From Neorhizobium alkalisoli (GTDB lineage Bacteria > Pseudomonadota > Alphaproteobacteria > Rhizobiales > Rhizobiaceae): a DNA stretch of 64,000 nt. The stretch spans positions 620,001-684,000 of the forward strand of contig NZ_VIWP01000002.1 in NCBI RefSeq assembly GCF_007829835.1. The letters are read 5' to 3'. The notes beneath the pieces were generated by a model. The model ran no database searches, was not told where the DNA came from, and worked only from the letters and a program-made list of their open reading frames with translations. Both the position numbers and the translations under genes were made by a program. Below are positions 1 through 64,000 of the stretch, piece by piece; within the stretch, counting starts at the first letter, position 1, and each line of letters begins with the position of its first letter.

Positions 1-247
1 CCGCCAGCAGTTTGGGAGAGATGGTCGCCATATCGCGCAGGAAGGGCGAGAGGGAAAAGGCGGCGGCGAGGAAATCCCGCAGCGCCGGGTAATCCGCAAG
101 AATTTTGGCGATGTCCGGCTCCGACTTGCCGATCTCCTTCAAAGCGGCTAGCGCCGCCTTGGCTTCCGTCTGGTTCAGCGGACGGATGGTTTCCGCCTCG
201 ACGGCATCGAGGCGTCGTTCGGGCTGCATTGTATCTGTACTGGTCAT
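1..247 (-). CDS. glnE: Glutamine synthetase adenylyltransferase/adenylyl-removing enzyme, N-terminal part
   Basis: Only the first 82 codons are present; the gene runs off the left edge. GlnE adenylylates and de-adenylylates glutamine synthetase in response to PII and glutamine. The visible part contains the run DFLAAAFSLSPFLRDMA, which I recognise from the start of rhizobial GlnE, preceded by an acidic helical leader. The ATG at 247 has GGGAGG six bases upstream. In related rhizobia glnE lies just beyond a response regulator/sensor kinase pair downstream of degP; here the same pair is present but a permease gene separates it from glnE. The catalytic nucleotidyltransferase domains lie outside the window, so identity rests on the N-terminus plus gene order. 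Confidence 0.8.
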   Translation of the reverse strand, partial: MTSTDTMQPERRLDAVEAETIRPLNQTEAKAALAALKEIGKSEPDIAKILADYPALRDFLAAAFSLSPFLRDMATISPKLLA

Positions 248-623
248 CGCATTCCTCCCTTCGCTGCAATCCTTCCCAAAGGGAATAGCTGCAGGCGGCG
301 GGCGCGCTCATGGACCGGTGTTCACCCCGGCTCGCATCGCCCGTCGCATCCGCACATTCGAATGTCAACGGAGCCGGGTCAAGCCGGGCAAGATGCCTGA
401 AACGGACCTGTCTTGCCGAAACCTCTTCTTCAGAGAGCGTACCGGCACAGCGGGATCCGCCATTGACGAATGCGAAGAAAGCGCGATTTAATTGGCATCC
501 CATCTATCTGGATGTCGATCCGACTCCGCCGCCCGCACACCATTCCAATCTGTCTTCATCAGGCAAGCGCTCTCGGTTGCGGGAGAGCGGCGTCGATCAA
601 TGAATTATCTATCGGGAGTGACC
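248..623. other. Intergenic region between glnE and the GntP permease
   Basis: About 375 bases between two divergent genes. It should hold the promoters of both. I see no repeat of the RIME type, no clear palindrome and no convincing small gene. Short open frames cross it on the plus strand but lack ribosome binding sites and have no recognisable product. Confidence 0.5.
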
Positions 624-2015
624 ATGAGTTCCACGGATATCCAGCTTCTCGTGACCGCCGTCGGCGGCGTCGTTTTCCTTGTCGCGCTGATCGTGTCCCG
701 CATCCGGCTGCATCCGCTGCTCGCTTTGCTGATCACTTCGATCGCCGTCGGCCTTGTGGCCGGCATGCCGGTGGACAAGCTGATCAAGTCGATCGAGGCG
801 GGCGCCGGTGGCACGCTCGGCGCAGTCGGCCTTGTCGTTGCGCTCGGCGCGATGCTCGGAAAAATCCTTGCAGATGGCGGCGTGACGGAAGGCATTTCGG
901 AAACGATCATCCGCAAGACGCCGACACGGCTTTTGCCCTGGGCCATGGCCGGTGCCGCCTTCATCATCGGCATTCCGATGTTTTTTGAAGTCGGTCTCGT
1001 CGTGCTCCTGCCGCTGATCTTCAGCGTCGCCCGCAAGCTGGATGCACAATCCAGCGTTCGCGGCTCCGCCTATGTCTATGTCGGTGTTCCGGTCATTGCG
1101 GCACTTGCCTCAATGCATGGCATGGTGCCGCCGCATCCCGGCCCGCTGACGGCGATCGCCTCGCTGAAGACGAGCATCGGCCCGACCATGCTCTACGGCT
1201 TCATTGCTGCGATCCCGGCCATCATTCTCGGCGGCCCGATCTATGGCGCCTTCATCACGCCGCGGCTTAAGGTCAAGCCGGATCAGGCGCTGATCGACCA
1301 GTTCGCATCGACCGGCTCGAAAGTGACCGATCCTTCGCATGTGCCGCCCGGCCTCGGCATTTCGCTGCTGACGGCGCTTCTGCCGGCCGTGCTGATGCTG
1401 CTCAACGCCATTGCCGAACTTGCCTTCGACAAGGGTTCTGTGATCGTCAGGATCACCGGTTTTCTCGGTGATCCGGCGATTGCCATGCTGATCGGCGTGC
1501 TGTTTGCGGCGTGGATCCTGATCTATGCACGCGGCGGCGTTTCCGAGGAATTGCGCAATTCGATGTCGGCCAGCGTCAAGCCGATCGCCAATGTGCTCTT
1601 GATCATCGCCGGCGGCGGCGCCTTCCAGCATGTGCTTACGGATGCGAAGGTCGGCGATGCGATCATGCATCTCAGCCAGCAGTTCTCGCTGTCGCCGATC
1701 CTGCTCGGCTGGTTCATCTCGATGCTTCTGTCGGTCTCGACCGGTTCCGCCACCGTCGGCATTGTCGGCGCCTCGGGGCTTCTCGCACCGCTTGCCGGCG
1801 CAGACGCGCTGAACGTGCCGCTTCTGGCGCTGTCGATCGGCTGTGGCTCGCTCTTCTTCAACTATGCTAACCATGCCGGCTTCTGGCTGGTGAAGGAGAG
1901 CTTTGGCATGTCGATGGGGGAAGCCACCGCGACGATCTCGGTCATCCAGTCGATCGTCTCAGTGGTCGGATTGATCATGGTCCTGCTGATGAATCTTCTG
2001 CCGCCGCTGGTGTAG
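624..2015 (+). CDS. GntP-family permease (gluconate/organic acid:H+ symporter)
   Basis: A 463-residue, highly hydrophobic inner-membrane protein with a dozen or so membrane segments and the glycine- and proline-rich loops of the gluconate permease family (for example the PPHPGP segment near residue 175 and the SVSTGSATVG segment near residue 375). Members import gluconate or related sugar acids with protons; the exact substrate cannot be read from sequence. The ATG at 624 is chosen because GGGAG lies five bases upstream; an ATG at 600 in the same frame has no such site. No kinase or regulator of sugar acid catabolism is adjacent. The gene converges on the sensor kinase and ends just before a RIME repeat. 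It appears to be an insertion between the kinase and glnE, which are neighbours in related genomes as I recall them. Confidence 0.85.
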   Translation: MSSTDIQLLVTAVGGVVFLVALIVSRIRLHPLLALLITSIAVGLVAGMPVDKLIKSIEAGAGGTLGAVGLVVALGAMLGKILADGGVTEGISETIIRKTPTRLLPWAMAGAAFIIGIPMFFEVGLVVLLPLIFSVARKLDAQSSVRGSAYVYVGVPVIAALASMHGMVPPHPGPLTAIASLKTSIGPTMLYGFIAAIPAIILGGPIYGAFITPRLKVKPDQALIDQFASTGSKVTDPSHVPPGLGISLLTALLPAVLMLLNAIAELAFDKGSVIVRITGFLGDPAIAMLIGVLFAAWILIYARGGVSEELRNSMSASVKPIANVLLIIAGGGAFQHVLTDAKVGDAIMHLSQQFSLSPILLGWFISMLLSVSTGSATVGIVGASGLLAPLAGADALNVPLLALSIGCGSLFFNYANHAGFWLVKESFGMSMGEATATISVIQSIVSVVGLIMVLLMNLLPPLV

Positions 2016-2029
2016 TGCAAGGCGAAATC

Positions 2030-2171
2030 GCCCCTCATCCGGCTGCGTCCTTCGGACCCTTCTCCTCGCCTGCGGGGAGAAGGGTATGCCGAAACCACTC
2101 GCTCCCCATTCCAGGCCTATTGGGGCAAGTCCCCTCTCCCCGCCTGCGGGGAGAGGGCTAGGGTGAGGGGC
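2030..2171. repeat. RIME-type palindromic intergenic element, copy 1
   Basis: Begins GCCCCTCATCCGG and ends CTAGGGTGAGGGGC, with two internal hairpins built on CTTCTC..GGGGAGAAGG and CTCTCCCC..GGGGAGAGG. The same architecture recurs at 6628, 24873, 32374, 49986 and, inverted, at 63875. It lies between two convergent genes, so its transcript could act as a bidirectional 3'-end structure. Confidence 0.85.
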
Positions 2172-2193
2172 AAGACGCTACAATGAACCCAAT

Positions 2194-3618
2194 TCAGGGT
2201 TTTGGCACCGGAAACACCATCGTCACCGTTAGCCCCGGTGACTCCACCCTCGCCTCGTCGGTGGCCGAGAGTTCCAGCGTGCCGCCATGCAGTTCCATGA
2301 CAGCCTCGACCAGTGACAGGCCAAGCCCGGTGCCCGGTTTGGAGCGGCTTTCATCCAGGCGCACAAAGCGCTTTGTCACTTCGCCACGCTTCTCGGCCGG
2401 AACGCCGGGGCCGTTGTCGCAGACCGACAGGCGGACAGCACCATCGGCCGTTTCCAGCCGCACGCCGATCTGCGGCGGGCCGCTGCCCTCGGCGGCGTAT
2501 TTGATGGCATTGTCGAGCAGGTTGAAAATCGCCTGTCCGATCAGTTCGCGATTGCCGTTGACCTTGAGATTGGCGGCGATCTCCGTCGTCAGCGTCAGGC
2601 CCGCTTCCTCCGCCGCCGGCTCATAGAGCTCGGCGCTGTCAGCGGAAATGACCGAAAGATCGACTTCCGTCATCTCGGCGGCAATCGAACCCGCCTCAAC
2701 ACGGGAAATCATCAGAAGGGCGTTGAAGGTGCGGATCAGCTGGTCGGATTCGGCAATGATGCCTTCAAGCGCTGCCCGGCGCAGGTCGTCGCTGTCTTCC
2801 GCAATCGCGTCCGCCGCCTTGTTGCGCAGCCGTGTCAGCGGCGTCTTCAGGTCATGGGCGATATTGTCGGAGACCTGGCGCAGGCCTTCGTTCAGTTTTT
2901 CGATGCGGCCGAGCATGGCGTTGAGCGAATCCGACAGGCGGTCGAACTCGTCGCCGGAGCGGCCGACGGGCAGCCGCTGCGAGAGGTCGCCGGCCATGAT
3001 CTTCTGACTTGCGGCCGACATCCGGTCGATGCGTTTGAGCGCATTGCGGCCGATGCCGAACCAGATGACCAGCGCGCCGAGACCCATGATCGCCAGCGCC
3101 ACCATCAGCGCCTGACGCACGATATAACGGAAGCGGCTCGGATCACCGAGATCGCGGCCGATCATGATCCGCATGCCATTATCGAGCTGCAGGACATTGG
3201 CCGTGGCGAGATGGAAACGCGGGGTGCCCTGTTCGGAAAAGGGCTCGTAGCGGAAGGGAATATCCGTCCAGCCTTCCTCGTTCAGAACACCCGGCTGTAC
3301 CGAGGCAACGTTACCGGCAAGGATTTCGCCGTTCGGCCCGGCGATCACGTAAAGATTGGCACCCGGCTGGCGGGCGCGCCTTTCCATGATCCGCAGGAGA
3401 AGGTTGATGCCACCCCGCTCGTATGCGCGCTGGATATCCGTCACCTCTTCCTGCACGGCCTGACGGGTCTGCTGCGCCAGAAGGCGCTCCGACATGGCGG
3501 TGACGTAAAAGACGAGAAAAGCGGCGCAGAGCGCGAAAAGCAGGATGTAGAGGGCCGACAGCCTGACGGCCGTCGAACGGAACATCAGCCGGGACCGCCG
3601 GACGGCGCGGGAAAACAA
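2194..3618 (-). CDS. Two-component sensor histidine kinase (EnvZ/PhoQ-like class)
   Basis: A 474-residue inner-membrane kinase: an N-terminal membrane segment (about residues 18-42), a periplasmic sensor region, a second membrane segment (about 170-192), a HAMP linker, a HisKA box with the phospho-acceptor in IAHDLKTPLTR (His near residue 255), then an HATPase domain with N box NLLDNAIKYA and glycine boxes DNGPGV and GTGLGLSLV. It follows the response regulator by seven bases, so the two form one operon. The start is a TTG at 3618 with GAGGGG nine bases upstream inside the regulator gene; an ATG at 3585 is an alternative with no ribosome binding site. The signal is unknown; the position beside degP suggests an envelope signal. 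Confidence 0.9.
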   Translation of the reverse strand: MFSRAVRRSRLMFRSTAVRLSALYILLFALCAAFLVFYVTAMSERLLAQQTRQAVQEEVTDIQRAYERGGINLLLRIMERRARQPGANLYVIAGPNGEILAGNVASVQPGVLNEEGWTDIPFRYEPFSEQGTPRFHLATANVLQLDNGMRIMIGRDLGDPSRFRYIVRQALMVALAIMGLGALVIWFGIGRNALKRIDRMSAASQKIMAGDLSQRLPVGRSGDEFDRLSDSLNAMLGRIEKLNEGLRQVSDNIAHDLKTPLTRLRNKAADAIAEDSDDLRRAALEGIIAESDQLIRTFNALLMISRVEAGSIAAEMTEVDLSVISADSAELYEPAAEEAGLTLTTEIAANLKVNGNRELIGQAIFNLLDNAIKYAAEGSGPPQIGVRLETADGAVRLSVCDNGPGVPAEKRGEVTKRFVRLDESRSKPGTGLGLSLVEAVMELHGGTLELSATDEARVESPGLTVTMVFPVPKP

Positions 3619-3624
3619 CGGATG

Positions 3625-4302
3625 TTACCCCTCGTCCTTGATCATGTAGCCGGCGCCGCGAATGGTCTTTAACAGCGGCTTGTCGAAATCCTTCTCGATC
3701 TTCGAGCGAAGGCGCGACACATGCACGTCGATGACATTGGTCTGAGGATCGAAATGATAATCCCAGACGTTTTCGAGCAGCATGGTGCGGGTCACGACCT
3801 GGCCGGCATTCTTCATCAGATATTCGAGCAGACGGAATTCACGCGGCTGCAGCAGGATTTCCTTGCCGGCCCGCTTCACCTCATGGGACAGACGGTCTAG
3901 TTCGAGATCGCCGACACGATAGGCCATGTCCTGCTCCGGCGTGCCCTTGCGGCGGCCCAGAACTTCGACACGCGCCAGAAGCTCGGAAAAGGCATAGGGT
4001 TTCGGCAGGTAATCATCGCCGCCGGCGCGCAGGCCGGTCACGCGGTCATCCACCTGGCCGAGGGCCGAGAGGATGAGGACGGGCGCGTTGACGCCACGCT
4101 TGCGCAACTCGCTGATGACCGAAAGGCCATCGCGGCGCGGCAGCATGCGGTCGATCACCATGACGTCATAGGCGTTTTCGGAGCCCATGAAGAGACCGCT
4201 TTCGCCGTCGCTTGCATGGTCGACAACGATGCCAGCCTCACGAAAGGCTTTCGTCATGTAGGCAGCCGCCTCGAGATCGTCTTCAATCACCAGAATCTTC
4301 AT
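3625..4302 (-). CDS. OmpR-family response regulator
   Basis: 225 residues: an N-terminal receiver domain starting MKILVIEDD with acidic pair, phospho-acceptor Asp in VMVIDRMLPRRDG (near residue 52) and switch Lys in DDYLPKPY, then a winged-helix DNA-binding domain (about 130-222) ending in the typical VSRLRSKI..IRGAGYMI. It is the partner of the kinase encoded next. The open frame continues upstream to 4395, but MKILVIEDD at 4302 is the normal first residue of this family and gives the normal length. The gene follows degP by about 165 bases on the same strand. Confidence 0.92.
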   Translation of the reverse strand: MKILVIEDDLEAAAYMTKAFREAGIVVDHASDGESGLFMGSENAYDVMVIDRMLPRRDGLSVISELRKRGVNAPVLILSALGQVDDRVTGLRAGGDDYLPKPYAFSELLARVEVLGRRKGTPEQDMAYRVGDLELDRLSHEVKRAGKEILLQPREFRLLEYLMKNAGQVVTRTMLLENVWDYHFDPQTNVIDVHVSRLRSKIEKDFDKPLLKTIRGAGYMIKDEG

Positions 4303-4467
4303 GTGGGGAACAATAGCGTCTACGGCCATTTTCGCGCCAGTAGATTCGTCTGGCGTTTTGGACGAAGCCGGGGAATTTGGGGATATCGTCTGCATGGCAT
4401 CCTCTCCTCAAAGCAGAAGGGCGCCGGCCGTTGCCGGCGGCGCCCCTTCATGAAGGCAGCTGGGAGA

Positions 4468-6036
4468 TCAGCCTTCGTTGATCGGCAGCGCGATGAAGCG
4501 GCTGGAACCGTCCGCCTCGACCTGGAACAGCGCGCGGGTGCGGCCGTCCTTGCGGGCCTGCTCGATGACCTTGCCGACTTCGCTGGCAGAGGTGACCTTG
4601 CGGTTATTAACCGAGATGATCTTCTCGCCGGTCTTCAGGCCGCGGGCAGCAGCTTCCGAATCCGGGTCGACATCGGTGACGGCGAGGCCCGAACCGTCAT
4701 CGGACGGCGAGACGGTGATGCCGAGCGAGGCGAGCGCCTTGGAGCTCGACGGAGCCGGCGTCTCGGACGGACGGCTGTTGTCATTGGAAGCCGTATCGTC
4801 GCTTGCCATGTTGCCGAGCATGACCGGAATGGTCTGCTGCTTGCCATCACGCCACAGATCGACATCGACCTTGGTGTTCGGGCCGAAGGCGGCAACGCGC
4901 TTGGCGAGGTCACGGGCATCCTTGACCGTAGCGCCGTTGACGGCGGTGATGACGTCACCTTCCTTGATACCGGCCTTCTGGCCCGGCGAGCCTTCCTGCG
5001 GGGCGACAACAAGGGCGCCCGAGGCTTCCTTCAGGCCGAGCGAGTCGGCGATATCCTTGGTGACAGGCTGGATCTGCACGCCGAGCCAGCCGCGGGCCAC
5101 CTTGCCGTCCTTCATCAGGTCGGCAATGACGTCCTTGGCGGTCGAGGCCGGAATGGCGAAGGCGATACCGACATTGCCGCCCGACGGCGAGAAGATCGCG
5201 GTGTTGATGCCGACGACCTGACCATTGAGGTCGAAGGTCGGGCCACCCGAGTTACCGCGATTCACGGCAGCGTCCACCTGGATGTAATCGTCATAGGGGC
5301 CAGAGCCAATGTCGCGGCCACGGGCCGAAACGATACCGGCGGTGACGGTGCCGCCGAGGCCGAACGGGTTGCCAACGGCGACGACCCAGTCACCGACACG
5401 GACCTTGCTGTCATCAGCAAAGGAGACATAGGTGAACTTGCGGGCCGGCGCATCGACCTTCAGAAGCGCCAGATCGGTGCGGCTGTCCTTGCCGACCAGC
5501 TTGGCATCGAGCTCGGTGCCGTCGCTGAGAACGACCGTATAGGCCTGACCGTCGGAAACGACGTGATTGTTTGTGACGATGTAGCCATCTTCGGAAATGA
5601 AGAAACCGGAACCCTGGGCGGTCGGACGCAGGTGGTGCGGACGCGGGCCATTCTTGTCGGCGCGGTCCTGATTGCGGTTCTGGCCGCCCTGACCGTTCGG
5701 GCCCATCTGGCCGCCGAATTCACGGAAGAAACGCTTCAGCGGGTGATCATCGGGAAGCTGGTCGAAACCGCGGCCACCGAAGGAGAAGGTGTTGCCACCG
5801 TCATTGTCGGCAACCTGCTGCTCGTCGGACTGAACCTTGACGGAGACAACGGCGGGGGAAACGGCCGAAACGACATCGGCAAAGCTCGGGGCCTGCGGGG
5901 CGTTGACGCTCACCGGCGCGGCATAGGAAGACATGATCTGGGCAGGAATGCCGGTCGAAAGCATGACGGCCGCAAGGCCGGCGACGGTCGAGGTTTTCAG
6001 GACCGTTTTCAGGGAGGGACGTCCAATCGTGCGCAT
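4468..6036 (-). CDS. degP: Periplasmic serine endoprotease DegP/HtrA
   Basis: 522 residues with an N-terminal signal segment (about 12-40), a glutamine- and asparagine-rich loop (about 78-135), a trypsin-like domain with catalytic triad His158 (TNNHVV), Asp188 (SRTDLALLK) and Ser263 (NRGNSGGP), and two PDZ domains (about 295-390 and 420-515). It degrades or refolds damaged proteins in the periplasm. Its place after cycHJKL and before a two-component pair matches the order known in Rhizobium and Sinorhizobium. The spacing of about 140 bases to cycL allows its own promoter; a CTATAT hexamer on the minus strand near 6108 is a possible -10. Confidence 0.95.
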   Translation of the reverse strand: MRTIGRPSLKTVLKTSTVAGLAAVMLSTGIPAQIMSSYAAPVSVNAPQAPSFADVVSAVSPAVVSVKVQSDEQQVADNDGGNTFSFGGRGFDQLPDDHPLKRFFREFGGQMGPNGQGGQNRNQDRADKNGPRPHHLRPTAQGSGFFISEDGYIVTNNHVVSDGQAYTVVLSDGTELDAKLVGKDSRTDLALLKVDAPARKFTYVSFADDSKVRVGDWVVAVGNPFGLGGTVTAGIVSARGRDIGSGPYDDYIQVDAAVNRGNSGGPTFDLNGQVVGINTAIFSPSGGNVGIAFAIPASTAKDVIADLMKDGKVARGWLGVQIQPVTKDIADSLGLKEASGALVVAPQEGSPGQKAGIKEGDVITAVNGATVKDARDLAKRVAAFGPNTKVDVDLWRDGKQQTIPVMLGNMASDDTASNDNSRPSETPAPSSSKALASLGITVSPSDDGSGLAVTDVDPDSEAAARGLKTGEKIISVNNRKVTSASEVGKVIEQARKDGRTRALFQVEADGSSRFIALPINEG

Positions 6037-6174
6037 GTGTGGCTACCTTCTTCTCTTCTGTCACTCTTGCATGCCGGACCATGCCGGCTGCGTTTGATGA
6101 CCAAGATATAGGAGCCGTCACGTTAACTGGAGGTGGCGAGCGAATGAAATGTTCGTAATGTTGGAAAAACCCGA

Positions 6175-6636
6175 CTATTTGCCGAGCAGATCGTCGATCC
6201 GTGCCTTCTCTTCGGCACTCAAGGCAGCAACTGAACGCTGGCTCGGGCGGGTGCGGATGAAAATGACGAGCGCCAGAATACCGATCAGGAGTGCTGCGAT
6301 CGGCATGACCCAGAGAATCACCGTCTTCGCACTGAAACGCGGATTGAGCAGCGCGAACTCGCCGTAACGCGACACGACATAATCCAGCACCTGGCCGTCG
6401 CTGTCGCCATCTGTCAGCCGCTCGCGCACAAGAACGCGCAGGTCGCGGGCGAGATCGGCATTCGAGTCATCGATGGACTGGTTCTGGCAGACCATGCAGC
6501 GCAGCTGCGCCGAGATTTCCCGGGCTCGATGTTCGAGAGCCGGGTCTTTCAGCATCTCGTCGGGATTGACGGCGAAGGCCGGGATGGGGACGAGGATAAA
6601 CAGGATGAGAAGAAGCCTGCTGACGAAGCCCCTCAT
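6175..6636 (-). CDS. cycL: Cytochrome c maturation protein CycL/CcmH
   Basis: 153 residues from the ATG at 6636: a signal/anchor segment (about 3-20), the redox motif [10 protein letters not shown] (CxxC near residue 45), and a C-terminal membrane anchor. CcmH keeps apocytochrome CxxCH cysteines reduced and works with CcmF and CcmI in haem ligation. The start is unusual: a RIME element occupies the stretch between cycK and this gene, and the ATG lies in the last nine bases of the element. The same frame is open through the whole repeat to an ATG at 6777 that overlaps the cycK stop, so a product with a 47-residue repeat-encoded N-terminal extension is possible. I prefer 6636 because it places a proper signal peptide at the N-terminus. 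Confidence 0.88.
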
Positions 6637-6754
6637 CCGGCTGCCGCCACCTTCTCCCCGCGCGCGCGGAGAAGGGAACAAGCCGCATGCTCCCAGACCC
6701 AATTGAGGCATGTCCCCTCTCCCCGCTAGCGGGGAGAGGGCTAGGGTGAGGGGC
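6628..6754. repeat. RIME-type palindromic element, copy 2, overlapping the cycL start
   Basis: Same ends and two-hairpin structure as copy 1, with arms CTTCTCCCCGCG/CGCGGAGAAGG and CTCTCCCCGCT/AGCGGGGAGAG. It lies inside the cycHJKL operon between cycK and cycL, separating two genes that are otherwise translationally coupled in relatives. Confidence 0.85.
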
Positions 6755-6773
6755 AATTTCCGGGAACGACCCA

Positions 6774-8771
6774 TCATTCCGCCGGCTCCATGACCGGCTT
6801 CGCAGCCTTGACGGCTTTAGCCTTGCGGTTCGGCGCGCCGACGCGCAGGCGGCGGTCGGAGAGCGAGACGAAGCCACCGAACATCATAACAAGCGCACCG
6901 CCCCAGATGCAGAGGATGAAAGGTTTCCACCAGATGCGTACGACCATGCCACCGCCATCGATCGGGTCACCGAGCGAGACATAAAGCTGGCTGAGGGCCA
7001 TCGTCAGAATGCCGGCCTCGGTGGTCGGCATGCGGCGGGCGGTATAAAGGCGCTTTGAGGACCAGACGTCGGAGATGACGGCGCCACCCTCACGGACCGT
7101 AAAATGGGCGCGCTGCTCGGTATAGTTCGGGCCGGCCGCATCCTTCATGCCGTCGAACGTCACCTGGTAACCGCCGGCATTGACGGTCGCGCCCTGTTTC
7201 ATGTCAACGACCGTTTCGGTGCCGAACGTGGTTGCGGCAAAGATGCCGAGAACGGTGACGCCGAGGCCGAAATGGGCGATGGCCGTGCCAAAGGCCGAGC
7301 GTGGCAGGCCGGCAAGACGGCGGAACGCCACGGAAAATTTCAGCTTGCCGAAATTGCCGCGATACCAGAGATCGGCGATCGCGCCGAACATGCCCCAGAA
7401 GCCGAGGGCAAGGCCGAAGATCGACAGGATCGGACCGCCGCCCTTCAGGTAAGCGAAGACGAAGCCGGCGGCGAGTGCGAGCGCCGCAAAGACGTAGATG
7501 CGCTGCAGCGCGCCCAAAAGATCGCCGCGCTTCCAGGCGAGCATCGGTCCGAAGGGAACGGCGATCAGGAGCGGCAGCATCAGCAGGCCGAAGGTCATGT
7601 TGAAGAAAGGCGCGCCGACCGAAATCTTTTCACCGGTCAGGGTTTCGAGAACCAGCGGATAGAGCGTGCCGGTCAGGACGGTCGCGGTCGCCACCGTCAG
7701 GATCAGGTTGTTCAGCACCAGCCCGCCTTCGCGCGAGATCGGCGCGAACAGGCCGCCTGCCTTCAGCATCGGCGCCCGCCAGGCGAACAACGAAAACGCA
7801 CCGCCGATGAAAAGCGCCAGAATGCAGAGGATGAAGATGCCGCGGGTCGGATCGGTCGCGAAGGAATGGACCGAGGTCAGCACGCCGGAACGCACGAGGA
7901 AGGTGCCGAGCAGCGACAGCGAGAAGGTCATGATGGCGAGAAGCACCGTCCAGATCTTCAGCGCCTCGCGCTTTTCCATGACGAGCGCCGAATGCAGCAG
8001 CGCCGTGCCGGCGAGCCAGGGCATGAAAGAGGCGTTTTCGACCGGATCCCAGAACCACCAGCCGCCCCAGCCGAGTTCGTAATAGGCCCAGTAAGAACCC
8101 ATGGCGATGCCGGCGGTGAGAAAGGTCCAGGCGGCAAGCGTCCAGGGACGCACCCAGCGCGCCCAGGCGGCATCGATACGGCCTTCGATCAGGGCCGCGA
8201 CGGCAAAGGAGAAACAGACGGAGAAGCCGACATAACCGAGATAGAGAAGCGGCGGATGCACGGCGAGACCCAGATCCTGCAGGACCGGGTTGAGATCCTG
8301 ACCTTCCGCGGGCGCCGGATTGAGGCGGAGGAAGGGGTTGGAGGTGAGGAGAATGAAGAACAGGAAGGCCGAGGCGATCCAAGCCTGCACGCCGAGCACG
8401 TTGGCCTTCAACGTTTCCGGCAGGTTTCGACCGAAGACGGCGACCAGCGCGGAAAACAGCGTCAGGATCAGCAGCCAGAGCATCATCGAGCCTTCGTGAT
8501 TGCCCCAGACGCCGGAATATTTGTAGATCAGCGGCATCATCGAATGGGAGTTTTCCCAGACGTTGTTGACCGAGAAATCCGAGACGACATAGGCCCAGGT
8601 CAGCGCGCCGAAGGACAGTGCCACCAGCAGGAACAGGGCGATAGAACCGGTCGTGCCGAGCGTCATCAGCGCGACATCGCCGCGGCGCGCGCCGATCATG
8701 GGCAGGATCGAGACGATCAGCGCCGTCGCCAGCGCCAGAACGAGCGCGTAATGGCCGAGTTCGACGATCAT
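6774..8771 (-). CDS. cycK: Cytochrome c haem lyase subunit CycK/CcmF
   Basis: 665 residues with about 14-15 membrane segments. The tryptophan-rich WWD signature is visible ([16 protein letters not shown] near residue 235), together with conserved periplasmic histidines. CcmF accepts haem from holo-CcmE and, with CcmH and CcmI, attaches it to apocytochrome c. The start at 8771 overlaps the cycJ stop by four bases. The stop overlaps the ATG at 6777 that probably was the ancestral cycL start. Confidence 0.96.
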
Positions 8772-9262
8772 TGTTTTATCACTCCCTGCCCGTCAGCCTT
8801 ATTCGTGCCCTGGGCCATGCCCTTGCCGCTACCGTCTTCCCAGACACCGTCCTTCTTCAGGCGGTCGGCGACTTCCTTGGGCATGTATTTCTCGTCATGC
8901 TTGGCAAGCACGCTGTCGGCGACGAACTTGTGGCTGACGTCAAAGGCACCTTCGGTGACGACGCCCTGCCCTTCGCGAAACAGGTCGGGCAGGATGCCGG
9001 TATAGGTGACGGGCACATTACCGGTGCCATCGGTGACCGTGAAGCTGACCGTCGATCCCTGCCCGCGCTTGACGGAGCCTTCGGCGACGAGACCGCCGAG
9101 ACGGATGCGCGTGCCGGGCTGGACATCGGTCTTGGCGAGATCGGCCGGCATGAAGAAATAGGCGACCGATTGCGAGAAGGCGAACATGACAAGGAGCACG
9201 GCGACCATGATGAAGCTCATGCCGCCGAGAATGACCGTCAGGCGTTTCTGTTTACGGGTCAC
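8768..9262 (-). CDS. cycJ: Haem chaperone CycJ/CcmE
   Basis: 164 residues: short cytoplasmic N-terminus rich in Lys/Arg, one membrane anchor (about 9-30), and a periplasmic OB-fold. The covalent haem-binding histidine is seen in [11 protein letters not shown] near residue 124. CcmE carries haem from CcmABCD to CcmF. Four-base overlaps with both cycH and cycK show strict translational coupling. Confidence 0.96.
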
Positions 9263-10458
9263 TGCTTTGCTCCTTCGGCAGGGTTTTGCACCTGCGCGGT
9301 CAGTCCGACTTCTCCAGCCAAAGCGAGAAGCTGGCTTTTGCCGTTTGCATCGGCGGAAAACTGCACCAGTCCCTGGTTCAGTGCTTCGCCCGCCTTGTCC
9401 TTTTCACCGAGCACGGCATAGGAACGCACCAGCCGCAGCCATCCGTCAAGATTGTTGGGTTCTTCCTTGAGGCGCGCTGCGAGACTGTCGACCATACCGC
9501 GGATCATCTGCTGACGATCGCCCTGCGACAGGTTTTCGGCCGCCGCGACATCCTCCTGGCTCGGACCGCCCGGCGCACGGCCGGCCCCCGACCCATTTTC
9601 AGGGGCGGCAGCGGCCAGCGGAGCACCGCCATTCTTGGCAATGTGCTGGCTGAGAAGCGGCATCCAGGGTGCGTCGGCGGGGGAGTTTTTCGCAATATCC
9701 TCGAAGGCGGCCAGGGCCTCGGGCGCCTTGCCGGCCTGTTCGAGGCCGAGCGCAACATAGAAACGGGCGCGAGTATCATCCGGCTCCAACTTTAGCGCCG
9801 CTTCGAACGAGGTACGCGCATCTTCGGTAATCACACCATCGCTCAGCGTCATCAGCGCTTCGCCGAGCCCGGTCAGGCGGGCAGCGCTCGGGCCGATCAG
9901 GCGGATCGCGTTGCGATAGGCAAGCTCCGCATCGCCGGGGCGCTGCATGCGCATATAGATCGGCCCCAGCAGATCCCAGCCGGCGCCATCGGACGGGTTT
10001 TCGGCGAGATGCCGTTCGGCCTTCGTCACCAGAAGCGCAATATCATTGCCCGGCGCGGCGAGGCGCGCTTCGAGCGGCTGATCCGGAAGTCCCGGACTGC
10101 CGAGCATGATGTAAAGACAGAGCCCGATGGCAGGAGGAAGAATGGTGACGATCGCCGTCGCCAGCCCATGTTTGCGCCGGGTCGACCCGGCCTGCACTTC
10201 GCCATCCTTCAAAGCGGCTGCGGCAAGAAGCCGGCGGCCAACCTCGGCGCGCGCGTATTCCGCCTGCTCGGCTTCGATCAGGCCCTGCTCGCGGTCCCGC
10301 TCGATTTCCTTCAGCTGGTCGCGGTAAACTTCGATATCGCCCGCATGACCACTCGCATGGCCCTCTCCCGCCGCGATCGCGTTGCCGCGCAAAAGGGGGA
10401 TAAGCAGGGCCGCAGCGACGGCGGCCGTCAGAAACGCAAGGAGGATCCACAACATCAT
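9259..10458 (-). CDS. cycH: Cytochrome c maturation apocytochrome chaperone CycH/CcmI
   Basis: About 399 residues: two N-terminal membrane segments joined by a cytoplasmic loop with a leucine-zipper-like helix ([19 protein letters not shown] near residue 45), followed by a large periplasmic region made of tetratricopeptide repeats. CcmI holds the C-terminus of apocytochrome c for the haem lyase. First gene of the cycHJKL operon. The ATG at 10458 (MMLWILLAF) is preferred; the frame also allows a TTG at 10476. Confidence 0.93.
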
Positions 10459-10549
10459 CCCCGCCCAATACTCCAAGCGGGAGAGCTTTCCAATCGCTCA
10501 GAAATTGTTAACGCGAATTTGAGGCGCCGTGGGGCGATTTACCGCCGGA

Positions 10550-10981
10550 TCAGGTCAGAGGCGACCATGTGCCATCGGAATTGCGGCAGGCAGCCCCCCT
10601 CGCCATCATCTCCTTGCCATCCACCGTCACGGTATGACGATACTGGCGGCAATTCTGCTGGCCGACCTGGTAGGGCGCGTTGGCGACAACCTCGCCGCTG
10701 GCGCCATCGCCCTTCCAGCTGATCACCTGGCCGACGGCGGTGGCTTCAAGCGCACGATACTCCGCCTCGAGCGCCCGCGAACGATCGCTGCTCGACAGTT
10801 CGGCACCGGTGCGGCCGACAATGCCGCCCTGAAGCGCGGTGATATAGGACGCGGAGCTCGACGGTTTTGGCGACAGAAGGCCGCGCGACCCGTTCGATGC
10901 CGTCGAGGTCGTGTTGCAGCCGGCCAGAAGGCCAGCAACCAGAAGAAGGGAAATCGTATTACGGGAACCTGACAGTCGCAT
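10550..10981 (-). CDS. Outer-membrane-type small lipoprotein, 17 kDa surface-antigen-like
   Basis: 143 residues. A lipoprotein signal peptide ends in the lipobox LLAGC (Cys near residue 20), followed by a serine-rich linker and a globular C-terminal domain with two cysteines (QNCRQYRHTV and GAACRNSDGTW) that resembles the C-terminal half of the rickettsial 17 kDa surface antigen family. It lies between feuQ and cycH on the same strand but with gaps of about 90 and 360 bases, so it is probably transcribed alone. The ATG at 10981 gives an immediate signal peptide; the frame extends further upstream without one. Confidence 0.75.
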   Translation of the reverse strand: MRLSGSRNTISLLLVAGLLAGCNTTSTASNGSRGLLSPKPSSSASYITALQGGIVGRTGAELSSSDRSRALEAEYRALEATAVGQVISWKGDGASGEVVANAPYQVGQQNCRQYRHTVTVDGKEMMARGAACRNSDGTWSPLT

Positions 10982-11343
10982 ATCGTCTGAAACCGGGTGA
11001 TTGAGGGTTGTCGCAGCACCTGCTGAAGCAGAGCTCGGCTTCCGGCATGGCATCTTTATGACACCGCGTGAACGAGGCAGATGGGCAGCGATGGTCACAT
11101 TTCCTGTTTCCGGTTTCCAGACGTGTTCAAGAGAACAAGATATAGCAGGCGATCGATCCGTCCAGAGCAATTCGGGCAAAGGATTGCTTCAGCACCTTGT
11201 GTGGAATTGCGCAATATCAATAATTTAGAAGATTTTGCTATGATTTCAGGCCATGCAGCCTATGGCAAGTCACGCAGCGTTGCCTTTCGGCCACAGGTCA
11301 ACCGGGTAGAAGCATCATAGCCGGGAGTCGATGCGACCGCGAT

Positions 11344-12759
11344 TCAGGCAGCGTCCTTGCTGAGGCCAGGCAGGATCAGCCTTGCCTGCAATCCGCCTTG
11401 CGCGGCCCGGCCGAGTTCGAACTGGCCCTGATATTCGCTGGCGATTTCCTTGACGATCGAAAGGCCGAGACCGGCGCCCGGCTTGCTCTCGTCAAGCCGC
11501 TTGCCGCGCTTCATCGCCTCGCTGATCTGGTCGGGATCAAGGCCCGGACCGTCGTCCTCGACCAGGATTTCCACCCAATGGCGGCGGGATGCATCGCCTT
11601 CGGTCGCCGGATGCGCATAAGGGGTGACGGTCACCCAGACGGCGGTCTTGCAGAAGCGCGCGGCATTTTCGAGCAGATTGCCGACGGTCTCCTCGATATC
11701 CTGCTGTTCCATGGCGAGGAACTGGCCGGGCGGCAGCAGCGACAGGTGAAATTCCCGCTCCGGGTTGAGCCGGCGGATCACCCGCATCAGCCGTTCCATC
11801 ACGGGCTCGACATCGGTGCGGGCCAGCAGCGATTCCCGCTGAGCGGCGATCCGCGCCCGGTTGAGATAGGTCTGGACCTGCGCCTGCATCGTCTCCGCCT
11901 GGGTCTGCACCAGATCGGACTGGACCTTGTCGAGCATGCGCGATTCATTGAGCAGAACAGCAATCGGCGTCTTCAGCGAATGGGCGAGATTGCCGACCTG
12001 CATGCGCGCCCGCTCGACGATGCGCCGATTGCTTTCGATCAGCGCATTGATGTCATTGGCAAGCGGCATGATTTCGCGCGGGAACTCACCTTCCAGCCGT
12101 TCCGCCTCGTTGCGGCGAACCCGTTCCAGAGCACGGCGGGCCGCATCCATCGGCTGCAGCCCGTAGAGAATGGCAAGGCCGTTGACGATCAGGCTGCCGA
12201 CGCCGAAGACCGCAAGCGCGATGTAGAGGCTGCGGGAAAAGCTGCGGACATCGTCCTCGACGACATCGAGATTGCCGGAGACGCGGAAACGCGCGGCCCG
12301 CCCCTCCCCGTCAAGGACAACTTCGGTTTCGGCCACGAGGACGTGGTTTCCGAAGGCGTCGCGGGTCGGATAAAACCGCTCATACCGATTGTTGAATGGC
12401 ACGGCGAGGATGGTCGGCACGGTGATATTGGATGTGCCGAGCGAGGAAGAGGACAGCGGCGTCGCGGCAAAGGTGCCGAGCGGCTCGATGATCCAGTACC
12501 AGCCGGTTTCAGGCTGCGAGAAACGCAGATCGCCGAGCTGAGGATTGCCGGAGAGCTTGTTGTCCTCGCCGATCGTGATCGAATTGATGACGTTGTAGAG
12601 CTGCGCGCGCAGAAGGTCGGTGAAGGCGCGATCGGACGACTGTCGGTAGAGCTGCAGGATCACGACCGAAATCACCACCAGCGCAACGGCCGACCAGGCC
12701 GTGGCGAGCAGAAGGACGCGGGCGGTAAGTGATCTCGGGCCGATCGGTCTAACGCGCAT
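11344..12759 (-). CDS. feuQ: Sensor histidine kinase FeuQ
   Basis: 471 residues: membrane segments at about 15-35 and 180-205 around a periplasmic domain of about 145 residues, a HAMP-like linker, the phospho-acceptor in NLAHSLKTPIAVL (His near residue 265), and an HATPase domain with NLLENAARF, DDGPGLD and GAGLGLSIVKEI. Kinase partner of FeuP; the starts and stops overlap by 11 bases. In Sinorhizobium FeuQ controls cyclic beta-glucan export genes and is needed for symbiosis. Assignment to feuQ rests on gene order (FeuP upstream, cycH downstream) and the PhoQ-like sequence. Confidence 0.85.
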   Translation of the reverse strand: MRVRPIGPRSLTARVLLLATAWSAVALVVISVVILQLYRQSSDRAFTDLLRAQLYNVINSITIGEDNKLSGNPQLGDLRFSQPETGWYWIIEPLGTFAATPLSSSSLGTSNITVPTILAVPFNNRYERFYPTRDAFGNHVLVAETEVVLDGEGRAARFRVSGNLDVVEDDVRSFSRSLYIALAVFGVGSLIVNGLAILYGLQPMDAARRALERVRRNEAERLEGEFPREIMPLANDINALIESNRRIVERARMQVGNLAHSLKTPIAVLLNESRMLDKVQSDLVQTQAETMQAQVQTYLNRARIAAQRESLLARTDVEPVMERLMRVIRRLNPEREFHLSLLPPGQFLAMEQQDIEETVGNLLENAARFCKTAVWVTVTPYAHPATEGDASRRHWVEILVEDDGPGLDPDQISEAMKRGKRLDESKPGAGLGLSIVKEIASEYQGQFELGRAAQGGLQARLILPGLSKDAA

Positions 12760-13420
12760 CGTTCGGCGCTTGCATGCGGTAACCGAGGCCGCGGACGGTC
12801 TCGATCAGGTCGACGCCGAGTTTTTTGCGCAGGCGTCCGACGAAAACTTCAATCGTATTGGAATCGCGGTCGAAATCCTGATCGTACATATGCTCGACCA
12901 GTTCCGTGCGGGAAACGACCTCGCCCATATGGTGCATCAGGTAGGAGAGAAGCCGGAACTCATGCGAGGTGAGCTTCAGCTGCATGCCGTTGACGGTCGC
13001 CTTCGACGCCTTCGTGTCGAGCCGGACCGGGCCGCAGACGATTTCAGACGAAGAATGGCCGGCTGCACGGCGGATCAGCGCCCGCACGCGGGCCAGCACT
13101 TCCTCGACATGGAAAGGCTTTGCGACATAGTCGTCGGCGCCGGCATCGATGCCGGCGACCTTGTCGCTCCAGCGATCACGGGCGGTCAGCATGATGACCG
13201 GCATGCCCTTGCCACTGGCGCGCCATTTTTCAACGACGGTAATACCATCCATCTGCGGCAGGCCGATATCGAGGATAACGGCATCATAGGGCTCGGTATC
13301 GCCGAGATAATGGCCTTCCTCGCCGTCGAAGGCCTGATCGACCACATAACCGGATTCCTTGAGGGCGTCCGAAAGCTGCCGGTTGAGATTGACGTCGTCT
13401 TCGACCACCAGAATGCGCAT
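12749..13420 (-). CDS. feuP: Response regulator FeuP
   Basis: 223 residues: receiver domain (MRILVVEDDVNLN, phospho-acceptor in AVILDIGLPQMDG near residue 51, switch Lys in DDYVAKPF) and an OmpR/PhoB winged helix (about 125-220) ending ETVRGLGYRM. The sequence is of the PhoP subclass to which FeuP belongs. It directly precedes feuQ and follows a small secreted protein gene by 97 bases. The ATG at 13420 is the standard start for the family. Confidence 0.88.
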   Translation of the reverse strand: MRILVVEDDVNLNRQLSDALKESGYVVDQAFDGEEGHYLGDTEPYDAVILDIGLPQMDGITVVEKWRASGKGMPVIMLTARDRWSDKVAGIDAGADDYVAKPFHVEEVLARVRALIRRAAGHSSSEIVCGPVRLDTKASKATVNGMQLKLTSHEFRLLSYLMHHMGEVVSRTELVEHMYDQDFDRDSNTIEVFVGRLRKKLGVDLIETVRGLGYRMQAPNDAR

Positions 13421-13517
13421 GAATTTTTCCCTAGAACTTACCCGGCGCCGACATCCCGACTGCAGCGCGCCCCCAAATTGCCTCTGTAGCGCCGCAATAT
13501 CGCCTTTGTATAGGTCC

Positions 13518-13793
13518 CTACATAGGCACCCGGACCGTGACCTTGCGCGGCCGCTCGCTGCCATTGCCCTGAACCAGGACGGTGACGATGCAGGTCTGGC
13601 CATCGGACGAAGGCTGGGCGGAAAGCAGCTGGCCGCCGGTGTCACGCATGACCTTGGTTGCCGCAGTACTGCAGTCCCCCGCGACCATCACCAGATAGTC
13701 GCGGTAGTCGCGCGCGGGCGCCTTGCCCGGCAGCAAGGCGGCAAGGCCCGCCAGTGCTGCGGCGATTATCGCGATGATCGGCAGTCGCGCCAT
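13518..13793 (-). CDS. Small secreted protein upstream of feuPQ, candidate FeuN modulator
   Basis: 91 residues from the ATG at 13793 (a GTG at 13808 would add five). A signal peptide (about 5-27, ending near PARA) is followed by a compact periplasmic domain of about 65 residues containing two cysteines (AGDCSTAATKV and GQTCIVTVLV) and a lysine- and arginine-rich C-terminal strand. It resembles PepSY-type small periplasmic domains. In Sinorhizobium meliloti a small periplasmic protein, FeuN, is encoded with feuPQ and restrains the kinase. Position, size and export signal match that description, but I could not compare sequences. Confidence 0.6.
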   Translation of the reverse strand: MARLPIIAIIAAALAGLAALLPGKAPARDYRDYLVMVAGDCSTAATKVMRDTGGQLLSAQPSSDGQTCIVTVLVQGNGSERPRKVTVRVPM

Positions 13794-13911
13794 GGCTGCA
13801 ATTTCCACTCACAAGACGAACAAGGATCATGTCCAAAGCATGTGATGGATTATGTAGCCAATAGCGGCTGAATGGCAAATGAATGGTCTGTAATGCTGGC
13901 CTTCATCCGGC

Positions 13912-14154
13912 TTATCCACCGGTCGTTCCGCCCCCGGCCGCGGTCGGACGCGCCACCGAAGCCGTGGCGACAAGCCGTCCATAGATCGACAGAAGACCGC
14001 CAAAAGCACCGACGAGCGTCACCGCGATATCGGCCAGTTCCCCTTGCGCATCGGGCGCAAGATCGAAGCCGACGAGGTGCAGAACCGAGGCAGCGACCGC
14101 AATCAGCGCGCCCCAGATCGTCTTCGACTGGTACCATTCCTTGATGCCATCCAT
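13912..14154 (-). CDS. Small membrane protein next to the GTA cluster, holin-like
   Basis: 80 residues from the ATG at 14154, chosen because AGGAG lies seven bases upstream (the ATG at 14160 sits too close). Two hydrophobic stretches (about 13-32 and 44-64) separated by an acidic turn, then an alanine-, glycine- and threonine-rich tail. The opening KEWYQSKTIWGALIAV resembles small phage membrane proteins annotated as holins. It follows gp15 by 66 bases on the same strand, so it is likely the last gene of the GTA transcript and could serve in cell lysis. Function is inferred from size and place only. Confidence 0.65.
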   Translation of the reverse strand: MDGIKEWYQSKTIWGALIAVAASVLHLVGFDLAPDAQGELADIAVTLVGAFGGLLSIYGRLVATASVARPTAAGGGTTGG

Positions 14155-14220
14155 GTCCATTCTCCTCTTCGAAAACTCGTTCTCTTCCAGCAGGCTGGCC
14201 GGATATCTGGTGAAACGGAT

Positions 14221-17200
14221 TCACAGTTTCACGGTCGCCTGTGCGGCAATTCCAAGCGCAACCGCACGCCCCATCTGGCGTATGCGCAGGTCGATCATGC
14301 TGCGACGACTGCCGAAATCGGCGATCTCATCGGCTGCGGAATAGGTGAAGGACGATGCATCGACATCCACCGTCCGCCGCACTGCCGAACCGTCGAGAAG
14401 CTCGACGCGGTAACGCTCAAAAGGTTCGTCCAGCGGAATGTCGGACGCCTCCCAACCATCGGCATCGATCCGGCCGCGTCTCGTCCAGCTGAACCGGATA
14501 CTTCCATCCGCCTGGCGGCGCCCGCGAAGGTGAACGGGAGAGAGCGGTGTCTCCGCCCGCTCGCCGCCGGCAAAGACGACCGGGCCATAACGCTCCGTCG
14601 CGCCACCCAGGCTTTCGGCGAGCCAGTTCAGGCTGCGGCCGCGTTCTTCGGTCAAAAGCCCCAGCGGCAGAACCGCGTCGTCGAGAACGACGCAGGCCGC
14701 ACCGGCGATGGCACCGGCGAGCATCGCGTCTTCCGTGCCGGCAAGACCGCGCAGCAGGCCCGTCAGCCGCCAGATTCCGGTGGAAATCTCTTCAGCGGAC
14801 AGAAAGCCGAGGATCTCCCACGCTCCGTTCTCAGCCCTCACCGCGATACGGTTTTCACCGCCGAGAACGGAAAGCGGATCGGCCGAGGCAAGGCCATCGA
14901 AAAGCAGATTGACCTCCACCGCCTGCCCCCTCTGGAAACGGCCCGAAACACCGGCGGATAAATCCGCGGTCAATGCGCCGATACGGGCCGGACGGTCGAG
15001 GATGACGCGCTGTCGATATCCTTCCACCGTAGCAGACGACGACAGGGCGATGCGACGCCAGGGTTTTGCATAGGCTGCCACACAGGCAAAGTTTTCGGCC
15101 GAAGCCGTCGAAAGCCGCGGCAGATCGAGAAAATGCAGGATCGGCGCAAAGCCGGCGGAAGCGCTGCTCCCCGTCGACTTCCGCTTTGTCGTGCGCGGTA
15201 CGCTGGTTGGCGGCAAGGCTGCGTGGTGGCGGGCCTCGATGCGTCGGAAGGCTCCATCCTCGATCCTTTCGACGACGAATGTGCCATCGACCAAACCGGG
15301 CAGACGGATCGCATCGCCCGGCTCGACCGCGATATCGGCCGGCGAGATGGAAATGCCGATCGAGCGGCGGGCAACACGCTGGGCGCGCGGCAAAGTTTCG
15401 ACCGCCGTCTGCGCCGCCTCCTCGGCAAGCGTCGCGGGCAGCGCATAGGCCGCGGTCCGATCGCCTGCCGACGGGGTGCGGCGGGAGCGGACGCTGGCCT
15501 GTTCGTAATCGAGGACAGGATTGTAGAAATTCAGCACCGCATCGGCTGCCAGATCGCTGTCATGGGCGCGGGTTTCAGACCAGAGTGATTCATCTTCGAC
15601 ATCGCCGAGAACCGAGATATCGCGCGGCGCAAGGCTGGCGCGCAGCCGCGAGCGGAAATTCAAGATGCCACCGTCTTCCGCCGCATCGACCTGAAAAACC
15701 TCCATCAACGGTTCGAGCAGCGCCCGCGCCGAAGTGACATCCGCCTGGACGTAACCGCCGAGATCGCCGCTCACCGAAGAGACGTCGAAATCGTCGAAAC
15801 CCTGGTCGGTGAGGATGGCGGAAAACGTGTCGGCCAGCGTCGCCGTCCCCAGCCGGCCGTTCAGCCAGTGACCGGTGCGCCAATTTTCGCCATCGCTCCA
15901 GACGGTCAGATCATCGGGAAAGGCAGGCGACGGCCGAGCATCCCAGGTCCAGACAAAAATATGGTCCGGATCGACCATGCCTTCCGGTGGCTGTTCGGAT
16001 TGCCACCATTGATGATGCGCTTCCAGAAAGCGCCTCTGCTGGCTGTCCGAGCGATGGCCGGATGAATAATAGGGAAGCTCGCTTTCGGCGGATTTGGGAT
16101 CAACGAAAACATTCGGCTGGTTGGCGCCCTTGTCCACCGCCGGGCAGCCGAGCTCGGTGAACCAGATCGGCTTCATGCGCGGCAGCCAGTCGGTCGGCAC
16201 CATATGCTCGGCGCCGCCCTCGCGGTCGCAATGGCGATGCGACCACCAGCCTTCGAGATCCTTGTAACGAAACACCCAGGGCTTGCCCGCAAGCCCGTCC
16301 TCGATCGGCAGGCGATCACGGCCGTTTCGGCCGAACGTATCGGCATAATACCAGTCGAAACCCTCGCCGGAATCGATCTGGGTCAGCATGCCGTGCGCAT
16401 CATCGATCGATCGGAAGACATCCGGATTTGTCGCCGCGAGATCCTCGTCGCGCCAGTCGGACAGCGGCATGTAATTGTCGATGCCGACGGCATCGATATC
16501 CGGCGAGGCCCAGAGCGGATCGAGATGGAAAAAGACGTCACCCGACCCATCGTCCGGGTGGTAGCCGAAATATTCGCTCCAGTCGGCGCCATAGGTGATC
16601 TTTGCCGCACTTCCCAGCGCCTCGCGCACATCCGTCGCGAGATTGGTCAGCATATGGACAAAGGGAAAGACACCATCCTCGTCACGCAGTCTTGTGAGGC
16701 CGCGCAGTTCGGAACCGATGATGAAACCATCGACACCGCCGGCATCGGCGGCAAGCCGTGCATAATGCATCACCAGCCTGCGATACCCTTCCGGTCCGGC
16801 AGCAAACGCCTGCAGCTGGCTGCGGGCAGCGGCCGTCTTGTCGGCACTGCCCGGACGCCCCGGCCCGGGATGGCAGGTGATCCGCCCGCGCCAGGGATAA
16901 GCCGCCTGCTCTTCCCCGCCATAGGGGTCGGGCAGACCGTTGTCCAAAGGCACATCCATCATCAGAAACGGGTAGAGATAAATCTTCAGCCCCCGCGCCT
17001 TCAGATCCGCGATCGCCTGGATGACACTGGCGTCGCTCGGCGTGCCGCCATAGGCGGGAGATCCGGCACGCCGGCTGACGAGATGCGCATCGGCGCGGGT
17101 GATATCGCCCACCCACCAATCGCTGCTCTCGTTGTTGCGTGCCGCGACCTCGACGCCCGGCAGAATACGGCACTCACCGGCGCGAAGGTCGGTGCCGAAC

Positions 17201-18012
17201 CACGAAACGACCAGCGCCACCCGTTCGAGATTGGGGCAGAGCGCCTGCAATTCGTCGATCGAGGCCTCCCAGTCGGTCGAGGCAGTCAGCACATTGCGGT
17301 TGAGGATGCGTTTTGATCCTTCGCCGGTCTTTTCCGTCACCTTGATGGTCGAATAACCGTGTTCCGTCGCACCGGGGATGATCGTCACCGCCCGGATCTG
17401 GCGTTCCAGCCGTCCGACCGGTCGCAGGACCTCGAACTGCAGCAAAGGAATGCGATTGCCGAACGTATCGAGCGGCAGGCGGTCGAAGACGACATAGGCG
17501 AGGCCGCGATAGGCCGGCGCCTGCCCCTCCCCCTGCTTCGCCTCGATCAGCGGATCCGGCTGCTGGTTTTCGCCGCCGATATGGACACGCATCTCGATCG
17601 CGGTCAGGTCGAGTTCGCGGCCATCGGCCCAGACGCGACGGACCATGGCGATCGGCCCTTCGCAGAGCCCGACTGCAAAATTGGCGAAATAGCGAAAATT
17701 CTCGACCTGCGAACCGCCGGCCTTGCCGCCGGAGCGCTCCTTCGTCACCTCCTCCTCGAAACGCGTCGCCCAGATCAGCGTGCCGCCGATCCGTGCCGTG
17801 CCGTAAAGCCGGTTGACGGCCGTGCCCTCGTCGGCACCGGGAATGCGCGCCGTGGCGAGCCTTGCGCCGGTGACGGTCGAGCTGCCGCCGATCAACGCCC
17901 TGTCGACAACGCTGCCTGCAAGAGCGCCCGCTGCGCGACCCACGATCGCGCCGACCGGGCCAAAGACGCTGCCAAGCGCGGCACCCGCCGCCTGAAGGAG
18001 AAGAGTGGCCAT
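14221..18012 (-). CDS. GTA gp15, large tail-tip protein with TIM-barrel-like domain ('megatron')
   Basis: 1263 residues, the usual size for this protein. A glycine-rich hydrophobic N-terminus is followed by a long beta-rich hub region, a glycoside-hydrolase-like TIM barrel (about 400-720, with WFTELGCPAVD, GFDWYYADTFG and WTWDARP visible) and a C-terminal phage tail fibre/host-specificity region. In the Rhodobacter GTA the homologue forms the tail tip that contacts the recipient envelope. The ATG at 18012 has GGAGGG five bases upstream; the track of open frame begins 18 bases earlier without a site. About 610 bases separate it from gp14, unlike the tight packing elsewhere, so it may need its own promoter. 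Confidence 0.92.
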   Translation of the reverse strand: MATLLLQAAGAALGSVFGPVGAIVGRAAGALAGSVVDRALIGGSSTVTGARLATARIPGADEGTAVNRLYGTARIGGTLIWATRFEEEVTKERSGGKAGGSQVENFRYFANFAVGLCEGPIAMVRRVWADGRELDLTAIEMRVHIGGENQQPDPLIEAKQGEGQAPAYRGLAYVVFDRLPLDTFGNRIPLLQFEVLRPVGRLERQIRAVTIIPGATEHGYSTIKVTEKTGEGSKRILNRNVLTASTDWEASIDELQALCPNLERVALVVSWFGTDLRAGECRILPGVEVAARNNESSDWWVGDITRADAHLVSRRAGSPAYGGTPSDASVIQAIADLKARGLKIYLYPFLMMDVPLDNGLPDPYGGEEQAAYPWRGRITCHPGPGRPGSADKTAAARSQLQAFAAGPEGYRRLVMHYARLAADAGGVDGFIIGSELRGLTRLRDEDGVFPFVHMLTNLATDVREALGSAAKITYGADWSEYFGYHPDDGSGDVFFHLDPLWASPDIDAVGIDNYMPLSDWRDEDLAATNPDVFRSIDDAHGMLTQIDSGEGFDWYYADTFGRNGRDRLPIEDGLAGKPWVFRYKDLEGWWSHRHCDREGGAEHMVPTDWLPRMKPIWFTELGCPAVDKGANQPNVFVDPKSAESELPYYSSGHRSDSQQRRFLEAHHQWWQSEQPPEGMVDPDHIFVWTWDARPSPAFPDDLTVWSDGENWRTGHWLNGRLGTATLADTFSAILTDQGFDDFDVSSVSGDLGGYVQADVTSARALLEPLMEVFQVDAAEDGGILNFRSRLRASLAPRDISVLGDVEDESLWSETRAHDSDLAADAVLNFYNPVLDYEQASVRSRRTPSAGDRTAAYALPATLAEEAAQTAVETLPRAQRVARRSIGISISPADIAVEPGDAIRLPGLVDGTFVVERIEDGAFRRIEARHHAALPPTSVPRTTKRKSTGSSASAGFAPILHFLDLPRLSTASAENFACVAAYAKPWRRIALSSSATVEGYRQRVILDRPARIGALTADLSAGVSGRFQRGQAVEVNLLFDGLASADPLSVLGGENRIAVRAENGAWEILGFLSAEEISTGIWRLTGLLRGLAGTEDAMLAGAIAGAACVVLDDAVLPLGLLTEERGRSLNWLAESLGGATERYGPVVFAGGERAETPLSPVHLRGRRQADGSIRFSWTRRGRIDADGWEASDIPLDEPFERYRVELLDGSAVRRTVDVDASSFTYSAADEIADFGSRRSMIDLRIRQMGRAVALGIAAQATVKL

Positions 18013-18268
18013 AAGCGCCCTCCGCGGCAACCAGATCGAAAGCCGGATGCGCGTTAAAATTGTGATATTTTATCGGAATACGGGAACGGAAGATGAATAA
18101 AACGAGGCGTTTTCACCCATTATCCGGATGAGCGGTCATTGCTTGCCGACAAAACCGGTACACAGCCGCAACGTGCGTAAAAGGATCGGCGCGAAAGACA
18201 GCCGCTTGCGCGACATTTCGCGTGGCATGACATCAATCCGGATCGCCTAAAAGGAGAAAATTCAGCCA

Positions 18269-18296
18269 TAGACACGCATAGATTGCGCGATATGAT
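18269..18296 (+). promoter_or_regulatory. Predicted sigma-70-type promoter reading against the GTA operon
   Basis: TAGACA at 18269-18274, a 16-base spacer, and TATGAT at 18291-18296; each hexamer matches five of six consensus bases. The expected transcription start is near 18303, exactly where the long outer stem of the predicted structured RNA begins. That coincidence is the main support. Confidence 0.6.
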
Positions 18297-18301
18297 TGTG
18301 G

Positions 18302-18531
18302 CGGTTGAGAGCAAAAGCAGCATGCGCCGAACCAGCCGGCGTGTCGATGAAGACAGGCCGCATCGACCGAGGCAGAGGCCCTGCTCTCAACCGTGGAGGT
18401 GACTTCTATGAGGTTCAGACCGATTAGAATCACACTTAGCTGGATGAAAACCCGGACGGGCTGGTCTATCGCCGTCCGGGTCATCTTCAAAGCATAAGCA
18501 AACGATGGGCGGGGTTGCACCCCCGCTCATC
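18302..18531 (+). ncRNA. Candidate structured RNA between gp15 and gp14, antisense to the GTA operon
   Basis: Five helices can be drawn by hand. An outer 12-bp stem pairs 18302-18313 (CGGTTGAGAGCA) with 18382-18393. It encloses two hairpins: 18325-18329 with 18337-18341 (CGCCG/CGGCG), and 18343-18349 with 18361-18367 (GTCGATG/CATCGAC), giving a three-way junction. Two further hairpins follow: 18451-18459 with 18472-18480 (CCCGGACGG/CCGTCCGGG) and 18504-18514 with 18521-18531 (eleven pairs, one wobble). A ribosome binding site and a 29-codon ORF begin right after the outer stem. No U-tract follows the last hairpin. I do not recognise a known family. Confidence 0.6.
18408..18497 (+). CDS. 29-codon ORF inside the candidate structured RNA
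   Basis: Encodes a very basic, partly hydrophobic peptide (starts MRFRPIRITLSW, ends AVRVIFKA; eight Arg/Lys, no acidic residue, two Trp). GGAGGTG at 18395-18401 is six bases from the ATG and only two bases beyond the outer stem of the structured RNA, so folding could control access to it. A 9-bp hairpin lies within the coding part. It could be a leader peptide, a type I toxin-like peptide or an accident; the strong ribosome binding site argues against accident. No larger plus-strand gene follows. Confidence 0.5.
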   Translation: MRFRPIRITLSWMKTRTGWSIAVRVIFKA

Positions 18532-18626
18532 ACTCCACGAATATAACCGACCCCCAGTAAAATTGCAACGACAACGCGATTCGCCTCATAATTGCATCAA
18601 GCAACAGAATTGCGCGTAAAACCTTC

Positions 18627-19079
18627 TCATTCAGCCACGTCAGGAAACCTGAACACACCCGCAATCCGGCGCCGCCAGGACGGCACCAGAGCCGAGCGCA
18701 TCACAGATCCCCGCTCGTAGGCATGGATGAAATGCGTGTTCCCGGCGAGGATCCCTGCGTGTTTGGCGGCACAATCCGCCCGCCAGCGAAACAGCAGCAG
18801 ATCACCCGGCGCGGCATCCGCGATCGCCAGTGGCTGGCCGAACAGCCGCAAGGCCGCGGCCATGAGCCGGTCTTCGCCGCTGCGTTCGGCCCAATCTGGC
18901 GCATAGGCCGGCACCGGCTCCGGTTCGCCGCCGTAAAGTTCGCGCCAGATGCCGCGGATCAGGCCGATGCAATCGCAGCCGACGCCCCTGGTCGCGCCCA
19001 GATGGCGATAGGGCGTGCCAAGCCAGCTTTCGGCCAAGGCGACGATCCTTTGCCCCTGCCTTTCCCGCTGGCTGTTCAT
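18627..19079 (-). CDS. GTA gp14, NlpC/P60 cell-wall peptidase
   Basis: 150 residues with the NlpC/P60 fold signatures: catalytic Cys in GVGCDCIGLIRG (near residue 32) and His in KHAGILAGN (near residue 109). In the Rhodobacter GTA this enzyme sits at the tail tip and cuts peptidoglycan of the recipient. The start overlaps the gp13 stop by four bases. Confidence 0.92.
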   Translation of the reverse strand: MNSQRERQGQRIVALAESWLGTPYRHLGATRGVGCDCIGLIRGIWRELYGGEPEPVPAYAPDWAERSGEDRLMAAALRLFGQPLAIADAAPGDLLLFRWRADCAAKHAGILAGNTHFIHAYERGSVMRSALVPSWRRRIAGVFRFPDVAE

Positions 19080-19951
19080 TCGAACAGCGCCCCGCCGTCA
19101 TGCACGCGCTCGCCATCGACATAGGAATAGGCGAAATCCGTACCGGGCACATGCGGAAAGCCGCGGAAATTCAGCTGGTTGGAAAACCGCGACCGGCAGG
19201 TGGCAAAACTCTTGTCACAGCCTGCCGTGATGCTGCAGCCGCGCCCGACCGTAATGGGCACTTCAAGCGGCAGCCAGAAACCGATCACCGCCAGCCCGCC
19301 AGCCTTTTTCACATGCGTCTCGACAACGACAGTCGGGCCGCCGGAAAAGGTCAGGGTGCCGCGGTCAAAAAAGCCGGCGGCGAAATCCGAAAGACCCGAG
19401 ACGACCACCCTGCTCTCGTCGACGATATCCGAAACCTGCCCGTTGCCGCGCCATTCGGAAAGATCGACACGGCAACGCTCATCACCAAGGCGCGCATCGC
19501 AGCGGCGGCCGTAAAGGCGGCCCTGCGGCTGATCGAGCCGATGCGTGAGGCTGCGCAGCTCGGCACGAAATTCCCCGCCCGCCCGCGAAACCTCGCCGAT
19601 CTCGCGCATGTTCAAAAGCAGGTTCTGCTCGGGTGCCGTCCAGTTGACGAGAAAGAGTTCGACCCTGGCGCCATCATAACGCCCCGCGGCCAGATCATCC
19701 TCGCTGATCGCCACGCTTGAAAACCCGCCCGCCACCTCACCGGCATTGGCGGAAAGCCCCGTGGCGGCTTCCGTATCGCTTGCCGCAAAACCGCTGGCGG
19801 CGAGATAGGTGGTGCCGTCGAAGGTCAGATCGCGGTCATGTTCGGTAAAACCGAAAACCGCACCATCGCGCCGCGTCACCCGCCAGCAGTGACAGGTCGT
19901 CGTCGCATCGCCGGCCAGATGGTTGCGCAAGGCAACCGGCACCTTTCTCAT
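19076..19951 (-). CDS. GTA gp13, tail hub protein (DUF2163 type)
   Basis: 291 residues. Begins MRKVPVALRNHLAGDATTT, with the characteristic CHCWRVTRRDG and FTEHDRDLTFDG motifs, and four conserved cysteines in the C-terminal part (GRGCSITAGCDKSFATCRSRF) that resemble a Cys cluster used for Fe-S or zinc binding in phage hub proteins. In the GTA structure the homologue forms the hub under the tail tip. Four-base overlaps with gp12 and gp14. Confidence 0.92.
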   Translation of the reverse strand: MRKVPVALRNHLAGDATTTCHCWRVTRRDGAVFGFTEHDRDLTFDGTTYLAASGFAASDTEAATGLSANAGEVAGGFSSVAISEDDLAAGRYDGARVELFLVNWTAPEQNLLLNMREIGEVSRAGGEFRAELRSLTHRLDQPQGRLYGRRCDARLGDERCRVDLSEWRGNGQVSDIVDESRVVVSGLSDFAAGFFDRGTLTFSGGPTVVVETHVKKAGGLAVIGFWLPLEVPITVGRGCSITAGCDKSFATCRSRFSNQLNFRGFPHVPGTDFAYSYVDGERVHDGGALFE

Positions 19952-20586
19952 GGCAATATCTCCGTCAGCGGAATGGTGGGAATCCGCCCCGCCTCGAAAT
20001 GCGCAAGGCTGACATCGATCCGGTCGATATCGAAACGCACCGGCACATCGAATTCGAAGCCGGCCGTGATAACCGCGCCGGCCGGCGGCACATGGCCAGA
20101 TGCAAAGGTGAGCACACCGGTCACGGCATCCACGGCAAACGACCCGGCCGGTTTTGACGCGCCCGCGACGGCAACAAGAACCGAACCCGCGACCGGTTTC
20201 GAAATCCGTCGCGCCCAGGAGCCGGCGAAATCGGCATAGGTTTTTAAGAGTTCAAAGGCAGCCGTCGCGCCGTCACCGGCGCCGAGGATCTGGTCCATGG
20301 CCGAAACGACGCCACCCGGCGCACAGGATTTCCAGTCGAGGGGATCGCGAAAACGAAACCCGTAAAGCTGGCCGGCGCGTGCCTCGAAAAACTCGAGCAC
20401 CTCATAGAGATCCGTCGTGGAGCGGATGCCCGATCCGGCATCATAACTGCGGCGGCTGTCGCGCCAGCGCTGGTTGCGCTGTTCGCGCCCGTTCGATAGA
20501 TTGACGATATCCGTGCGCCGCACCGGGCCACCAGACGCGCCGAGCGCCAGCCGCAGCGGAAACCGCACCTCATGAAATCCGGCCAT
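19948..20586 (-). CDS. GTA gp12, distal tail protein (DUF2460 type)
   Basis: 212 residues. The N-terminal MAGFHEVRFPLRLALGASGG and the arginine-rich NGREQRNQRWRDSRRSYDAG segment are hallmarks of this family. In the GTA it forms the ring connecting tail tube to hub. ATGA overlap with gp13; 12 bases after gp11. Confidence 0.92.
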   Translation of the reverse strand: MAGFHEVRFPLRLALGASGGPVRRTDIVNLSNGREQRNQRWRDSRRSYDAGSGIRSTTDLYEVLEFFEARAGQLYGFRFRDPLDWKSCAPGGVVSAMDQILGAGDGATAAFELLKTYADFAGSWARRISKPVAGSVLVAVAGASKPAGSFAVDAVTGVLTFASGHVPPAGAVITAGFEFDVPVRFDIDRIDVSLAHFEAGRIPTIPLTEILP

Positions 20587-20598
20587 GACCGCCTCCCC

Positions 20599-21141
20599 TC
20601 ATAGCCCGCGCCGGCCGCGTGCGACACTGCGCGCCAGCATGGCCGAGATCTGCCCTTCGCTTTTGCGAAAACTCGCCGCATCCGTGGCCGTGACGTTGAA
20701 GACGATCTGCGGTGTTCGCCCATTGCCATCGCTACCGGTCGCCACGCCAAGCGCTCCGTCGGGACCACGCTGCAGCGGCAGGATCGCTTCAGCGCCCGCC
20801 TCACCCATCAGCCCGGCACCACCATCCATCGGAAAATAGGTCGGCGCGCGGACGACACCGCCATCGGCAAATGGCGTCACCGAACCGGCAAGACTGCCGA
20901 CGGCATTGCCAAGCGCGGTTTCAAGCGGCTTCAGGCCCGCGGCAAGCGCGATATCCGTCAGCCGGTTTCCGAGCCCTTTCAGCACATCCTCCAGCCCCTT
21001 GCCGCCCGTCGTGGCGGATCGAAGCGCGCCGGTCAGTGCCGCGCCAAAACGCTGCGAGCGGGCTTCAAGATCGGCCATGACGCCGGAAAGCGCCTCGGCG
21101 CCGGAGAGAGCATTGGAAAAGTCATCGCTATCGGTCTGCAT
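20599..21141 (-). CDS. GTA gp11, short tail tape measure protein
   Basis: 180 residues, far shorter than tape measures of siphophages, as expected for the short GTA tail. An alanine- and leucine-rich helical N-terminal half (about 10-85) precedes a glycine-rich region with FADGGVVRAPTYFPM and GEAGAEAILPLQRG, typical of the C-terminal part of tape measure proteins. It sets tail length and passes into the recipient envelope. The gene lies 55 bases after gp10.1. Confidence 0.88.
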   Translation of the reverse strand: MQTDSDDFSNALSGAEALSGVMADLEARSQRFGAALTGALRSATTGGKGLEDVLKGLGNRLTDIALAAGLKPLETALGNAVGSLAGSVTPFADGGVVRAPTYFPMDGGAGLMGEAGAEAILPLQRGPDGALGVATGSDGNGRTPQIVFNVTATDAASFRKSEGQISAMLARSVARGRRGL

Positions 21142-21196
21142 GGTTCGCTTTACTCCGTCAGGCCACTGTTTCAGCGCCTATTCTGGCGGGTCTGCC

Positions 21197-21439
21197 TCAT
21201 CGATCCGGGAATTCCCCCATCAACGCATCCAAAACCCCTCGTGCGAGAGGCGTCGCGCGCCGCCGCGTACCGCCGGTGATGATGAAGAATTCGCGCGGTG
21301 TCATCGCCCAGAAATCCCGTGGCGGAAGCCGCAGCAGGAAGAGACCGGCATGCATCACGGCATCCCAGGGAAAGGGCGCTGTTTCGACCTTCCCTCGTGC
21401 TCCATCTGCAGCTCCGTCCGATCCCGCCGCGGCCTTCAA
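21197..21439 (-). CDS. GTA gp10.1, tail assembly chaperone (DUF2376 type), TTG start
   Basis: 80 residues. The core FPWDAVMHAGLFLLRLPPRDF followed by WAMTPREF is diagnostic of the small TAC proteins encoded between gp10 and gp11. No ATG fits: the only start near the expected N-terminus is a TTG at 21439 that overlaps the gp10 stop as TTGA, so translation probably depends on coupling. An AAGGAG lies 16 bases upstream, further than ideal. The same frame is open for 95 codons upstream across gp10 but that part has no family resemblance. Confidence 0.75.
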   Translation of the reverse strand: MKAAAGSDGAADGARGKVETAPFPWDAVMHAGLFLLRLPPRDFWAMTPREFFIITGGTRRRATPLARGVLDALMGEFPDR

Positions 21440-21825
21440 GGGTTTGCGGCAACCGCTCCTTCCGATACTCCCTCCGGCCCGGCAAAGGTCGCGGTCAATA
21501 GGTCGGCGGTGATGCGGGCATAGGCAGCAAGCCCGCCCTCGACGCTCATCGCCGCCACCTCGTCGTCCGAAAACAGATTGCCGCCGCCGCGCAGGCCGGC
21601 GCCGAGGATGCGGATCATATCTGCCGCCTTCAGCCTGCCGGATGAAAACCGCTCGCCGAGCCCGCCGAGATCGCCGACGGAAAAGGCCGTTTCCAGCTCG
21701 GCCAGCGCGCCGAGCGTCAGGCACAGGATGCGCCTCTCGCCATCGATCACAGCCTCCACCTCGCCCCGCCGCCGGTTGGCGCGGGCGGTGCCGGCGCCAT
21801 GCGCGGCAATTTCAGAACCTCTCAT
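21436..21825 (-). CDS. GTA gp10, tail protein
   Basis: 129 residues with the family-typical stretches TARANRRRGEVEAVIDG near the N-terminus and LTLGALAELETAF, ending in a long alanine-rich helix. It is the GTA gp10 family, thought to act in tail tube assembly with the TAC encoded next. Start at 21825 chosen for GGGAGG five bases upstream. Sits 13 bases after gp9. Confidence 0.88.
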   Translation of the reverse strand: MRGSEIAAHGAGTARANRRRGEVEAVIDGERRILCLTLGALAELETAFSVGDLGGLGERFSSGRLKAADMIRILGAGLRGGGNLFSDDEVAAMSVEGGLAAYARITADLLTATFAGPEGVSEGAVAANP

Positions 21826-21838
21826 CGCCGCCTCCCGC

Positions 21839-22246
21839 TCAGAGCGTCGCAAACGTCAGAGCACCAGCCGATTCCAGCGCCAGTTCGAAACGCACCTCGC
21901 CATCATGCTCACCGGAATATTCGAGCGCCGTAACCTGGAAAGGTCCGGTCACCGTGCCGAAGGCCGGGATGACTACCTGCCAGGAGAGAATGCTGCCCGC
22001 AAAGAAGGCGCTACGCACCAGAAGATCGCTCGCCTGGTCCTTGAAAATGCCGGCGCCGGAGAGCGAGGCGCGCTGCACGCCGGCGCCACCCAGAAGTTCG
22101 CGCCAGCGCCCGGCGCTTTCCGCGTCCGTGACATCCACCGTCTCGGCGTTAAAGGCCAGTCGCCGGGAGCGGAGGCCCGCGACGGTCGCGAACGTGCCGC
22201 CATTGTCGATCTTCAGGAGCAGGTCCCTGCCCTTCTGCGCTACCAT
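21839..22246 (-). CDS. GTA gp9, major tail tube protein
   Basis: 135 residues beginning MVAQKGRDLLLKIDN, with RSRRLAFNAETVDVTDAES and ALEYSGEHDGEVRFELALESAG, all typical of the TP901-1-type major tail protein in GTAs. It forms the hexameric rings of the tail tube. Its start is 95 bases from the start of the divergent MFS gene, so promoters for both probably lie between them. Confidence 0.93.
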   Translation of the reverse strand: MVAQKGRDLLLKIDNGGTFATVAGLRSRRLAFNAETVDVTDAESAGRWRELLGGAGVQRASLSGAGIFKDQASDLLVRSAFFAGSILSWQVVIPAFGTVTGPFQVTALEYSGEHDGEVRFELALESAGALTFATL

Positions 22247-22341
22247 GGTCGAATTCCTTTTCTGCAAAGAAAAGCCGTTCCGTTCCCGCAGACGATGCTG
22301 TAGGACCGGCTTCATATTCTCATTTCAAAAGACTTGCCTCG

Positions 22342-23592
22342 ATGCCCCAGTCTTCCCGGTTCCGCTCGGCGCGGACAATCGCGGTGCTCGCGATCACCCA
22401 GATCACGTCATGGGGCACGAGCTTCGACATGCTGGGCGTCATGGGCCGTATCGTCGCTCCCGATCTTGGCCTGCCGAACGAAATCGTCTTCGGCGGCCTG
22501 ACGATCATGATGCTGGTCAGTGCCGTGGTCGGCCCGACGACCGGGCGGCTGCTCGTGAAGCACGGGGCTGCAAAGGTGCTAGCCTGCGGCTCGCTGCTGT
22601 TTGCGCTCGGCCTAGCGCTGCTCGCCGCAGCCCACGGTCCATTCGTCTATTTCGCCGCCTGGCTCATTATCGGCATTGCCGGTTCCTTTGGCTTGTCCGC
22701 GCCGGCCTATACGGCCGTGGTCGAACGCGAAGGCCTCGACGGCAAGCGGGCGATCGCCATTCTGATGCTGTTCACTGGCCTTTCGGTCACCGTGTTCTGG
22801 CCGCTCCTCACCTATCTGACCGATCTCATCGGCTGGCGGGAGACCTTTGTCGTCTGTGCCGGCGTGCATCTTTTCATCTGCCTGCCCTTGCACCTGTTCG
22901 GCCTGCCGCCGCGGGTGGAAAGCGCCGAGCGCGCGAAGGCCGACGAGATCGAACCGGTGCAGCTGACGCCGGAGCAGAAGAAAAGGGCCTTCTTCTACCT
23001 TGCTGCCGTCATCACCATCAGTGCGCTGGTCAGTTACGGCCTTGCGCCTTCGCTGATCACCATCCTGATACAATCCGGCGCAGCACCTGCCCTTGCGCTG
23101 CAGCTCGGTGCCGCTCGCGGCGCTTTCGGGGTCTCGGCCCGTGTCGTCGACATGACGCTTGGCCGCCGCGGCAATGCCCTGATCACCTCGCTGATCGGCC
23201 TGTCGCTGATGCTGTGCGGCTTCCTGATCGCCGCCACGCTCGCGCCGGCAACGGCTGCGCTGGTCACTTTCATGGTCCTCTATGGTTTTGGCTCCGGCGT
23301 TGTCGGCGTCGCCCGCGCACTGCTGCCGCTGACCCTGTTTTCGGCCAAGGATTTCGGCATGCAATCGGCACGCCTGACCTTGCCGCAGAACCTTGCGACC
23401 GCCGCCTCTCCCGTCGTCTTCACGGCAATCCTCGATCGTCTCGGCGGCCAGTATCTCCTGATCCTCAGCGCCGTGCTGATCCTCGCCGCCCTGACTTTCG
23501 TCCTTCTGCTGACACGGCTGGTGAAAAGCGCCAATGCGACCTCCGCTGAGGCTCACTCGGTGACGGCTCGCAGCCGCATCTCGGCCAGATAA
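22342..23592 (+). CDS. MFS transporter inserted in the GTA cluster
   Basis: 416 residues, about 12 membrane segments, with the MFS loop 2-3 signature in shortened form (GPTTGRLLVKHGAAK near residue 65) and a central cytoplasmic loop (about 193-215). It most resembles general MFS efflux or uptake proteins; no substrate can be assigned. It is the only larger plus-strand gene between gp1 and gp15, lies between gp9 and gp8, and its 3' end overlaps the gp8 3' end by 40 bases. The ribosome binding site is weak. I read it as an insertion that splits the GTA transcript, since gp9 then needs its own promoter or read-through of an antisense gene. Confidence 0.88.
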   Translation: MPQSSRFRSARTIAVLAITQITSWGTSFDMLGVMGRIVAPDLGLPNEIVFGGLTIMMLVSAVVGPTTGRLLVKHGAAKVLACGSLLFALGLALLAAAHGPFVYFAAWLIIGIAGSFGLSAPAYTAVVEREGLDGKRAIAILMLFTGLSVTVFWPLLTYLTDLIGWRETFVVCAGVHLFICLPLHLFGLPPRVESAERAKADEIEPVQLTPEQKKRAFFYLAAVITISALVSYGLAPSLITILIQSGAAPALALQLGAARGAFGVSARVVDMTLGRRGNALITSLIGLSLMLCGFLIAATLAPATAALVTFMVLYGFGSGVVGVARALLPLTLFSAKDFGMQSARLTLPQNLATAASPVVFTAILDRLGGQYLLILSAVLILAALTFVLLLTRLVKSANATSAEAHSVTARSRISAR

Positions 23593-23951
23593 AACCGCGT
23601 CTTCGGCTGCCGGGCGATCTTTAGCCCCGTCATGACAAGATTGACCAGCGCAGCGCCCTCGAGCGCCGGCTCGATCCCGGCGAGCACTTCGCCCAGAAGA
23701 CCGGCAATCTCCTGCACCTGCCGCCGTCCATCCGCATCGGACCAGATTTCCAGCGTCAGAAAATGTTCCTCGCCGGGCTCCGTGCCGGTCGAATAGTCCC
23801 GCGTTTCCATGTCGCCGAAGACGATGCACGGGAATTTTGGCCGGGCCAGAAGCCGGTCGTAAAGACCATCCGGCCCGATGATCGTCGCAAGCGCCGGATC
23901 ACCGGAAACCCGCTGATGGATCGCTTTCAAAAGCGCACCGGCCGCCGTCAT
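23553..23951 (-). CDS. GTA gp8, tail terminator (DUF3168 type)
   Basis: 132 residues. The series ALLKAIHQRVSGDPALATII, PKFPCIVFGDMETRDYS and LEIWSDADGRRQVQEI is characteristic of DUF3168 head-tail joining/tail terminator proteins. The ATG at 23951 overlaps the gp7 stop by four bases. The last 40 bases overlap the convergent MFS gene. Confidence 0.9.
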   Translation of the reverse strand: MTAAGALLKAIHQRVSGDPALATIIGPDGLYDRLLARPKFPCIVFGDMETRDYSTGTEPGEEHFLTLEIWSDADGRRQVQEIAGLLGEVLAGIEPALEGAALVNLVMTGLKIARQPKTRFYLAEMRLRAVTE

Positions 23952-24280
23952 GGCGCCTCCTCCTCGCATTGGCAGACGAGGTAGCGCTCGGTCTCGTCCG
24001 GATCACGCACGAGCTTGATGGCAAACAGCCGCGCCCCCTTTCGAAACCGCTGGCCGGCGGCGAGCCCTTCGCGAAAGCGGACCCAGATCCGGTGACTGAC
24101 CGTGCCGCCTTCGGCTGAGGCCTCTTCACCGACGGCAAAGGAAACGGGCTCGATCCGTGCCCAGAGCGAGGCGACCTCGTTCCAGACAACCACCGCGCCG
24201 CCCTGCCCGTCCGGCTCGGCCTGCGGCGCTTCCAGCTCCAGACGCGCGGTCATCTGGCCGGGGTCGAGAAAGGTGACCAT
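23948..24280 (-). CDS. GTA gp7, head-tail stopper/adaptor
   Basis: 110 residues with a signature of phage head-tail joining proteins: MTARLELEAPQAEPDGQGG, LWARIEPVSF and the C-terminal LVRDPDETERYLVCQCEE. It closes the connector below gp6. TGATG overlap with gp6, ATGA overlap with gp8. Confidence 0.9.
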   Translation of the reverse strand: MVTFLDPGQMTARLELEAPQAEPDGQGGAVVVWNEVASLWARIEPVSFAVGEEASAEGGTVSHRIWVRFREGLAAGQRFRKGARLFAIKLVRDPDETERYLVCQCEEEAP

Positions 24281-24849
24281 CAGAGCCTCCGCATCCGGAA
24301 CGGCGCGATCAGCCGTTCATACCCTTCGGGAATGCCGGCCGGCTGCTGGTCCGGTGAAACAACGCCACGAAAGGCGAACATATGGCCGACATGCAGCGAC
24401 ATCGCCCGTTTCAGCGTGCCGGGCACATCCGTTCCGGCTTCGCCGTAACCGGCGATAAAATCGATCTCGATGCCGTTCATCGCCTGGCCGGGCATGGGCG
24501 GATTTTTCAGCCACAGCCGCGCCGGGCGGGCAGCGCCATCGAGGAGATGATCCTCAAGCGAAACCTCAACACCCGTGCCGTCCGCTTCGTAAACGGTAAC
24601 CGCCTCAACGGTTTGGACGGGCGACCGGTGAATTTGAATCACGCCGTCCTTCGGCCAGTGATCGAGGCAGAGGCGCAAGGGCCGGCTGATCAGGCAAAGC
24701 CCGGTCTCGCGCTCGAGATGTTCGCGGGCGGTGGTGACGAGCGACAGGAGAAGCGCGTCCTCATCGCTGTTGTCGAGCCGAAGATGGGCCTTGATCTCGG
24801 CCAGCGTCAACGGCTCCGCGGTGGGCGGAGTGGTTTGGATATAGGTCAT
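24280..24849 (-). CDS. GTA gp6, head-tail connector/adaptor (phage gp8-like, TIGR02215 type)
   Basis: 189 residues. The PLTLAEIKAHLRLD opening, YITREH-like helix LVTTAREHLERETGLCL and the C-terminal LKRAMSLHVGHMF..ERLIAPFR are typical of phage connector proteins binding under the portal. The ATG at 24849 is the natural start; the frame continues upstream through a RIME but those codons are repeat-derived. A RIME lies between this gene and gp5. Confidence 0.9.
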   Translation of the reverse strand: MTYIQTTPPTAEPLTLAEIKAHLRLDNSDEDALLLSLVTTAREHLERETGLCLISRPLRLCLDHWPKDGVIQIHRSPVQTVEAVTVYEADGTGVEVSLEDHLLDGAARPARLWLKNPPMPGQAMNGIEIDFIAGYGEAGTDVPGTLKRAMSLHVGHMFAFRGVVSPDQQPAGIPEGYERLIAPFRMRRL

Positions 24850-24872
24850 GGGGAATTTCCTATGGAGTGTCT

Positions 24873-25009
24873 GCCCCTCATCCGCCTGCCGGCACCTTCT
24901 CCCCGCTTGCGGGGAGAAGGGATATGCCGCACCGTCGAAGGTCATGGGAGGCCGCGTGTGGCACGTCCCCTCTCCCCGTCAAGACGGGGAGAGGGTTAGG
25001 GTGAGGGGC
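24873..25009. repeat. RIME-type palindromic element, copy 3, between GTA gp6 and gp5
   Basis: Begins GCCCCTCATCCGCC, ends TTAGGGTGAGGGGC, with arms around CTTGCGGGG and CCGTCAAGACGGGG. It interrupts the GTA structural operon and could process or attenuate the transcript after the capsid gene. Confidence 0.85.
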
Positions 25010-25029
25010 AAATCCTGCATTCAGCGAAA

Positions 25030-26328
25030 TCAAGCCGCCGCAAACTTCACCAGCTTGATCGCCTCGAAATTCTGCACCCCGCCGCCGACGCGTTTGGTCG
25101 TATAGAAAAGCACGTAGGGTTTTGCCGAATAGGGATCACGCAGCACCCGTACCCCGGCGCGGTCGACAACGAGGTAACCCGCGCGGAAATCGCCGAAGGC
25201 GACGGCAAGCGCATTGGCCGCCACGTCCGGCATTTCCTCGGCTTCGGCGATCGGGAACCCCATCAGCGAGGCGGGCTGGCCGGCCGATGCCGGCGGGCGC
25301 CAGAGATAATTGCCATCGGCATCCTTGAATTTGCGGATGTCGGACTGGGTGCGGCGGTTGAGCATGAAGGTGCCGTTCTGGCGATGGCCGGCCTTCAGCG
25401 CGTAGATCAGTTCGATCAGCGTGTCGGACGGGCCAGCCGCCTTCCAGGCGCCGGCGGATCCGGTCGCGACATAACCGAGATTGCCCCAGCTCCAGCTGGT
25501 ATCGGCCACCGCCGTATAGGAGAGAAAACCCTTCGGCTTGTTGAGACCATCACCGCGGATGAAAGCGTCGCCTTCCTGTTCGGCAAAAACGATATCGACC
25601 TCGCCGGCGATCCAAGCCTCGATGTCGACCGCCGCATCATCCAGCAGACCCTGGGTCGCGGCCGGCATGGCGTAGAGTTCCATGGTCGGGAAGGAGAGTT
25701 CGGCGAGAAGCGGCGACGCCGTCTGTGGGCGCGCCGCGGTTTCCGCCACCCAGCCGGTCGCAAGGCCGGCCGTGGTGAAGGGCTTTTTCAGGATGGCGGA
25801 GGAGACGGTGCGCACGGTGGACAGCGCCCGCATCAGCGAAACGACCGAGATGCGGCGGCCGATTTCCGTGTCGGTCTCATCGGGTACGAGATAACCACCA
25901 TCGGCGCCGCTGCCGGCAGACAATACCTTTGCCTCGAGCTCGCGCAGGCCGGCCTCGTCGCCGCGGCGTATATAGGCGTCGAAGGCCGCCTTGTGCTCGA
26001 CCATGTCGGGCGAAAGCTCGCGGCCATTGCCACCCGAACCGAGCTGCGGACGGGCCTTTTTCAGAACCATCTGGTCGAGCAGTTTCTTCTGCTCGTCGAC
26101 CACGCGGTTGATGCGGTCCATCTTGTCGCGGGTGACGACATCGGCGGTCAGTTTCTGCTCGATCTCGCCGAGACGGCGGTCGTTGACCTCCTTGAAGGCC
26201 TCGAAAGCCTCCATGAAATCGTCGAAGGCGGCCGTCATGGTTTCCGGCACGGCCTTCACTTCAGGAGCTACCGGCGCGGCCGGGGCGGCTTTCGTCCTTT
26301 CGGGCATTGCTTCCGTCATCTCGATCAT
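25030..26328 (-). CDS. GTA gp5, major capsid protein (HK97 fold)
   Basis: 432 residues. An N-terminal proline/alanine segment and coiled-coil (about 35-105, DDFMEAFEAFKEVND..EEQKKLLDQM type) form a scaffolding delta domain that is expected to be cut off by gp4. The HK97 body follows (LSAGSGADGGYLVPDE near residue 135, EGDAFIRGDGLNKPKG near 250, MLNRRTQSDIRKFKDADG near 320, C-terminal YFTTKRVGGGV-like end). Start overlaps the gp4 stop by four bases; the next in-frame ATG at 26319 is better spaced from AAAGG and could be the true start. Confidence 0.95.
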   Translation of the reverse strand: MIEMTEAMPERTKAAPAAPVAPEVKAVPETMTAAFDDFMEAFEAFKEVNDRRLGEIEQKLTADVVTRDKMDRINRVVDEQKKLLDQMVLKKARPQLGSGGNGRELSPDMVEHKAAFDAYIRRGDEAGLRELEAKVLSAGSGADGGYLVPDETDTEIGRRISVVSLMRALSTVRTVSSAILKKPFTTAGLATGWVAETAARPQTASPLLAELSFPTMELYAMPAATQGLLDDAAVDIEAWIAGEVDIVFAEQEGDAFIRGDGLNKPKGFLSYTAVADTSWSWGNLGYVATGSAGAWKAAGPSDTLIELIYALKAGHRQNGTFMLNRRTQSDIRKFKDADGNYLWRPPASAGQPASLMGFPIAEAEEMPDVAANALAVAFGDFRAGYLVVDRAGVRVLRDPYSAKPYVLFYTTKRVGGGVQNFEAIKLVKFAAA

Positions 26329-26897
26329 CCTTTGAAGGTTGCGGAAAACATCATTTTCGCCGCCCGCCGCATCTGGCGGACGAGTTCGGTCTCGCGGTCG
26401 CGGAAAAAGCGTCCGTGCTTGACATCGGAGACGCGGGCGGAGGGCAGCATCGGGAAGGTGACGACCGAGATCTCCCAGAGATCGGCCTCCAGGATGCGGC
26501 GCACACCGGTCTTGGCGTCGGTTCTGGCGCGCACGGTGCGAAAGCCGATCGACAGCCCGTCCAGCGCGCCGGATTTCATCAGCGCCAACACTTCGCGGGC
26601 GCGGCCGACGCCGGGCGACAGAAACCCTTCGACATAAAGGCCGCGGCCATCCTCGCGAATGGTCTTCCAGGCGCCGATCGGTTCGTTCGGGTCATGCTGG
26701 TAGAGCATGCGCACGCCGCCTGCCCCGCGCGCCGTAAGAGAGCTTAGGAAAGCGCCGCGCTCGATCTTGTCCTTGCCGAGATCGACCTCGCCAAAAACGC
26801 TGGCATAACCGGAAAACACCCCGTCGCCGGTAATGCCGGACAGTTCCAGATTGGCGAATTTGCGCATGGTCGGGCACGGCCCGCGATAGACGTGCAT
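26325..26897 (-). CDS. GTA gp4, prohead protease
   Basis: 190 residues of the HK97 prohead protease (U35) family. Visible catalytic neighbourhoods are MLYQHDPNEPIGAW (His near residue 65) and GLSIGFRTV (Ser near residue 114). It cuts the delta domain from gp5 during capsid maturation. The ATG at 26897 has AGGGAG six bases upstream. Confidence 0.92.
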   Translation of the reverse strand: MHVYRGPCPTMRKFANLELSGITGDGVFSGYASVFGEVDLGKDKIERGAFLSSLTARGAGGVRMLYQHDPNEPIGAWKTIREDGRGLYVEGFLSPGVGRAREVLALMKSGALDGLSIGFRTVRARTDAKTGVRRILEADLWEISVVTFPMLPSARVSDVKHGRFFRDRETELVRQMRRAAKMMFSATFKG

Positions 26898-26948
26898 AAA
26901 AGTCTCCCTGCAATGTTCTTGGGTCTTGCCGGTGCGGCTAAAGCGCCG

Positions 26949-27278
26949 TTACCGCGATATGCGCCCGTAACGGCCGGCGACGCGCGAGAGGACGCCGAGC
27001 ACCCACCAGGCCGAAAGGCTGGCGGCCGCCGAGCCAGCAAGAATGGTTTCGGCGCCGGAAAGCTGGCCGCCGAGGCCGAGCCTTTCCGTGAGCCAGAGCC
27101 CGGTCGGTCCGCCAAAGATCAGGCCACAGCTGAGGCCGGTCGCAAAACGGCTTGCGGCTTCCCGGCGGCTTTTCGGCAGGAGGTAGATCAGTGACACGCC
27201 GGCTCCCGCCGTCGCGCCAAAAACCTTTGCCAGCCAGACACCGGTGATCGTGCCCGGATCATTGCCGAGGTCAGCCAT
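26949..27278 (-). CDS. Small membrane protein of rhizobial GTA clusters (function unknown)
   Basis: 109 residues from the ATG at 27278 (MADLGNDPGTITGVW). Three to four hydrophobic stretches with many glycines (about 16-36, 48-68, 76-100) and an arginine-rich C-terminus. I believe a protein of this kind lies between portal and protease genes in other rhizobial GTA clusters (possibly the DUF6107 family) but cannot verify. It could be a membrane anchor for assembly or a holin-like protein. Confidence 0.6.
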   Translation of the reverse strand: MADLGNDPGTITGVWLAKVFGATAGAGVSLIYLLPKSRREAASRFATGLSCGLIFGGPTGLWLTERLGLGGQLSGAETILAGSAAASLSAWWVLGVLSRVAGRYGRISR

Positions 27279-27480
27279 TGTTAATCTCTCTTGATTAGGA
27301 TGCGCACAGATTGAAGCCGCGCTCTGGCGCTTTTCCGCCGGCGGCTCTTCAAGCGTCACACGAAGCGACGCGTCATTCTCAAATATTCTGAATCGCTTGG
27401 CGGCCGGTCTTCGCAGGCTGAGTCCGGTTGTTCACAAAGTGAATGAACTTGTGTGGAAGACTGCCCAAAGCCGGCAGGCG

Positions 27481-27789
27481 TCACTTGTCGGCCGGCAGAT
27501 CCTCGTCCTTTTCAAGATCCGGCGGCAGCTGGCGGCCATGGTGGATATGCGAGACGGCAAGGAACCGGCCGTCTACCCGGTAACGGATATGGTAATCGCC
27601 CGACACGAAATGACGTCGACCGGGGAGCGCAGGATCGTCGCTGCCCGCCTGCGGATATTCAGCGAGATGATGCAGCGATTTCCACAATTGCCGCATGACG
27701 TTTTCAGCAGCGCGGGGATTAAAATGCTCCAGATAACGCTGCTCGTTTTTCAAAAATTTCCCGGCATTTTTAGAAAGCCGGATCCGCAT
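27481..27789 (-). CDS. parE: ParE/RelE-superfamily toxin
   Basis: 102 residues. The fold signature is clear: an N-terminal helix pair (RLSKNAGKFLKNEQRYLEHF), LHHLAEYPQAGSDDPALPGRRHF and the core strand pair DYHIRYRVDGRFLAVSHIHHGRQ, where the arginines and the final HGR correspond to ParE toxins (gyrase poisons) or RelE relatives. The ATG at 27789 overlaps the antitoxin stop (TGATG), typical of coupled TA pairs. It lies inside the GTA cluster between the portal gene and the small membrane protein gene. Confidence 0.85.
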   Translation of the reverse strand: MRIRLSKNAGKFLKNEQRYLEHFNPRAAENVMRQLWKSLHHLAEYPQAGSDDPALPGRRHFVSGDYHIRYRVDGRFLAVSHIHHGRQLPPDLEKDEDLPADK

Positions 27790-28064
27790 CAGGCGGCATC
27801 GCTGTTTTTGGCGCCTGACTTCTCGCCCAGCAATTCGGCGAAAAATTCGTCGGCATCGACAAATTCACCATTGGCGATCTGCTCCTCGCCTTTGCGGATC
27901 TGCAGAATGTCGTTGCCCTCCGCCATCAGATAATATTTCAGCGCCCGCACGATCACCCAGGATCGGCTGCGCTCGGATGTTTCGGCGATCTTCTCGATAT
28001 CGTCCAGAATGTCCTGCGGCACACGCAGGGTGATCGGGTCGGAGAGAACGGGTTTGTCGGCCAT
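27789..28064 (-). CDS. RHH/CopG-type antitoxin
   Basis: 91 residues. Ribbon-helix-helix N-terminus (PITLRVPQDILDDIEKIAETSE, about 10-32; SRSWVIVRALKYYL helix, about 33-47) for DNA binding, and an acidic C-terminal tail (DADEFFAELLGE) expected to wrap the toxin. GGAGG precedes the ATG. A perfect inverted repeat just upstream is the probable operator, so the pair should be autoregulated. Confidence 0.87.
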   Translation of the reverse strand: MADKPVLSDPITLRVPQDILDDIEKIAETSERSRSWVIVRALKYYLMAEGNDILQIRKGEEQIANGEFVDADEFFAELLGEKSGAKNSDAA

Positions 28065-28077
28065 GGAAACCTCCAGT

Positions 28078-28098
28078 TTGTAATACGCCGTATTACAA
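28078..28098. promoter_or_regulatory. Operator palindrome of the toxin-antitoxin pair
   Basis: Perfect inverted repeat with 10-base arms TTGTAATACG / CGTATTACAA around a single C, ending 14 bases before the antitoxin start codon. The TATTAC/GTAATAC content resembles operators of RHH antitoxins and overlaps the expected promoter. Confidence 0.8.
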
Positions 28099-28132
28099 AT
28101 TTACACCCGTCCACCATTTCCGACAACTGGCC

Positions 28133-29308
28133 TCAATAGCCGACCGCCTCGCGCTTCTCCTCGTCGCTCAGGAACCCGGCCGCCCCGACGCGCGACCAGA
28201 GCGCCTCGCGCTCGGCGGCCAGGCCGGTGATGGCGTCCAGATCCGGCACCAGTTTCAGCGCACCGTCGAAAGCCCCGCCGAGCCAGGCGGAAAGGCTGGC
28301 GGCGGTGCGGGAGACGAGCGGCAGAACGGTCAGGCGATAGAAGGCGCGGTTGGCCTCCTGGTAATTGGCATAGGTATTGTCGCCGGGAATGCCGATCAGC
28401 ATGGGCGGCACGCCGATGCCGAGCGCAATGTCGCGGGCGGCCCCGTTCTTCGCCTCGATGAAATCCATGTCCTTCGGCGTCAGGCCCATCGATTTCCAGT
28501 CCAGCCCGCCTTCGAGCAGAAGCGGCCGTCCGGCATTGACGGCGCCGGCATAACCGGCCTCCAGCTCCGCCTTCAGCCGCTCATACTGGTCGGCGGACAG
28601 ATTGCCGCCATCCTTCGGCTGGTAGACCAGCGCGCCGGAAGGCCGGGCGGAATTGTCGAGCAAAGCCTTGTTCCAGGCCGAGGCGGCATTGGAGAGATCG
28701 AGTGCCGCACCGGCGGCACCGAGCGGCGAAAAACCGTAATGGTCGTCGAGCGGATGAAACAGTTTTAGATGCAGCAGAGACAGCCCGTCGCCATCGGCCG
28801 GCAGTCTTCGCGTGCCCTGCCCGGCGCGATAATCATAACCTGTCACCCAGCCGTCGCGACCCTCGACGACGCTGACACGATCAGGCCGCAAAAGATGCAA
28901 CTCGCGCAGGTTTTCGCCGATCGTCAGCGGCTCGACAAAGGCATTGCCGGAGAGAAGCAGGTGGCCATAAAGCGCTTCAAGGAAATCCGGGCCGCTCTGG
29001 CGTCCGTTCGGCCGGGCGATCAGCGCCAGAACCGGGTGATCCGCGGCCTCTTCCGTTCCGCGATAGGCAAGCAGCGGGACGGCCGCCGCGGCCTCCGCGA
29101 CCATGCGCATCGCCCGATAGGCAACCGGATTTCGCATGAAGCCGGCCCTTGCCAAAGCCGCATAGGAGCGGCCCGACCATTGCGCCACGCCTTCGGAGGC
29201 GACGATGGCGAAACCGGCGGAGAGTGCGGAGGCTCCCTTCTCCTCGATTGCGGTCGGGGAAGACTTGCCGCGCGATGAAAGCCAGGGCCGGAAAAATGAA
29301 CTGTTCAT
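28133..29308 (-). CDS. GTA gp3, portal protein
   Basis: 391 residues from MNSSFFRPWLSS at 29308; the open frame extends 51 codons upstream without resemblance. HK97-type portal features: RNPVAYRAMRMVAEAAAAVP near residue 60, NAFVEPL near 130, the DNSARPSGALVYQ stem region near 220, and IGIPGDNTYANYQEANRAFYRL near 315. It forms the dodecameric DNA entry ring. The downstream neighbour is a TA pair and upstream is a plus-strand small gene, so it is transcriptionally less tightly coupled than gp4-gp8. Confidence 0.93.
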   Translation of the reverse strand: MNSSFFRPWLSSRGKSSPTAIEEKGASALSAGFAIVASEGVAQWSGRSYAALARAGFMRNPVAYRAMRMVAEAAAAVPLLAYRGTEEAADHPVLALIARPNGRQSGPDFLEALYGHLLLSGNAFVEPLTIGENLRELHLLRPDRVSVVEGRDGWVTGYDYRAGQGTRRLPADGDGLSLLHLKLFHPLDDHYGFSPLGAAGAALDLSNAASAWNKALLDNSARPSGALVYQPKDGGNLSADQYERLKAELEAGYAGAVNAGRPLLLEGGLDWKSMGLTPKDMDFIEAKNGAARDIALGIGVPPMLIGIPGDNTYANYQEANRAFYRLTVLPLVSRTAASLSAWLGGAFDGALKLVPDLDAITGLAAEREALWSRVGAAGFLSDEEKREAVGY

Positions 29309-29525
29309 GCGAAGTCCTCGCGATTGGAGTCGGTGCTTTCGCAGATCCGGAATGGCTGCGTTCAGTCCGCCTGAGCATGCCGTTTGCGCTTCGAAACCTG
29401 CTTCCGGCCATCGCGGCGCGGCCATCGGCATTACTCCCGTGCCGCCTCTCACAAGTTTCAATCGGTTTAGAAAAACTAAATCGTTTTAAGCGTTTAAGGC
29501 GTCATTTACTTCTCGCGTCCGCTGT

Positions 29526-29550
29526 GGAACCAATTCGCTCAGACACCGTT
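29526..29550 (+). promoter_or_regulatory. EcfG (general stress response) promoter
   Basis: GGAAC at 29526-29530, 16-base spacer, CGTT at 29547-29550: an exact match to the GGAAC-N16/17-CGTT consensus of alphaproteobacterial EcfG/RpoE2 sigma factors. It drives the plus strand, with a start expected near 29557, about 40 bases before the small ORF that follows. No other exact match was seen in intergenic DNA of the window. Confidence 0.8.
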
Positions 29551-29598
29551 CATGTCGGCGCCGTTATGACGACGGCGGCACAACAGGAGATGACGACC

Positions 29599-29718
29599 AT
29601 GCAGCAGCCGACCCAGGCAGTTCCTTCCAAATCGATCCCGCAGCATGTCGTCGAGCGGATGGAATCCGAATGGAAGCAGATCCGCGAAAGCGCGCCGCCG
29701 CAGCCTGTTCGCCGCTGA
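29599..29718 (+). CDS. Small stress-controlled protein, unknown function, inside the GTA cluster
   Basis: 39 residues, glutamine-, proline- and glutamate-rich, with a central amphipathic helix (QHVVERMESEWKQIRES) and a PPQPVRR tail; no signal or membrane segment. AGGAG at 29585-29589 is nine bases before the ATG. The gene is on the strand opposite to gp2 and gp3 and has a consensus EcfG promoter. I do not recognise the protein. A strong imperfect hairpin follows its stop. Confidence 0.7.
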   Translation: MQQPTQAVPSKSIPQHVVERMESEWKQIRESAPPQPVRR

Positions 29719-29725
29719 TTTTTGA

Positions 29726-29761
29726 CAGGGCGCGATGATGTCAACTTCATCGCCTGCCCTG
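29726..29761 (+). terminator. Hairpin after the EcfG-controlled small gene
   Basis: Arms CAGGGC-GCGATGA (29726-29738) and TCATCGC-CT-GCCCTG (29747-29761) with an 8-base loop: 13 pairs with a 2-base bulge. It lies eight bases after the stop and 12 bases before the gp2 stop, so it could end transcripts from both sides. No U-tract, so it is not a classical intrinsic terminator. Confidence 0.5.
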
Positions 29762-29772
29762 AAGGACACGGT

Positions 29773-31089
29773 TCAAATGCCGCGCACCCGCGGCTCTCCC
29801 TGCCCTTCTAGAACAAGCGCCGTCAAAGCCCAGACCAGCGCATCGAGCCGGTCGGGCGATCGGCCTGACGAAAGCCCATCCGGGCCGAAATCACACATCT
29901 GATCCTCGAGCTCGGTAAACCGGGCGGCATGTGCCACCCTTCCCTGCTCGTAGAGCGCCGCCACGGGCTCGGCGCGTAAAAACTTTCCCCTTGTCGCGCG
30001 CACCATCGTCACCGGCAGGTTGGCATCGATGCTTTTCAGCATGGCCGAGACCATCTCGCCGCCCTGGTTGACCTCGGCGACGATCCTGTCCGCATTGAAA
30101 CGCTGAAACGCCCTGACGACCGCCTGCGCCCAGCCGGCCGGGCTTTTTCCCTCTACCGAACAGTCCGACAGCACGACGGCGCGCCCGCCGGCCTCCAGGC
30201 CGGCGACGACAATGCCGCAGCAGGAAGAAGCCGCCGAACCGGACGGCGGATCGACGGCGACGACGATGCGCCTCAGACCCGAGGTAAACCGCGTCGTTAC
30301 CGCCTCGATCTCGGCGCGCTTCCAGAGCGCATCCTCGCGGTCCTCGATCAGCTCGCCATCCAGCTCCTGTCGCCCAAGCCGCGTGCCGCCATAGCGCGCC
30401 TGAAGCGCTGCGATAAAGCCGGGCGCCAGATTGCCGGCATTCGCGCCGGTCGAAATCCGCGTCAGATGCGTGCCGGGATCGGCGATCAGCCGTTTCAGCA
30501 CCGGCACCGGCCGCGGCGTCGTGGTCACCAGCTGGCGCGGATCGTCACCGAGCCGCAGGCCGAATTGCAGCATGTCAAAAGTTTCCGCCGCGTGTTTCCA
30601 CTTGGCGAGCTCGTCGCACCAGGCGAAATGAAATTGCGGCCCGCGCAGCGCTTCGGGATCCTCGGAGGAAAAGATCTGCGCCATCGCACCGCTCGGCCAG
30701 ATCAGCCTTCGCCGCGAAATCTCGAAATCCGGCACGTTTTTGCGGGCAATCCGGCAGATGCCGGAGACTCCATCGATCATCACTTCGCGGGCATCACCCA
30801 GTGTTTCGGCGACAAGTGCAATGCGCAGGTCCGAGCGTTTCGAAGCACTCGCCAGCGCCTGCACCCATTCGGCACCAGCCCGCGTCTTGCCGGAACCGCG
30901 GCCGCCGATGACAAGCCAGGTCCGCCAGTCGCCCTTCGGTGGGTGCTGGTCGGGACGGCCGATGAAGCGCCAGTCGCGGGCGGAGCGGATGGAAAAATCC
31001 GCCGGAAAGTGTTGGCCGTCGATGACGATATCGGCGGGGCGGCTGTCTCCTGCAACAACAAGAGCTTGTGGCATCTGCAAACTCGGCAT
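29773..31089 (-). CDS. GTA gp2, large terminase subunit (packaging ATPase/nuclease)
   Basis: About 438 residues if it starts at MPSLQMPQ (31089). Walker A GGRGSGKTRAG (near residue 60), Walker B-like HFAWCDELAKW (near 160), the coupling motif TTTPRPVPVLKRL, and nuclease-domain acidic residues (VAVDPPSGSAASS near 285; VAEVNQGGEM near 345; DRLDALVWALTAL at the end). It packages DNA head-full into the GTA capsid. The start is uncertain: the frame is open to 31689 and runs in frame through a palindromic repeat at 31179-31312, so candidates at 31200 or 31584 cannot be excluded. The 31089 start lacks a good ribosome binding site but leaves normal length. Confidence 0.88.
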   Translation of the reverse strand: MPSLQMPQALVVAGDSRPADIVIDGQHFPADFSIRSARDWRFIGRPDQHPPKGDWRTWLVIGGRGSGKTRAGAEWVQALASASKRSDLRIALVAETLGDAREVMIDGVSGICRIARKNVPDFEISRRRLIWPSGAMAQIFSSEDPEALRGPQFHFAWCDELAKWKHAAETFDMLQFGLRLGDDPRQLVTTTPRPVPVLKRLIADPGTHLTRISTGANAGNLAPGFIAALQARYGGTRLGRQELDGELIEDREDALWKRAEIEAVTTRFTSGLRRIVVAVDPPSGSAASSCCGIVVAGLEAGGRAVVLSDCSVEGKSPAGWAQAVVRAFQRFNADRIVAEVNQGGEMVSAMLKSIDANLPVTMVRATRGKFLRAEPVAALYEQGRVAHAARFTELEDQMCDFGPDGLSSGRSPDRLDALVWALTALVLEGQGEPRVRGI

Positions 31090-31178
31090 TTCTGCCGGCA
31101 CGGCGTGATGGTCGGAAAGCGGAGGATCTGCAGGATCAATCTCCGACGTTGAGGCAGAGTTATCGCATATAGCCAAAA

Positions 31179-31312
31179 CCCTCTCTGGCCTGCCGGCCAT
31201 CTCCCCCACAAGGGGGGAGAAGACTCGCGGCGCTCGCCCACTCAAATCCACGCCAGGCAGATCGATTGGGTTAATCCCTCCCCCTTGTGGGGAGGGGTCT
31301 TTATCCACCCTC
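31179..31312. repeat. Palindromic repeat, second family, copy 1, upstream part of the gp2 frame
   Basis: Contains CCGGCCATCTCCCCCACAAGG at one end and CCCTCCCCCTTGTGGGGAGGG at the other, the two halves being inverted to each other. Related copies are at 46409 and 56469. It does not interrupt the gp2 reading frame and encodes SPQGGGINP..FSPLVGEMAGRPERV in that frame, a peptide signature that appears whenever this repeat is translated. Confidence 0.8.
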
Positions 31313-31486
31313 GTGATGCTCCCCACGCGTCCGAGAATTCCATCGACACCGGCCGTCGGAAGCACAGCCATTGCGTATTCGCCTTCATGCCATGCGTTGA
31401 TCCCGTCCATCATCGTTCCGTAAGAACCGATGATCTCATCTTTCAAAGTCAGTTTCGGCCGCAGGATCGAAGCCTCGGCACGCCGC

Positions 31487-32119
31487 TCATGCCGTGCCGG
31501 CCGGTGGTCCAGTGCCGGCAATAACAGCGGCAGGCGGAGATGCGGATAACCCGGCAGAAGCTGCGGCGCTGCCCGGATCGTCATCCCGTTTCCCATCCCG
31601 CTTCCATGCCTCGAAAAGCAATCTTGCCTGTTCATCCGCCTTGACCCTGATGAGCTGCAGCAAGCGTTCCCGCGCATCCTCGTAAGCATCGCGATCGGCG
31701 GATGCTTCCGCTTCCTCGCGGCGGTCGCGGGCGAGCTGACGCTGCAGGCTGTCGATCTTTTCCAGCGTGCGGACGATCAGCGACATGGCGTCGGTCGCCG
31801 CCTTCACATCGGCACGGGCAAGTTTTTGCGCCGCGTCGTCGCCATCGGCGAGTTCCCCTTCGGCAGCGCGGCGCATGTCGCGAAAGGTTTTGAACTGCGC
31901 CTGCATCTCCTCGGTCATCTGGTTCAGGAGAAGCCGCAGGGTTTCCGTGGGCGAAACGGTGTCCTCGCCGGACTTGGTTTCGAGAAACATGCCACGCAGC
32001 TCCGCCGGCATCTCCTCGGAGGCCGGATCGCCATAGGTCGGCGCCTCCCGCCAGATGCCGAACAGGTTCGGATCGAAATGATCGAAATCGTCCGTGTCGT
32101 CATCCATGTCACGCTGCAT
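31487..32119 (-). CDS. GTA gp1, small terminase subunit
   Basis: 210 residues, first gene of the cluster. Acidic N-terminus (MQRDMDDDTDDFDHFDP), then a mostly helical, charged middle (MTEEMQAQFKTFRDMRRAAEG, SLIVRTLEKIDSLQRQLARDRRE) resembling a terminase oligomerisation coiled coil, and an alanine/proline-rich tail. Gene position before gp2 fits gp1, which acts as small terminase in the Rhodobacter GTA. It is roughly twice the Rhodobacter length, and sequence resemblance is weak by eye, so the role rests mainly on place. GGGAG seven bases upstream supports the 32119 start. Confidence 0.72.
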   Translation of the reverse strand: MQRDMDDDTDDFDHFDPNLFGIWREAPTYGDPASEEMPAELRGMFLETKSGEDTVSPTETLRLLLNQMTEEMQAQFKTFRDMRRAAEGELADGDDAAQKLARADVKAATDAMSLIVRTLEKIDSLQRQLARDRREEAEASADRDAYEDARERLLQLIRVKADEQARLLFEAWKRDGKRDDDPGSAAASAGLSASPPAAVIAGTGPPAGTA

Positions 32120-32203
32120 ATCCGAGCTCCCATAAGGGCATGTGGAACCGGCCGCCGGCCTGGAGCTGCGCGTTCGTTTCCACTGTCGATGGTGAAGATG
32201 AAA

Positions 32204-32228
32204 AAGGCCCGGTTGCGAACCGAGCCTT
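32204..32228 (-). terminator. Intrinsic terminator in the GTA leader (attenuator or end of a small RNA)
   Basis: Read on the minus strand: arms AAGGCTCGGTT and AACCGGGCCTT (11 pairs, one wobble), loop CGC, then a run of T. This is a good Rho-independent terminator, and it lies between the predicted operon promoter and gp1, about 85 bases upstream of the gp1 start. Confidence 0.75.
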
Positions 32229-32291
32229 CGTGTCGACGCACCCGCGATCCGATCAGGACCGTCATCGGCGCAGTTCTTCGACTATGCCATA

Positions 32292-32320
32292 AACCTACCA
32301 AACGACCGTCACGGCGTCAA
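32292..32320 (-). promoter_or_regulatory. Predicted promoter of the GTA cluster
   Basis: On the minus strand TTGACG (32320-32315), a 17-base spacer, TAGGTT (32297-32292). Expected start near 32285. It is the only good promoter-like sequence upstream of gp1, and a RIME separates it from selO. Confidence 0.6.
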
Positions 32321-32373
32321 GGATTATTTTCCTATTTGTGGATTTTATTCCGATGGCAAGATTTACACGAACA

Positions 32374-32531
32374 GCCCCTCATCCGGCTGCCGCCACCTTC
32401 TCCCCGTCATTACGGGGAGAAGGGATATGCCGCGCCCTCCCCGGTTCTCCACAGCGTCGCATGGGGCACGTCCCCTCTCCTCGCTCGCGAGGAGAGGTTG
32501 AGAGCAGCTAGCTGCTCTCCGGCTGAGGGGC
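32374..32531. repeat. RIME-type palindromic element, copy 4, between selO and the GTA cluster
   Basis: Begins GCCCCTCATCCGG and ends GGCTGAGGGGC. The inner hairpins are CTTCTCCCCGT..ACGGGGAGAAGG and CTCTCCTCGCT..CGAGGAGAG. One extra block (GAGAGCAGCTAGCTGCTCTC, itself a palindrome) sits near 32500, unlike other copies. It is immediately downstream of selO and may end its transcript before the GTA promoter. Confidence 0.85.
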
Positions 32532-32538
32532 AATCGCC

Positions 32539-33999
32539 TCACGTCCCGCAAAACGTCCTTGCCACCCTCTCCTCAGGCGTCGGCGCCAAAGCGAGATCGG
32601 CGAATTCCTCGCGTGTCTCGAACGGTTTTGCCGTCGCCTCGACCAGGCGGTGGAAAAAGCTCATGTCGCCGTAATTGGCGGCCGCGATCGCTTCTTCGAT
32701 GCGATGGTTTCGGGGAATGAGATAGGGATTGGCAAGCCGCATTTTTTGCGCCCGCTCTGCCAACGAAACCTCTTCCGAGTCGAGCCTTGTGCGCCAGAGG
32801 CCGAGCCATTCCAAAGCCTTGGCCGGATCTGCGAAACAGGCAAGAAAGTCCGTATCGTCGCCTTCGGCCGCATCGCAGAGCGCCCGGAAGGCAAGCGTGA
32901 AATCGGCGCCGTCGCCCTGCATCACGGCCAGCAGACCCTGTACCAGATCGCCATCACCGTCTTCGGCAGTCGAGAGGCCGATCTTGTCGCGAAACACCGA
33001 AAGCCATTTTGCCTGAAAGGTCTCGCCAAAGGACTTTAGCACTCCATTGGCCTTGTCCACCGCCTTCTCCTCATCCGTGTCGAGCAGCGGCAAAAGGCAT
33101 TCGGCAAGCCTTGCTATGTTCCACTGGCCGATGCCGGGCTGGTTGCGATAGGCGTAACGGCCACCCTGGTCGATCGAGGAAAACACCTTCATCTGGTCGT
33201 ATTCGTCGAGAAAGGCGCAGGGGCCGAAATCAATCGTCTCGCCCGAAATCGTCATATTGTCGGTGTTCATCACGCCATGGATAAAACCGACACCGAGCCA
33301 GCGGGCGATCAGTTCCGCCTGACGCGCGGCAATCGCGGACAGCATCGCGAGGTAAGGGCTTTCGGCAGCCTTCAGCTCCGGGTAATGGCGGTCGATGACA
33401 TAGTCGGCGAGCGTTTTTACCCCCTCATTGTCGCCTCGGGCGGCAAAGAACTGGAACGTGCCGACCCGAACATGGCTTGCCGCGACGCGCACGAAAACTG
33501 CCCCCTGCTCCACCCGCTCGCGATAAACCTGCTCGCCGGTTGCGACGGCGGCAAGTGCCCGTGTCGACGGGATGCCGAAAGCGTGCATGGCTTCGGAAAC
33601 GATATATTCGCGCAGGACCGGTCCAAGCGCCGCACGCCCATCGCCGCGGCGAGAAAAGGGTGTCGGGCCGGCGCCCTTCAGCTGGATGTCACGGCGCGTT
33701 CCGGCCCGATCGACCACTTCGCCGATCAGGATGGCACGGCCATCCCCCAGCTGGGGCGAAAAGCCGCCGAACTGATGACCCGCATAGGCCATGGCAAGCG
33801 GCGTAGACCCTGCGGGCAGGACATTGCCGGAAAAAATCGCTGCCAGCCGGTCGGGATCGGACAGATCGACATCAAGGCCGAGTTCAGCTGCGAGCTTGGC
33901 GTTGAATTTCAACAGTTTTGGTCCTTCGACCGGCTCGGGATAGACCGAGGCGAAAAAGCGCTCCGGCAAGCGGGCGTAGGAATTGTCGAACTGGAACAC
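32539..33999 (-). CDS. selO: Protein adenylyltransferase SelO (YdiU family pseudokinase)
   Basis: 486 residues. SelO transfers AMP to Ser/Thr/Tyr of redox proteins. Seen: the N-terminal FDNSYARLPERFF, the nucleotide region YAGHQFGGFSPQLGDGRAILIGE, DIQLKGAGPTPFSRRGDGRAALGPVLREYI, and the catalytic/metal region FIHGVMNTDNMTISGETIDFGPCAF (Asn and Asp ligands). The C-terminus lacks the selenocysteine found in mammals. Near residue 25 the frame runs through a short palindromic element (33923-33939) that encodes PEPVEG in place of the usual sequence. Not part of the GTA but on the same strand. Confidence 0.93.
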   Translation of the reverse strand: MFQFDNSYARLPERFFASVYPEPVEGPKLLKFNAKLAAELGLDVDLSDPDRLAAIFSGNVLPAGSTPLAMAYAGHQFGGFSPQLGDGRAILIGEVVDRAGTRRDIQLKGAGPTPFSRRGDGRAALGPVLREYIVSEAMHAFGIPSTRALAAVATGEQVYRERVEQGAVFVRVAASHVRVGTFQFFAARGDNEGVKTLADYVIDRHYPELKAAESPYLAMLSAIAARQAELIARWLGVGFIHGVMNTDNMTISGETIDFGPCAFLDEYDQMKVFSSIDQGGRYAYRNQPGIGQWNIARLAECLLPLLDTDEEKAVDKANGVLKSFGETFQAKWLSVFRDKIGLSTAEDGDGDLVQGLLAVMQGDGADFTLAFRALCDAAEGDDTDFLACFADPAKALEWLGLWRTRLDSEEVSLAERAQKMRLANPYLIPRNHRIEEAIAAANYGDMSFFHRLVEATAKPFETREEFADLALAPTPEERVARTFCGT

Positions 34000-34310
34000 G
34001 AAATCTCTCCCTTGCGGACGGCCGTCAGAAATCTGTGCTGATCAGCCTTTTCCGGGTCTCTTCCAATATGGTGTTTTGGGCCGCGCGAACAAGCGTTTCC
34101 GGCGATGTGAACGGCTGTGGTGGCAGGTCCGGACAATGGCTGGGCACGGATCGGGTCAGGTTCCGGCCGGGCCTACACGCAGAATTTACGCAATTTTCTA
34201 ATAAAGCACGCGCTTTTCAAACGAGGCGCACTACATAGGCATTTGGGAGACCGGAGGAGCGTTGAGAACAGGATCCGAAACAAGGATCCGGGGACTTCGG
34301 AGACAATGTC
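34000..34310. other. Divergent promoter region between selO and the outer membrane protein gene
   Basis: About 310 bases. AT-richer in the part 34190-34240. Two GGATCC sites 13 bases apart (near 34270-34290) give a weak hairpin in the leader of the outer membrane protein gene. No gene, RIME or clear operator seen. Confidence 0.5.
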
Positions 34311-34946
34311 ATGAAGACAGCATTCATTCTGGGTTCGGTATTCGTTTTCAGTGTAGCGCCCGCGGCCTTTGCGGCGGATGCGGTCGAGGCGATCCCGTCA
34401 GCGCCGGCGGCGGTCGAGACCGTGCCGGTCTTTACCTGGAGCGGCCCTTATCTCGGCCTGCATAGCGGTTACGGCTGGGGCGACGGCAATGCGTCGGGCG
34501 CCGGTGGCAGCGCGTCGGACAATTTCGACGGCTGGCGGATCGGCGGTTTTGCCGGATATAACTGGCAGCTTTCCAACGGCTTTGTCGCCGGTGTGGAAGG
34601 CGATCTCAATTACGACTGGAACAAGAACAGTTATCCGGGCGGGTTCGATATCGATACCGGCCTGTCCGGTTCGGTGCGCGGCCGGGTCGGTTATGCCTTC
34701 GACCGGGCGCTGGTTTATGCCGCCGGCGGCTGGACGGCCACCAATGTCAGCCTCGACGGACCGGCCAGGGATGACGACACGCTGAACGGCTGGACGATCG
34801 GCGCCGGCCTCGATTACGCCTTCACCGACAATGTCTTCGGCCGGCTGGAATATCGCTACAATGATTACGGCCACGGCGATCTCGGCGGCGCCCGCACCGA
34901 TTTCAACCAGAATGTCGTGAATTTCGGGATCGGCGTGAAGTTCTGA
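34311..34946 (+). CDS. Outer-membrane beta-barrel protein (Omp25/RopB-like)
   Basis: 211 residues. Signal peptide (1-21, ending AFAA), a short alanine/valine/proline linker, then an eight-stranded barrel with repeated aromatic/glycine strand ends: FTWSGPYLGLHSGYGWGDG, GGFAGYNWQLSNGFVAGVEG, GRVGYAFDRALVYAAGGW, LDYAFTDNVFGRLEYRY, and the C-terminal phenylalanine required by the BAM machinery (VNFGIGVKF). GGAG eight bases upstream supports the ATG at 34311. Probably a structural surface protein of the rhizobial Omp25 family. Confidence 0.9.
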   Translation: MKTAFILGSVFVFSVAPAAFAADAVEAIPSAPAAVETVPVFTWSGPYLGLHSGYGWGDGNASGAGGSASDNFDGWRIGGFAGYNWQLSNGFVAGVEGDLNYDWNKNSYPGGFDIDTGLSGSVRGRVGYAFDRALVYAAGGWTATNVSLDGPARDDDTLNGWTIGAGLDYAFTDNVFGRLEYRYNDYGHGDLGGARTDFNQNVVNFGIGVKF

Positions 34947-34968
34947 GGTTTGAGCGGCGTCCGGCGCA

Positions 34969-35883
34969 TCACTGCGCCGGCACCGCTTTCAGGTAAGCTG
35001 CGATCGCCTCCAGATCACCTTTCGGCAGATGGGCGATGTTCTGCTGCACCTCGACCATCGAGCCGCCGGCGGAATCGAAGTCGGGGGTGAAGCCGGTTTC
35101 GAGGTAGTTGACGATTTCCTCCCCGCTCCAGGAGCCGATCTCCTTGGAGCCCGGCGTGATGTCGGGGATGGAGCCCTTGCCTTCCGGGTTCGGGCCACCC
35201 GCCAGCCATTTGCCGGCGAGAAAGCCGCCCATGGCGTCGCGCGGCGTGTGGCATTCGCCGCAATGACCGGGGCCTTCGACGAGGAACTGGCCGCGCTTCA
35301 CCTTTGCGTCGGCCGAAGCAAGTTCGACGCGGGGTTTGTCGTTGAAATACAGGAATTTCCAGACGCCGACGCCCATGCGCAGATTGTAGGGGAATTTCAG
35401 GTCATGCGGGGCGGCGACGTTGGTGCTGGAGGGCAGCGTCTTCAGGTAACCGAAGAGATCCGCGACATCCTGCGGCGAAAGCCTTGCATAGGAGCCATAG
35501 GGAAAGGACGGGTAGAGATGTTCTCCGCGCGGACCGACGCCGCGGGTCATGGCATTGCCGAATTCGGCAAGCGTCCAGCGGCCGATTCCGGCTGCCGGGT
35601 CGGGCGTGATATTGGGGATATGGAATGTGCCGAACGGGCTTGGCAATTCGCGCCCGCCGGAAAGAAGTTTTAGGCCGTCGCCGGTGGCGCCCGGTTCGGC
35701 GTGACAGCTGGCGCAGCCGCCCGCCCAGAAAAGCTGTTCACCCTTGGCAAGGTCAGGTCCGCCGACGTTTGCCCAGTCGCTGTCGGGCCTTGGGGCGGGT
35801 TTTGTCAGCGCCCAGCCGGTGGCAGCGCCCGCGGCGATGATCACCACGCTGGCGACCAGAAATTTCGACCATTTCGAAGCCAT
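34969..35883 (-). CDS. Dihaem c-type cytochrome, membrane anchored
   Basis: 304 residues: N-terminal anchor (about 8-27), then two class I cytochrome c domains with haem motifs CASCH (near residue 58) and CGECH (near residue 205), and candidate axial methionines downstream of each. It resembles cytochrome subunits of periplasmic alcohol/aldehyde or sugar dehydrogenases (GmcC/AdhB type with two haems). No dehydrogenase gene is adjacent, so its electron donor is unknown. It precedes a cytochrome c' gene on the same strand order (c' first, then this one, 78 bases apart), which suggests one operon. Confidence 0.88.
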   Translation of the reverse strand: MASKWSKFLVASVVIIAAGAATGWALTKPAPRPDSDWANVGGPDLAKGEQLFWAGGCASCHAEPGATGDGLKLLSGGRELPSPFGTFHIPNITPDPAAGIGRWTLAEFGNAMTRGVGPRGEHLYPSFPYGSYARLSPQDVADLFGYLKTLPSSTNVAAPHDLKFPYNLRMGVGVWKFLYFNDKPRVELASADAKVKRGQFLVEGPGHCGECHTPRDAMGGFLAGKWLAGGPNPEGKGSIPDITPGSKEIGSWSGEEIVNYLETGFTPDFDSAGGSMVEVQQNIAHLPKGDLEAIAAYLKAVPAQ

Positions 35884-35961
35884 GACGCTCCTCCCCCTTA
35901 CAAGCTGAATAGCAGGCGGCCATCACAGGGAATGGCCGCCTGCCGGTCGGGATGACTGCGC

Positions 35962-36399
35962 TTACTTCTTCAGGCGATAGGTCTGGTGGCAGGCGCCGCA
36001 ATTGGCGCCGAGCGTCTGGGCTGCCTTGCCGACGCCGGCCGCATCGGTCGGCATGGCGGCGAGGATCATGTCCGCATCGCTGCCGAGCTTGGCGGCATGG
36101 GCGCGGAAATCGGCATTGTTGGTCCAGATGGCCGGAGCAGCTTCCGAATCGGCATCGGAGCCGGCCGGGAACTGGTCGGGAAACGCCTTGATATTGGTGC
36201 TGATCGTGCTGACGGCCGTCTTGACGGCATCGGCGTCAAACGGCTTCGTGCCCTTGGCAATCGCCGCCAAGGCACCCATCGAGCCGCCGATCTGCTTCAT
36301 CATCGTCTCGCGCTTCTCCACCACCGCATCCTTGGCGGATACGGCAGTGAAGCAAAGACAGAGTGCGGCGGTTGCCAGGGTGATCGTTCTGAACTTCAT
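35962..36399 (-). CDS. Cytochrome c' (class II)
   Basis: 145 residues: signal peptide (1-22, AVSA cleavage), four-helix bundle with the haem motif CGACHQTYR at the very C-terminus, as in all class II cytochromes, and RETMMKQIGGSMGALAAIAKG as helix A with its typical Met ligand position. Such proteins bind NO or serve as electron carriers. The ATG at 36399 has GGGAG six bases upstream. Likely cotranscribed with the dihaem cytochrome downstream. Confidence 0.92.
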   Translation of the reverse strand: MKFRTITLATAALCLCFTAVSAKDAVVEKRETMMKQIGGSMGALAAIAKGTKPFDADAVKTAVSTISTNIKAFPDQFPAGSDADSEAAPAIWTNNADFRAHAAKLGSDADMILAAMPTDAAGVGKAAQTLGANCGACHQTYRLKK

Positions 36400-36508
36400 G
36401 ACATGCTCCCTCATGTGCCAATGCGCCACCTTATGCGGCCATTGCTACCGGGCGATGATGGCAAGCATATGCGGTTGAAAAAAGTCACGATTCCGTCAGG
36501 TCACGGTT

Positions 36509-37162
36509 TCAGCGCATCAGCGCTTCCCACAGTGTCGCAAGCGACACGAGCAGCAGCAGAAGCCCGGCAATGCGACCGACCCAGATCGTTGCAGAATCAT
36601 TGCCGACCAGTGCTGCGCGGGCGCGGCCGGCGGCAAGCGCAAGGCCGCCATAAACGGCAAGCTGGGTACCGGCGGTCATCGCCGCCATCACTGCCGCCTG
36701 CGGCGCCAGCGGTCCGAAATCCGGCCGCAGGAATTGCGGATAGATTGCGAGCATGAAGAGATAGGCTTTTGGATTGGCAAGGCAGGTCAGCGCGCCGCGG
36801 CGAAAGGCCTGCCAGCGGTCATGGGTGGCAGCCGGACCGACGTCCGAGACGGTGATGGCACTGCGCATCAGGGTCAGACCGATCCAGGCCATGTAGAGCG
36901 CGCCGGCAACGAGCAGCGGCTTGAAGAGGAAAGGCACGAGGCTCGCCAGAAGCCCGACGCCGATGGCGCCGTAAAGCGAATGCACAAGGCCGCCCGCCAT
37001 GATGCCCGCCGTCGCCGCCAGGCCAGCCGCCCTGCCGCGGGAGAGCGAATTGGCAAGAACGAAGATCATGTCCATGCCCGGCACGACGATGATGCCGAAC
37101 AGGAGGGTGAAGAAGAGCCAGAGGTTTTCGGTGTAGGTCATGTCAGTTGTCGAGCCTTGCAT
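36509..37162 (-). CDS. LysE/RhtB-family amino acid exporter
   Basis: 217 residues (or 210 from 37141) with six membrane segments. Family signature PGMDMIFVLANSLSRGRAAGLAATAGIMAGG lies in helix 1-loop and NPKAYLFMLAIYPQFL in the middle. Exports amino acids such as homoserine or threonine; substrate unknown. Start 37162 has GGAG four bases upstream; the ATG at 37141 fits the family length but lacks a site. Divergent from a WYL regulator whose predicted operator half-sites lie between and at the start of this gene, so the regulator probably controls it. Confidence 0.88.
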   Translation of the reverse strand: MQGSTTDMTYTENLWLFFTLLFGIIVVPGMDMIFVLANSLSRGRAAGLAATAGIMAGGLVHSLYGAIGVGLLASLVPFLFKPLLVAGALYMAWIGLTLMRSAITVSDVGPAATHDRWQAFRRGALTCLANPKAYLFMLAIYPQFLRPDFGPLAPQAAVMAAMTAGTQLAVYGGLALAAGRARAALVGNDSATIWVGRIAGLLLLLVSLATLWEALMR

Positions 37163-37224
37163 TTGGCTCCGGCAATGCGCAGAGCCTTGAAATTCAGGGG
37201 AATATGCGGCTCTATACGGCAGGC

Positions 37225-37248
37225 CAACTGACAGCGTTCTGTCAGTTG
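37225..37248. promoter_or_regulatory. Operator candidate between the LysE exporter and the WYL regulator
   Basis: Perfect inverted repeat CAACTGACAG-CGTT-CTGTCAGTTG. A third copy of the half-site TGTCAGTTG lies at 37141-37149, at the exporter start. Three identical half-sites in a 110-base divergent region fit binding by the adjacent HTH/WYL protein. Confidence 0.7.
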
Positions 37249-37272
37249 CGGTCGACGATGGGCAGGAAAATC

Positions 37273-38001
37273 ATGCGCAAGGCATCGCGGCTGTTCGAGA
37301 TCATCCAGATCCTGCGGCTGGCCAGAAAGCCGGTAACGGCGGCCGAGATTGCCGCCCAGCTGGAAGTGACGGTGCGGTCGATCTACCGGGATATTGCCGC
37401 TCTTCAGGCGATGCGAGTGCCGATCGATGGCGAGCGCGGCATCGGTTACATCCTGCGGCCCGGCTTCACCCTGCCGCCGCTGATGCTGTCGATCGAGGAG
37501 ACCGAGGCGATCGTGCTGTCGTTGGCGCTTCTGGAGCGGACCGGCGATACGGGGCTGAAACAGGCGGCAAAACAGGTGAACAGAAAAATTGCCGCGGCCC
37601 TGCCCGCGCCGCTTGCCGGGCTGTTTTCAGACAATGCCCTGCATGCCTGGGGCACCGCCGCCCCTTCCCCCGAAGCGGTCGATCTTGCCATGCTGCGCAA
37701 GGCGATCCGCGACGAGCAGAAGCTGCTTCTGGACTATCGCGACGAATATGGGCGGGTCACGGAAAGAACCATCCGGCCGATCGCGCTGATCTATTATTCG
37801 CAGACATCGAACATCGTCGCCTGGTGCGAGCTGCGGCAGGCGATCCGCAATTTTCGCGCCGACCGGGTGGAGGCCTGCGAGCCGGTGCAGGATTTTTTCC
37901 GCGGCGAAGGCGACGGGTTGCGAAAACTCTGGGTGGATGGCTGGCAGGCGTCGCAGGCGAGCGCCGGCAATGCGGCGCCCGGCCAGACGACACAAGTCTG
38001 A
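37273..38001 (+). CDS. HTH/WYL-domain transcriptional regulator (YafY type)
   Basis: 242 residues from the ATG at 37273 (MRKASRLFEIIQIL); an ATG at 37258 would add five. N-terminal DeoR-like HTH (about 4-55: PVTAAEIAAQLEVTVRSIYRDIAALQ), then PIDGERGIGYILRPGF, an effector region, and a C-terminal WYL-like domain (about 140-225: IRDEQKLLLDYRDEYGRVTERTIRPIALIYYSQTSNIVAWCELRQAIRNFRADR). The WYL motif is changed to VAWCEL. It probably responds to a small ligand and controls the divergent exporter and itself through the repeat at 37225. Confidence 0.88.
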   Translation: MRKASRLFEIIQILRLARKPVTAAEIAAQLEVTVRSIYRDIAALQAMRVPIDGERGIGYILRPGFTLPPLMLSIEETEAIVLSLALLERTGDTGLKQAAKQVNRKIAAALPAPLAGLFSDNALHAWGTAAPSPEAVDLAMLRKAIRDEQKLLLDYRDEYGRVTERTIRPIALIYYSQTSNIVAWCELRQAIRNFRADRVEACEPVQDFFRGEGDGLRKLWVDGWQASQASAGNAAPGQTTQV

Positions 38002-38007
38002 TCCCGC

Positions 38008-38850
38008 TCAGAGCGGCAGGCTGCGGCTTTCCTCGCGGCCATGACCGGTGATCTCGATCCGGTCGGCAAAGATCTCGACGACAGCAAAGCTGTTCTCGTC
38101 CTTGGTATCCACCATGCCCTTGAAATTGACATACCAGGTGGAGCCGTGGCGGCCGAGATTGCCGACATGGTTATGGCCGTTAAGATAGGCGGTCACATTG
38201 CCGGCCTGTTCGAACAGGTCGATGAGCTTTTGGGCATTCCAGAGATTGTGGTCGTTTTCCGGGAAAAGCGGATAATGGCCCATGACGATAACCTTCTCGC
38301 CATCGGCCTTTGCCTTTTCCAGAACAGATTTCAGCCAGGAAAACTGCTCGTCGCTGATGCCGGCATTCCAGGGTTTTGCGTTGATCGCGCCTTCAGCGAG
38401 AAGCGTATCCAGCATCTGCTGCGCCAGCGCCCGGCGCGGGTGGCCTTCGGGGGCCGAAAACAGGCTGACCTCATTGCCGTCGATCACCACGAAACGGAAA
38501 CCGTTGCGGGCAAAGTGGTGCCAGGGGGCCGGCATGCCGAGCGTTTCGTGCACTTTTGCCAACAGGTCCGGCGCGATGGAAAAGTCGTGATTGCCGGGCA
38601 TCAGGAAGCTTTCGTGACGCAGGGCATCATAGACCGGCAGGATATCGCCAAAACTCTTCGCGTCCCGATCGATGAGATCGCCGAGCGTCACGACGAAGGA
38701 GAGATCCTCGTTGTTTAGGACAGTGATGGCTTCGCGCAGCTTGCGCGGGCTTTCGCGATAATGGCGATCAAGCTCGGCCCAGGGGTCGGCGTCGGCATAT
38801 TGGGGGTCGGCGATGACGCCGAAGCGGATAAGGGAGGTTTCGTCAGACAT
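38008..38850 (-). CDS. Metallophosphoesterase (ADP-ribose/CDP-alcohol diphosphatase-like)
   Basis: 280 residues with all motifs of the calcineurin-like superfamily: FGVIADPQYAD, VTLGDLIDRD, MPGNHD, MGHYPLFPE and NGHNHVG, supplying the dinuclear metal ligands. The DPQYAD form of motif I points to the Mn-dependent ADP-ribose/CDP-alcohol diphosphatase group. No signal peptide, so cytoplasmic. Convergent with the WYL regulator, seven bases apart. Confidence 0.88.
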   Translation of the reverse strand: MSDETSLIRFGVIADPQYADADPWAELDRHYRESPRKLREAITVLNNEDLSFVVTLGDLIDRDAKSFGDILPVYDALRHESFLMPGNHDFSIAPDLLAKVHETLGMPAPWHHFARNGFRFVVIDGNEVSLFSAPEGHPRRALAQQMLDTLLAEGAINAKPWNAGISDEQFSWLKSVLEKAKADGEKVIVMGHYPLFPENDHNLWNAQKLIDLFEQAGNVTAYLNGHNHVGNLGRHGSTWYVNFKGMVDTKDENSFAVVEIFADRIEITGHGREESRSLPL

Positions 38851-38961
38851 TTGCCCGCACTAGATCGGCATTGTGACAACTGCATTACAGCTTTGTCGCA
38901 ATGGAAGCGGATTCCGGTCAATAGCGCAAATCGGCAGGGATTCAGGGGGCTGAAAACGAAA

Positions 38962-38988
38962 ACACCCGGCGTTTTCGACGCCGGGTGT
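38962..38988. terminator. Intrinsic terminator of sodB
   Basis: Perfect 11-bp stem ACACCCGGCGT/ACGCCGGGTGT with a 5-base loop, 28 bases after the sodB stop; on the minus strand it is followed by TTTCGTTTTC. The A/T-rich flank on the other side allows bidirectional use. Confidence 0.85.
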
Positions 38989-39015
38989 CTTTGAAAAAAT
39001 GCTTGGAAGCGCCGA

Positions 39016-39618
39016 TTACTTGGTGGCGGCTTCGTACATTTCCAGGACGTAGTCCCAGTTGATCAGGCTGTCGACGAAGGCTTCGAGATACTTCGGACGG
39101 GCGTTGCGGTAGTCGATGTAATAGGAGTGTTCCCATACGTCGACGCCGAGGATCGGGGATGCACCGTGAACGAGCGGGTTTTCGCCGTTCGGGGTCTTGG
39201 AGATGACGAGCTTGCCGTCCTTGACGGAGAGCCAGGCCCAGCCGGAGCCGAACTGGGTCGTGCCGGCAGCAACGAAATCAGCCTTGAACTTGTCGTAGCC
39301 GCCGAGATCCGAAGCGATCGCGCTTTCCAGCTTGCCCGGCAGCTTGTTGCCGCCGCCGCCCTTCTTCATCCACTTCCAGAAATGGATGTGGTTGTAGTGC
39401 TGGGCAGCGTTGTTGAAGAGGCCGGCATTGGTGCCGAACGACTTCTTGACGACTTCCTCGACCGACAGGTCAGCCAGGCCGGCTTCTGCAGCAAGCTTGT
39501 TGCCGTTGTCGACATAGGCCTTGTGGTGCTTGTCGTGGTGGAACTCGAGCGTCTCCTTCGACATGAAGGGCGCAAGGGCTTCGTAATCGTAGGGGAGTTC
39601 AGGAAGTTCGAAAGCCAT
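39016..39618 (-). CDS. sodB: Superoxide dismutase, Fe/Mn type
   Basis: 200 residues. Converts superoxide to peroxide and oxygen in the cytoplasm. Metal ligands seen: His in EFHHDKHHKAYV (near 27), His in NNAAQHYNHIHFW (near 79), Asp and His in DVWEHSYYIDYRN (near 160). ATG at 39618 with AAGGAG upstream. Ends before a strong terminator, so monocistronic. Fe or Mn preference cannot be settled by eye. Confidence 0.96.
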   Translation of the reverse strand: MAFELPELPYDYEALAPFMSKETLEFHHDKHHKAYVDNGNKLAAEAGLADLSVEEVVKKSFGTNAGLFNNAAQHYNHIHFWKWMKKGGGGNKLPGKLESAIASDLGGYDKFKADFVAAGTTQFGSGWAWLSVKDGKLVISKTPNGENPLVHGASPILGVDVWEHSYYIDYRNARPKYLEAFVDSLINWDYVLEMYEAATK

Positions 39619-39810
39619 TGGTCTACTCCTTTTGGCAAGCACCGTGGGTAACAGGTCGTGCGGGAACATAGGAGCGTGGCCGGCAAGAGGCAACGGTGAA
39701 CTTGCCAAAAATCAACTCATCCCCGTCAAGAAACTGCTGAATTTTCGGGCCAGTATGGACTGGATTGGCGCCCGACGCGAAGATGGGGGCCACGACATGA
39801 AAGGACCAAG

Positions 39811-40134
39811 ATGAGAACCACGCTCGCAATCGCCACGATCCTGTCCGCCACTTTCGCCATCGAGGCGCATGCCTCTTCCGACGACGCCTGGGGCGCCTTC
39901 AGCAAGGACGTTTCCAAGGCCTGCATCACCGCCGCCAAGGGGCTGATCGACAATGGCAAGGCGGTGGTCGATCCGTTCGGCAGCCAGAGCTATGGGCTGG
40001 CCGTCGTCACCGGCAAGGCACATGGCGGCAAGGCCACGGTCAGCACGATCTGCGCCTATGACAAGAAGACGAAAAAGGCCGAAGTGGGCGGCGAAATCCC
40101 GGGCGAACAGCTGATCGCAAAGCCTGCGAAATAA
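39811..40134 (+). CDS. Small secreted protein of unknown function
   Basis: 107 residues: signal peptide (1-21, HAS cleavage), then a hydrophilic domain with two cysteines (SKACITAAKGL and VSTICAYDKKT) that could form a disulfide, and a lysine-rich C-terminus. No relative recognised. Followed by a hairpin that may end its transcript. Confidence 0.75.
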   Translation: MRTTLAIATILSATFAIEAHASSDDAWGAFSKDVSKACITAAKGLIDNGKAVVDPFGSQSYGLAVVTGKAHGGKATVSTICAYDKKTKKAEVGGEIPGEQLIAKPAK

Positions 40135-40173
40135 GCCTTCAGGACAAGGCGGGCGCATGCCCTTTGATCTCTG

Positions 40174-40198
40174 TCAGGCAGGGCGGCGCCTTGCCTGA
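40174..40198 (+). terminator. Hairpin after the small secreted protein gene
   Basis: Arms TCAGGCAGGGC and GCCTTGCCTGA around GGC (11 pairs, one wobble), 40 bases after the stop, followed by a short T-rich stretch. Confidence 0.55.
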
Positions 40199-40327
40199 TA
40201 GCATTTTCCTCGCGTTTACCATTCGTCAAATCGAGCCCTTTCACCCCCGAGTCCCCTTAGAAAATCGTTAAATGGTCGGGGCTACAATTGGCTCCCGTGA
40301 TATTGAGGGGATTGGACGAGCCAGGCC

Positions 40328-41377
40328 GTGGAAAGACTTGTCAATTTGGAAGATCATGAGACCCTCGAGAGCCGCCGCCTGCGTGGTCTCGAGCTCGCAA
40401 TGGACCATCTGCCCGTGGCGATCGGCATCCTGACGCTCGAAGGCAAGCCGGTCTATCTCAATCAGCCCTTTATCGACCTCTACCGGTTCGACTGGTGGCA
40501 ACAATCCGGCATCACCTTTTCGCAGATGATCAACAAGGGCCTGTTCGCCCAGTGGAAGATCGATCCGGCCGGCTATTTCGACCAGATGCGCAGGACGATC
40601 CTGCAGGACCGGCCTTTCATCATGGAAGTCGAATTCGGCGATCGCGTCATTGCCATTCATGACCGGCTGCTGGAAGGCCGCTTCATCCTCTCGACCCAGG
40701 CGGATGTGACGGCACGCGTTCTGGCGGAGCGGCAGGTGACCTATCTTGCCCATCACGACCCGCTGACGCGCCTGCTCAACCGAGCCGGTTTTGCGCAGCG
40801 TTTCAATCAGGTCATCCAGGCCAATGAGAAACATGGCGGGCGTTTCGGCGTGCTGTCGCTTGATCTCGACCACTTCAAGGATATCAACGACATCCATGGC
40901 CATGCCGCCGGCGATATCGTGCTGGTGGAAGTGGCGCGGCGGATGCGCACCTGTCTTGGCGACCAGGGATTCATCGGCCGTCTCGGCGGCGACGAGTTCA
41001 CCATCATCAGCACGTCCGACAACCAGCCGCCATCCGTGCTGGCGATCGCGACACGGCTGCAGGAGAGCATTCCGAAGCCGATCCTGTTCGAGGGCAAGGC
41101 GCTGCGTGTCGGTGTCAGCATCGGCATCGCGCTTCACCCGGATAATGGGCTGGACCGCGCGACGCTGCTGCGCAATGCCGACGAGGCGCTCTATCGGGCC
41201 AAGCGGGAAGGCCGCGGCAGGATTTGCATCTATGACGGTCGCGGCAGGCACCATGTGGCCGCAAGCGACCATGAGGCCGGGCTGCAGCAGGCAGAACTGT
41301 TCGATCCCTCTGCCGAGACAGGCCGCGATGCCGACACGGTGACAACATCGGTCCGCAGGGGCGGTTTTGGAGCCTGA
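40328..41377 (+). CDS. Diguanylate cyclase with N-terminal PAS-like domain
   Basis: 349 residues, apparently from a GTG start. An N-terminal PAS-like region (about 22-135, DHLPVAIGILTLEGKPVYLNQPF) precedes a GGDEF domain (about 145-310) with intact active site RLGGDEF, the HHDPLTRLLNRAGF opening and DLDHFKDINDIHGHAAGD. It should make cyclic di-GMP. The inhibitory RxxD site five residues before GGDEF is missing (the position reads CLGDQGFIG), so product inhibition is probably absent. No membrane segment. The GTG lies in a region with a weak ribosome binding site. Confidence 0.9.
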   Translation: MERLVNLEDHETLESRRLRGLELAMDHLPVAIGILTLEGKPVYLNQPFIDLYRFDWWQQSGITFSQMINKGLFAQWKIDPAGYFDQMRRTILQDRPFIMEVEFGDRVIAIHDRLLEGRFILSTQADVTARVLAERQVTYLAHHDPLTRLLNRAGFAQRFNQVIQANEKHGGRFGVLSLDLDHFKDINDIHGHAAGDIVLVEVARRMRTCLGDQGFIGRLGGDEFTIISTSDNQPPSVLAIATRLQESIPKPILFEGKALRVGVSIGIALHPDNGLDRATLLRNADEALYRAKREGRGRICIYDGRGRHHVAASDHEAGLQQAELFDPSAETGRDADTVTTSVRRGGFGA

Positions 41378-41416
41378 CGTGAGGTCAGGCCCCGAAACCC
41401 CGCAACACCCCAGGCC

Positions 41417-42379
41417 TTAGCGGACGACCGGTTCGCCGTGGAAACGGCGGCGCGAGGGCGGCGAAACACCGAAACCGACTTCCATCATCAGCCGCGGTTT
41501 TGCAGTCGGCACGGTGCCCATGTGGAAACCGAACGGATCCTCGACGAAACCGGAACCGGCAGGGCCGGTGAGAGTGACGGGGCTGCCGGAACCGTAATAA
41601 TCCAGCACCTCTTCGGCCGGATGGCCGACGAGCAGCGTATACTGGTGTTTTGCCTTGCGGCGGGCATGGCTGCCCCTGACGAAGACATGCGGGCCGGTCG
41701 TATCGTCGACATCGACCAGATTGAAGAAGAACTTGATCATCCGCCAGTCGTCGAGATCGAAATGGAACTTGTCGAGCGAGGCGAGATGCCGGTCTGCTTC
41801 GGAGGCCTCGGTCGGAAAGCTCCACCAGATCCGCGTCGTGATCAGCCGCGCCTGGGCGCCGAGATAATGGCGGGCGACATCGATCAGAAGCGGGTCGTCC
41901 CGCACGGTGCGCACGCCTTCGCTATCGAGCGAGCGTTCGAAGAAATGACCGCTCAGCAGTGAGCGGCCAAAACCCTGTTCGGCCGCCTTGTGGTCGGGCG
42001 CCAGGAATTCGAGCTTGCGGCTGAAATTGCCGAAACAGGGCGTGCGGTCGGCAAAGGCGCGGATTTCCCGATGCACCGCTTCCGGCAGCTGAAGACCGTT
42101 GAATATGCCTTCGGACCGCAGGGATTCTGCCACTTTCTCCGCGTCGAGATCACCGAAGATCGACGGGCCGGAGGCCTCTGTGGCCCGGTGGCGTTTCGAC
42201 ATCAGCCAATGGGCACGGCGGCCCGGCATGGTGCGCGCCAGGATGAACATCGGCAGCCAGGCCGGGTTTTCCTTGACGTCTGCAAGATAGGTGGGGATGC
42301 GCACTGCCATGCGGCGGAAACGACTGCCGCTGCGCGCGACGGCTTCAAGATCGTTTGCGGGAGAAGAATTGACCGACAT
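41417..42379 (-). CDS. PhyH-type Fe(II)/2-oxoglutarate dioxygenase-like protein
   Basis: 320 residues from the ATG at 42379 (AGGAG five bases upstream). The metal-binding facial triad is suggested by FHFDLDDWR (His and Asp near 215) and a later His in FGFHMGTVPTAKPR, where the arginine could bind 2-oxoglutarate. Conserved elements LTTRIWWSF-like and DDTTGPHVFVRGSH resemble phytanoyl-CoA dioxygenases. Substrate unknown. No signal peptide. It stands alone between a diguanylate cyclase and an HxlR regulator; the inverted repeat at 42520 lies in its upstream region. Confidence 0.8.
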   Translation of the reverse strand: MSVNSSPANDLEAVARSGSRFRRMAVRIPTYLADVKENPAWLPMFILARTMPGRRAHWLMSKRHRATEASGPSIFGDLDAEKVAESLRSEGIFNGLQLPEAVHREIRAFADRTPCFGNFSRKLEFLAPDHKAAEQGFGRSLLSGHFFERSLDSEGVRTVRDDPLLIDVARHYLGAQARLITTRIWWSFPTEASEADRHLASLDKFHFDLDDWRMIKFFFNLVDVDDTTGPHVFVRGSHARRKAKHQYTLLVGHPAEEVLDYYGSGSPVTLTGPAGSGFVEDPFGFHMGTVPTAKPRLMMEVGFGVSPPSRRRFHGEPVVR

Positions 42380-42519
42380 TGCGACTCCTATCCGGTATTG
42401 GGGTTCCGAGAGCGGGAGAGAGATAGCGGGCATTACTTGACTGCCCGGGTATCATTTTGCTGCAATGCGGCAGAAATGAGATCAACCAAAGTCTTGGCCA
42501 TGATGAATGGCTAGTAATT

Positions 42520-42554
42520 CGTGAATTGCATGTATTGGAACAGTGCAATTCACG
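42520..42554. promoter_or_regulatory. Long inverted repeat between HxlR and PhyH genes
   Basis: Perfect 11-base arms CGTGAATTGCA (42520-42530) and TGCAATTCACG (42544-42554), loop of 13. It lies downstream of the HxlR stop and about 140 bases upstream of the PhyH-like gene. No T-run follows on either strand, so either an mRNA 3' structure or a binding site. Confidence 0.55.
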
Positions 42555-42577
42555 TATTTCTCACGACAATACGATCA

Positions 42578-43003
42578 CTACTCGGATTTCAACTGCCAGC
42601 GGGCACGCGACGCCTCGAAATGGCCGATACGCTCGGCAACCCAGCGCCAGAGCGGCAGAACCTGGATGAGAAGATCACGGCCTTGCGGGGTCAGCGCGTA
42701 TTCCACCCGCGGCGGTACCTGCGGATAAAGCGTGCGGGTGACGAGCCCTTCCCGCTCCAGCCGGCGCAATGTGTGGGTCAGGACCTTCTGGCTGATACCA
42801 TCGACACGCTCCATGACGCGCGAAAAACGCACCGGCTCAGGACTGGCGCCCAGAACCTGCATGACCCAGAGCGGCCATTTGTCCGCAACAAGGCTCAATA
42901 TCTCGCGCGCCGTCTCATCCTGCGCATCAGTGAGCCCCTTGCAGAAGTCTTCTGCACCTTCGAGTATCTGGTCTTTAGTATCCATGAGGTAAGTATAGAT
43001 CAT
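42578..43003 (-). CDS. HxlR-family transcriptional regulator
   Basis: 141 residues of the MarR-like HxlR family: ADKWPLWVMQVL opening, FSRVMERVDGISQKVLTHTLRRLEREGLV as the winged-helix core and RVEYALTPQGRDLL as the wing. It lacks the N-terminal CxxxC cysteine pattern except one Cys (EDFCKGL near residue 22). Start at 43003 has GAAGG seven bases upstream. Divergent from an SDR gene that it probably represses, as is common for HxlR regulators. Confidence 0.9.
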   Translation of the reverse strand: MIYTYLMDTKDQILEGAEDFCKGLTDAQDETAREILSLVADKWPLWVMQVLGASPEPVRFSRVMERVDGISQKVLTHTLRRLEREGLVTRTLYPQVPPRVEYALTPQGRDLLIQVLPLWRWVAERIGHFEASRARWQLKSE

Positions 43004-43073
43004 CAGGGTACCTTCTTTCAAGAATGCACTGATGTTTCTACATGCTGGGTCTCAACCACGAAGGAGACTTTTC

Positions 43074-43934
43074 ATGACACGCACATGGTTCATTACAGGC
43101 GCCGCGAACGGCCTCGGCCGCGATATCACAGAAGAGGTTCTGGCCCGCGGCGATCAGGTCGCGGCGACCGCGAGACGGCCGGAAGAACTGGCGGATCTCG
43201 TCCAGACCTATGGCGAGCGGATCGAGGCGATCGAACTCGACGTGCGCGATGCGCAGGGTGCGGAAGGCGCCGTCGCGCAGGCCATAAAACGCTTCGGTCG
43301 GCTCGACGTGATCGTCAACAATGCCGGCTACGGCAAGCTTTCCGCCTTCGAAGACACGGATGCGGACAGTTTTCGCGACCAGATCGACACCAATCTCTAC
43401 GGCACGATCTTCGTGACCCGCGCAGCACTGCCGCATCTGCGCCGGCAGCGGTCGGGACATATCCTGCAGATCTCGTCGGTCGGTGGCCGCGTCGCCTCGC
43501 CCGGGCTCAGCGCCTACCAGACGGCCAAATGGGCGGTCGGCGGCTTTTCCGGCGTGCTGGCCGCGGAAATGGCGCCGCTCGGCATCAAGGTGACCGTGGT
43601 CGAACCGGGCGGCATGAAGACGAACTGGGCAGCCCGGACGATGGGTGATGCGCCCGAGATCAGCCCTGATTACGAGGAAACGGTCGGGCGGATGCTGAAA
43701 CTGCGATCGAGCGGCGAGGTCAACCTCTTCACCAGCGATCCGAGACGGGTGGCAAAAATCCTGTTCGAGCTTGCCGGCCACGACAATCCGCCGCTGAAAC
43801 TCTTGATCGGCAGCGACGCCGTGGCGAATGCGCGGCGGGTGGAGGATGCAAGGCGCGAAAGCGACGAAAGATGGGAAGCGGTGAGCCGCAGTGCGGATGC
43901 AAAGGCGGAGGCGTTTGCGGCGATGCCGGAGTGA
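43074..43934 (+). CDS. Short-chain dehydrogenase/reductase
   Basis: 286 residues, classical SDR: cofactor motif TGAANGLG (near residue 8), NNAG (near 90), catalytic Ser in ISSVGG and YQTAK (near 155). An Arg at the end of the second strand (ATARRPEEL) suggests NADP. AAGGAG precedes the ATG. Divergent from the HxlR gene, 70 bases apart, so likely under its control. Confidence 0.92.
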   Translation: MTRTWFITGAANGLGRDITEEVLARGDQVAATARRPEELADLVQTYGERIEAIELDVRDAQGAEGAVAQAIKRFGRLDVIVNNAGYGKLSAFEDTDADSFRDQIDTNLYGTIFVTRAALPHLRRQRSGHILQISSVGGRVASPGLSAYQTAKWAVGGFSGVLAAEMAPLGIKVTVVEPGGMKTNWAARTMGDAPEISPDYEETVGRMLKLRSSGEVNLFTSDPRRVAKILFELAGHDNPPLKLLIGSDAVANARRVEDARRESDERWEAVSRSADAKAEAFAAMPE

Positions 43935-44002
43935 GTGTTCTCCGGGCCTGCCGCTCTATCGGCCTCTTCTTGTTCTCTACCTGAGAGAGTGCCATATTTA
44001 AG

Positions 44003-44476
44003 GTGGAACCAGGGATCTTCACCGTGAACGGAAATGAAGAAGCCAAACTGCTGGCGCTGATGGAAGCCATGTTCAATGGTCAGAAACGGACATTGAACAT
44101 GGTCGAAGCTGCGATCGAAAAGTTCAGTTCGACGGAAACGGAGATCACCAAGCTCAATCGTGGCATGAATACCCTGCAGGAGCTTTTGCTTCGGCAGAAT
44201 GGCGCGGCTCATACGCTTTTGCTCAATCTGCAGAATGATTTTAGCAATCTACGTAATGAAATCTCGTCAAGATTCGACGCGATAGTTGCCCGACTCGAAG
44301 ATATAGACAGGCTGCTGGACGAACGCGCGAATGACATCAAGCGAGCCCAGATAGATCTGATCAGCCAGTATAATGAAGTGTTGAACGCCGTGCAGGATTC
44401 ATCACAGGCGGCTCGCATGGCCCGCGACCTGGACGTGAGGTTGACTGAAGTCGAGAACAAGATCGCACGCCTCTGA
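44003..44476 (+). CDS. Coiled-coil protein of unknown function
   Basis: 157 residues if it starts at the GTG at 44003. Nearly all helical with heptad spacing (LLALMEAMFNGQKRTLNMVE, LLRQNGAAHTLLLNLQNDF, IVARLEDIDRLLDERANDI, ARDLDVRLTEVENKIARL), no signal or membrane segment. Base composition is visibly more AT-rich than in the genes around it (for example 44200-44330), hinting at transfer or at a poorly expressed gene. The start is uncertain because no ribosome binding site stands out. No family recognised. Confidence 0.7.
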   Translation: MEPGIFTVNGNEEAKLLALMEAMFNGQKRTLNMVEAAIEKFSSTETEITKLNRGMNTLQELLLRQNGAAHTLLLNLQNDFSNLRNEISSRFDAIVARLEDIDRLLDERANDIKRAQIDLISQYNEVLNAVQDSSQAARMARDLDVRLTEVENKIARL

Positions 44477-44511
44477 CGCGCATCTTCACCTTCAGGCAGG
44501 AAGACATAGTT

Positions 44512-44540
44512 GGCCGGATGAGGTGCGCCCTCACCCGGCC
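44512..44540. terminator. Hairpin between convergent genes at 44.5 kb
   Basis: GGCCGGATGAGG paired to CCTCACCCGGCC (one mismatch/wobble), located 36 bases after the coiled-coil gene and 15 bases after the aminotransferase stop on the other strand. Followed by ATTTCTC on the plus side. Bidirectional terminator likely. Confidence 0.55.
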
Positions 44541-44554
44541 ATTTCTCAAAAATC

Positions 44555-45442
44555 TCAGACGTCGTCGCCCTTGGTCGAGCGGGCCCAATCCATGTACAGC
44601 TCCAGCGCCTTGCGGGCGACCGGGCCTTCCTGCAGCGAGCGCTCTTCGAACTTCGTGACCGGCACGATCTTGGAATAGTTGCCGGAGGTGAAGATCTCGT
44701 CGGCATTGGCGAAATCCTCGACCGTCAGCGTCACTTCGCGAACGTCGAAACCGCCCTTGCGCAAAAGGCCGAGAACGCGGGCGCGGGTGATGCCGGCGAG
44801 GAAGGTGCCGTTGGCGATCGGGGTCATCACGACGCCGTCCTTGACCATGAAGATGTTCGAGGAGGCGGTTTCGGCGACATTGCCGTTCATGTCGCGGGCC
44901 AGCGCATTGTCAAAACCGCGGTTGCGGGCTTCGATGATCATGCGGCCGCTGTTCGGGTAAAGGCTGCCGGTCTTGGCACCGGTCATCGCGACTTCCGGGT
45001 TCGGACGGCGATAGGGCGAGACGGTGAGCGAGGACGGCTGGGCGGTGTGCATCGGCGCTTCGAACATGCAGAGCGCGAAACGGGTCGATTCCGGATCGGC
45101 GGCAACGACGCTGTAAGGCATGCCGTGTTCGGCCCAGTACATCGGCTTGATATAGATCGCCGTCTTGCCGTCGAATTTCTTGACGCCTTCCATGGCGAGC
45201 GCTTCGATTTCCTCGGCCTTCATGACGGGCTGCATGCCCATATTTGTGGCGGAGCGGTTGACGCGCTGGCAATGCAGGTCGAGGTCCGGCGAGATGCCGT
45301 CGAACCAGCGGGCGCCGTCGAACACGGTCGTGCCGAGCCACATGGCATGCGAGGTCGGGCCAATCAGCTTCGGATTGCCCTCCAGCCATTCGCCATCGAC
45401 GAAGGTCCAGGTGGTGGAACGGGGGGCTGTGTTGACGGCCAT
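44555..45442 (-). CDS. ilvE: Class IV aminotransferase, branched-chain amino acid type
   Basis: 295 residues. PLP lysine in AMTGAKTGSLYPNS (near residue 150), family signature RGFDNALARDMNGNVAETASSNIFMVKDG (near 185-215) and GITRARVLGLLRKGGFDV. Transfers amino groups between branched-chain amino acids and 2-oxoglutarate; the close D-amino acid and ADC lyase families share the fold, but the ETASSNIF and the N-terminal MWLGTTVFDGARWF agree with the branched-chain type of rhizobia. ATG at 45442 with AAGGAG six bases upstream. Confidence 0.85.
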   Translation of the reverse strand: MAVNTAPRSTTWTFVDGEWLEGNPKLIGPTSHAMWLGTTVFDGARWFDGISPDLDLHCQRVNRSATNMGMQPVMKAEEIEALAMEGVKKFDGKTAIYIKPMYWAEHGMPYSVVAADPESTRFALCMFEAPMHTAQPSSLTVSPYRRPNPEVAMTGAKTGSLYPNSGRMIIEARNRGFDNALARDMNGNVAETASSNIFMVKDGVVMTPIANGTFLAGITRARVLGLLRKGGFDVREVTLTVEDFANADEIFTSGNYSKIVPVTKFEERSLQEGPVARKALELYMDWARSTKGDDV

Positions 45443-45624
45443 GACGGTCTCCTTGAACATATAGGCAGGTCGAAAAATCGCGGCGAGTGAAGGACCCGCC
45501 AGCACGCCGCGTCAAGCAATAATGTCAGATGGAACATCACAAAAATTGATTGATTGCGCCGAAGGCCGTCATGGTGGCGTCATTTCCATCATGGTATCCC
45601 GCCGCCGACAGAGGAGAAATGCCG

Positions 45625-46395
45625 ATGGTCTGGTCCCCCGAACAATATGTGAAATTCGAAGACGAGCGGACACGCCCTGCCCGCGACCTGCTGGCGCAGG
45701 TGCCACTTGGAGCGGCCAGCCGCGCCTATGACCTCGGCTGCGGACCGGGCAATTCCACCGAACTGCTGGTCGAGCGGTTCGGCGCCGGTAGCGTCATCGG
45801 CCTCGATAGCGACGAAAACATGCTGGCCGCCGCCCGTGAGCGCCTGCCCGGAACGGAATTCATCTCGGGCGACCTTTCTAGCTGGGCGCCGCCGGAAAAG
45901 GCCGACCTGCTTTATGCCAATGCCGTGTTTCAATGGGTGCCGGAGCATCTTTCCGCCTTGTCGCGCCTGATGGACCATCTGACACCCGGCGGCGTGCTTG
46001 CCGTGCAGATGCCGGACAATTTTTCCGAACCGACGCATGTTTTGATGCGCGAGACGGCCGCGTCCGGTCCCTGGGCGCCGGCCTTTGCAAACGGCGGCGT
46101 CGCCCGCCCGCTCCTGCCGCCGCCATCGGCCTATATGGAAGCGCTGCAGGCCAAATCCATGCGCGTCGATGTCTGGCACACGATCTATTACCATCCTCTC
46201 GCCAATGGTCCGGCCATCGTCGAATGGGTGAAATCGACGGGCTTGCGGCCTTTTCTGGCTGCAGCAGGCGAAGAACATCGCGAAGGGTTTCTGGCGGATT
46301 ATACGGATCGTATCGTCAAGGCCTATCCGCCGATGGCCGATGGCCGGGTGCTGTTGCGCTTCCCGCGGATTTTTGTCGTGGCGGTGAAGGCTTAA
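45625..46395 (+). CDS. tam: Trans-aconitate 2-methyltransferase
   Basis: 256 residues, matching the usual Tam length. [23 protein letters not shown] is the typical N-terminus; SAM motif I is [14 protein letters not shown] (near residue 35), with GLDSDENML as the acidic loop, and [15 protein letters not shown] as motif for substrate side. Methylates trans-aconitate, which would otherwise inhibit aconitase. The ATG at 45625 is eight bases from GAGGAG; the ATG at 45619 is too close. Confidence 0.92.
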
Positions 46396-46408
46396 ACGCC
46401 GGGGCGGA

Positions 46409-46548
46409 TAAAAACCCCTCCCCACCCTCCCCACAAGGGGGGGGGCTTAACCTGGCCGAACCGCCGGAGCTCGATTGGGGCAGGCGAGTGCCGCAGGTAT
46501 TCTCCCCCCTTGTGGGGGAGATGGCCGGCAGGCCAGAGAGGGTCTTTT
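46409..46548. repeat. Palindromic repeat, second family, copy 2
   Basis: Carries CCCCTCCCCACCCTCCCCAC..GGGGG at the left and TCTCCCCCCTTGTGGGGGAGATGGCCGGCAGG split over the right half, ending GAGAGGGTCTT. Same ends as the copy at 31179. It lies between two convergent genes. Confidence 0.8.
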
Positions 46549-46558
46549 AACCGAGACC

Positions 46559-47062
46559 TCAGATCCGCTTCAGATCCAGCTGCGTCGTGACCACCGATTT
46601 GCCGCTATCGGGGTCCTGATCGATCGTGCGGATGCGCAGGCCGTTATCGCCGACCTTTTCGATCGTCATCTTGGCTTCACGATCGCCATATTCGACCTTG
46701 GCCCAGGTGACGTCGAGATTGATCGTGTCGCCGCTGCGGCTCCCCGCCAGTTTTGACGGCTGACCGGAAACACCGACATAATTGCCGGAATAGGAACTGC
46801 CCGACGTGTTGACCTTGGCCGTAAAGGTGCGGGAAATCACCGCCAGCGCACGGCAGGTACCGTTCATCGAAAAGCCGGAGGACGTGGCATCGGACGTCAT
46901 CTTGCAGGAGACGGGGACATTGCTGCCGCCAAGTTTGGTCAGCACCTTGCCGCCGCCGGTCCATTGTCCTTCGATGGACTTCAGAAAATCCTGCTCGGCG
47001 GCAAAGGCGCCTGATGAAGCAAAGACGGCACCGGCCAGTGCCATGGCGAAAAGAGCTCGCAT
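46559..47062 (-). CDS. Secreted protein of unknown function
   Basis: 167 residues: signal peptide (1-22, AFA cleavage), then a beta-rich domain of about 145 residues rich in Gly, Ser and Thr with two cysteines (PVSCKMTSD and NGTCRALA) likely in a disulfide. Repeated lipocalin-like strand features (EGQWTGGGKVLTKLGG, GNYVGVSGQPSKL, REAKMTIEKVGDN). I do not recognise a family with certainty. An ATG two codons upstream (47068) is an equal candidate. Confidence 0.75.
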   Translation of the reverse strand: MRALFAMALAGAVFASSGAFAAEQDFLKSIEGQWTGGGKVLTKLGGSNVPVSCKMTSDATSSGFSMNGTCRALAVISRTFTAKVNTSGSSYSGNYVGVSGQPSKLAGSRSGDTINLDVTWAKVEYGDREAKMTIEKVGDNGLRIRTIDQDPDSGKSVVTTQLDLKRI

Positions 47063-47176
47063 GATCAAAATCCTGTCTGGTTGATGACGGAAAACACCGT
47101 CCGGAACGGTTTTGTTCCCCTTCCCCAGATAGGTGCTGCTGCGAGGCCTTTCCACCTTTCGGCATGATCTACCGGT

Positions 47177-47350
47177 TTATTGACCGGGCTGCTGCGGGGT
47201 CGGCGCCGGCAGGAAAGGCGCGTCGGAAGGCTGCTGCACGCTCTGGCTACGGCTGTCTCCAAGCGGCCAACGGCTCTTGTCGTTCATCCAGACGAGGGAC
47301 AGGACACAGGCGACCAACAAGATCAGGACAAGGATAAACAGCCAACGCAT
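47177..47350 (-). CDS. Small single-pass membrane protein
   Basis: 57 residues, read directly from the sequence: MRWLFILVLILLVACVLSLV as an N-terminal membrane helix, then a charged, Pro/Gln-rich tail (ends PAPTPQQPGQ). AAGGAG lies nine bases before the ATG at 47350. Neighbouring genes are a secreted protein (115 bases downstream) and the divergent chaC. The helix has a Cys (residue 15) but no lipobox. Function unknown. Confidence 0.7.
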   Translation of the reverse strand: MRWLFILVLILLVACVLSLVWMNDKSRWPLGDSRSQSVQQPSDAPFLPAPTPQQPGQ

Positions 47351-47556
47351 CAATCAGGGCTCCTTCACGCTTCGACGGGTTGCGACACGCCAGATTACGC
47401 GCCGCAACGATCCGTGATCTCTCTAGGCAAACAGTTGGGCCTCTATGCGGCAAGGCTTAAAGAAGAGCCTCCGAAAAGAGAACGCAGTGCAGCAATTGAC
47501 AGGTTCCGATACCAGCGGCACTCTTGCGTTGATCTTCTGCAAACCAACCCGACGTT

Positions 47557-48276
47557 ATGCCAATGCCCCGCGCCATGTCGCTCACCCAGGACCTTGTCGA
47601 TCTCTGCTTTCGCGAAGAGGCCGATCCCGGCACCCCGGAGAACTGGCAGCCGCTGAGCGATTCCGATTTCGCCACCATCGCCGACCGGCTGACCGCAGAG
47701 ATCGGCGATGCGCCGCTGTGGATCTTCGCTTATGGTTCGCTGATCTGGAAACCCGGTTTCGACTCGATCGCCTGCCAGAAAGCGACCGCCTATGGCTGGC
47801 ACCGGTCGTTCTCGCTGCATATCGAACGCGGCCGCGGCTCGCCTTCCCAGCCCGGCCTGATGATGATGTTGTCGCGTGGCGGGCGTTGCGACGGGGTAAT
47901 CTATCGCGTTGCCGACGACGACAAGCGCAACCAGATCGAAAAGGCGCTGCGTCGCGAGGTAAGCCACAAGGATAGTCTCTCCACCTTCCGTTTCCTGCCG
48001 GTGAGAACCGCGGAGGGCGAAACGGTGCGGGCGCTGACCTTCTGGGCCGGCGGCAAAAGCCCGCGCATCATTTCGCCGCTCTTGCCGCTTGAGCGGGTCG
48101 CGCCGGTCCTTGCCCGCGCCTGCGGCCATCGCGGCTCCTGCGCCGAATATCTCTACAACACCGTCGTCCATCTCGCCGAATTCGGCATTCGCGACCGCAA
48201 TCTCTGGCAGTTGCAGGACATGGTGGCGAAGGAGATCCGGGCGCTGCAGGAGGAAAAGGTGGCGGTGGAGGCCTGA
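47557..48276 (+). CDS. chaC: Glutathione-specific gamma-glutamylcyclotransferase ChaC
   Basis: 239 residues. Signature WIFAYGSLIWKPGF (near residue 58) is diagnostic of the gamma-glutamylcyclotransferase fold; SRGGRCDGVIYRV, the DDDKRNQIEKALRREV helix and the C-terminal HRGSCAEYLYNTVVHLAEFGIRD agree with ChaC, which cleaves glutathione to 5-oxoproline and Cys-Gly. Several in-frame ATGs lie at the N-terminus (47557, 47563, 47575), so the exact start is open. Confidence 0.92.
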   Translation: MPMPRAMSLTQDLVDLCFREEADPGTPENWQPLSDSDFATIADRLTAEIGDAPLWIFAYGSLIWKPGFDSIACQKATAYGWHRSFSLHIERGRGSPSQPGLMMMLSRGGRCDGVIYRVADDDKRNQIEKALRREVSHKDSLSTFRFLPVRTAEGETVRALTFWAGGKSPRIISPLLPLERVAPVLARACGHRGSCAEYLYNTVVHLAEFGIRDRNLWQLQDMVAKEIRALQEEKVAVEA

Positions 48277-48348
48277 GAACCGCGACGGGAACTGCTTCTG
48301 AGAACGGTTCCGCTACCGATGAACCATCACCCGGTTGGGAGGCCGATG

Positions 48349-49008
48349 ATGACCCCTGTCCTTTATTCGCACCCCTTTTCATCCTACTGCCAGAAAGTGC
48401 TGATTGCGCTTTACGAAAACGATACGGAATTCGAGACGCGGATGCTCGGGCCGGAGGATCCTGAAGCCTATGAAGAGCTCGTTGATCTCTGGCCGGTCAA
48501 GAAATTTCCGATGCTGAAGGATGGGAGCGAGACCATCCATGAAGCCTCGATCATCATCGAATATCTGCAGATCCACTATTCCGGCCCGGTGCAGCTGATC
48601 CCCCAGGATCCGGCGGCGGCGGTCGAGGTGCGCATGCTCGATCGGTTCTTCGACAATTATGTTTCCACGCCGCAGCAGAAGATCGTCTTCAACGCCATCC
48701 GCAACGAAGAGAACCGCGATCCCTATGGCGTGCAGGAAGCGCGCGACATGCTGGATGCCGCCTATGGCTGGCTGGAGGCGCGGATGAAGGCCCGCGAATG
48801 GGCTGCGGGCAATACATTCACGCTGGCGGATTGTGCGGCGGCACCCTCGCTGTTTTATGCCGACTGGTCGCATCCGCTGGGAGACCGGTTTCCGGCCGTG
48901 ACCGCCTATCGCAGCCGGCTTCTTGCCCGCCCCTCTTTCGCGCGTGCCGTCGACGAGGCCCGGCCATTCCGAAAGTATTTTCCGCTCGGAGCACCGGACC
49001 GGGATTGA
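48349..49008 (+). CDS. Glutathione S-transferase
   Basis: 219 residues: thioredoxin-like N-terminal domain (VLYSHPFSSYCQKVLIALYEND with the catalytic Ser/Cys in HPFSSYC near residue 9; SETIHEASIIIEYL as the glutathione gamma-glutamyl site) and an all-helical C-terminal domain with ALADCAAAPSLFYADW-type N-capping box (FTLADCAAAPSL). GGGAGG six bases upstream favours the ATG at 48349 over 48346. It lies 72 bases after chaC on the same strand, so both may act in glutathione turnover. Confidence 0.9.
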   Translation: MTPVLYSHPFSSYCQKVLIALYENDTEFETRMLGPEDPEAYEELVDLWPVKKFPMLKDGSETIHEASIIIEYLQIHYSGPVQLIPQDPAAAVEVRMLDRFFDNYVSTPQQKIVFNAIRNEENRDPYGVQEARDMLDAAYGWLEARMKAREWAAGNTFTLADCAAAPSLFYADWSHPLGDRFPAVTAYRSRLLARPSFARAVDEARPFRKYFPLGAPDRD

Positions 49009-49014
49009 TCCGGA

Positions 49015-49908
49015 TCAGATCCGCGCCGCCAGAAAATCGATGAAGGCGCGGATGCGCACCGCCAGATGTTCGTGGCCGGCATAAACGGCATGGATCTCCT
49101 CGATGTCGTCCGGATTGTAATCTTCCAGAAGCACGAGCAGGCGCCCCGCCTGAATATCCGGCTCGACATGGAACCGCCCGACCCGGCCGATGCCGAGACC
49201 ATCCAGACAGAACTGGCGGATGATCGAGCCGCTGGAGGCCTTCAAATTGCCGGCGACCGGCCTTGGCTCAATGCGGCCGGTCTTCGGATCGCGGAACGGC
49301 CAGCCTTCGACCGAGCGGCGGAAATTGAAGTTGATGCAATTGTGGTGGATCAGCTCTTCCGGCGTTTTCGGCATGCCGTGGCGGGCGACATAGTCCGGCG
49401 AGGCCATCACCACCTGCCGGCTCTGGCCGAGTTTTCGCGCCATCAGCGATGAATCCCGCAAAGGCCCGTGGCGGATGGCGATGTCGACGCGTTCGCGGAT
49501 CAGGTCGACCGTGTCGTCGGTCAGGGTGACGTCGAGCTGAACATCGGGAAACTGTGCCAGAAACTCGCCCGTCAGCGGCAGGATATAGCGCTCCCCGAAA
49601 CCGACCGAGGCATTGACCGAGAGCGGCCCGCGCGGCAGCATCCGCCCGCCACCGGCCACCACCGCCTCGGTATCGGCGATCTCCGCAAGTATCCGCTTTG
49701 CCCGCGCAAAATAGGTCTCGCCTTCGGGGGTGAGCTGCAGGAGGCGGGTGGAACGGACGACTAGGCGCGTGCCGAGACGATCCTCCAGCCGCGTCACCAG
49801 CTTGCTGACGGCTGAGGGGGATAGTTGCAGTTTTCGGCCTGCCGCGGAGAAGCTTTTCAGCTCGGCGGCGAGGACGAAAACTTCCATTTCTCCGGCGCGG
49901 TTATCCAT
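49015..49908 (-). CDS. LysR-family transcriptional regulator
   Basis: 297 residues: HTH (about 5-62, FSAAGRKLQLSPSAVSKLVTRLEDRLGTRLVVRS) and a LysR substrate-binding domain (about 90-290). Convergent with the GST gene (7 bases between stops) and divergent, across 390 bases and a RIME, from an MFS-aldo/keto reductase group. The latter is the more usual target for such a pair. Confidence 0.92.
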   Translation of the reverse strand: MDNRAGEMEVFVLAAELKSFSAAGRKLQLSPSAVSKLVTRLEDRLGTRLVVRSTRLLQLTPEGETYFARAKRILAEIADTEAVVAGGGRMLPRGPLSVNASVGFGERYILPLTGEFLAQFPDVQLDVTLTDDTVDLIRERVDIAIRHGPLRDSSLMARKLGQSRQVVMASPDYVARHGMPKTPEELIHHNCINFNFRRSVEGWPFRDPKTGRIEPRPVAGNLKASSGSIIRQFCLDGLGIGRVGRFHVEPDIQAGRLLVLLEDYNPDDIEEIHAVYAGHEHLAVRIRAFIDFLAARI

Positions 49909-49985
49909 GGGGGTAAATTCCTAATATCCGCTTCTGCATCTGGTTTTGGGACGGTGCCCGATTTTTACGCCTGAAGTCGGCAATT

Positions 49986-50114
49986 GCCCCTCATCCGCCT
50001 GCCGGCACCTTCTCCCCGTTCTGATGGGGAGAAGGGAGGTTGTGGCTCTCTCCCAACCTCAAGCAGGCCACGTCCCCTCTCCCCGCAGGCGGGGAGAGGG
50101 CTAGGGTGAGGGGC
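49986..50114. repeat. RIME-type palindromic element, copy 5
   Basis: Begins GCCCCTCATCCGCC, ends CTAGGGTGAGGGGC. Inner arms CTTCTCCCC..TGGGGAGAAGG and CTCTCCCCGCAGG..CGGGGAGAGG. It lies in the divergent region between the LysR and MFS genes, leaving about 180 bases of unique DNA next to the MFS gene for its promoter. Confidence 0.85.
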
Positions 50115-50295
50115 AAGTCGCATCGGCAGCCGAAAACGCGACCGCCACCAACCAATCACCTGTGACTTCATTTCACAAATGATTATCCACCTACCCTGCT
50201 ACACAGGCAAGTGACGGAAGACGATATTGCACTGCATCAGATGCCGCTCCTCCCAAGCACATTTCCAAAGGCATCTCCGCACAAGGACTAAAACC

Positions 50296-51483
50296 ATGCC
50301 TCTCGCTCTTTACGCGCTGACGGCCGGTGCCTTTGGTATCGGCGTCACCGAATTCGTCATCATGGGTCTGCTGATCGATGTCAGCAAGGATCTGGGTGTC
50401 TCCATCTCCGCCGCCGGCCTCTTGATCTCGGGTTATGCGCTCGGCGTCGTCATCGGCGCGCCGATCCTCGGCGCCATTTCCGGCAAATGGTCGCGCAAGA
50501 CCCTGCTGATGGCGCTGATGGTCGTCTTCACCATCGGCAATCTCGCCTGTGCGCTGGCGCCCGATTACTGGACGCTGATGGCTGCCCGCGTGCTGACCGC
50601 CTTTGCCCATGCTTCCTTCTTCGGTGTCGGCTCGGTTGTCGCAACCAGCCTGGTTGCCCCGAACAAGAAGGCCTCGGCCATCGCCGTCATGTTTACCGGC
50701 CTCACCGTCGCCAACATTCTCGGCGTGCCCTTCGGCACCTGGCTCGGCCAGGCCTATGGCTGGCGCTCGACCTTCCTCGCCGTGACGCTGATCGGCATCG
50801 TTGCCTTTGCCGTCATCGCTCTGCTTGTCCCGAAGGACAAGGCCTCGGATGCGGATGAAGAAGCCTCGCAGGGCGTTGCCGCCGTGCTCGGCCGCCGCAG
50901 CGTCATTCTCGGCCTGCTGACCACCGTTCTTTCCTGGGTGGGTGTCTTTGCCGGCTTCACCTATATCGCGCCGATCCTGACGCAGATCACCGGCTTTTCT
51001 GAAGCCGCCGTTTCGCCGATCCTTTTGATCTTCGGTGGCGGTCTGGTCGTCGGTAACCTGTTCGGTGGCTGGCTGGCCGACAAGCATCTGATCCCGACGA
51101 TTGTCGGCAGCCTTGTGGCACTTTCCGCCGTGCTGCTTGTCATGACGGCCGCAATCCATCAGCCTGTGCTTGCCGTGATCGCGATCGGCCTGTTCGGCGC
51201 TGCCGCTTTCGCAACTGTTGCACCGCTGCAGATCTGGGTGCTGAAACAGGCGGAAGGTGCCGGCCAGGGCCTCGCCTCCTCCTTCAACATTGCCGCCTTC
51301 AATCTCGGCAATGCGATCGGTGCCTGGCTTGGCGGCGCGGTGATCGACCATGGCCCCGGCCTCGGCGCCGTCACCTTCGTAGCAGGCATCATTCCGCTCG
51401 GCGCACTTGCCGTCGCAGTCATCGCAATCCGCCTCGATCAGAACAAGAACCGCAACATTCCTCTCGCCAGCCCGGCCGAGTAA
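50296..51483 (+). CDS. MFS efflux transporter (AraJ/purine ribonucleoside efflux-like)
   Basis: 395 residues with 12 membrane segments; ALYALTAGAFGIGVTEFVIMG is the standard opening of the DHA1 sugar/arabinose efflux group, GAPILGAISGKWSRKTLLMALM is motif A. Exports sugars, nucleosides or drugs; exact substrate unknown. First of three plus-strand genes (next starts 20 bases after the stop). Confidence 0.9.
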   Translation: MPLALYALTAGAFGIGVTEFVIMGLLIDVSKDLGVSISAAGLLISGYALGVVIGAPILGAISGKWSRKTLLMALMVVFTIGNLACALAPDYWTLMAARVLTAFAHASFFGVGSVVATSLVAPNKKASAIAVMFTGLTVANILGVPFGTWLGQAYGWRSTFLAVTLIGIVAFAVIALLVPKDKASDADEEASQGVAAVLGRRSVILGLLTTVLSWVGVFAGFTYIAPILTQITGFSEAAVSPILLIFGGGLVVGNLFGGWLADKHLIPTIVGSLVALSAVLLVMTAAIHQPVLAVIAIGLFGAAAFATVAPLQIWVLKQAEGAGQGLASSFNIAAFNLGNAIGAWLGGAVIDHGPGLGAVTFVAGIIPLGALAVAVIAIRLDQNKNRNIPLASPAE

Positions 51484-51503
51484 TCAGCAGAAGGACCATG
51501 ATC

Positions 51504-52541
51504 ATGGACTATCGCACACTTGGAAAATCCGGCCTGAAAGTGCCGGTCCTCTCCTTCGGCGCCGGCACTTTCGGCGGCTCCGGCCCGCTGTTTTCCCATT
51601 GGGGCACGACGGATGTGGCGGAAGCCCGTCGCCTTGTCGACATCTGCCTCGAGGCCGGCGTTACCCTGTTCGATACGGCAGATGTCTATTCGGCCGGCGC
51701 CTCGGAAGAAGTCCTGGGCGAGGCGATCAAGGGTCGGCGCGAGGAGGTGCTGATCTCCACCAAAGCCAGCCTGCCGACCGGTGACGGCCCGAACGACTGG
51801 GGCTCGTCCCGTTCCCGCCTGATCGGCGCCGTCGAGAAGAGCCTGAAACGGCTTGGCACCGATCATATCGATATCTTTCAGCTGCATGCCTTCGACGCCT
51901 CGACGCCGGTCGAGGAAGTCGTCTCGACGCTCGACCGCCTCGTGCAGGACGGCAAGCTGCGTTATATCGGCGTTTCCAACTTTTCCGGCTGGCAGATCAT
52001 GAAATCGCTGGCCGCCGCCGAAAAGAACGGCTGGACGCGGTATGTGGCAAACCAGGTCTATTATTCGCTTCTCGGCCGCGATTACGAATGGGACCTGATG
52101 CCCTTAGGCGCCGATCAGGGGCTTGGGGCTCTGGTCTGGAGCCCGCTCGGCTGGGGTCGGCTTACCGGCAAGATCAGCCGCTCAAAACCGATCCCGGCCG
52201 GCAGCCGCCTGCACGAGACGGCGGATTTTGGCCCGCCGGTGGAGGACGAACATCTCTACCGCGTCGTCGAGGCGCTGGAAGCGGTTGCCACTGAAACCGA
52301 AAAGAGCGTGCCGCAGGTGGCGATCAACTGGCTGATCTCGCGGCCGACCGTCTCCTCCGTCATCATCGGCGCCCGCAACGAGGAACAGCTGCGGCAGAAT
52401 CTTGGTTCCGTCGGCTGGTCGCTTTCGGCAGAGCAGATCGCCAAGCTCGATGCGGCCAGCACCGTGACCGCACCCTACCCGCATTTCCCCTATCGCCGGC
52501 AGGCCGGGTTTGCCCTGCTCGATCCGCCGCTCGCCGGCTGA
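51504..52541 (+). CDS. Aldo/keto reductase (AKR, yajO/YghZ-like)
   Basis: 345 residues, TIM-barrel AKR: N-terminal MDYRTLGKSGLKVPVLSFG, catalytic Asp and Tyr in FDTADVYSAGASE (near 55), Lys in VLISTKASLP (near 85), His in DIFQLHAFD (near 125). C-terminal NADP site IIGARNEEQL. The ATG at 51504 is eight bases from AAGGA; the ATG at 51498 is too close. Presumably cotranscribed with the MFS gene. Confidence 0.92.
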   Translation: MDYRTLGKSGLKVPVLSFGAGTFGGSGPLFSHWGTTDVAEARRLVDICLEAGVTLFDTADVYSAGASEEVLGEAIKGRREEVLISTKASLPTGDGPNDWGSSRSRLIGAVEKSLKRLGTDHIDIFQLHAFDASTPVEEVVSTLDRLVQDGKLRYIGVSNFSGWQIMKSLAAAEKNGWTRYVANQVYYSLLGRDYEWDLMPLGADQGLGALVWSPLGWGRLTGKISRSKPIPAGSRLHETADFGPPVEDEHLYRVVEALEAVATETEKSVPQVAINWLISRPTVSSVIIGARNEEQLRQNLGSVGWSLSAEQIAKLDAASTVTAPYPHFPYRRQAGFALLDPPLAG

Positions 52542-52627
52542 AGTTTTCGCCGGCTGAACTTTTTGGATGAACGGATCACTGCGGAACACGCAAAATCTGG
52601 CAGTTGATCCGATCGTCAAAGGCACCA

Positions 52628-52648
52628 TGTAATGGGAGCCCCATTACA
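52628..52648. promoter_or_regulatory. Operator candidate upstream of the second aldo/keto reductase
   Basis: Perfect inverted repeat TGTAATGGG-AGC-CCCATTACA, 84 bases before the start codon at 52732 and 86 bases after the preceding stop. It is the only strong palindrome in the intergenic region and probably binds a repressor not encoded next to it. Confidence 0.65.
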
Positions 52649-52731
52649 GTCTGCGGGCCACTCCACGAATTATGGAAGGCCCGCCCCCTCCCTGCCCGGC
52701 GCCGCCGGGCAATCCGTCCACAGGAGTTACC

Positions 52732-53559
52732 ATGCACGACGTCAGCGCCCTTGGCGCCAACATTCCCGCCCTCGGTTTCGGCACGTTCCGCATGCCGGAT
52801 GCCGATGTCCATCGCATCCTGCCGGCCGCACTGAAGATTGGCTTCCGGCATGTCGATACGGCGCAGATCTACAAGAACGAACAGGCCGTCGGTGACGTGC
52901 TGAAAAGCTCGGGCATTCCGCGCCAGGACATTTTTCTGACCACGAAAGTCTGGGTCGACCGCGTTGGCCATGACGCCTTCATCGCCTCCGTCGACGAGAG
53001 CCTGGCAAAGCTGAAGACCGATTATGTCGACCTTCTGCTTCTCCACTGGCCGCAGAGCGAAATGCCGCTCGCTGACCGGATCGGCGCGCTCAACGACCTG
53101 CGCAAGGCCGGCAAGGTCAAGAATATCGGCGTTTCCAATTTCTCGACTGCGCTGATGGCCGAGGCGGTAAAGCTGTCGGATGCACCGATCGTCAACAACC
53201 AGGTCGAATACCATCCCTATCTCGACCAGACCAAGGTTCTGGCCGAGGCCGCCAAGACCGGCATGTCGGTAACCGCCTATTACCTGATGGCCGACGGCGC
53301 CGTGCCGAAGGACGAGGTTTTGAAGGATATCGGCGCCAAGCATGGCAAGACCGCCGCCCAGGTCGTGCTGCGCTGGGCCGTACAGCAGAAGGACGTGATC
53401 GCTCTTTCCAAGACCGCCACCGAAAGCCGCCTGCCGGAAAATTTTGAAGTTTTCGACTTCGCGCTGTCGGAAGAGGAAATGCAGGCCGTGCACAAGCTGG
53501 CCCGTCCGAATGGCCGCATCGTCAGCCCGGGCCATTTGGCACCGGACTGGGACAAGTAA
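52732..53559 (+). CDS. Aldo/keto reductase (2,5-diketo-D-gluconate reductase-like)
   Basis: 275 residues. Active site residues in HVDTAQIYKNEQAVG (Asp, Tyr near 44), FLTTKVWVD (Lys near 72) and LLLLHWPQ (His near 105); cofactor loop LSKTATESRLPENFEVFDF. Short AKR of the 2,5-diketo-D-gluconate reductase group; physiological substrate unknown. AGGAG before the ATG. Followed by a strong terminator. Confidence 0.92.
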   Translation: MHDVSALGANIPALGFGTFRMPDADVHRILPAALKIGFRHVDTAQIYKNEQAVGDVLKSSGIPRQDIFLTTKVWVDRVGHDAFIASVDESLAKLKTDYVDLLLLHWPQSEMPLADRIGALNDLRKAGKVKNIGVSNFSTALMAEAVKLSDAPIVNNQVEYHPYLDQTKVLAEAAKTGMSVTAYYLMADGAVPKDEVLKDIGAKHGKTAAQVVLRWAVQQKDVIALSKTATESRLPENFEVFDFALSEEEMQAVHKLARPNGRIVSPGHLAPDWDK

Positions 53560-53586
53560 GCAGGACGTTGATTCTGGTTTATAAGG

Positions 53587-53617
53587 AAGGCTCCGGGGAG
53601 GTTATCTCCGGAGCCTT
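53587..53617 (+). terminator. Intrinsic terminator of the MFS-AKR-AKR group
   Basis: Stem AAGGCTCCGG/CCGGAGCCTT with an 11-base loop followed by TTTTTCG, 28 bases after the last stop. Confidence 0.9.
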
Positions 53618-53683
53618 TTTCGTTTGATGACGGCAGAGAGGTTTGCTTAGCCTTGCCGGCAATCCGAAGGCTCCAGCAGGATT

Positions 53684-53851
53684 TTAGGGGGCGGTGGCGT
53701 TCAGTTGCGCGGACTGATAACTGGTTGAGACCTGCGCGAGATTGTCCGTCTGCGGCCTGTGATCCGGCACCGTCCGTGCAATGAAGACGGCCAAAACGAG
53801 CAGCGAGAGCCTGAAAATGAAGGCGTGGAGAAGGGTTTCTGAAGCATCCAT
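53684..53851 (-). CDS. Small single-pass membrane protein, unknown function
   Basis: 55 residues from the ATG at 53851: MDASETLLHAFIFRLSLLVLA with a membrane helix (about 8-25), then a polar tail rich in Gln, Ser and Thr (DNLAQVSTSYQSAQL). An ATG at 53878 would add nine residues. No strong ribosome binding site, so moderate confidence. It is divergent from a LysR gene whose palindrome lies between them, so the LysR protein may control it. Confidence 0.5.
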   Translation of the reverse strand: MDASETLLHAFIFRLSLLVLAVFIARTVPDHRPQTDNLAQVSTSYQSAQLNATAP

Positions 53852-53930
53852 GGAGCGATCCCCGGCGGTGAAAATCATGTCGCCAAGGATCGCAGACAGG
53901 CGACTTTGCACAATGCGGAAGATACAAGGG

Positions 53931-53955
53931 AACCCTTCGGATAATCCGAAGGGTT
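53931..53955. promoter_or_regulatory. Palindrome upstream of the LysR gene at 54 kb
   Basis: AACCCTTCGG-ATAAT-CCGAAGGGTT, perfect 10-base arms, 28 bases before the LysR start and 80 bases upstream of the divergent small gene. Suggests autoregulation, or a leader hairpin. Confidence 0.55.
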
Positions 53956-53983
53956 CAAGAGAGGCATCGAGGAGGAGGCATCC

Positions 53984-54871
53984 ATGCGTTTTGACCTGAC
54001 GGACCTTCGCCTGTTTCTGCATGTGGTCGAGGCGGAAAGCATTACCCAGGGCGCGGAACGGGCCGGCATGGCTTTGCCATCGGCGAGCGCCCGCATTCGC
54101 GGCATGGAGGAGATGAGTGGCGTTTCGCTGCTCGACCGGCGCCCACGCGGGATCAAGGCGACGGCCGCCGGGGAATCTCTTGCCCATCACGCCCGCATCG
54201 TGCTTGGCCAGATGGAACAGATGCGCGGCGACCTTCAGCTTTATGCCCGTGGCCTGCGCGGCAAGATCCGCTTCTTTTCCGGCCGTGCGGCGATGGCACA
54301 TCTTCCCGATGTTCTTCGCCGGTTTCTCGCGGCACATCCCACGATCGACATAGACCTCGTGGAGCGGCAGAGCCCCGATGTGGTCGCGGCCGTCGCCGGC
54401 GGGCATGCGGATCTTGGCATTGCCGCCGATACGACCGATACGGGGACGCTGGAAACCAAACCATTCGAGGCCGACCGGCTGGTGCTGATCACGCCGGCCG
54501 ATCATCCGCTCTGCGATCTCGAATCCGTTGCCTTTGCCGACGTTCTGGATGAACCCTTCATCGGCCTTCCGGCGGAAAGCGCATTGCAGGGGCATCTTGC
54601 CATTCATGCGGCGCGGGAGGGGCGGCCGTTCAAGCTGCGCATCCGGCTGGACAGCTTTGAGGATATCTGCGCCATGGTCAGCAGCGGCATTGGGCTTGCC
54701 ATCGTGCCGGAAATCTATGCCCGGCGTTATCAGGCGGAAATGTCCTTTCGAGTCGTGGCGATCACCGATACATGGGCGGTGCGGCATCTTCTCGTCTGCG
54801 CCCGCAGCTTTGCGGCGCTCCCGGTCCATGCAAGGGCGCTGGTCGACTATCTTTCCAAAGAGCGGGATTAA
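53984..54871 (+). CDS. LysR-family transcriptional regulator
   Basis: 295 residues: HTH (about 3-60, DLRLFLHVVEAESITQGAERAGMALPSASARI) and substrate-binding domain with IRFFSGRAAMAHLPDVLRRFL and the C-terminal SGIGLAIVPEIYAR. Ribosome binding site GGAGGAGG upstream. Downstream lies a secreted hydrolase 180 bases away in the same direction. Confidence 0.92.
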   Translation: MRFDLTDLRLFLHVVEAESITQGAERAGMALPSASARIRGMEEMSGVSLLDRRPRGIKATAAGESLAHHARIVLGQMEQMRGDLQLYARGLRGKIRFFSGRAAMAHLPDVLRRFLAAHPTIDIDLVERQSPDVVAAVAGGHADLGIAADTTDTGTLETKPFEADRLVLITPADHPLCDLESVAFADVLDEPFIGLPAESALQGHLAIHAAREGRPFKLRIRLDSFEDICAMVSSGIGLAIVPEIYARRYQAEMSFRVVAITDTWAVRHLLVCARSFAALPVHARALVDYLSKERD

Positions 54872-55051
54872 CGTCTCGGCGGCCTGGGGTGGAAACCCAC
54901 CCACCTCTTTCCGCATTTGGGCATGATCCGACCCATAACCCCCAGCAAAAACCGGTTGCCGGCCATCTCCCTGCCGCGATCGGTTGTTTCCTTCTCTCCG
55001 TGCCATAGATCCGCCTTTCGAGATGCAGAGGCAGGAATGGAGGAATTGTTG

Positions 55052-56380
55052 ATGTATTTCAGATCGATGCTTGTTTCGGCGGTCGTTTTTGCCGCCTTTT
55101 TGCCCGCGGCACCGTTTTCCGCAGCCGCCGCCGACGAAAAAGCGGCGGGGCCGAAAAAGGCGGAATGCCCGGCGGCACTGCCGAAGGATGCCGACTGCTT
55201 TGCCGGCCAGGACGAGAACGGTGCCTATTACTGGATGGCGCGCCCGAAGAACTGGAACGGCATTCTGGTCGTGCATTCGCATGGCGGCCCGCGTACGGCG
55301 AAACCGAAGCCGGATGATCCGGTCGAGGATCTGGAGCGGTTCGCCGTCACTGTCGATGAAGGTTATGCCTGGGTCGGCTCGAACTATCGCAGGCCCGGTT
55401 ATGGCGTGCGGATGGCGGCGGCCGATACCGACAATGTCCGAAAAATCGCGGAAGGTTTTCTCGGCAAGCCGAAACTGGTTCTGCTGCACGGCCAATCCTG
55501 GGGCGGCAATGTGGCGGCGAAAACGGCCGAACTTTATGCGATCGATCCGGACGGGCATAAGAACTATGACGGTGTCGTGCTGACCAGCGGCGTGCTTGGC
55601 GGCGGCACTTATTCCTACACGTTCCGCGCGGATTTGCGGGCCGTCTATCAATATTACTGCAAGAACCATCCGCGCGCCGACGAGGTGCAATATCCCGTCT
55701 GGCAGGGGCTGCCGAAGGACGGCAAGATGAAGCGCGAGGAGCTTGAGGCGCGCGTCAACGAATGCACCGGCATTTCCGAGCCGAAGGACAAGCGCACGCC
55801 CGAACAGGCGAAGAATTTGCAAAACATCCTGGCCGTGACGCATGTGCCGGAGAAGACGCTTGTGGCGCATCTTTCCTGGGCCACCGGCCTGTTCCACGAC
55901 ATGGTCTGGAAGCGGCTCGGCGGCAAGAACCCGTTCGACAATTCCAAAACCGTCTATGCCGGCTCGGATGACGATGCTGCGCTGAACAAGGGCGTCGAAC
56001 GTTTTACCGCCGACCCTGAAGCCGTGCGCCTGCTCGCCTATGATGCGGACCTGACCGGCGAGATCGTGCTGCCGACGATCACCATGCACGCGAAAAACGA
56101 CCCGACGGCGTTCGTGCCGCTCGAGGCGCATTATCGCGATGTCGTGGAAAAGGCGGGAAACAGCGACCTGCTCGTGCAGAACTTTACCGACGAGGCCGAG
56201 CATTCGAAACTTTCGACACCGCAATATGCGGCGCTGTTTTCGCAGATGGTCGACTGGATCGAAAAGGGCGAGAAGCCGACGCGGCAGACGGTGGCGGCGA
56301 GATGTGAGGAGAAGAGCAAGGTTTACAAGGAGCCTTGCCGGTTTCTGCAGGATTTCGAGCCGCAGTTGGAGAAGGAATGA
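55052..56380 (+). CDS. Secreted alpha/beta hydrolase
   Basis: 442 residues: signal peptide (1-24, AAAA cleavage), then an alpha/beta hydrolase with oxyanion segment VVHSHGGPRTA (near 78), nucleophile elbow LHGQSWGGNVA (GxSxG, Ser near 148) and candidate catalytic Asp/His in MHAKNDPTAFV and DEAEHSKLS. A helical lid region lies between (about 205-310). Esterase or peptidase of unknown substrate, periplasmic. The ATG at 55052 has GGAGG eight bases upstream; the ATG at 55037 is not served. Confidence 0.85.
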   Translation: MYFRSMLVSAVVFAAFLPAAPFSAAAADEKAAGPKKAECPAALPKDADCFAGQDENGAYYWMARPKNWNGILVVHSHGGPRTAKPKPDDPVEDLERFAVTVDEGYAWVGSNYRRPGYGVRMAAADTDNVRKIAEGFLGKPKLVLLHGQSWGGNVAAKTAELYAIDPDGHKNYDGVVLTSGVLGGGTYSYTFRADLRAVYQYYCKNHPRADEVQYPVWQGLPKDGKMKREELEARVNECTGISEPKDKRTPEQAKNLQNILAVTHVPEKTLVAHLSWATGLFHDMVWKRLGGKNPFDNSKTVYAGSDDDAALNKGVERFTADPEAVRLLAYDADLTGEIVLPTITMHAKNDPTAFVPLEAHYRDVVEKAGNSDLLVQNFTDEAEHSKLSTPQYAALFSQMVDWIEKGEKPTRQTVAARCEEKSKVYKEPCRFLQDFEPQLEKE

Positions 56381-56468
56381 GGCGGTGGGCTCTGGCCTAG
56401 CTGCTATCCGCCCCATGAGAGGCGGAGTTATTGCATGTGGGATTGGGCATCGATGCAGAGCTCCCGAT

Positions 56469-56606
56469 GATCTCCCCCCTTGTGGGGGAGATGTCACGAA
56501 GTGACAGAGGGGGGTGAGCAACGGTTCCGCAAATTCGAGGTGAAACGGGAGCGTGGGGATACCCCCCTCTGCCCTGCCGGGCATCTCCCCCACAAGGGGG
56601 GAGATC
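56469..56606. repeat. Palindromic repeat, second family, copy 3
   Basis: Flanked by TCTCCCCCCTTGTGGGGGAG at one end and its near inverse at the other; the inside has GTCACGAAGTGAC, a short hairpin, and CCCCCCTCTGCCCTGCC. It is related to the copies at 31179 and 46409 but has a different centre, as if the family is mosaic. It lies between convergent genes. Confidence 0.75.
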
Positions 56607-56647
56607 GGCAAACCGCATGCCCATCGCCCATAGAAGCTAAGCCGCGA

Positions 56648-57223
56648 TCACCCCCGCAACCGCGCCAAAAGCGGATCTGTAATCACCGAAAAAATCCCCG
56701 GATCGCCATAAGCCCTCGCCGACAGCATCGCGCCATGCACGATCGCCATGAAAGCCTCAGCCTCGGCACGCGGTGACGCGATCAGCGTCAACCTTCCCTC
56801 CGCCTCGCCAGCCTGCATCACCTCGGTCAGCCAGCCGGCCAGCGTGGAAAAATGGGCGCGCACGCCCTCTGCCACCGGTGCCGGCAGCATGGTCATTTCG
56901 CCGGCCAGCATGGCGCAGACGCAAAAGGGTGCCGTCGCATCGGTGATGCAGGCGCGCCAGTAACCGATGAAGGCGGCGAGTTTTGCGGACGGGTCGGTAA
57001 CGGCGCGGTCGAGCGTCGCCAGCCCCTCGGTTGCCTCTCGTCGATAGCCCTCGACCACCGCATGCACGAGATCGGCCTTGCTGGCAAAATGATGGTGGAT
57101 GCTTGCCTTGCGGATGCCGACGACGCCGGCAATGTCGGCATAACTGAAGCCGTTATAGCCCCCCGCGACAAGAAAGCTGCGGGCGGAGGCGAGGACAGCG
57201 GCTGAGGTCGAAATCTGGTCCAT
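56648..57223 (-). CDS. TetR-family transcriptional regulator
   Basis: 191 residues: HTH (about 8-50, SFLVAGGYNGFSYADIAGVVGIRKASIHHHFASKADLV) and an all-helical ligand domain with several cysteines and methionines near 100 (CVCAMLAGEMTML). Divergent from a DUF308 membrane protein gene. Two palindromes in the 137-base gap (57233 and 57327) are likely operators for its own gene and the divergent one. Confidence 0.92.
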   Translation of the reverse strand: MDQISTSAAVLASARSFLVAGGYNGFSYADIAGVVGIRKASIHHHFASKADLVHAVVEGYRREATEGLATLDRAVTDPSAKLAAFIGYWRACITDATAPFCVCAMLAGEMTMLPAPVAEGVRAHFSTLAGWLTEVMQAGEAEGRLTLIASPRAEAEAFMAIVHGAMLSARAYGDPGIFSVITDPLLARLRG

Positions 57224-57232
57224 CGCGCACGC

Positions 57233-57250
57233 CTACCAACCAATTGGTAG
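57233..57250. promoter_or_regulatory. TetR operator candidate 1
   Basis: CTACCAA-CCAA-TTGGTAG, perfect 7-base arms, immediately upstream of the TetR gene start. Suggests autorepression. Confidence 0.6.
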
Positions 57251-57326
57251 GGCGTCAAGTCAGGACTGTTTGAACTTAAAGTGACTGGTCTAGACACCGC
57301 AGCGGATTGCGTCATTCTGGAAATCT

Positions 57327-57340
57327 ACCTACTAGTAGGT
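57327..57340. promoter_or_regulatory. TetR operator candidate 2
   Basis: ACCTACTAGTAGGT, a perfect 14-base palindrome, about 20 bases before the divergent DUF308 gene start and sharing CTACC/GGTAG ends with candidate 1. Confidence 0.6.
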
Positions 57341-57360
57341 TGACACCTTAGGAGATGATC

Positions 57361-57963
57361 ATGACCAGCCAATCCACAACCTCGACCGGCAGCAGCACGG
57401 CTAAGAATGCGGGCAACAATGCCGGCAGCTGGCTGCGTTCCTATTATTTTACCCGCGGCGCCTTTTCGGTCGCCTGGGTCGCGGCCGCCTTTGCCACCGG
57501 CTCGAATTTCGGCCCCGTTACCGCAGTGCTTCTCGTCGGTTACCCGCTCTGGGATGCGGCCGCGAACCTTGTCGATGCGCGCCGCAATGGCGGGCTCGGG
57601 AAAAACCCGACCCAGACGCTCAACGTCTTCGTCAGCACGCTGACGGCGGCTGCAGTGGCGATCGGGCTCGGTTACGGCATGAATGCGGTGCTGGCCGTGT
57701 TCGGCGCCTGGGCGATCTTTTCCGGCCTTCTGCAGCTTGCGACCGGCGTACGCCGCTGGAAGATTGCCGGCGCGCAATGGGCGATGATTTTGAGCGGCGC
57801 GCAGTCCTCGCTCGCGGGCGCGCATTTCATCGTCAAGGCAACGGGCGATACGGTGCCCTCGATTGTCGATATCGCGCCTTATGCAGCCTTCGGCGCCTTC
57901 TATTTCCTCGTCTCGGCGATCAGCCTGTCGATCTCCGCCTACCGCGCCCGCCGCTCGGCCTGA
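57361..57963 (+). CDS. DUF308-like membrane protein
   Basis: 200 residues with six hydrophobic segments after a serine/threonine-rich start. Segments such as LLVGYPLWDAAANLVDARR, LAVFGAWAIFSGLLQLATGVRRW and QWAMILSGAQSSLAGAHF resemble the HdeD/DUF308 family of membrane proteins. AGGAG six bases before the ATG at 57361. Divergent TetR gene and palindromes indicate inducible expression. Function unknown, possibly acid or envelope stress related. Confidence 0.82.
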   Translation: MTSQSTTSTGSSTAKNAGNNAGSWLRSYYFTRGAFSVAWVAAAFATGSNFGPVTAVLLVGYPLWDAAANLVDARRNGGLGKNPTQTLNVFVSTLTAAAVAIGLGYGMNAVLAVFGAWAIFSGLLQLATGVRRWKIAGAQWAMILSGAQSSLAGAHFIVKATGDTVPSIVDIAPYAAFGAFYFLVSAISLSISAYRARRSA

Positions 57964-58151
57964 GCCGCCCTCAGGTGGAGCCCCACACAGGATAGAGGCG
58001 CGTGAGAACCGGCGCGGCAAGGGTCGCGCCGGTTTTCCCTCAAGGCCTGCGATTATCCTCAAACCTCATCACGATCGCGTCTAATCCATCCTTCTGCGCT
58101 TGTTTGACAGCATTGACGCCTTAGATCCTGCCTCACAAACAGGAGACCAGC

Positions 58152-58340
58152 ATGCTGCCGGAAAACAGGATAAAGCGCCACGAAGAGACCGTCGCACGCC
58201 TCAAGGAGGACATTGACTGGCTGCACGAAACCGGTTTCTGGACCGATATCGCCAGCAATGCCGACCTGATCGAGGCGAATGAAAAGGTCGTCGCGCACTA
58301 TGTCAGCCTCGTGCGCGAGCTTTCGCGGGTACCGGGCTAA
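58152..58340 (+). CDS. Small conserved-looking hypothetical protein
   Basis: 62 residues, charged and helical (ENRIKRHEETVARLKEDIDWLHET, ANEKVVAHYVSLVRELSRVPG), no signal or membrane segment. GGAG seven bases before the ATG. No family recognised. Convergent with corA. Confidence 0.65.
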   Translation: MLPENRIKRHEETVARLKEDIDWLHETGFWTDIASNADLIEANEKVVAHYVSLVRELSRVPG

Positions 58341-58358
58341 GAGAGGCGACGACCTGGC

Positions 58359-59366
58359 TTACAGCCAGCCTTTTCGCTTGAAATAGACATAAGGCAGAAC
58401 CATCGAGGTCACCATCAGGACGATGGCGAGATGGTAGCCGTAATGCCATTGCAGTTCCGGCTGGTAGGCGAAGTTCATGCCGTAGACCGAGGCGACCAGG
58501 GTCGGCGGCAGGAAAACGACCGAGGCAACGGAGAAGATCTTGATGATCTGGTTCTGCTCCAGATTGATCAGGCCGAGCGTCGCATCGAGCAGGAAGTTGA
58601 TCTTTCCCGACATGAAGGCCGAGTGGTCACCCAGCGAGGTCGCGTCCCGCTGCAACAGCTTCAGGCGCTGGCGCATTTCCTTCGGCAGCTTGCGGTCGAC
58701 GCCATCGAGCGCCGCGTAATAAGCGACGACGCGCGAGACGCTGACGAGGCTTTCGCGGGTGACGGTGATGAACTCGCCCTTCTGGCCGATCGCCCGCATC
58801 AGTTCCTGCAGGTCGCGCGTCTTCTTGTTGGCCTTGTCGGCCTTGGCCTCGAAGACATCGCGGGAGATCTGGTCGATATCATTGCCGAGCCGTTCCAGCG
58901 TATCGGCCATGCGGTCGATGATCGCTTCGATCAGGCCGGTCATGATCAGCTCGCCGGTTGCCGAATGCAGGCCGGTGCCATTTGCCTTGCGGGCACGAGC
59001 CATGAAAGCGTCGAACGGGCGGGGCTCGGAATGGCGGACCGTGACGAGCACCGAACCCTTGACGATGAAGGTGACCGGCACCTTGTGCGGCGTGCCGGAA
59101 TCCGGCCGGATCAGCACGGTCATGGTCATGAACTCGGCGCCATCCTCCTGATAGAGGCGGGCGGAAAGTTCGATATCTTCCATCTCGTCCATGGTGGGGA
59201 CGGTAATGCCAAGGCATTCCCCGACCTGCCGCTCTTCCTCGGCAGTCGGGTTGATCAGGTCGTACCAGACAACGGCGGGTGCGGCTTCGGCGGGCTCCGC
59301 CACAACCCGATCATCGGGCGATGCGGAAACAAGGCGGTCAAGGTCATAGGCATGGATACGCAGCAT
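58359..59366 (-). CDS. corA: CorA-family magnesium/cobalt transporter
   Basis: 335 residues: large cytoplasmic N-terminal domain, long helix, and two C-terminal membrane segments joined by the signature YGMNF (near residue 293). A basic C-terminus (FKRKGWL) follows. The protein forms the pentameric Mg2+ channel. Start at 59366 with AAGGAG six bases upstream. Confidence 0.93.
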   Translation of the reverse strand: MLRIHAYDLDRLVSASPDDRVVAEPAEAAPAVVWYDLINPTAEEERQVGECLGITVPTMDEMEDIELSARLYQEDGAEFMTMTVLIRPDSGTPHKVPVTFIVKGSVLVTVRHSEPRPFDAFMARARKANGTGLHSATGELIMTGLIEAIIDRMADTLERLGNDIDQISRDVFEAKADKANKKTRDLQELMRAIGQKGEFITVTRESLVSVSRVVAYYAALDGVDRKLPKEMRQRLKLLQRDATSLGDHSAFMSGKINFLLDATLGLINLEQNQIIKIFSVASVVFLPPTLVASVYGMNFAYQPELQWHYGYHLAIVLMVTSMVLPYVYFKRKGWL

Positions 59367-59642
59367 GACGGCTCCTTTTCGGACCATCGGGTCCCCGGAG
59401 CGCGTATCCGAAAGAGAGAACGGATCAGAGCCCCGAAGAAACAGGTCTATGTATTGACGTCGAACTTCGACTGTCGGGGTTCATCTCGGTTGTCCTTTGA
59501 AAGAGCGGGGTCCGGTCGGGCCTCCGCTTTGCGCGTGAAATGGGCCTGTTTCGATGGAAAGTCAATGGGGTATGGGGTGGGGAAAATACCTAGGCGGCGA
59601 AGCGCAGTGAGGCTTGGCAGTGATCAGTTTCCGCAGGCCGGA

Positions 59643-59924
59643 TCAGCGCGTGACTCGAAAGTCTGATGGAATTGCCTCTCCATCCGACGGCAGCATCGTG
59701 ACATCTGCAACCGAAGCGCCCAGCGGGCCACGATGGAGACGTTCCAGCATCGTGGCGACCGCTTCAGGCCGGCCGGCGAGAAAGGCGGTGACGGCGCCAT
59801 CCGGCTCGTTCCGCACCCAGCCTGTGAGACCAAGCCGCCGCGCCTCGCGTTCGGTCCAGGCGCGAAAACCGACGCCCTGCACCCTGCCCGTCACCCTTAC
59901 CTTGGTAGTTGCAAATTCGACCAT
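59643..59924 (-). CDS. acyP: Acylphosphatase
   Basis: 93 residues, normal size. Active-site loop [21 protein letters not shown] with Arg near residue 21 and Asn in [11 protein letters not shown] near residue 39. Hydrolyses acyl phosphates. Sits alone between corA and a small protein gene. Confidence 0.95.
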
Positions 59925-60048
59925 GATTGTCTCCCGCGGCGGTCCTGCTGCCGATCATGAAACGGCCGGGCCGGCAAAGCCATATCCTCGAACGAAAAAG
60001 CCGCCGGCCTCGGGACGCCAGCGGCTCGAAAGGTTTTCGATCAGCCGA

Positions 60049-60441
60049 TCAGACGAACTGGCTCAAGCCCGGCACCGAGCCGATCACCTTGTCGACGATC
60101 TCATCGCCGGCATGTTCGCGGGCAACGGCCATGGTTTCCTTGGCAAGCGAGGTGATTTCGCCCATGCCAAGACCCTGGCTCATCAGCTGCTGGCCGAGCG
60201 CCATGACGCCGCCGCCGAAGCTTGCCATCAGGCCGCCGAGCAGGCCACCGCCGCCGGAACCTTCGCCGTTAAAACGGGCGACCAGTTCGGTCGCACCCGG
60301 TATGGCCTCGATCATCTGGGCGACCGCGCCGTCATCCGCTTCGCGCTGCAAGAAGCCGAGCATCATGCCGATCGCCTTTTCGGCGAGATCCGGCGAAATG
60401 CCGACGCTTTCGGAGACGCGGGAAACCAGTTCGTTCATCAA
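60049..60441 (-). CDS. Helical protein of unknown function with glycine-rich middle
   Basis: 130 residues: amphipathic helices at the N-terminus (NELVSRVSESVGISPDLAEKAIGMMLGFLQREADDGAV), glycine-rich centre (GSGGGGLLGGLMASFGGGVM), and a helical end. The distribution resembles DUF2267/DUF2780-type small proteins, but I am not sure. A palindrome (60459-60474, TTGACGT/ACGTCAA) lies just upstream of its start. Confidence 0.65.
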   Translation of the reverse strand: MMNELVSRVSESVGISPDLAEKAIGMMLGFLQREADDGAVAQMIEAIPGATELVARFNGEGSGGGGLLGGLMASFGGGVMALGQQLMSQGLGMGEITSLAKETMAVAREHAGDEIVDKVIGSVPGLSQFV

Positions 60442-60661
60442 TCTCTCTCCTCGGGGTTTTGACGTTCACGTCAAGGTAATATCGCATGTCGGTCATACAG
60501 CCAGTTTTGGCGAATGCCAACAGTCGCTCACAGTTGGCATGATCGATGCGCCGCTTCAACCACTGCCCGGCGCGACGGACACGATCAGGCTGCTACAGGA
60601 GGCCGCAGGCTGCGGCTTTCTCTATCACATCTTTGACAACAGGGCTGTGGCACAAGAGGCC

Positions 60662-61690
60662 TCAAGCCTGGTCGGAAGCTTCTCCGACCGTATCGGCCAT
60701 GTAGGCGCCTCGCTCTCCCATCGGCTGCGGCCGGCCGGTGGTGGAATCGATGGCCGTCTGGTGCTCCAGTTCGGCATTGATCTCGGCGCCGGCGATCACG
60801 ATGATGACGGAAATCCAGGTCCAGACCATAAAGCCGATCAGCGCGCCGAGCGTGCCATAGGTGGCGTTATAATTGGCGATGTTGGAGAGATAGAAGGAAA
60901 CGCCGAGCGAGGCGGCGAACCAGAATATGGTGGCAAAACCGGCGCCCCAGGTGAGCCAGCGCAGTTTTGCCGGCTCGCGGCTCGGGCCAAATCGATAGAG
61001 CGCCATGATGCCGCCGGCGACAAAGAGCATCATGATCGGCCAGCGGGCGATGCGGATGATCAGTTCTGCCCAGCGGTCGAGCCAGAGATAGGAAAGCACG
61101 GCCGGCACGATGCCCATGGCGACGAGAATGACGATAGCGAGGAACAGGGCGCCGAGCGTGAAGACGAGCGAAATCAGATTGAGGCGAATGATGCTGCGCT
61201 TTTCCTGCTCGGCATAAGCGACGTTCATCGCCTCGAACAGCGCCTTCATGCCATTGTTGGCGCTCCACAGCGCCAGCGCGAGACCGCCGATCAGGCCGAT
61301 GGAAAGAGTGGAGCCGCGTTCGGAGGCAAGGGCTGCGACCTGATCGAGGAAGATTTTCAGGCCATCTGCGGGCATGACCGTGCTGAGGAAAGAGATCCGA
61401 TCGACGATCGCGGCGGGATCGGAGACGAAACCGTAGATCGAAACGAGCGCGCTTGCGGCGGGAAACAGGGCGAGAAGCAGGTAATAGGTGACGCCGGCGG
61501 CGATCAGGGTGATGCGGTCTTCGGTGAGCGCGGCAAAGACGCGCCAGAAGACGTCCTTCAGGCCACGGGCGGGGATTTCTTCCGGGCCGGTCGCTTCGCG
61601 GCCCCTGTCCTTCGCATGAATATCCTTGGCATGAATGTCTGCGGCACCGAGATCTGCGGAATAGGCGTTGCTCATATGATCGATGGCCAT
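60662..61690 (-). CDS. YihY/UPF0761-family inner membrane protein
   Basis: 342 residues: a cytoplasmic N-terminus, then six membrane segments typical of the YihY (ex-RNase BN) family: AAGVTYYLLLALFPAASALVSIYG, GGLALALWSANNGMKALFEAMNVAYAE, and the C-terminal LGALIGFMVWTWISVIIVIAGAEINAELEHQ. Function unknown, perhaps envelope related. Start chosen at 61690 because GGAAGGGG lies six bases upstream. Divergent from the HerA-like gene. Confidence 0.9.
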   Translation of the reverse strand: MAIDHMSNAYSADLGAADIHAKDIHAKDRGREATGPEEIPARGLKDVFWRVFAALTEDRITLIAAGVTYYLLLALFPAASALVSIYGFVSDPAAIVDRISFLSTVMPADGLKIFLDQVAALASERGSTLSIGLIGGLALALWSANNGMKALFEAMNVAYAEQEKRSIIRLNLISLVFTLGALFLAIVILVAMGIVPAVLSYLWLDRWAELIIRIARWPIMMLFVAGGIMALYRFGPSREPAKLRWLTWGAGFATIFWFAASLGVSFYLSNIANYNATYGTLGALIGFMVWTWISVIIVIAGAEINAELEHQTAIDSTTGRPQPMGERGAYMADTVGEASDQA

Positions 61691-61831
61691 GGCCGCCCCT
61701 TCCCTCTCGTCGAACCGCGTCAGCAGTATGCGGCCTAAACCTTGCCTGCGACATCGCACAGCCGTTGCCGGGTTGTTCAGCTCATCCTATAAAGCTTTTC
61801 AAAACAACGCGCCGAGGGAGTGCATAGTTGC

Positions 61832-63409
61832 ATGGACGAGACCGGAAAAATCTTCGTTGGCGGCAGCCGCAAGCCTGACGACACGCTCAACAAGGCCGAA
61901 TATCTCGACCTGAAGTTCGGCAACCGCCACGGGCTCGTCACCGGTGCCACCGGCACTGGCAAAACGGTGACGCTACAGGTTCTGGCGGAAGGTTTTTCGC
62001 GGGCCGGCGTGCCGGTCTTCGCGGCCGATATCAAGGGTGACCTTTCCGGCGTCGCGGCCAAGGGCGTGGAAAAGGACTTTTTGCTGAAACGCGCCGAAGA
62101 GATCGGGCTGCAGGATTACGAATTCGAACAGTTTCCGGTGATCTTCTGGGATCTGTTCGGTGAAAAGGGCCATCGTGTGCGCACCACGATCGCCGAAATG
62201 GGCCCGCTCCTGCTCGCCCGGCTGATGGATGCGTCGGAGCCGCAGGAAGGCGTGATCAACATCGCCTTCAAGCTCGCCGACAAGGCCGGCCTGCCGCTGC
62301 TCGACCTCAAGGATTTTACAGCACTTCTGAATTACATGGCCGACAATGCCTCGGAGCTTTCCAAGGAATTCGGGCTGATTTCCAAGGCTTCGGTCGGCTC
62401 GATCCAGCGCGCCATGCTGGTTCTGGAACAGCAGGGTGCCGAACACTTCTTTGGCGAACCGGCGCTGAAGATCACCGATATCATGCGGGTGAACCCGAAT
62501 TCGGGCTACGGCCAGATTTCCGTCCTCGCCGCCGACAAACTGATGATGAACCCGCGCCTTTACGGCACATTCCTGCTCTGGCTGCTTTCGGAACTGTTCG
62601 AGGAACTGCCGGAAGTGGGCGATCCGGAAAAGCCGAAACTCGTCTTCTTCTTCGACGAGGCCCATCTCCTGTTCGACGATGCGCCAAAAGTTCTGCTCGA
62701 GCGCATCGAACAGGTGGTGCGGCTGATCCGTTCAAAGGGCGTCGGCGTCTATTTCGTCACCCAGAACCCGCTCGATGTGCCGGAAACCGTGCTGGCCCAG
62801 CTCGGCAACCGCGTGCAGCACGCGCTGCGCGCCTACACGCCGCGTGAGCAGAAGGCGGTGAAGACGGCGGCCGATACGTTCCGCCCCAATCCGGATTTCG
62901 ATTGCGCGACCGCGATCACCCAGCTCGGCACCGGCGAAGCGCTGGTCTCGACGCTGGAAGCCAAGGGTGTGCCCTCCATGGTCGAACGTACGCTGATCCG
63001 CCCGCCAGCGGCGCGGATCGGGCCGCTCACCGATGCGGAGCGCCAGACAGTCATGGACAAGAGCCCGGTGCTCGGCGTCTATGACGAGGATATCGACCGC
63101 GAAAGCGCGTTTGAAATGCTCGCCGCCAAGGCCAAGCAGGTGTCGGATGCCGCAGCCCAGAAGCAGGCCAAGGACGAGCTCGACCCGGCCCAGCCGCAGG
63201 CTTCCGGCCCGACGATCGGCGGCTGGACGCTGCCCGGCTTCGGCACGAATGACGATGACGACCGCAAGGGCAATGGACGCTCCACCGGCCGCTCCGGCTA
63301 CCAGCGCGAGACGATCGTCGAAGCGGCGATGAAGAGCGTGGCCCGCACCGTTGCGACGCAGGTCGGTCAGGCGCTGGTGCGCGGCATTCTGGGGAGCCTG
63401 AAGCGGTAG
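61832..63409 (+). CDS. HerA-like ATPase (DUF853 family)
   Basis: 525 residues. Walker A in VTGATGTGKTVTLQ (near residue 35), Walker B in LVFFFDEAHLLFDD (near 275), sensor-like VYFVTQNPLDVPETVLAQLGNRVQHALRAYTP, and an Arg-finger-like helix. It belongs to the HerA/FtsK group of DNA-translocating ATPases and the rhizobial member is usually monocistronic. The ATG at 61832 is favoured; a GTG at 61820 is possible. C-terminal QxxQ-rich and glycine/serine-rich tail (about 440-500) is variable. Confidence 0.9.
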   Translation: MDETGKIFVGGSRKPDDTLNKAEYLDLKFGNRHGLVTGATGTGKTVTLQVLAEGFSRAGVPVFAADIKGDLSGVAAKGVEKDFLLKRAEEIGLQDYEFEQFPVIFWDLFGEKGHRVRTTIAEMGPLLLARLMDASEPQEGVINIAFKLADKAGLPLLDLKDFTALLNYMADNASELSKEFGLISKASVGSIQRAMLVLEQQGAEHFFGEPALKITDIMRVNPNSGYGQISVLAADKLMMNPRLYGTFLLWLLSELFEELPEVGDPEKPKLVFFFDEAHLLFDDAPKVLLERIEQVVRLIRSKGVGVYFVTQNPLDVPETVLAQLGNRVQHALRAYTPREQKAVKTAADTFRPNPDFDCATAITQLGTGEALVSTLEAKGVPSMVERTLIRPPAARIGPLTDAERQTVMDKSPVLGVYDEDIDRESAFEMLAAKAKQVSDAAAQKQAKDELDPAQPQASGPTIGGWTLPGFGTNDDDDRKGNGRSTGRSGYQRETIVEAAMKSVARTVATQVGQALVRGILGSLKR

Positions 63410-63437
63410 GCCGAGGCCTGCCGCGATCGGATACAGC

Positions 63438-63836
63438 ATGGCATATGAAATGATCTTTCGGCCGCTGATGGCAGCGGTCGTTTATGGGACCCTCTGTCTT
63501 GGCACGGCGACCCTTACCCAGGCCGCCGATGCCGCCCACGGCCAGCAGGTTTTCCGGCAATGCAGCGCCTGCCATTCGGCCGATACGGCGACCAACAAGG
63601 TCGGCCCGTCGCTCAAGGGCGTTGTCGGCCGGCATGCGGGCGCGGTGGCGGATTACAAATATTCGAAGGCACTGACCGACGCCGGCACCGGCGGAACGGT
63701 CTGGGACGACGCAACGCTCGGCGCCTTCCTTGCCAGCCCCCGCAAGGCGATGCCGGGAACGCGGATGAGCTTTTTCGGGCTGTCGAAACAGGCCGATATC
63801 GATGACGTCATCGAATATCTGAAGAGCAATCCGTGA
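63438..63836 (+). CDS. Soluble class I c-type cytochrome
   Basis: 132 residues: signal peptide (1-29, QAADA), haem motif QCSACHSAD (near residue 42), axial Met in PGTRMSFFGL. Resembles cytochrome c2/c550 type electron carriers of rhizobia. Needs the cycHJKL pathway. Followed by a RIME. Confidence 0.92.
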   Translation: MAYEMIFRPLMAAVVYGTLCLGTATLTQAADAAHGQQVFRQCSACHSADTATNKVGPSLKGVVGRHAGAVADYKYSKALTDAGTGGTVWDDATLGAFLASPRKAMPGTRMSFFGLSKQADIDDVIEYLKSNP

Positions 63837-63874
63837 GAGGGCAGACCTCTTTTCCTCACGGCACGCAAGGGTTT

Positions 63875-64000
63875 GCCCCTCACCCTAACCCTCTCCCCGT
63901 TCTGACGGGGAGAGGGGACGTGCCCCGTGTGATGTTGAAAGGTGGATTGAACCTGGCGACTTGCTCCCTTCTCCCCGCATGCGGGGAGAAGGTGGCGGCA
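63875..64000. repeat. RIME-type palindromic element, copy 6, inverted, cut by window edge
   Basis: Reads GCCCCTCACCCTAACC... from the left, so it is inverted relative to copies 1-5. Shows CTCTCCCCGTTCTGACGGGGA and the second hairpin CTTCTCCCCGCATGCGGGGAG, running off the window. Confidence 0.85.

Follow-up and report, generated by a model that had tools for sequence, protein, structure and literature searches.

In the 64,000-nucleotide stretch of Neorhizobium alkalisoli DNA analysed here (the window), a GTA cluster carries at 29526-29718, on the strand opposite to its own genes, a promoter of the EcfG type and a genuine small gene, an assignment that is well supported by comparison with related genomes. 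The gene and its promoter are kept by selection and can outlast the virus-derived genes around them and, thus, the small gene looks like a host-serving passenger. It is probably a moron-like, independent transcription unit inside the GTA cluster, whose product would be a helical peptide made under stress. Phage morons have their own promoter and terminator, often lie on the opposite strand, are expressed from the prophage and help the host. The features discussed below are the following:

28133-29308 (-): GTA gp3, portal protein (PF04860)
29460-29486 (no strand given): direct repeat AATCG.TT, two boxes with a period of 19, AATCGGTTTAGAAAAACTAAATCGTTT
29505-29509 (+): TTTAC between the repeat and GGAAC, consensus at >=90% in the genus
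29526-29550 (+): EcfG-type promoter, assigned by conservation, with GGAAC at 29526-29530, N16, and CGTT at 29547-29550, GGAACCAATTCGCTCAGACACCGTT
29585-29589 (+): ribosome binding site AGGAG, nine bases from the ATG
29599-29718 (+): gene for the 39-residue small protein, ATG to stop, core IPxxxxxRxExEWxxxR
29726-29761 (+): hairpin in the gap between the small gene and the terminase gene, which converge (fold 29715-29775)
29773-31689 (-): GTA gp2, terminase large subunit (PF03237, PF17289), whose true start may lie further in

The promoter and the small gene

The motif GGAAC-N16-CGTT announced by the original prediction is present at 29526-29550 on the plus strand, with a spacer of 16 that fits the GGAAC-N16/17-CGTT promoter of the sigma EcfG regulon; the available part of PMC3892343 gives GGAAC-N16-CGTT as the motif of R. 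etli sigma EcfG1. The exactness of the match, which had been put forward as an argument, does not by itself raise it above chance. The window holds 3 such motifs at spacings of 15-18 against 2.05 expected, and the whole genome (7.03 Mb) holds 118 sites at spacings of 16-17, fewer than the 146 of the reversed control pattern, so that the exact motif, being as frequent as the background in both, is no evidence on its own. The same frequency problem arises in NT-26, where a looser motif lies upstream of 469 genes (PMC6011840, available part).

Conservation across 57 genomes is what lifts the motif at 29526 above chance. TGGAACC precedes the gene in all 57 genomes of the genus and is followed, 16 or 17 bases after GGAAC, by NGTT, which reads CGTT in 50 genomes, AGTT in four and TGTT in three; the spacing is 16 in 52 of them and 17 in five, and such a one-base shift with both boxes kept is as expected for a two-box promoter. 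Among the 46 distinct N16 sites, mean pairwise identity is 0.98 over the nine box bases versus 0.40 over the 13 inner spacer bases. These 57 genomes are related by descent and do not represent 57 independent events, and the motif is kept in front of orthologues throughout the genus but not in every related genus.

The 39-codon reading frame described by the original prediction, with AGGAG nine bases ahead and on the strand opposite to the GTA genes, is confirmed at 29599-29718, and a purine-rich ribosome binding site occupies a similar place in the relatives compared. In a translated search the protein turns up in 57/57 genomes of the genus, with a best E of 1.7e-6 or lower in each; members of the genus with this protein comprise species of Neorhizobium, Pseudorhizobium, Xaviernesmea and Rhizobium, among others. 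Over a 20-codon core, differences at codon positions 1, 2 and 3 amount to 0.151, 0.105 and 0.413 (55 distinct sequences of the 57), and the median dN/dS is 0.19 (1326 usable of 1485 pairs), a pattern indicating that the frame evolves as coding DNA under selection at the protein level. In one genome, G039 (locus L063), a change of frame separates the start region from the core, which implies a frameshift or an assembly error. That a chance motif match merely precedes a spurious reading frame is hardly credible: the background frequency of the motif would allow it, but the presence of the protein in every genome, the conserved boxes and the coding-type evolution contradict it. Comparison thus bears out the EcfG promoter and the real small gene of the original prediction (57/57 genomes, dN/dS about 0.19), and not the coupling of GTA activity to stress that was also proposed.

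The protein belongs to no family that these searches recognise: neither Pfam at E<=10 (where HMMER filters drop most matches above 0.1) nor NCBIfam at E<=1 gave a match to the protein of the window or to the two or three relatives searched with it. In the AlphaFold2 model (mean pLDDT 74.7, pTM 0.37), residues 15-31 form a single helix, and one predicted helix of this kind says little about the function of a 39-residue peptide. Several other identities were considered and set aside. A structured RNA was rejected, given that Rfam at E<=1 yields no match in 29300-29850 and that the codon pattern favours a protein. The protein resembles NepR in an IP-x-x-h pattern, by eye only, and was rejected as a NepR mimic since, unlike NepR, it has no match to PF18557 in Pfam at E<=10; in this genome PF18557 matches at one place only, the nepR gene. 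Two other matches to the small protein in its own genome (E 0.49 and 0.82) were dismissed as too weak to be paralogues. An origin as a phage or plasmid gene was rejected on the grounds that tblastn at E<=0.1 finds no match to the protein in either set. In IMG/VR, 31 contigs carry the small protein, 26 of them 16-25 kb long, and these are taken to be GTA regions labelled as viral. Separately, L046 and L047 (genomes G022 and G023) contain paralogues with IPQHxFERLEREWRLM in loci that hold none of the searched GTA genes; they share a stretch ACCATGC.CGCTAAGGTTA upstream and have no EcfG box.

The upstream repeat and the distribution of the gene

A second conserved element, overlooked by the original prediction, lies upstream of the promoter at 29460-29486. 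This AATCG.TT repeat has one site in its own genome, with none for the reversed control, and the pattern occurs in all 57 genomes of the genus (eight with one or two further sites elsewhere), the reversed control matching in 2/57. Its distance to GGAAC is 66 bp in 43 genomes and 67 bp in the remaining 14, and a 27-mer identical to the repeat of the window is found in 28. Together with TTTAC it makes up a conserved block of about 50 bp (29460-29509). The repeat is probably the target of a regulator providing a second input, and TTTAC could perhaps be the -35 box of a second promoter; a scan of the window finds no sigma-70 site. Of the known motifs compared with the repeat by eye (Irr, NolR, CtrA, dif), none is a good fit.

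Beyond the genus, the small protein is matched in at least 47 of 297 genomes and at least 17 of 109 genera of the family, in a search that scored the best 25 candidates per genome and in which absence is, consequently, weak evidence. The same reading applies to the order-wide search, which scored the best 18 candidates per genome and gave matches in at least 14 of 397 genomes, namely three of the genus, five of g30 and six outside the family (best E among these 3.2e-5). Outside the genus, 39 of the 42 genomes with a match were compared (40 regions), leaving aside the weak matches G201, G233 and G315. Twenty-two loci in seven other genera adjoin GTA genes, and in 21 of them the small gene lies antiparallel between terL and portal, the exception being L137, where terL was not found. 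GGAAC-N16/17-NGTT occurs in 20 of these 22 loci (CGTT in 12). In g30, g46 and g71 the copy compared has the repeat, and an EcfG box is present in 0/12 loci; its absence from these 12 and from two of the GTA-linked loci indicates that EcfG control is not universal. The six distant relatives L161-L166 have none of the searched GTA genes nearby; GGAAC-N16/17-CGTT is present in L161, L163 and L164 and absent in L162, L165 and L166, and L164 also carries an AATCG repeat.

A similar repeat is present in 34/34 loci of other genera (L127-L160), a count that allows AACCGATT or AAACGATT as one or both boxes in L134, L144 and L160, and TTTAC follows within 45 bp in all of them except L133 (33/34). In g10, g94 and g103, all ten genomes compared have two tandem copies of the small gene: the repeat, with no EcfG box, accompanies the first, and the EcfG box (CGTT in nine, TGTT in one), with no repeat, the second. 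Such tandem duplicates with divided control, seen at L134, L136, L137, L138, L148, L152, L153, L154, L157 and L160, suggest that the two inputs are separable.

It is conceivable, though the less probable view, that the repeat and a non-EcfG promoter are the main control and the EcfG box a secondary one, gained or lost by lineage. The constancy of the repeat (57/57 in the genus and 34/34 elsewhere), the missing EcfG boxes of g30, g46 and g71 and the TTTAC after the repeat in 33/34 loci are in line with this, and one operon of Rhizobium sp. NT-26 with dual RpoD/RpoE2 promoters offers a precedent (PMC6011840, available part). However, the scan of the window gives no sigma-70 site and, within this genus, the repeat and the EcfG boxes vary about equally little.

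The GTA context and what survives its loss

The position between GTA gp2 and gp3 given by the original prediction is confirmed by the terminase (PF03237/PF17289) and portal (PF04860) domains. The cluster is of the RcGTA type and runs on the minus strand, with terminase, portal, protease, capsid, head completion (Phage_HCP) and tail proteins, and DUF2460, NlpC/P60 and GTA_TIM proteins as further members. The flanking genes, among them terL, portal, protease, capsid and GTA_TIM, are thus those of the RcGTA structural cluster; unlike these, the small gene lies on the other strand and can survive the loss of the cluster. It is antiparallel between terL and portal in 55/57 genomes of the genus (the window and 54/56 relatives), and in the two exceptions, L068 and L089, the portal was not found and terL is in pieces. 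Several other genes occupy this region. Between the GTA portal and protease, at 27481-28064 (-), there is a toxin-antitoxin-like pair of ribbon-helix-helix and ParE type (PF01402, PF05016), and a relative of its ribbon-helix-helix protein is found between portal and protease in 36/56 loci of the genus. A lysin-like gene sits between the small gene and portal in L083 (8273-8881), L079 (8273-8887), L078 (8279-8887) and L061 (10156-10908), together with other small genes in relatives, one of them DABB-like in L083, L079 and L069 (family names assigned by eye). The GTA lysin of the relatives was not found in the genome of the window, in a search that had no known match as a control and is weak for this reason.

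The small gene and the terminase gene are convergent, with their stops 54 bases apart, and the strong hairpin reported by the original prediction between them is real (29726-29761; -23.6 kcal/mol and z -3.87 for 29715-29775). It is followed by no T run on either strand, and a scan of 29300-29900 finds no intrinsic terminator. In the genus, the fold after the reading frame has z below -2 in 30/57 genomes, and T-run hairpins are seen by eye in the relatives L039, L049, L050, L053, L055, L090 and L091. A conserved terminator was rejected as a description of the hairpin, since its sequence is not conserved and a T run is found in some relatives only. As the hairpin of the window lacks a T run, read-through toward the terminase gene may occur.

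The gene also persists where the GTA is broken or gone. No full-length capsid match is found in 12/56 loci of relatives, ten having none, L089 a match of 31 residues and L065 one of 227 residues. A genome-wide search for the capsid covered 11 of these 12 genomes (all except G032, which holds L065); G046 and G049 have a GTA-type capsid elsewhere, and in the other nine no intact GTA-type capsid gene was found. Of these nine, G040 has only a 35-residue capsid piece and a 42% relative, G019 only a 35% relative, and G013, G020, G024, G036, G044, G050 and G051 have no capsid match at E<=1e-5. They are mostly drafts, so a missing contig is possible in each case. All nine keep the reading frame and an exact GGAAC-N16/17-CGTT, and in several of them only pieces of terL or portal are left next to the small gene; some of these genomes may have lost the GTA recently. 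The gene is likewise kept in all 12 genomes of g30, g46 and g71, where capsid relatives are absent or distant (27-32%) and where, at L155, remnants of terL and portal adjoin it. A GTA structural gene would be lost together with its cluster, which the small gene is not.

These observations bear on three ways in which the gene might serve or affect the GTA itself. The original prediction held that a general stress regulon member at this place could couple GTA activity to stress, that is, that EcfG transcription toward the terminase gene lowers GTA expression through antisense RNA or collision. The convergent arrangement with stops 54 bases apart, no intrinsic terminator found in the window and a position kept in 55/57 genomes would suit such an effect, which is nonetheless improbable and is not supported here. 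There is no overlap with a GTA gene in the absence of read-through, the reading frame is under selection at the protein level, T-run hairpins follow it in some relatives (by eye), and gene and promoter persist in the nine genomes in which no intact GTA capsid was found, while the related genera keep the gene with no close capsid. Moreover, according to the available part of PMC3999984, RcGTA activity stays at the wild-type level in R. capsulatus mutants disrupted in a phyR orthologue or in an EcfG-like factor. The reverse interference, of the GTA message onto the small gene, seems at least as likely: a GTA message starting at gp1, if single, would run antisense through the small gene, and the GTA could then silence the stress gene.

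A role of the small protein in the GTA life cycle under stress control, in packaging or in protecting non-producers or recipients, is also unlikely, if slightly less so than the coupling. The place between terL and portal, kept in the genus and in 21/22 GTA-linked loci of seven other genera, speaks for it; against it, the gene is kept in the nine genomes of the genus in which no intact capsid was found and in the 12 of other genera with no close one, and at the distant relatives L161-L166 no GTA gene was found among those searched. More doubtful still is a fate switch, in which GTA transcription, leading to lysis, would run antisense through the gene and meet EcfG transcription head-on, so that a cell would take either the GTA or survival by the stress peptide; the small gene would outlive the GTA in that case because the peptide has a host role.

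The host-serving, moron-like unit, which remains the preferred reading, is an independent unit antiparallel to the flanking phage-type genes, has a promoter of its own (as judged by conservation) and is retained as its neighbours decay, all of which recall phage morons. It differs from them in that its carrier is a GTA and not a phage, it sits at the same place in several genera, its terminator is ambiguous in the window and its benefit to the host is inferred. Among the literature titles and opening lines of abstracts listed, a partial coverage, none describes a GTA with a stress-regulated or moron-like gene, and the available parts of the GTA papers make no mention of such an opposite-strand small gene.

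Host stress regulators and the proposed role of the gene

The host encodes PhyR, NepR and an ECF sigma factor, as identified by family models. NepR (PF18557, 5.9e-15) is found within 8 kb of contig C5, directly followed by an ECF sigma factor gene (NF009169, 6.2e-107, above cut-off) and accompanied by a diverging gene of the PhyR family (NF006623, 2.2e-117, above cut-off). NF009169 is named only 'RNA polymerase sigma factor', and this factor is called EcfG on account of its place after nepR. The 8 kb that hold these three genes contain four GGAAC-N16-CGTT sites. One such site, at position 3038 of L228 (-), lies just downstream of the PhyR gene and is perhaps comparable to the ReC64 ncRNA promoter of R. 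etli (PMC3892343, available part). The nearest known system is the alphaproteobacterial general stress regulon (PhyR-NepR-sigma EcfG), with R. etli sigma EcfG1 as an example: the promoter motif is shared, and PhyR, NepR and an ECF sigma factor are grouped in the genome of the window. What sets the small-gene unit apart is its place within a GTA and the additional repeat upstream, and EcfG control is here predicted.

In the mechanism proposed, PhyR would capture NepR and release sigma EcfG, which would start transcription near 29557 and give a short mRNA; EcfG dependence and this start point are inferred from the promoter. Its translation would yield the 39-residue peptide, whose one predicted helix spans about residues 15-31; most probably the peptide docks this helix on a partner protein and thereby acts in the stress or stationary-phase physiology of the host, not in GTA assembly. 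A regulator bound to the upstream AATCG repeat would provide the second input.

If so, GTA clusters, which are usually regarded as fixed sets of genes of phage origin, can house a passenger gene under separate control, and such a gene may be kept by selection after the GTA is gone. These results also suggest the addition of a small-protein family of the Rhizobiaceae to the likely general stress regulon, under one promoter with two conserved inputs, of which the AATCG repeat is single-copy in this genome.
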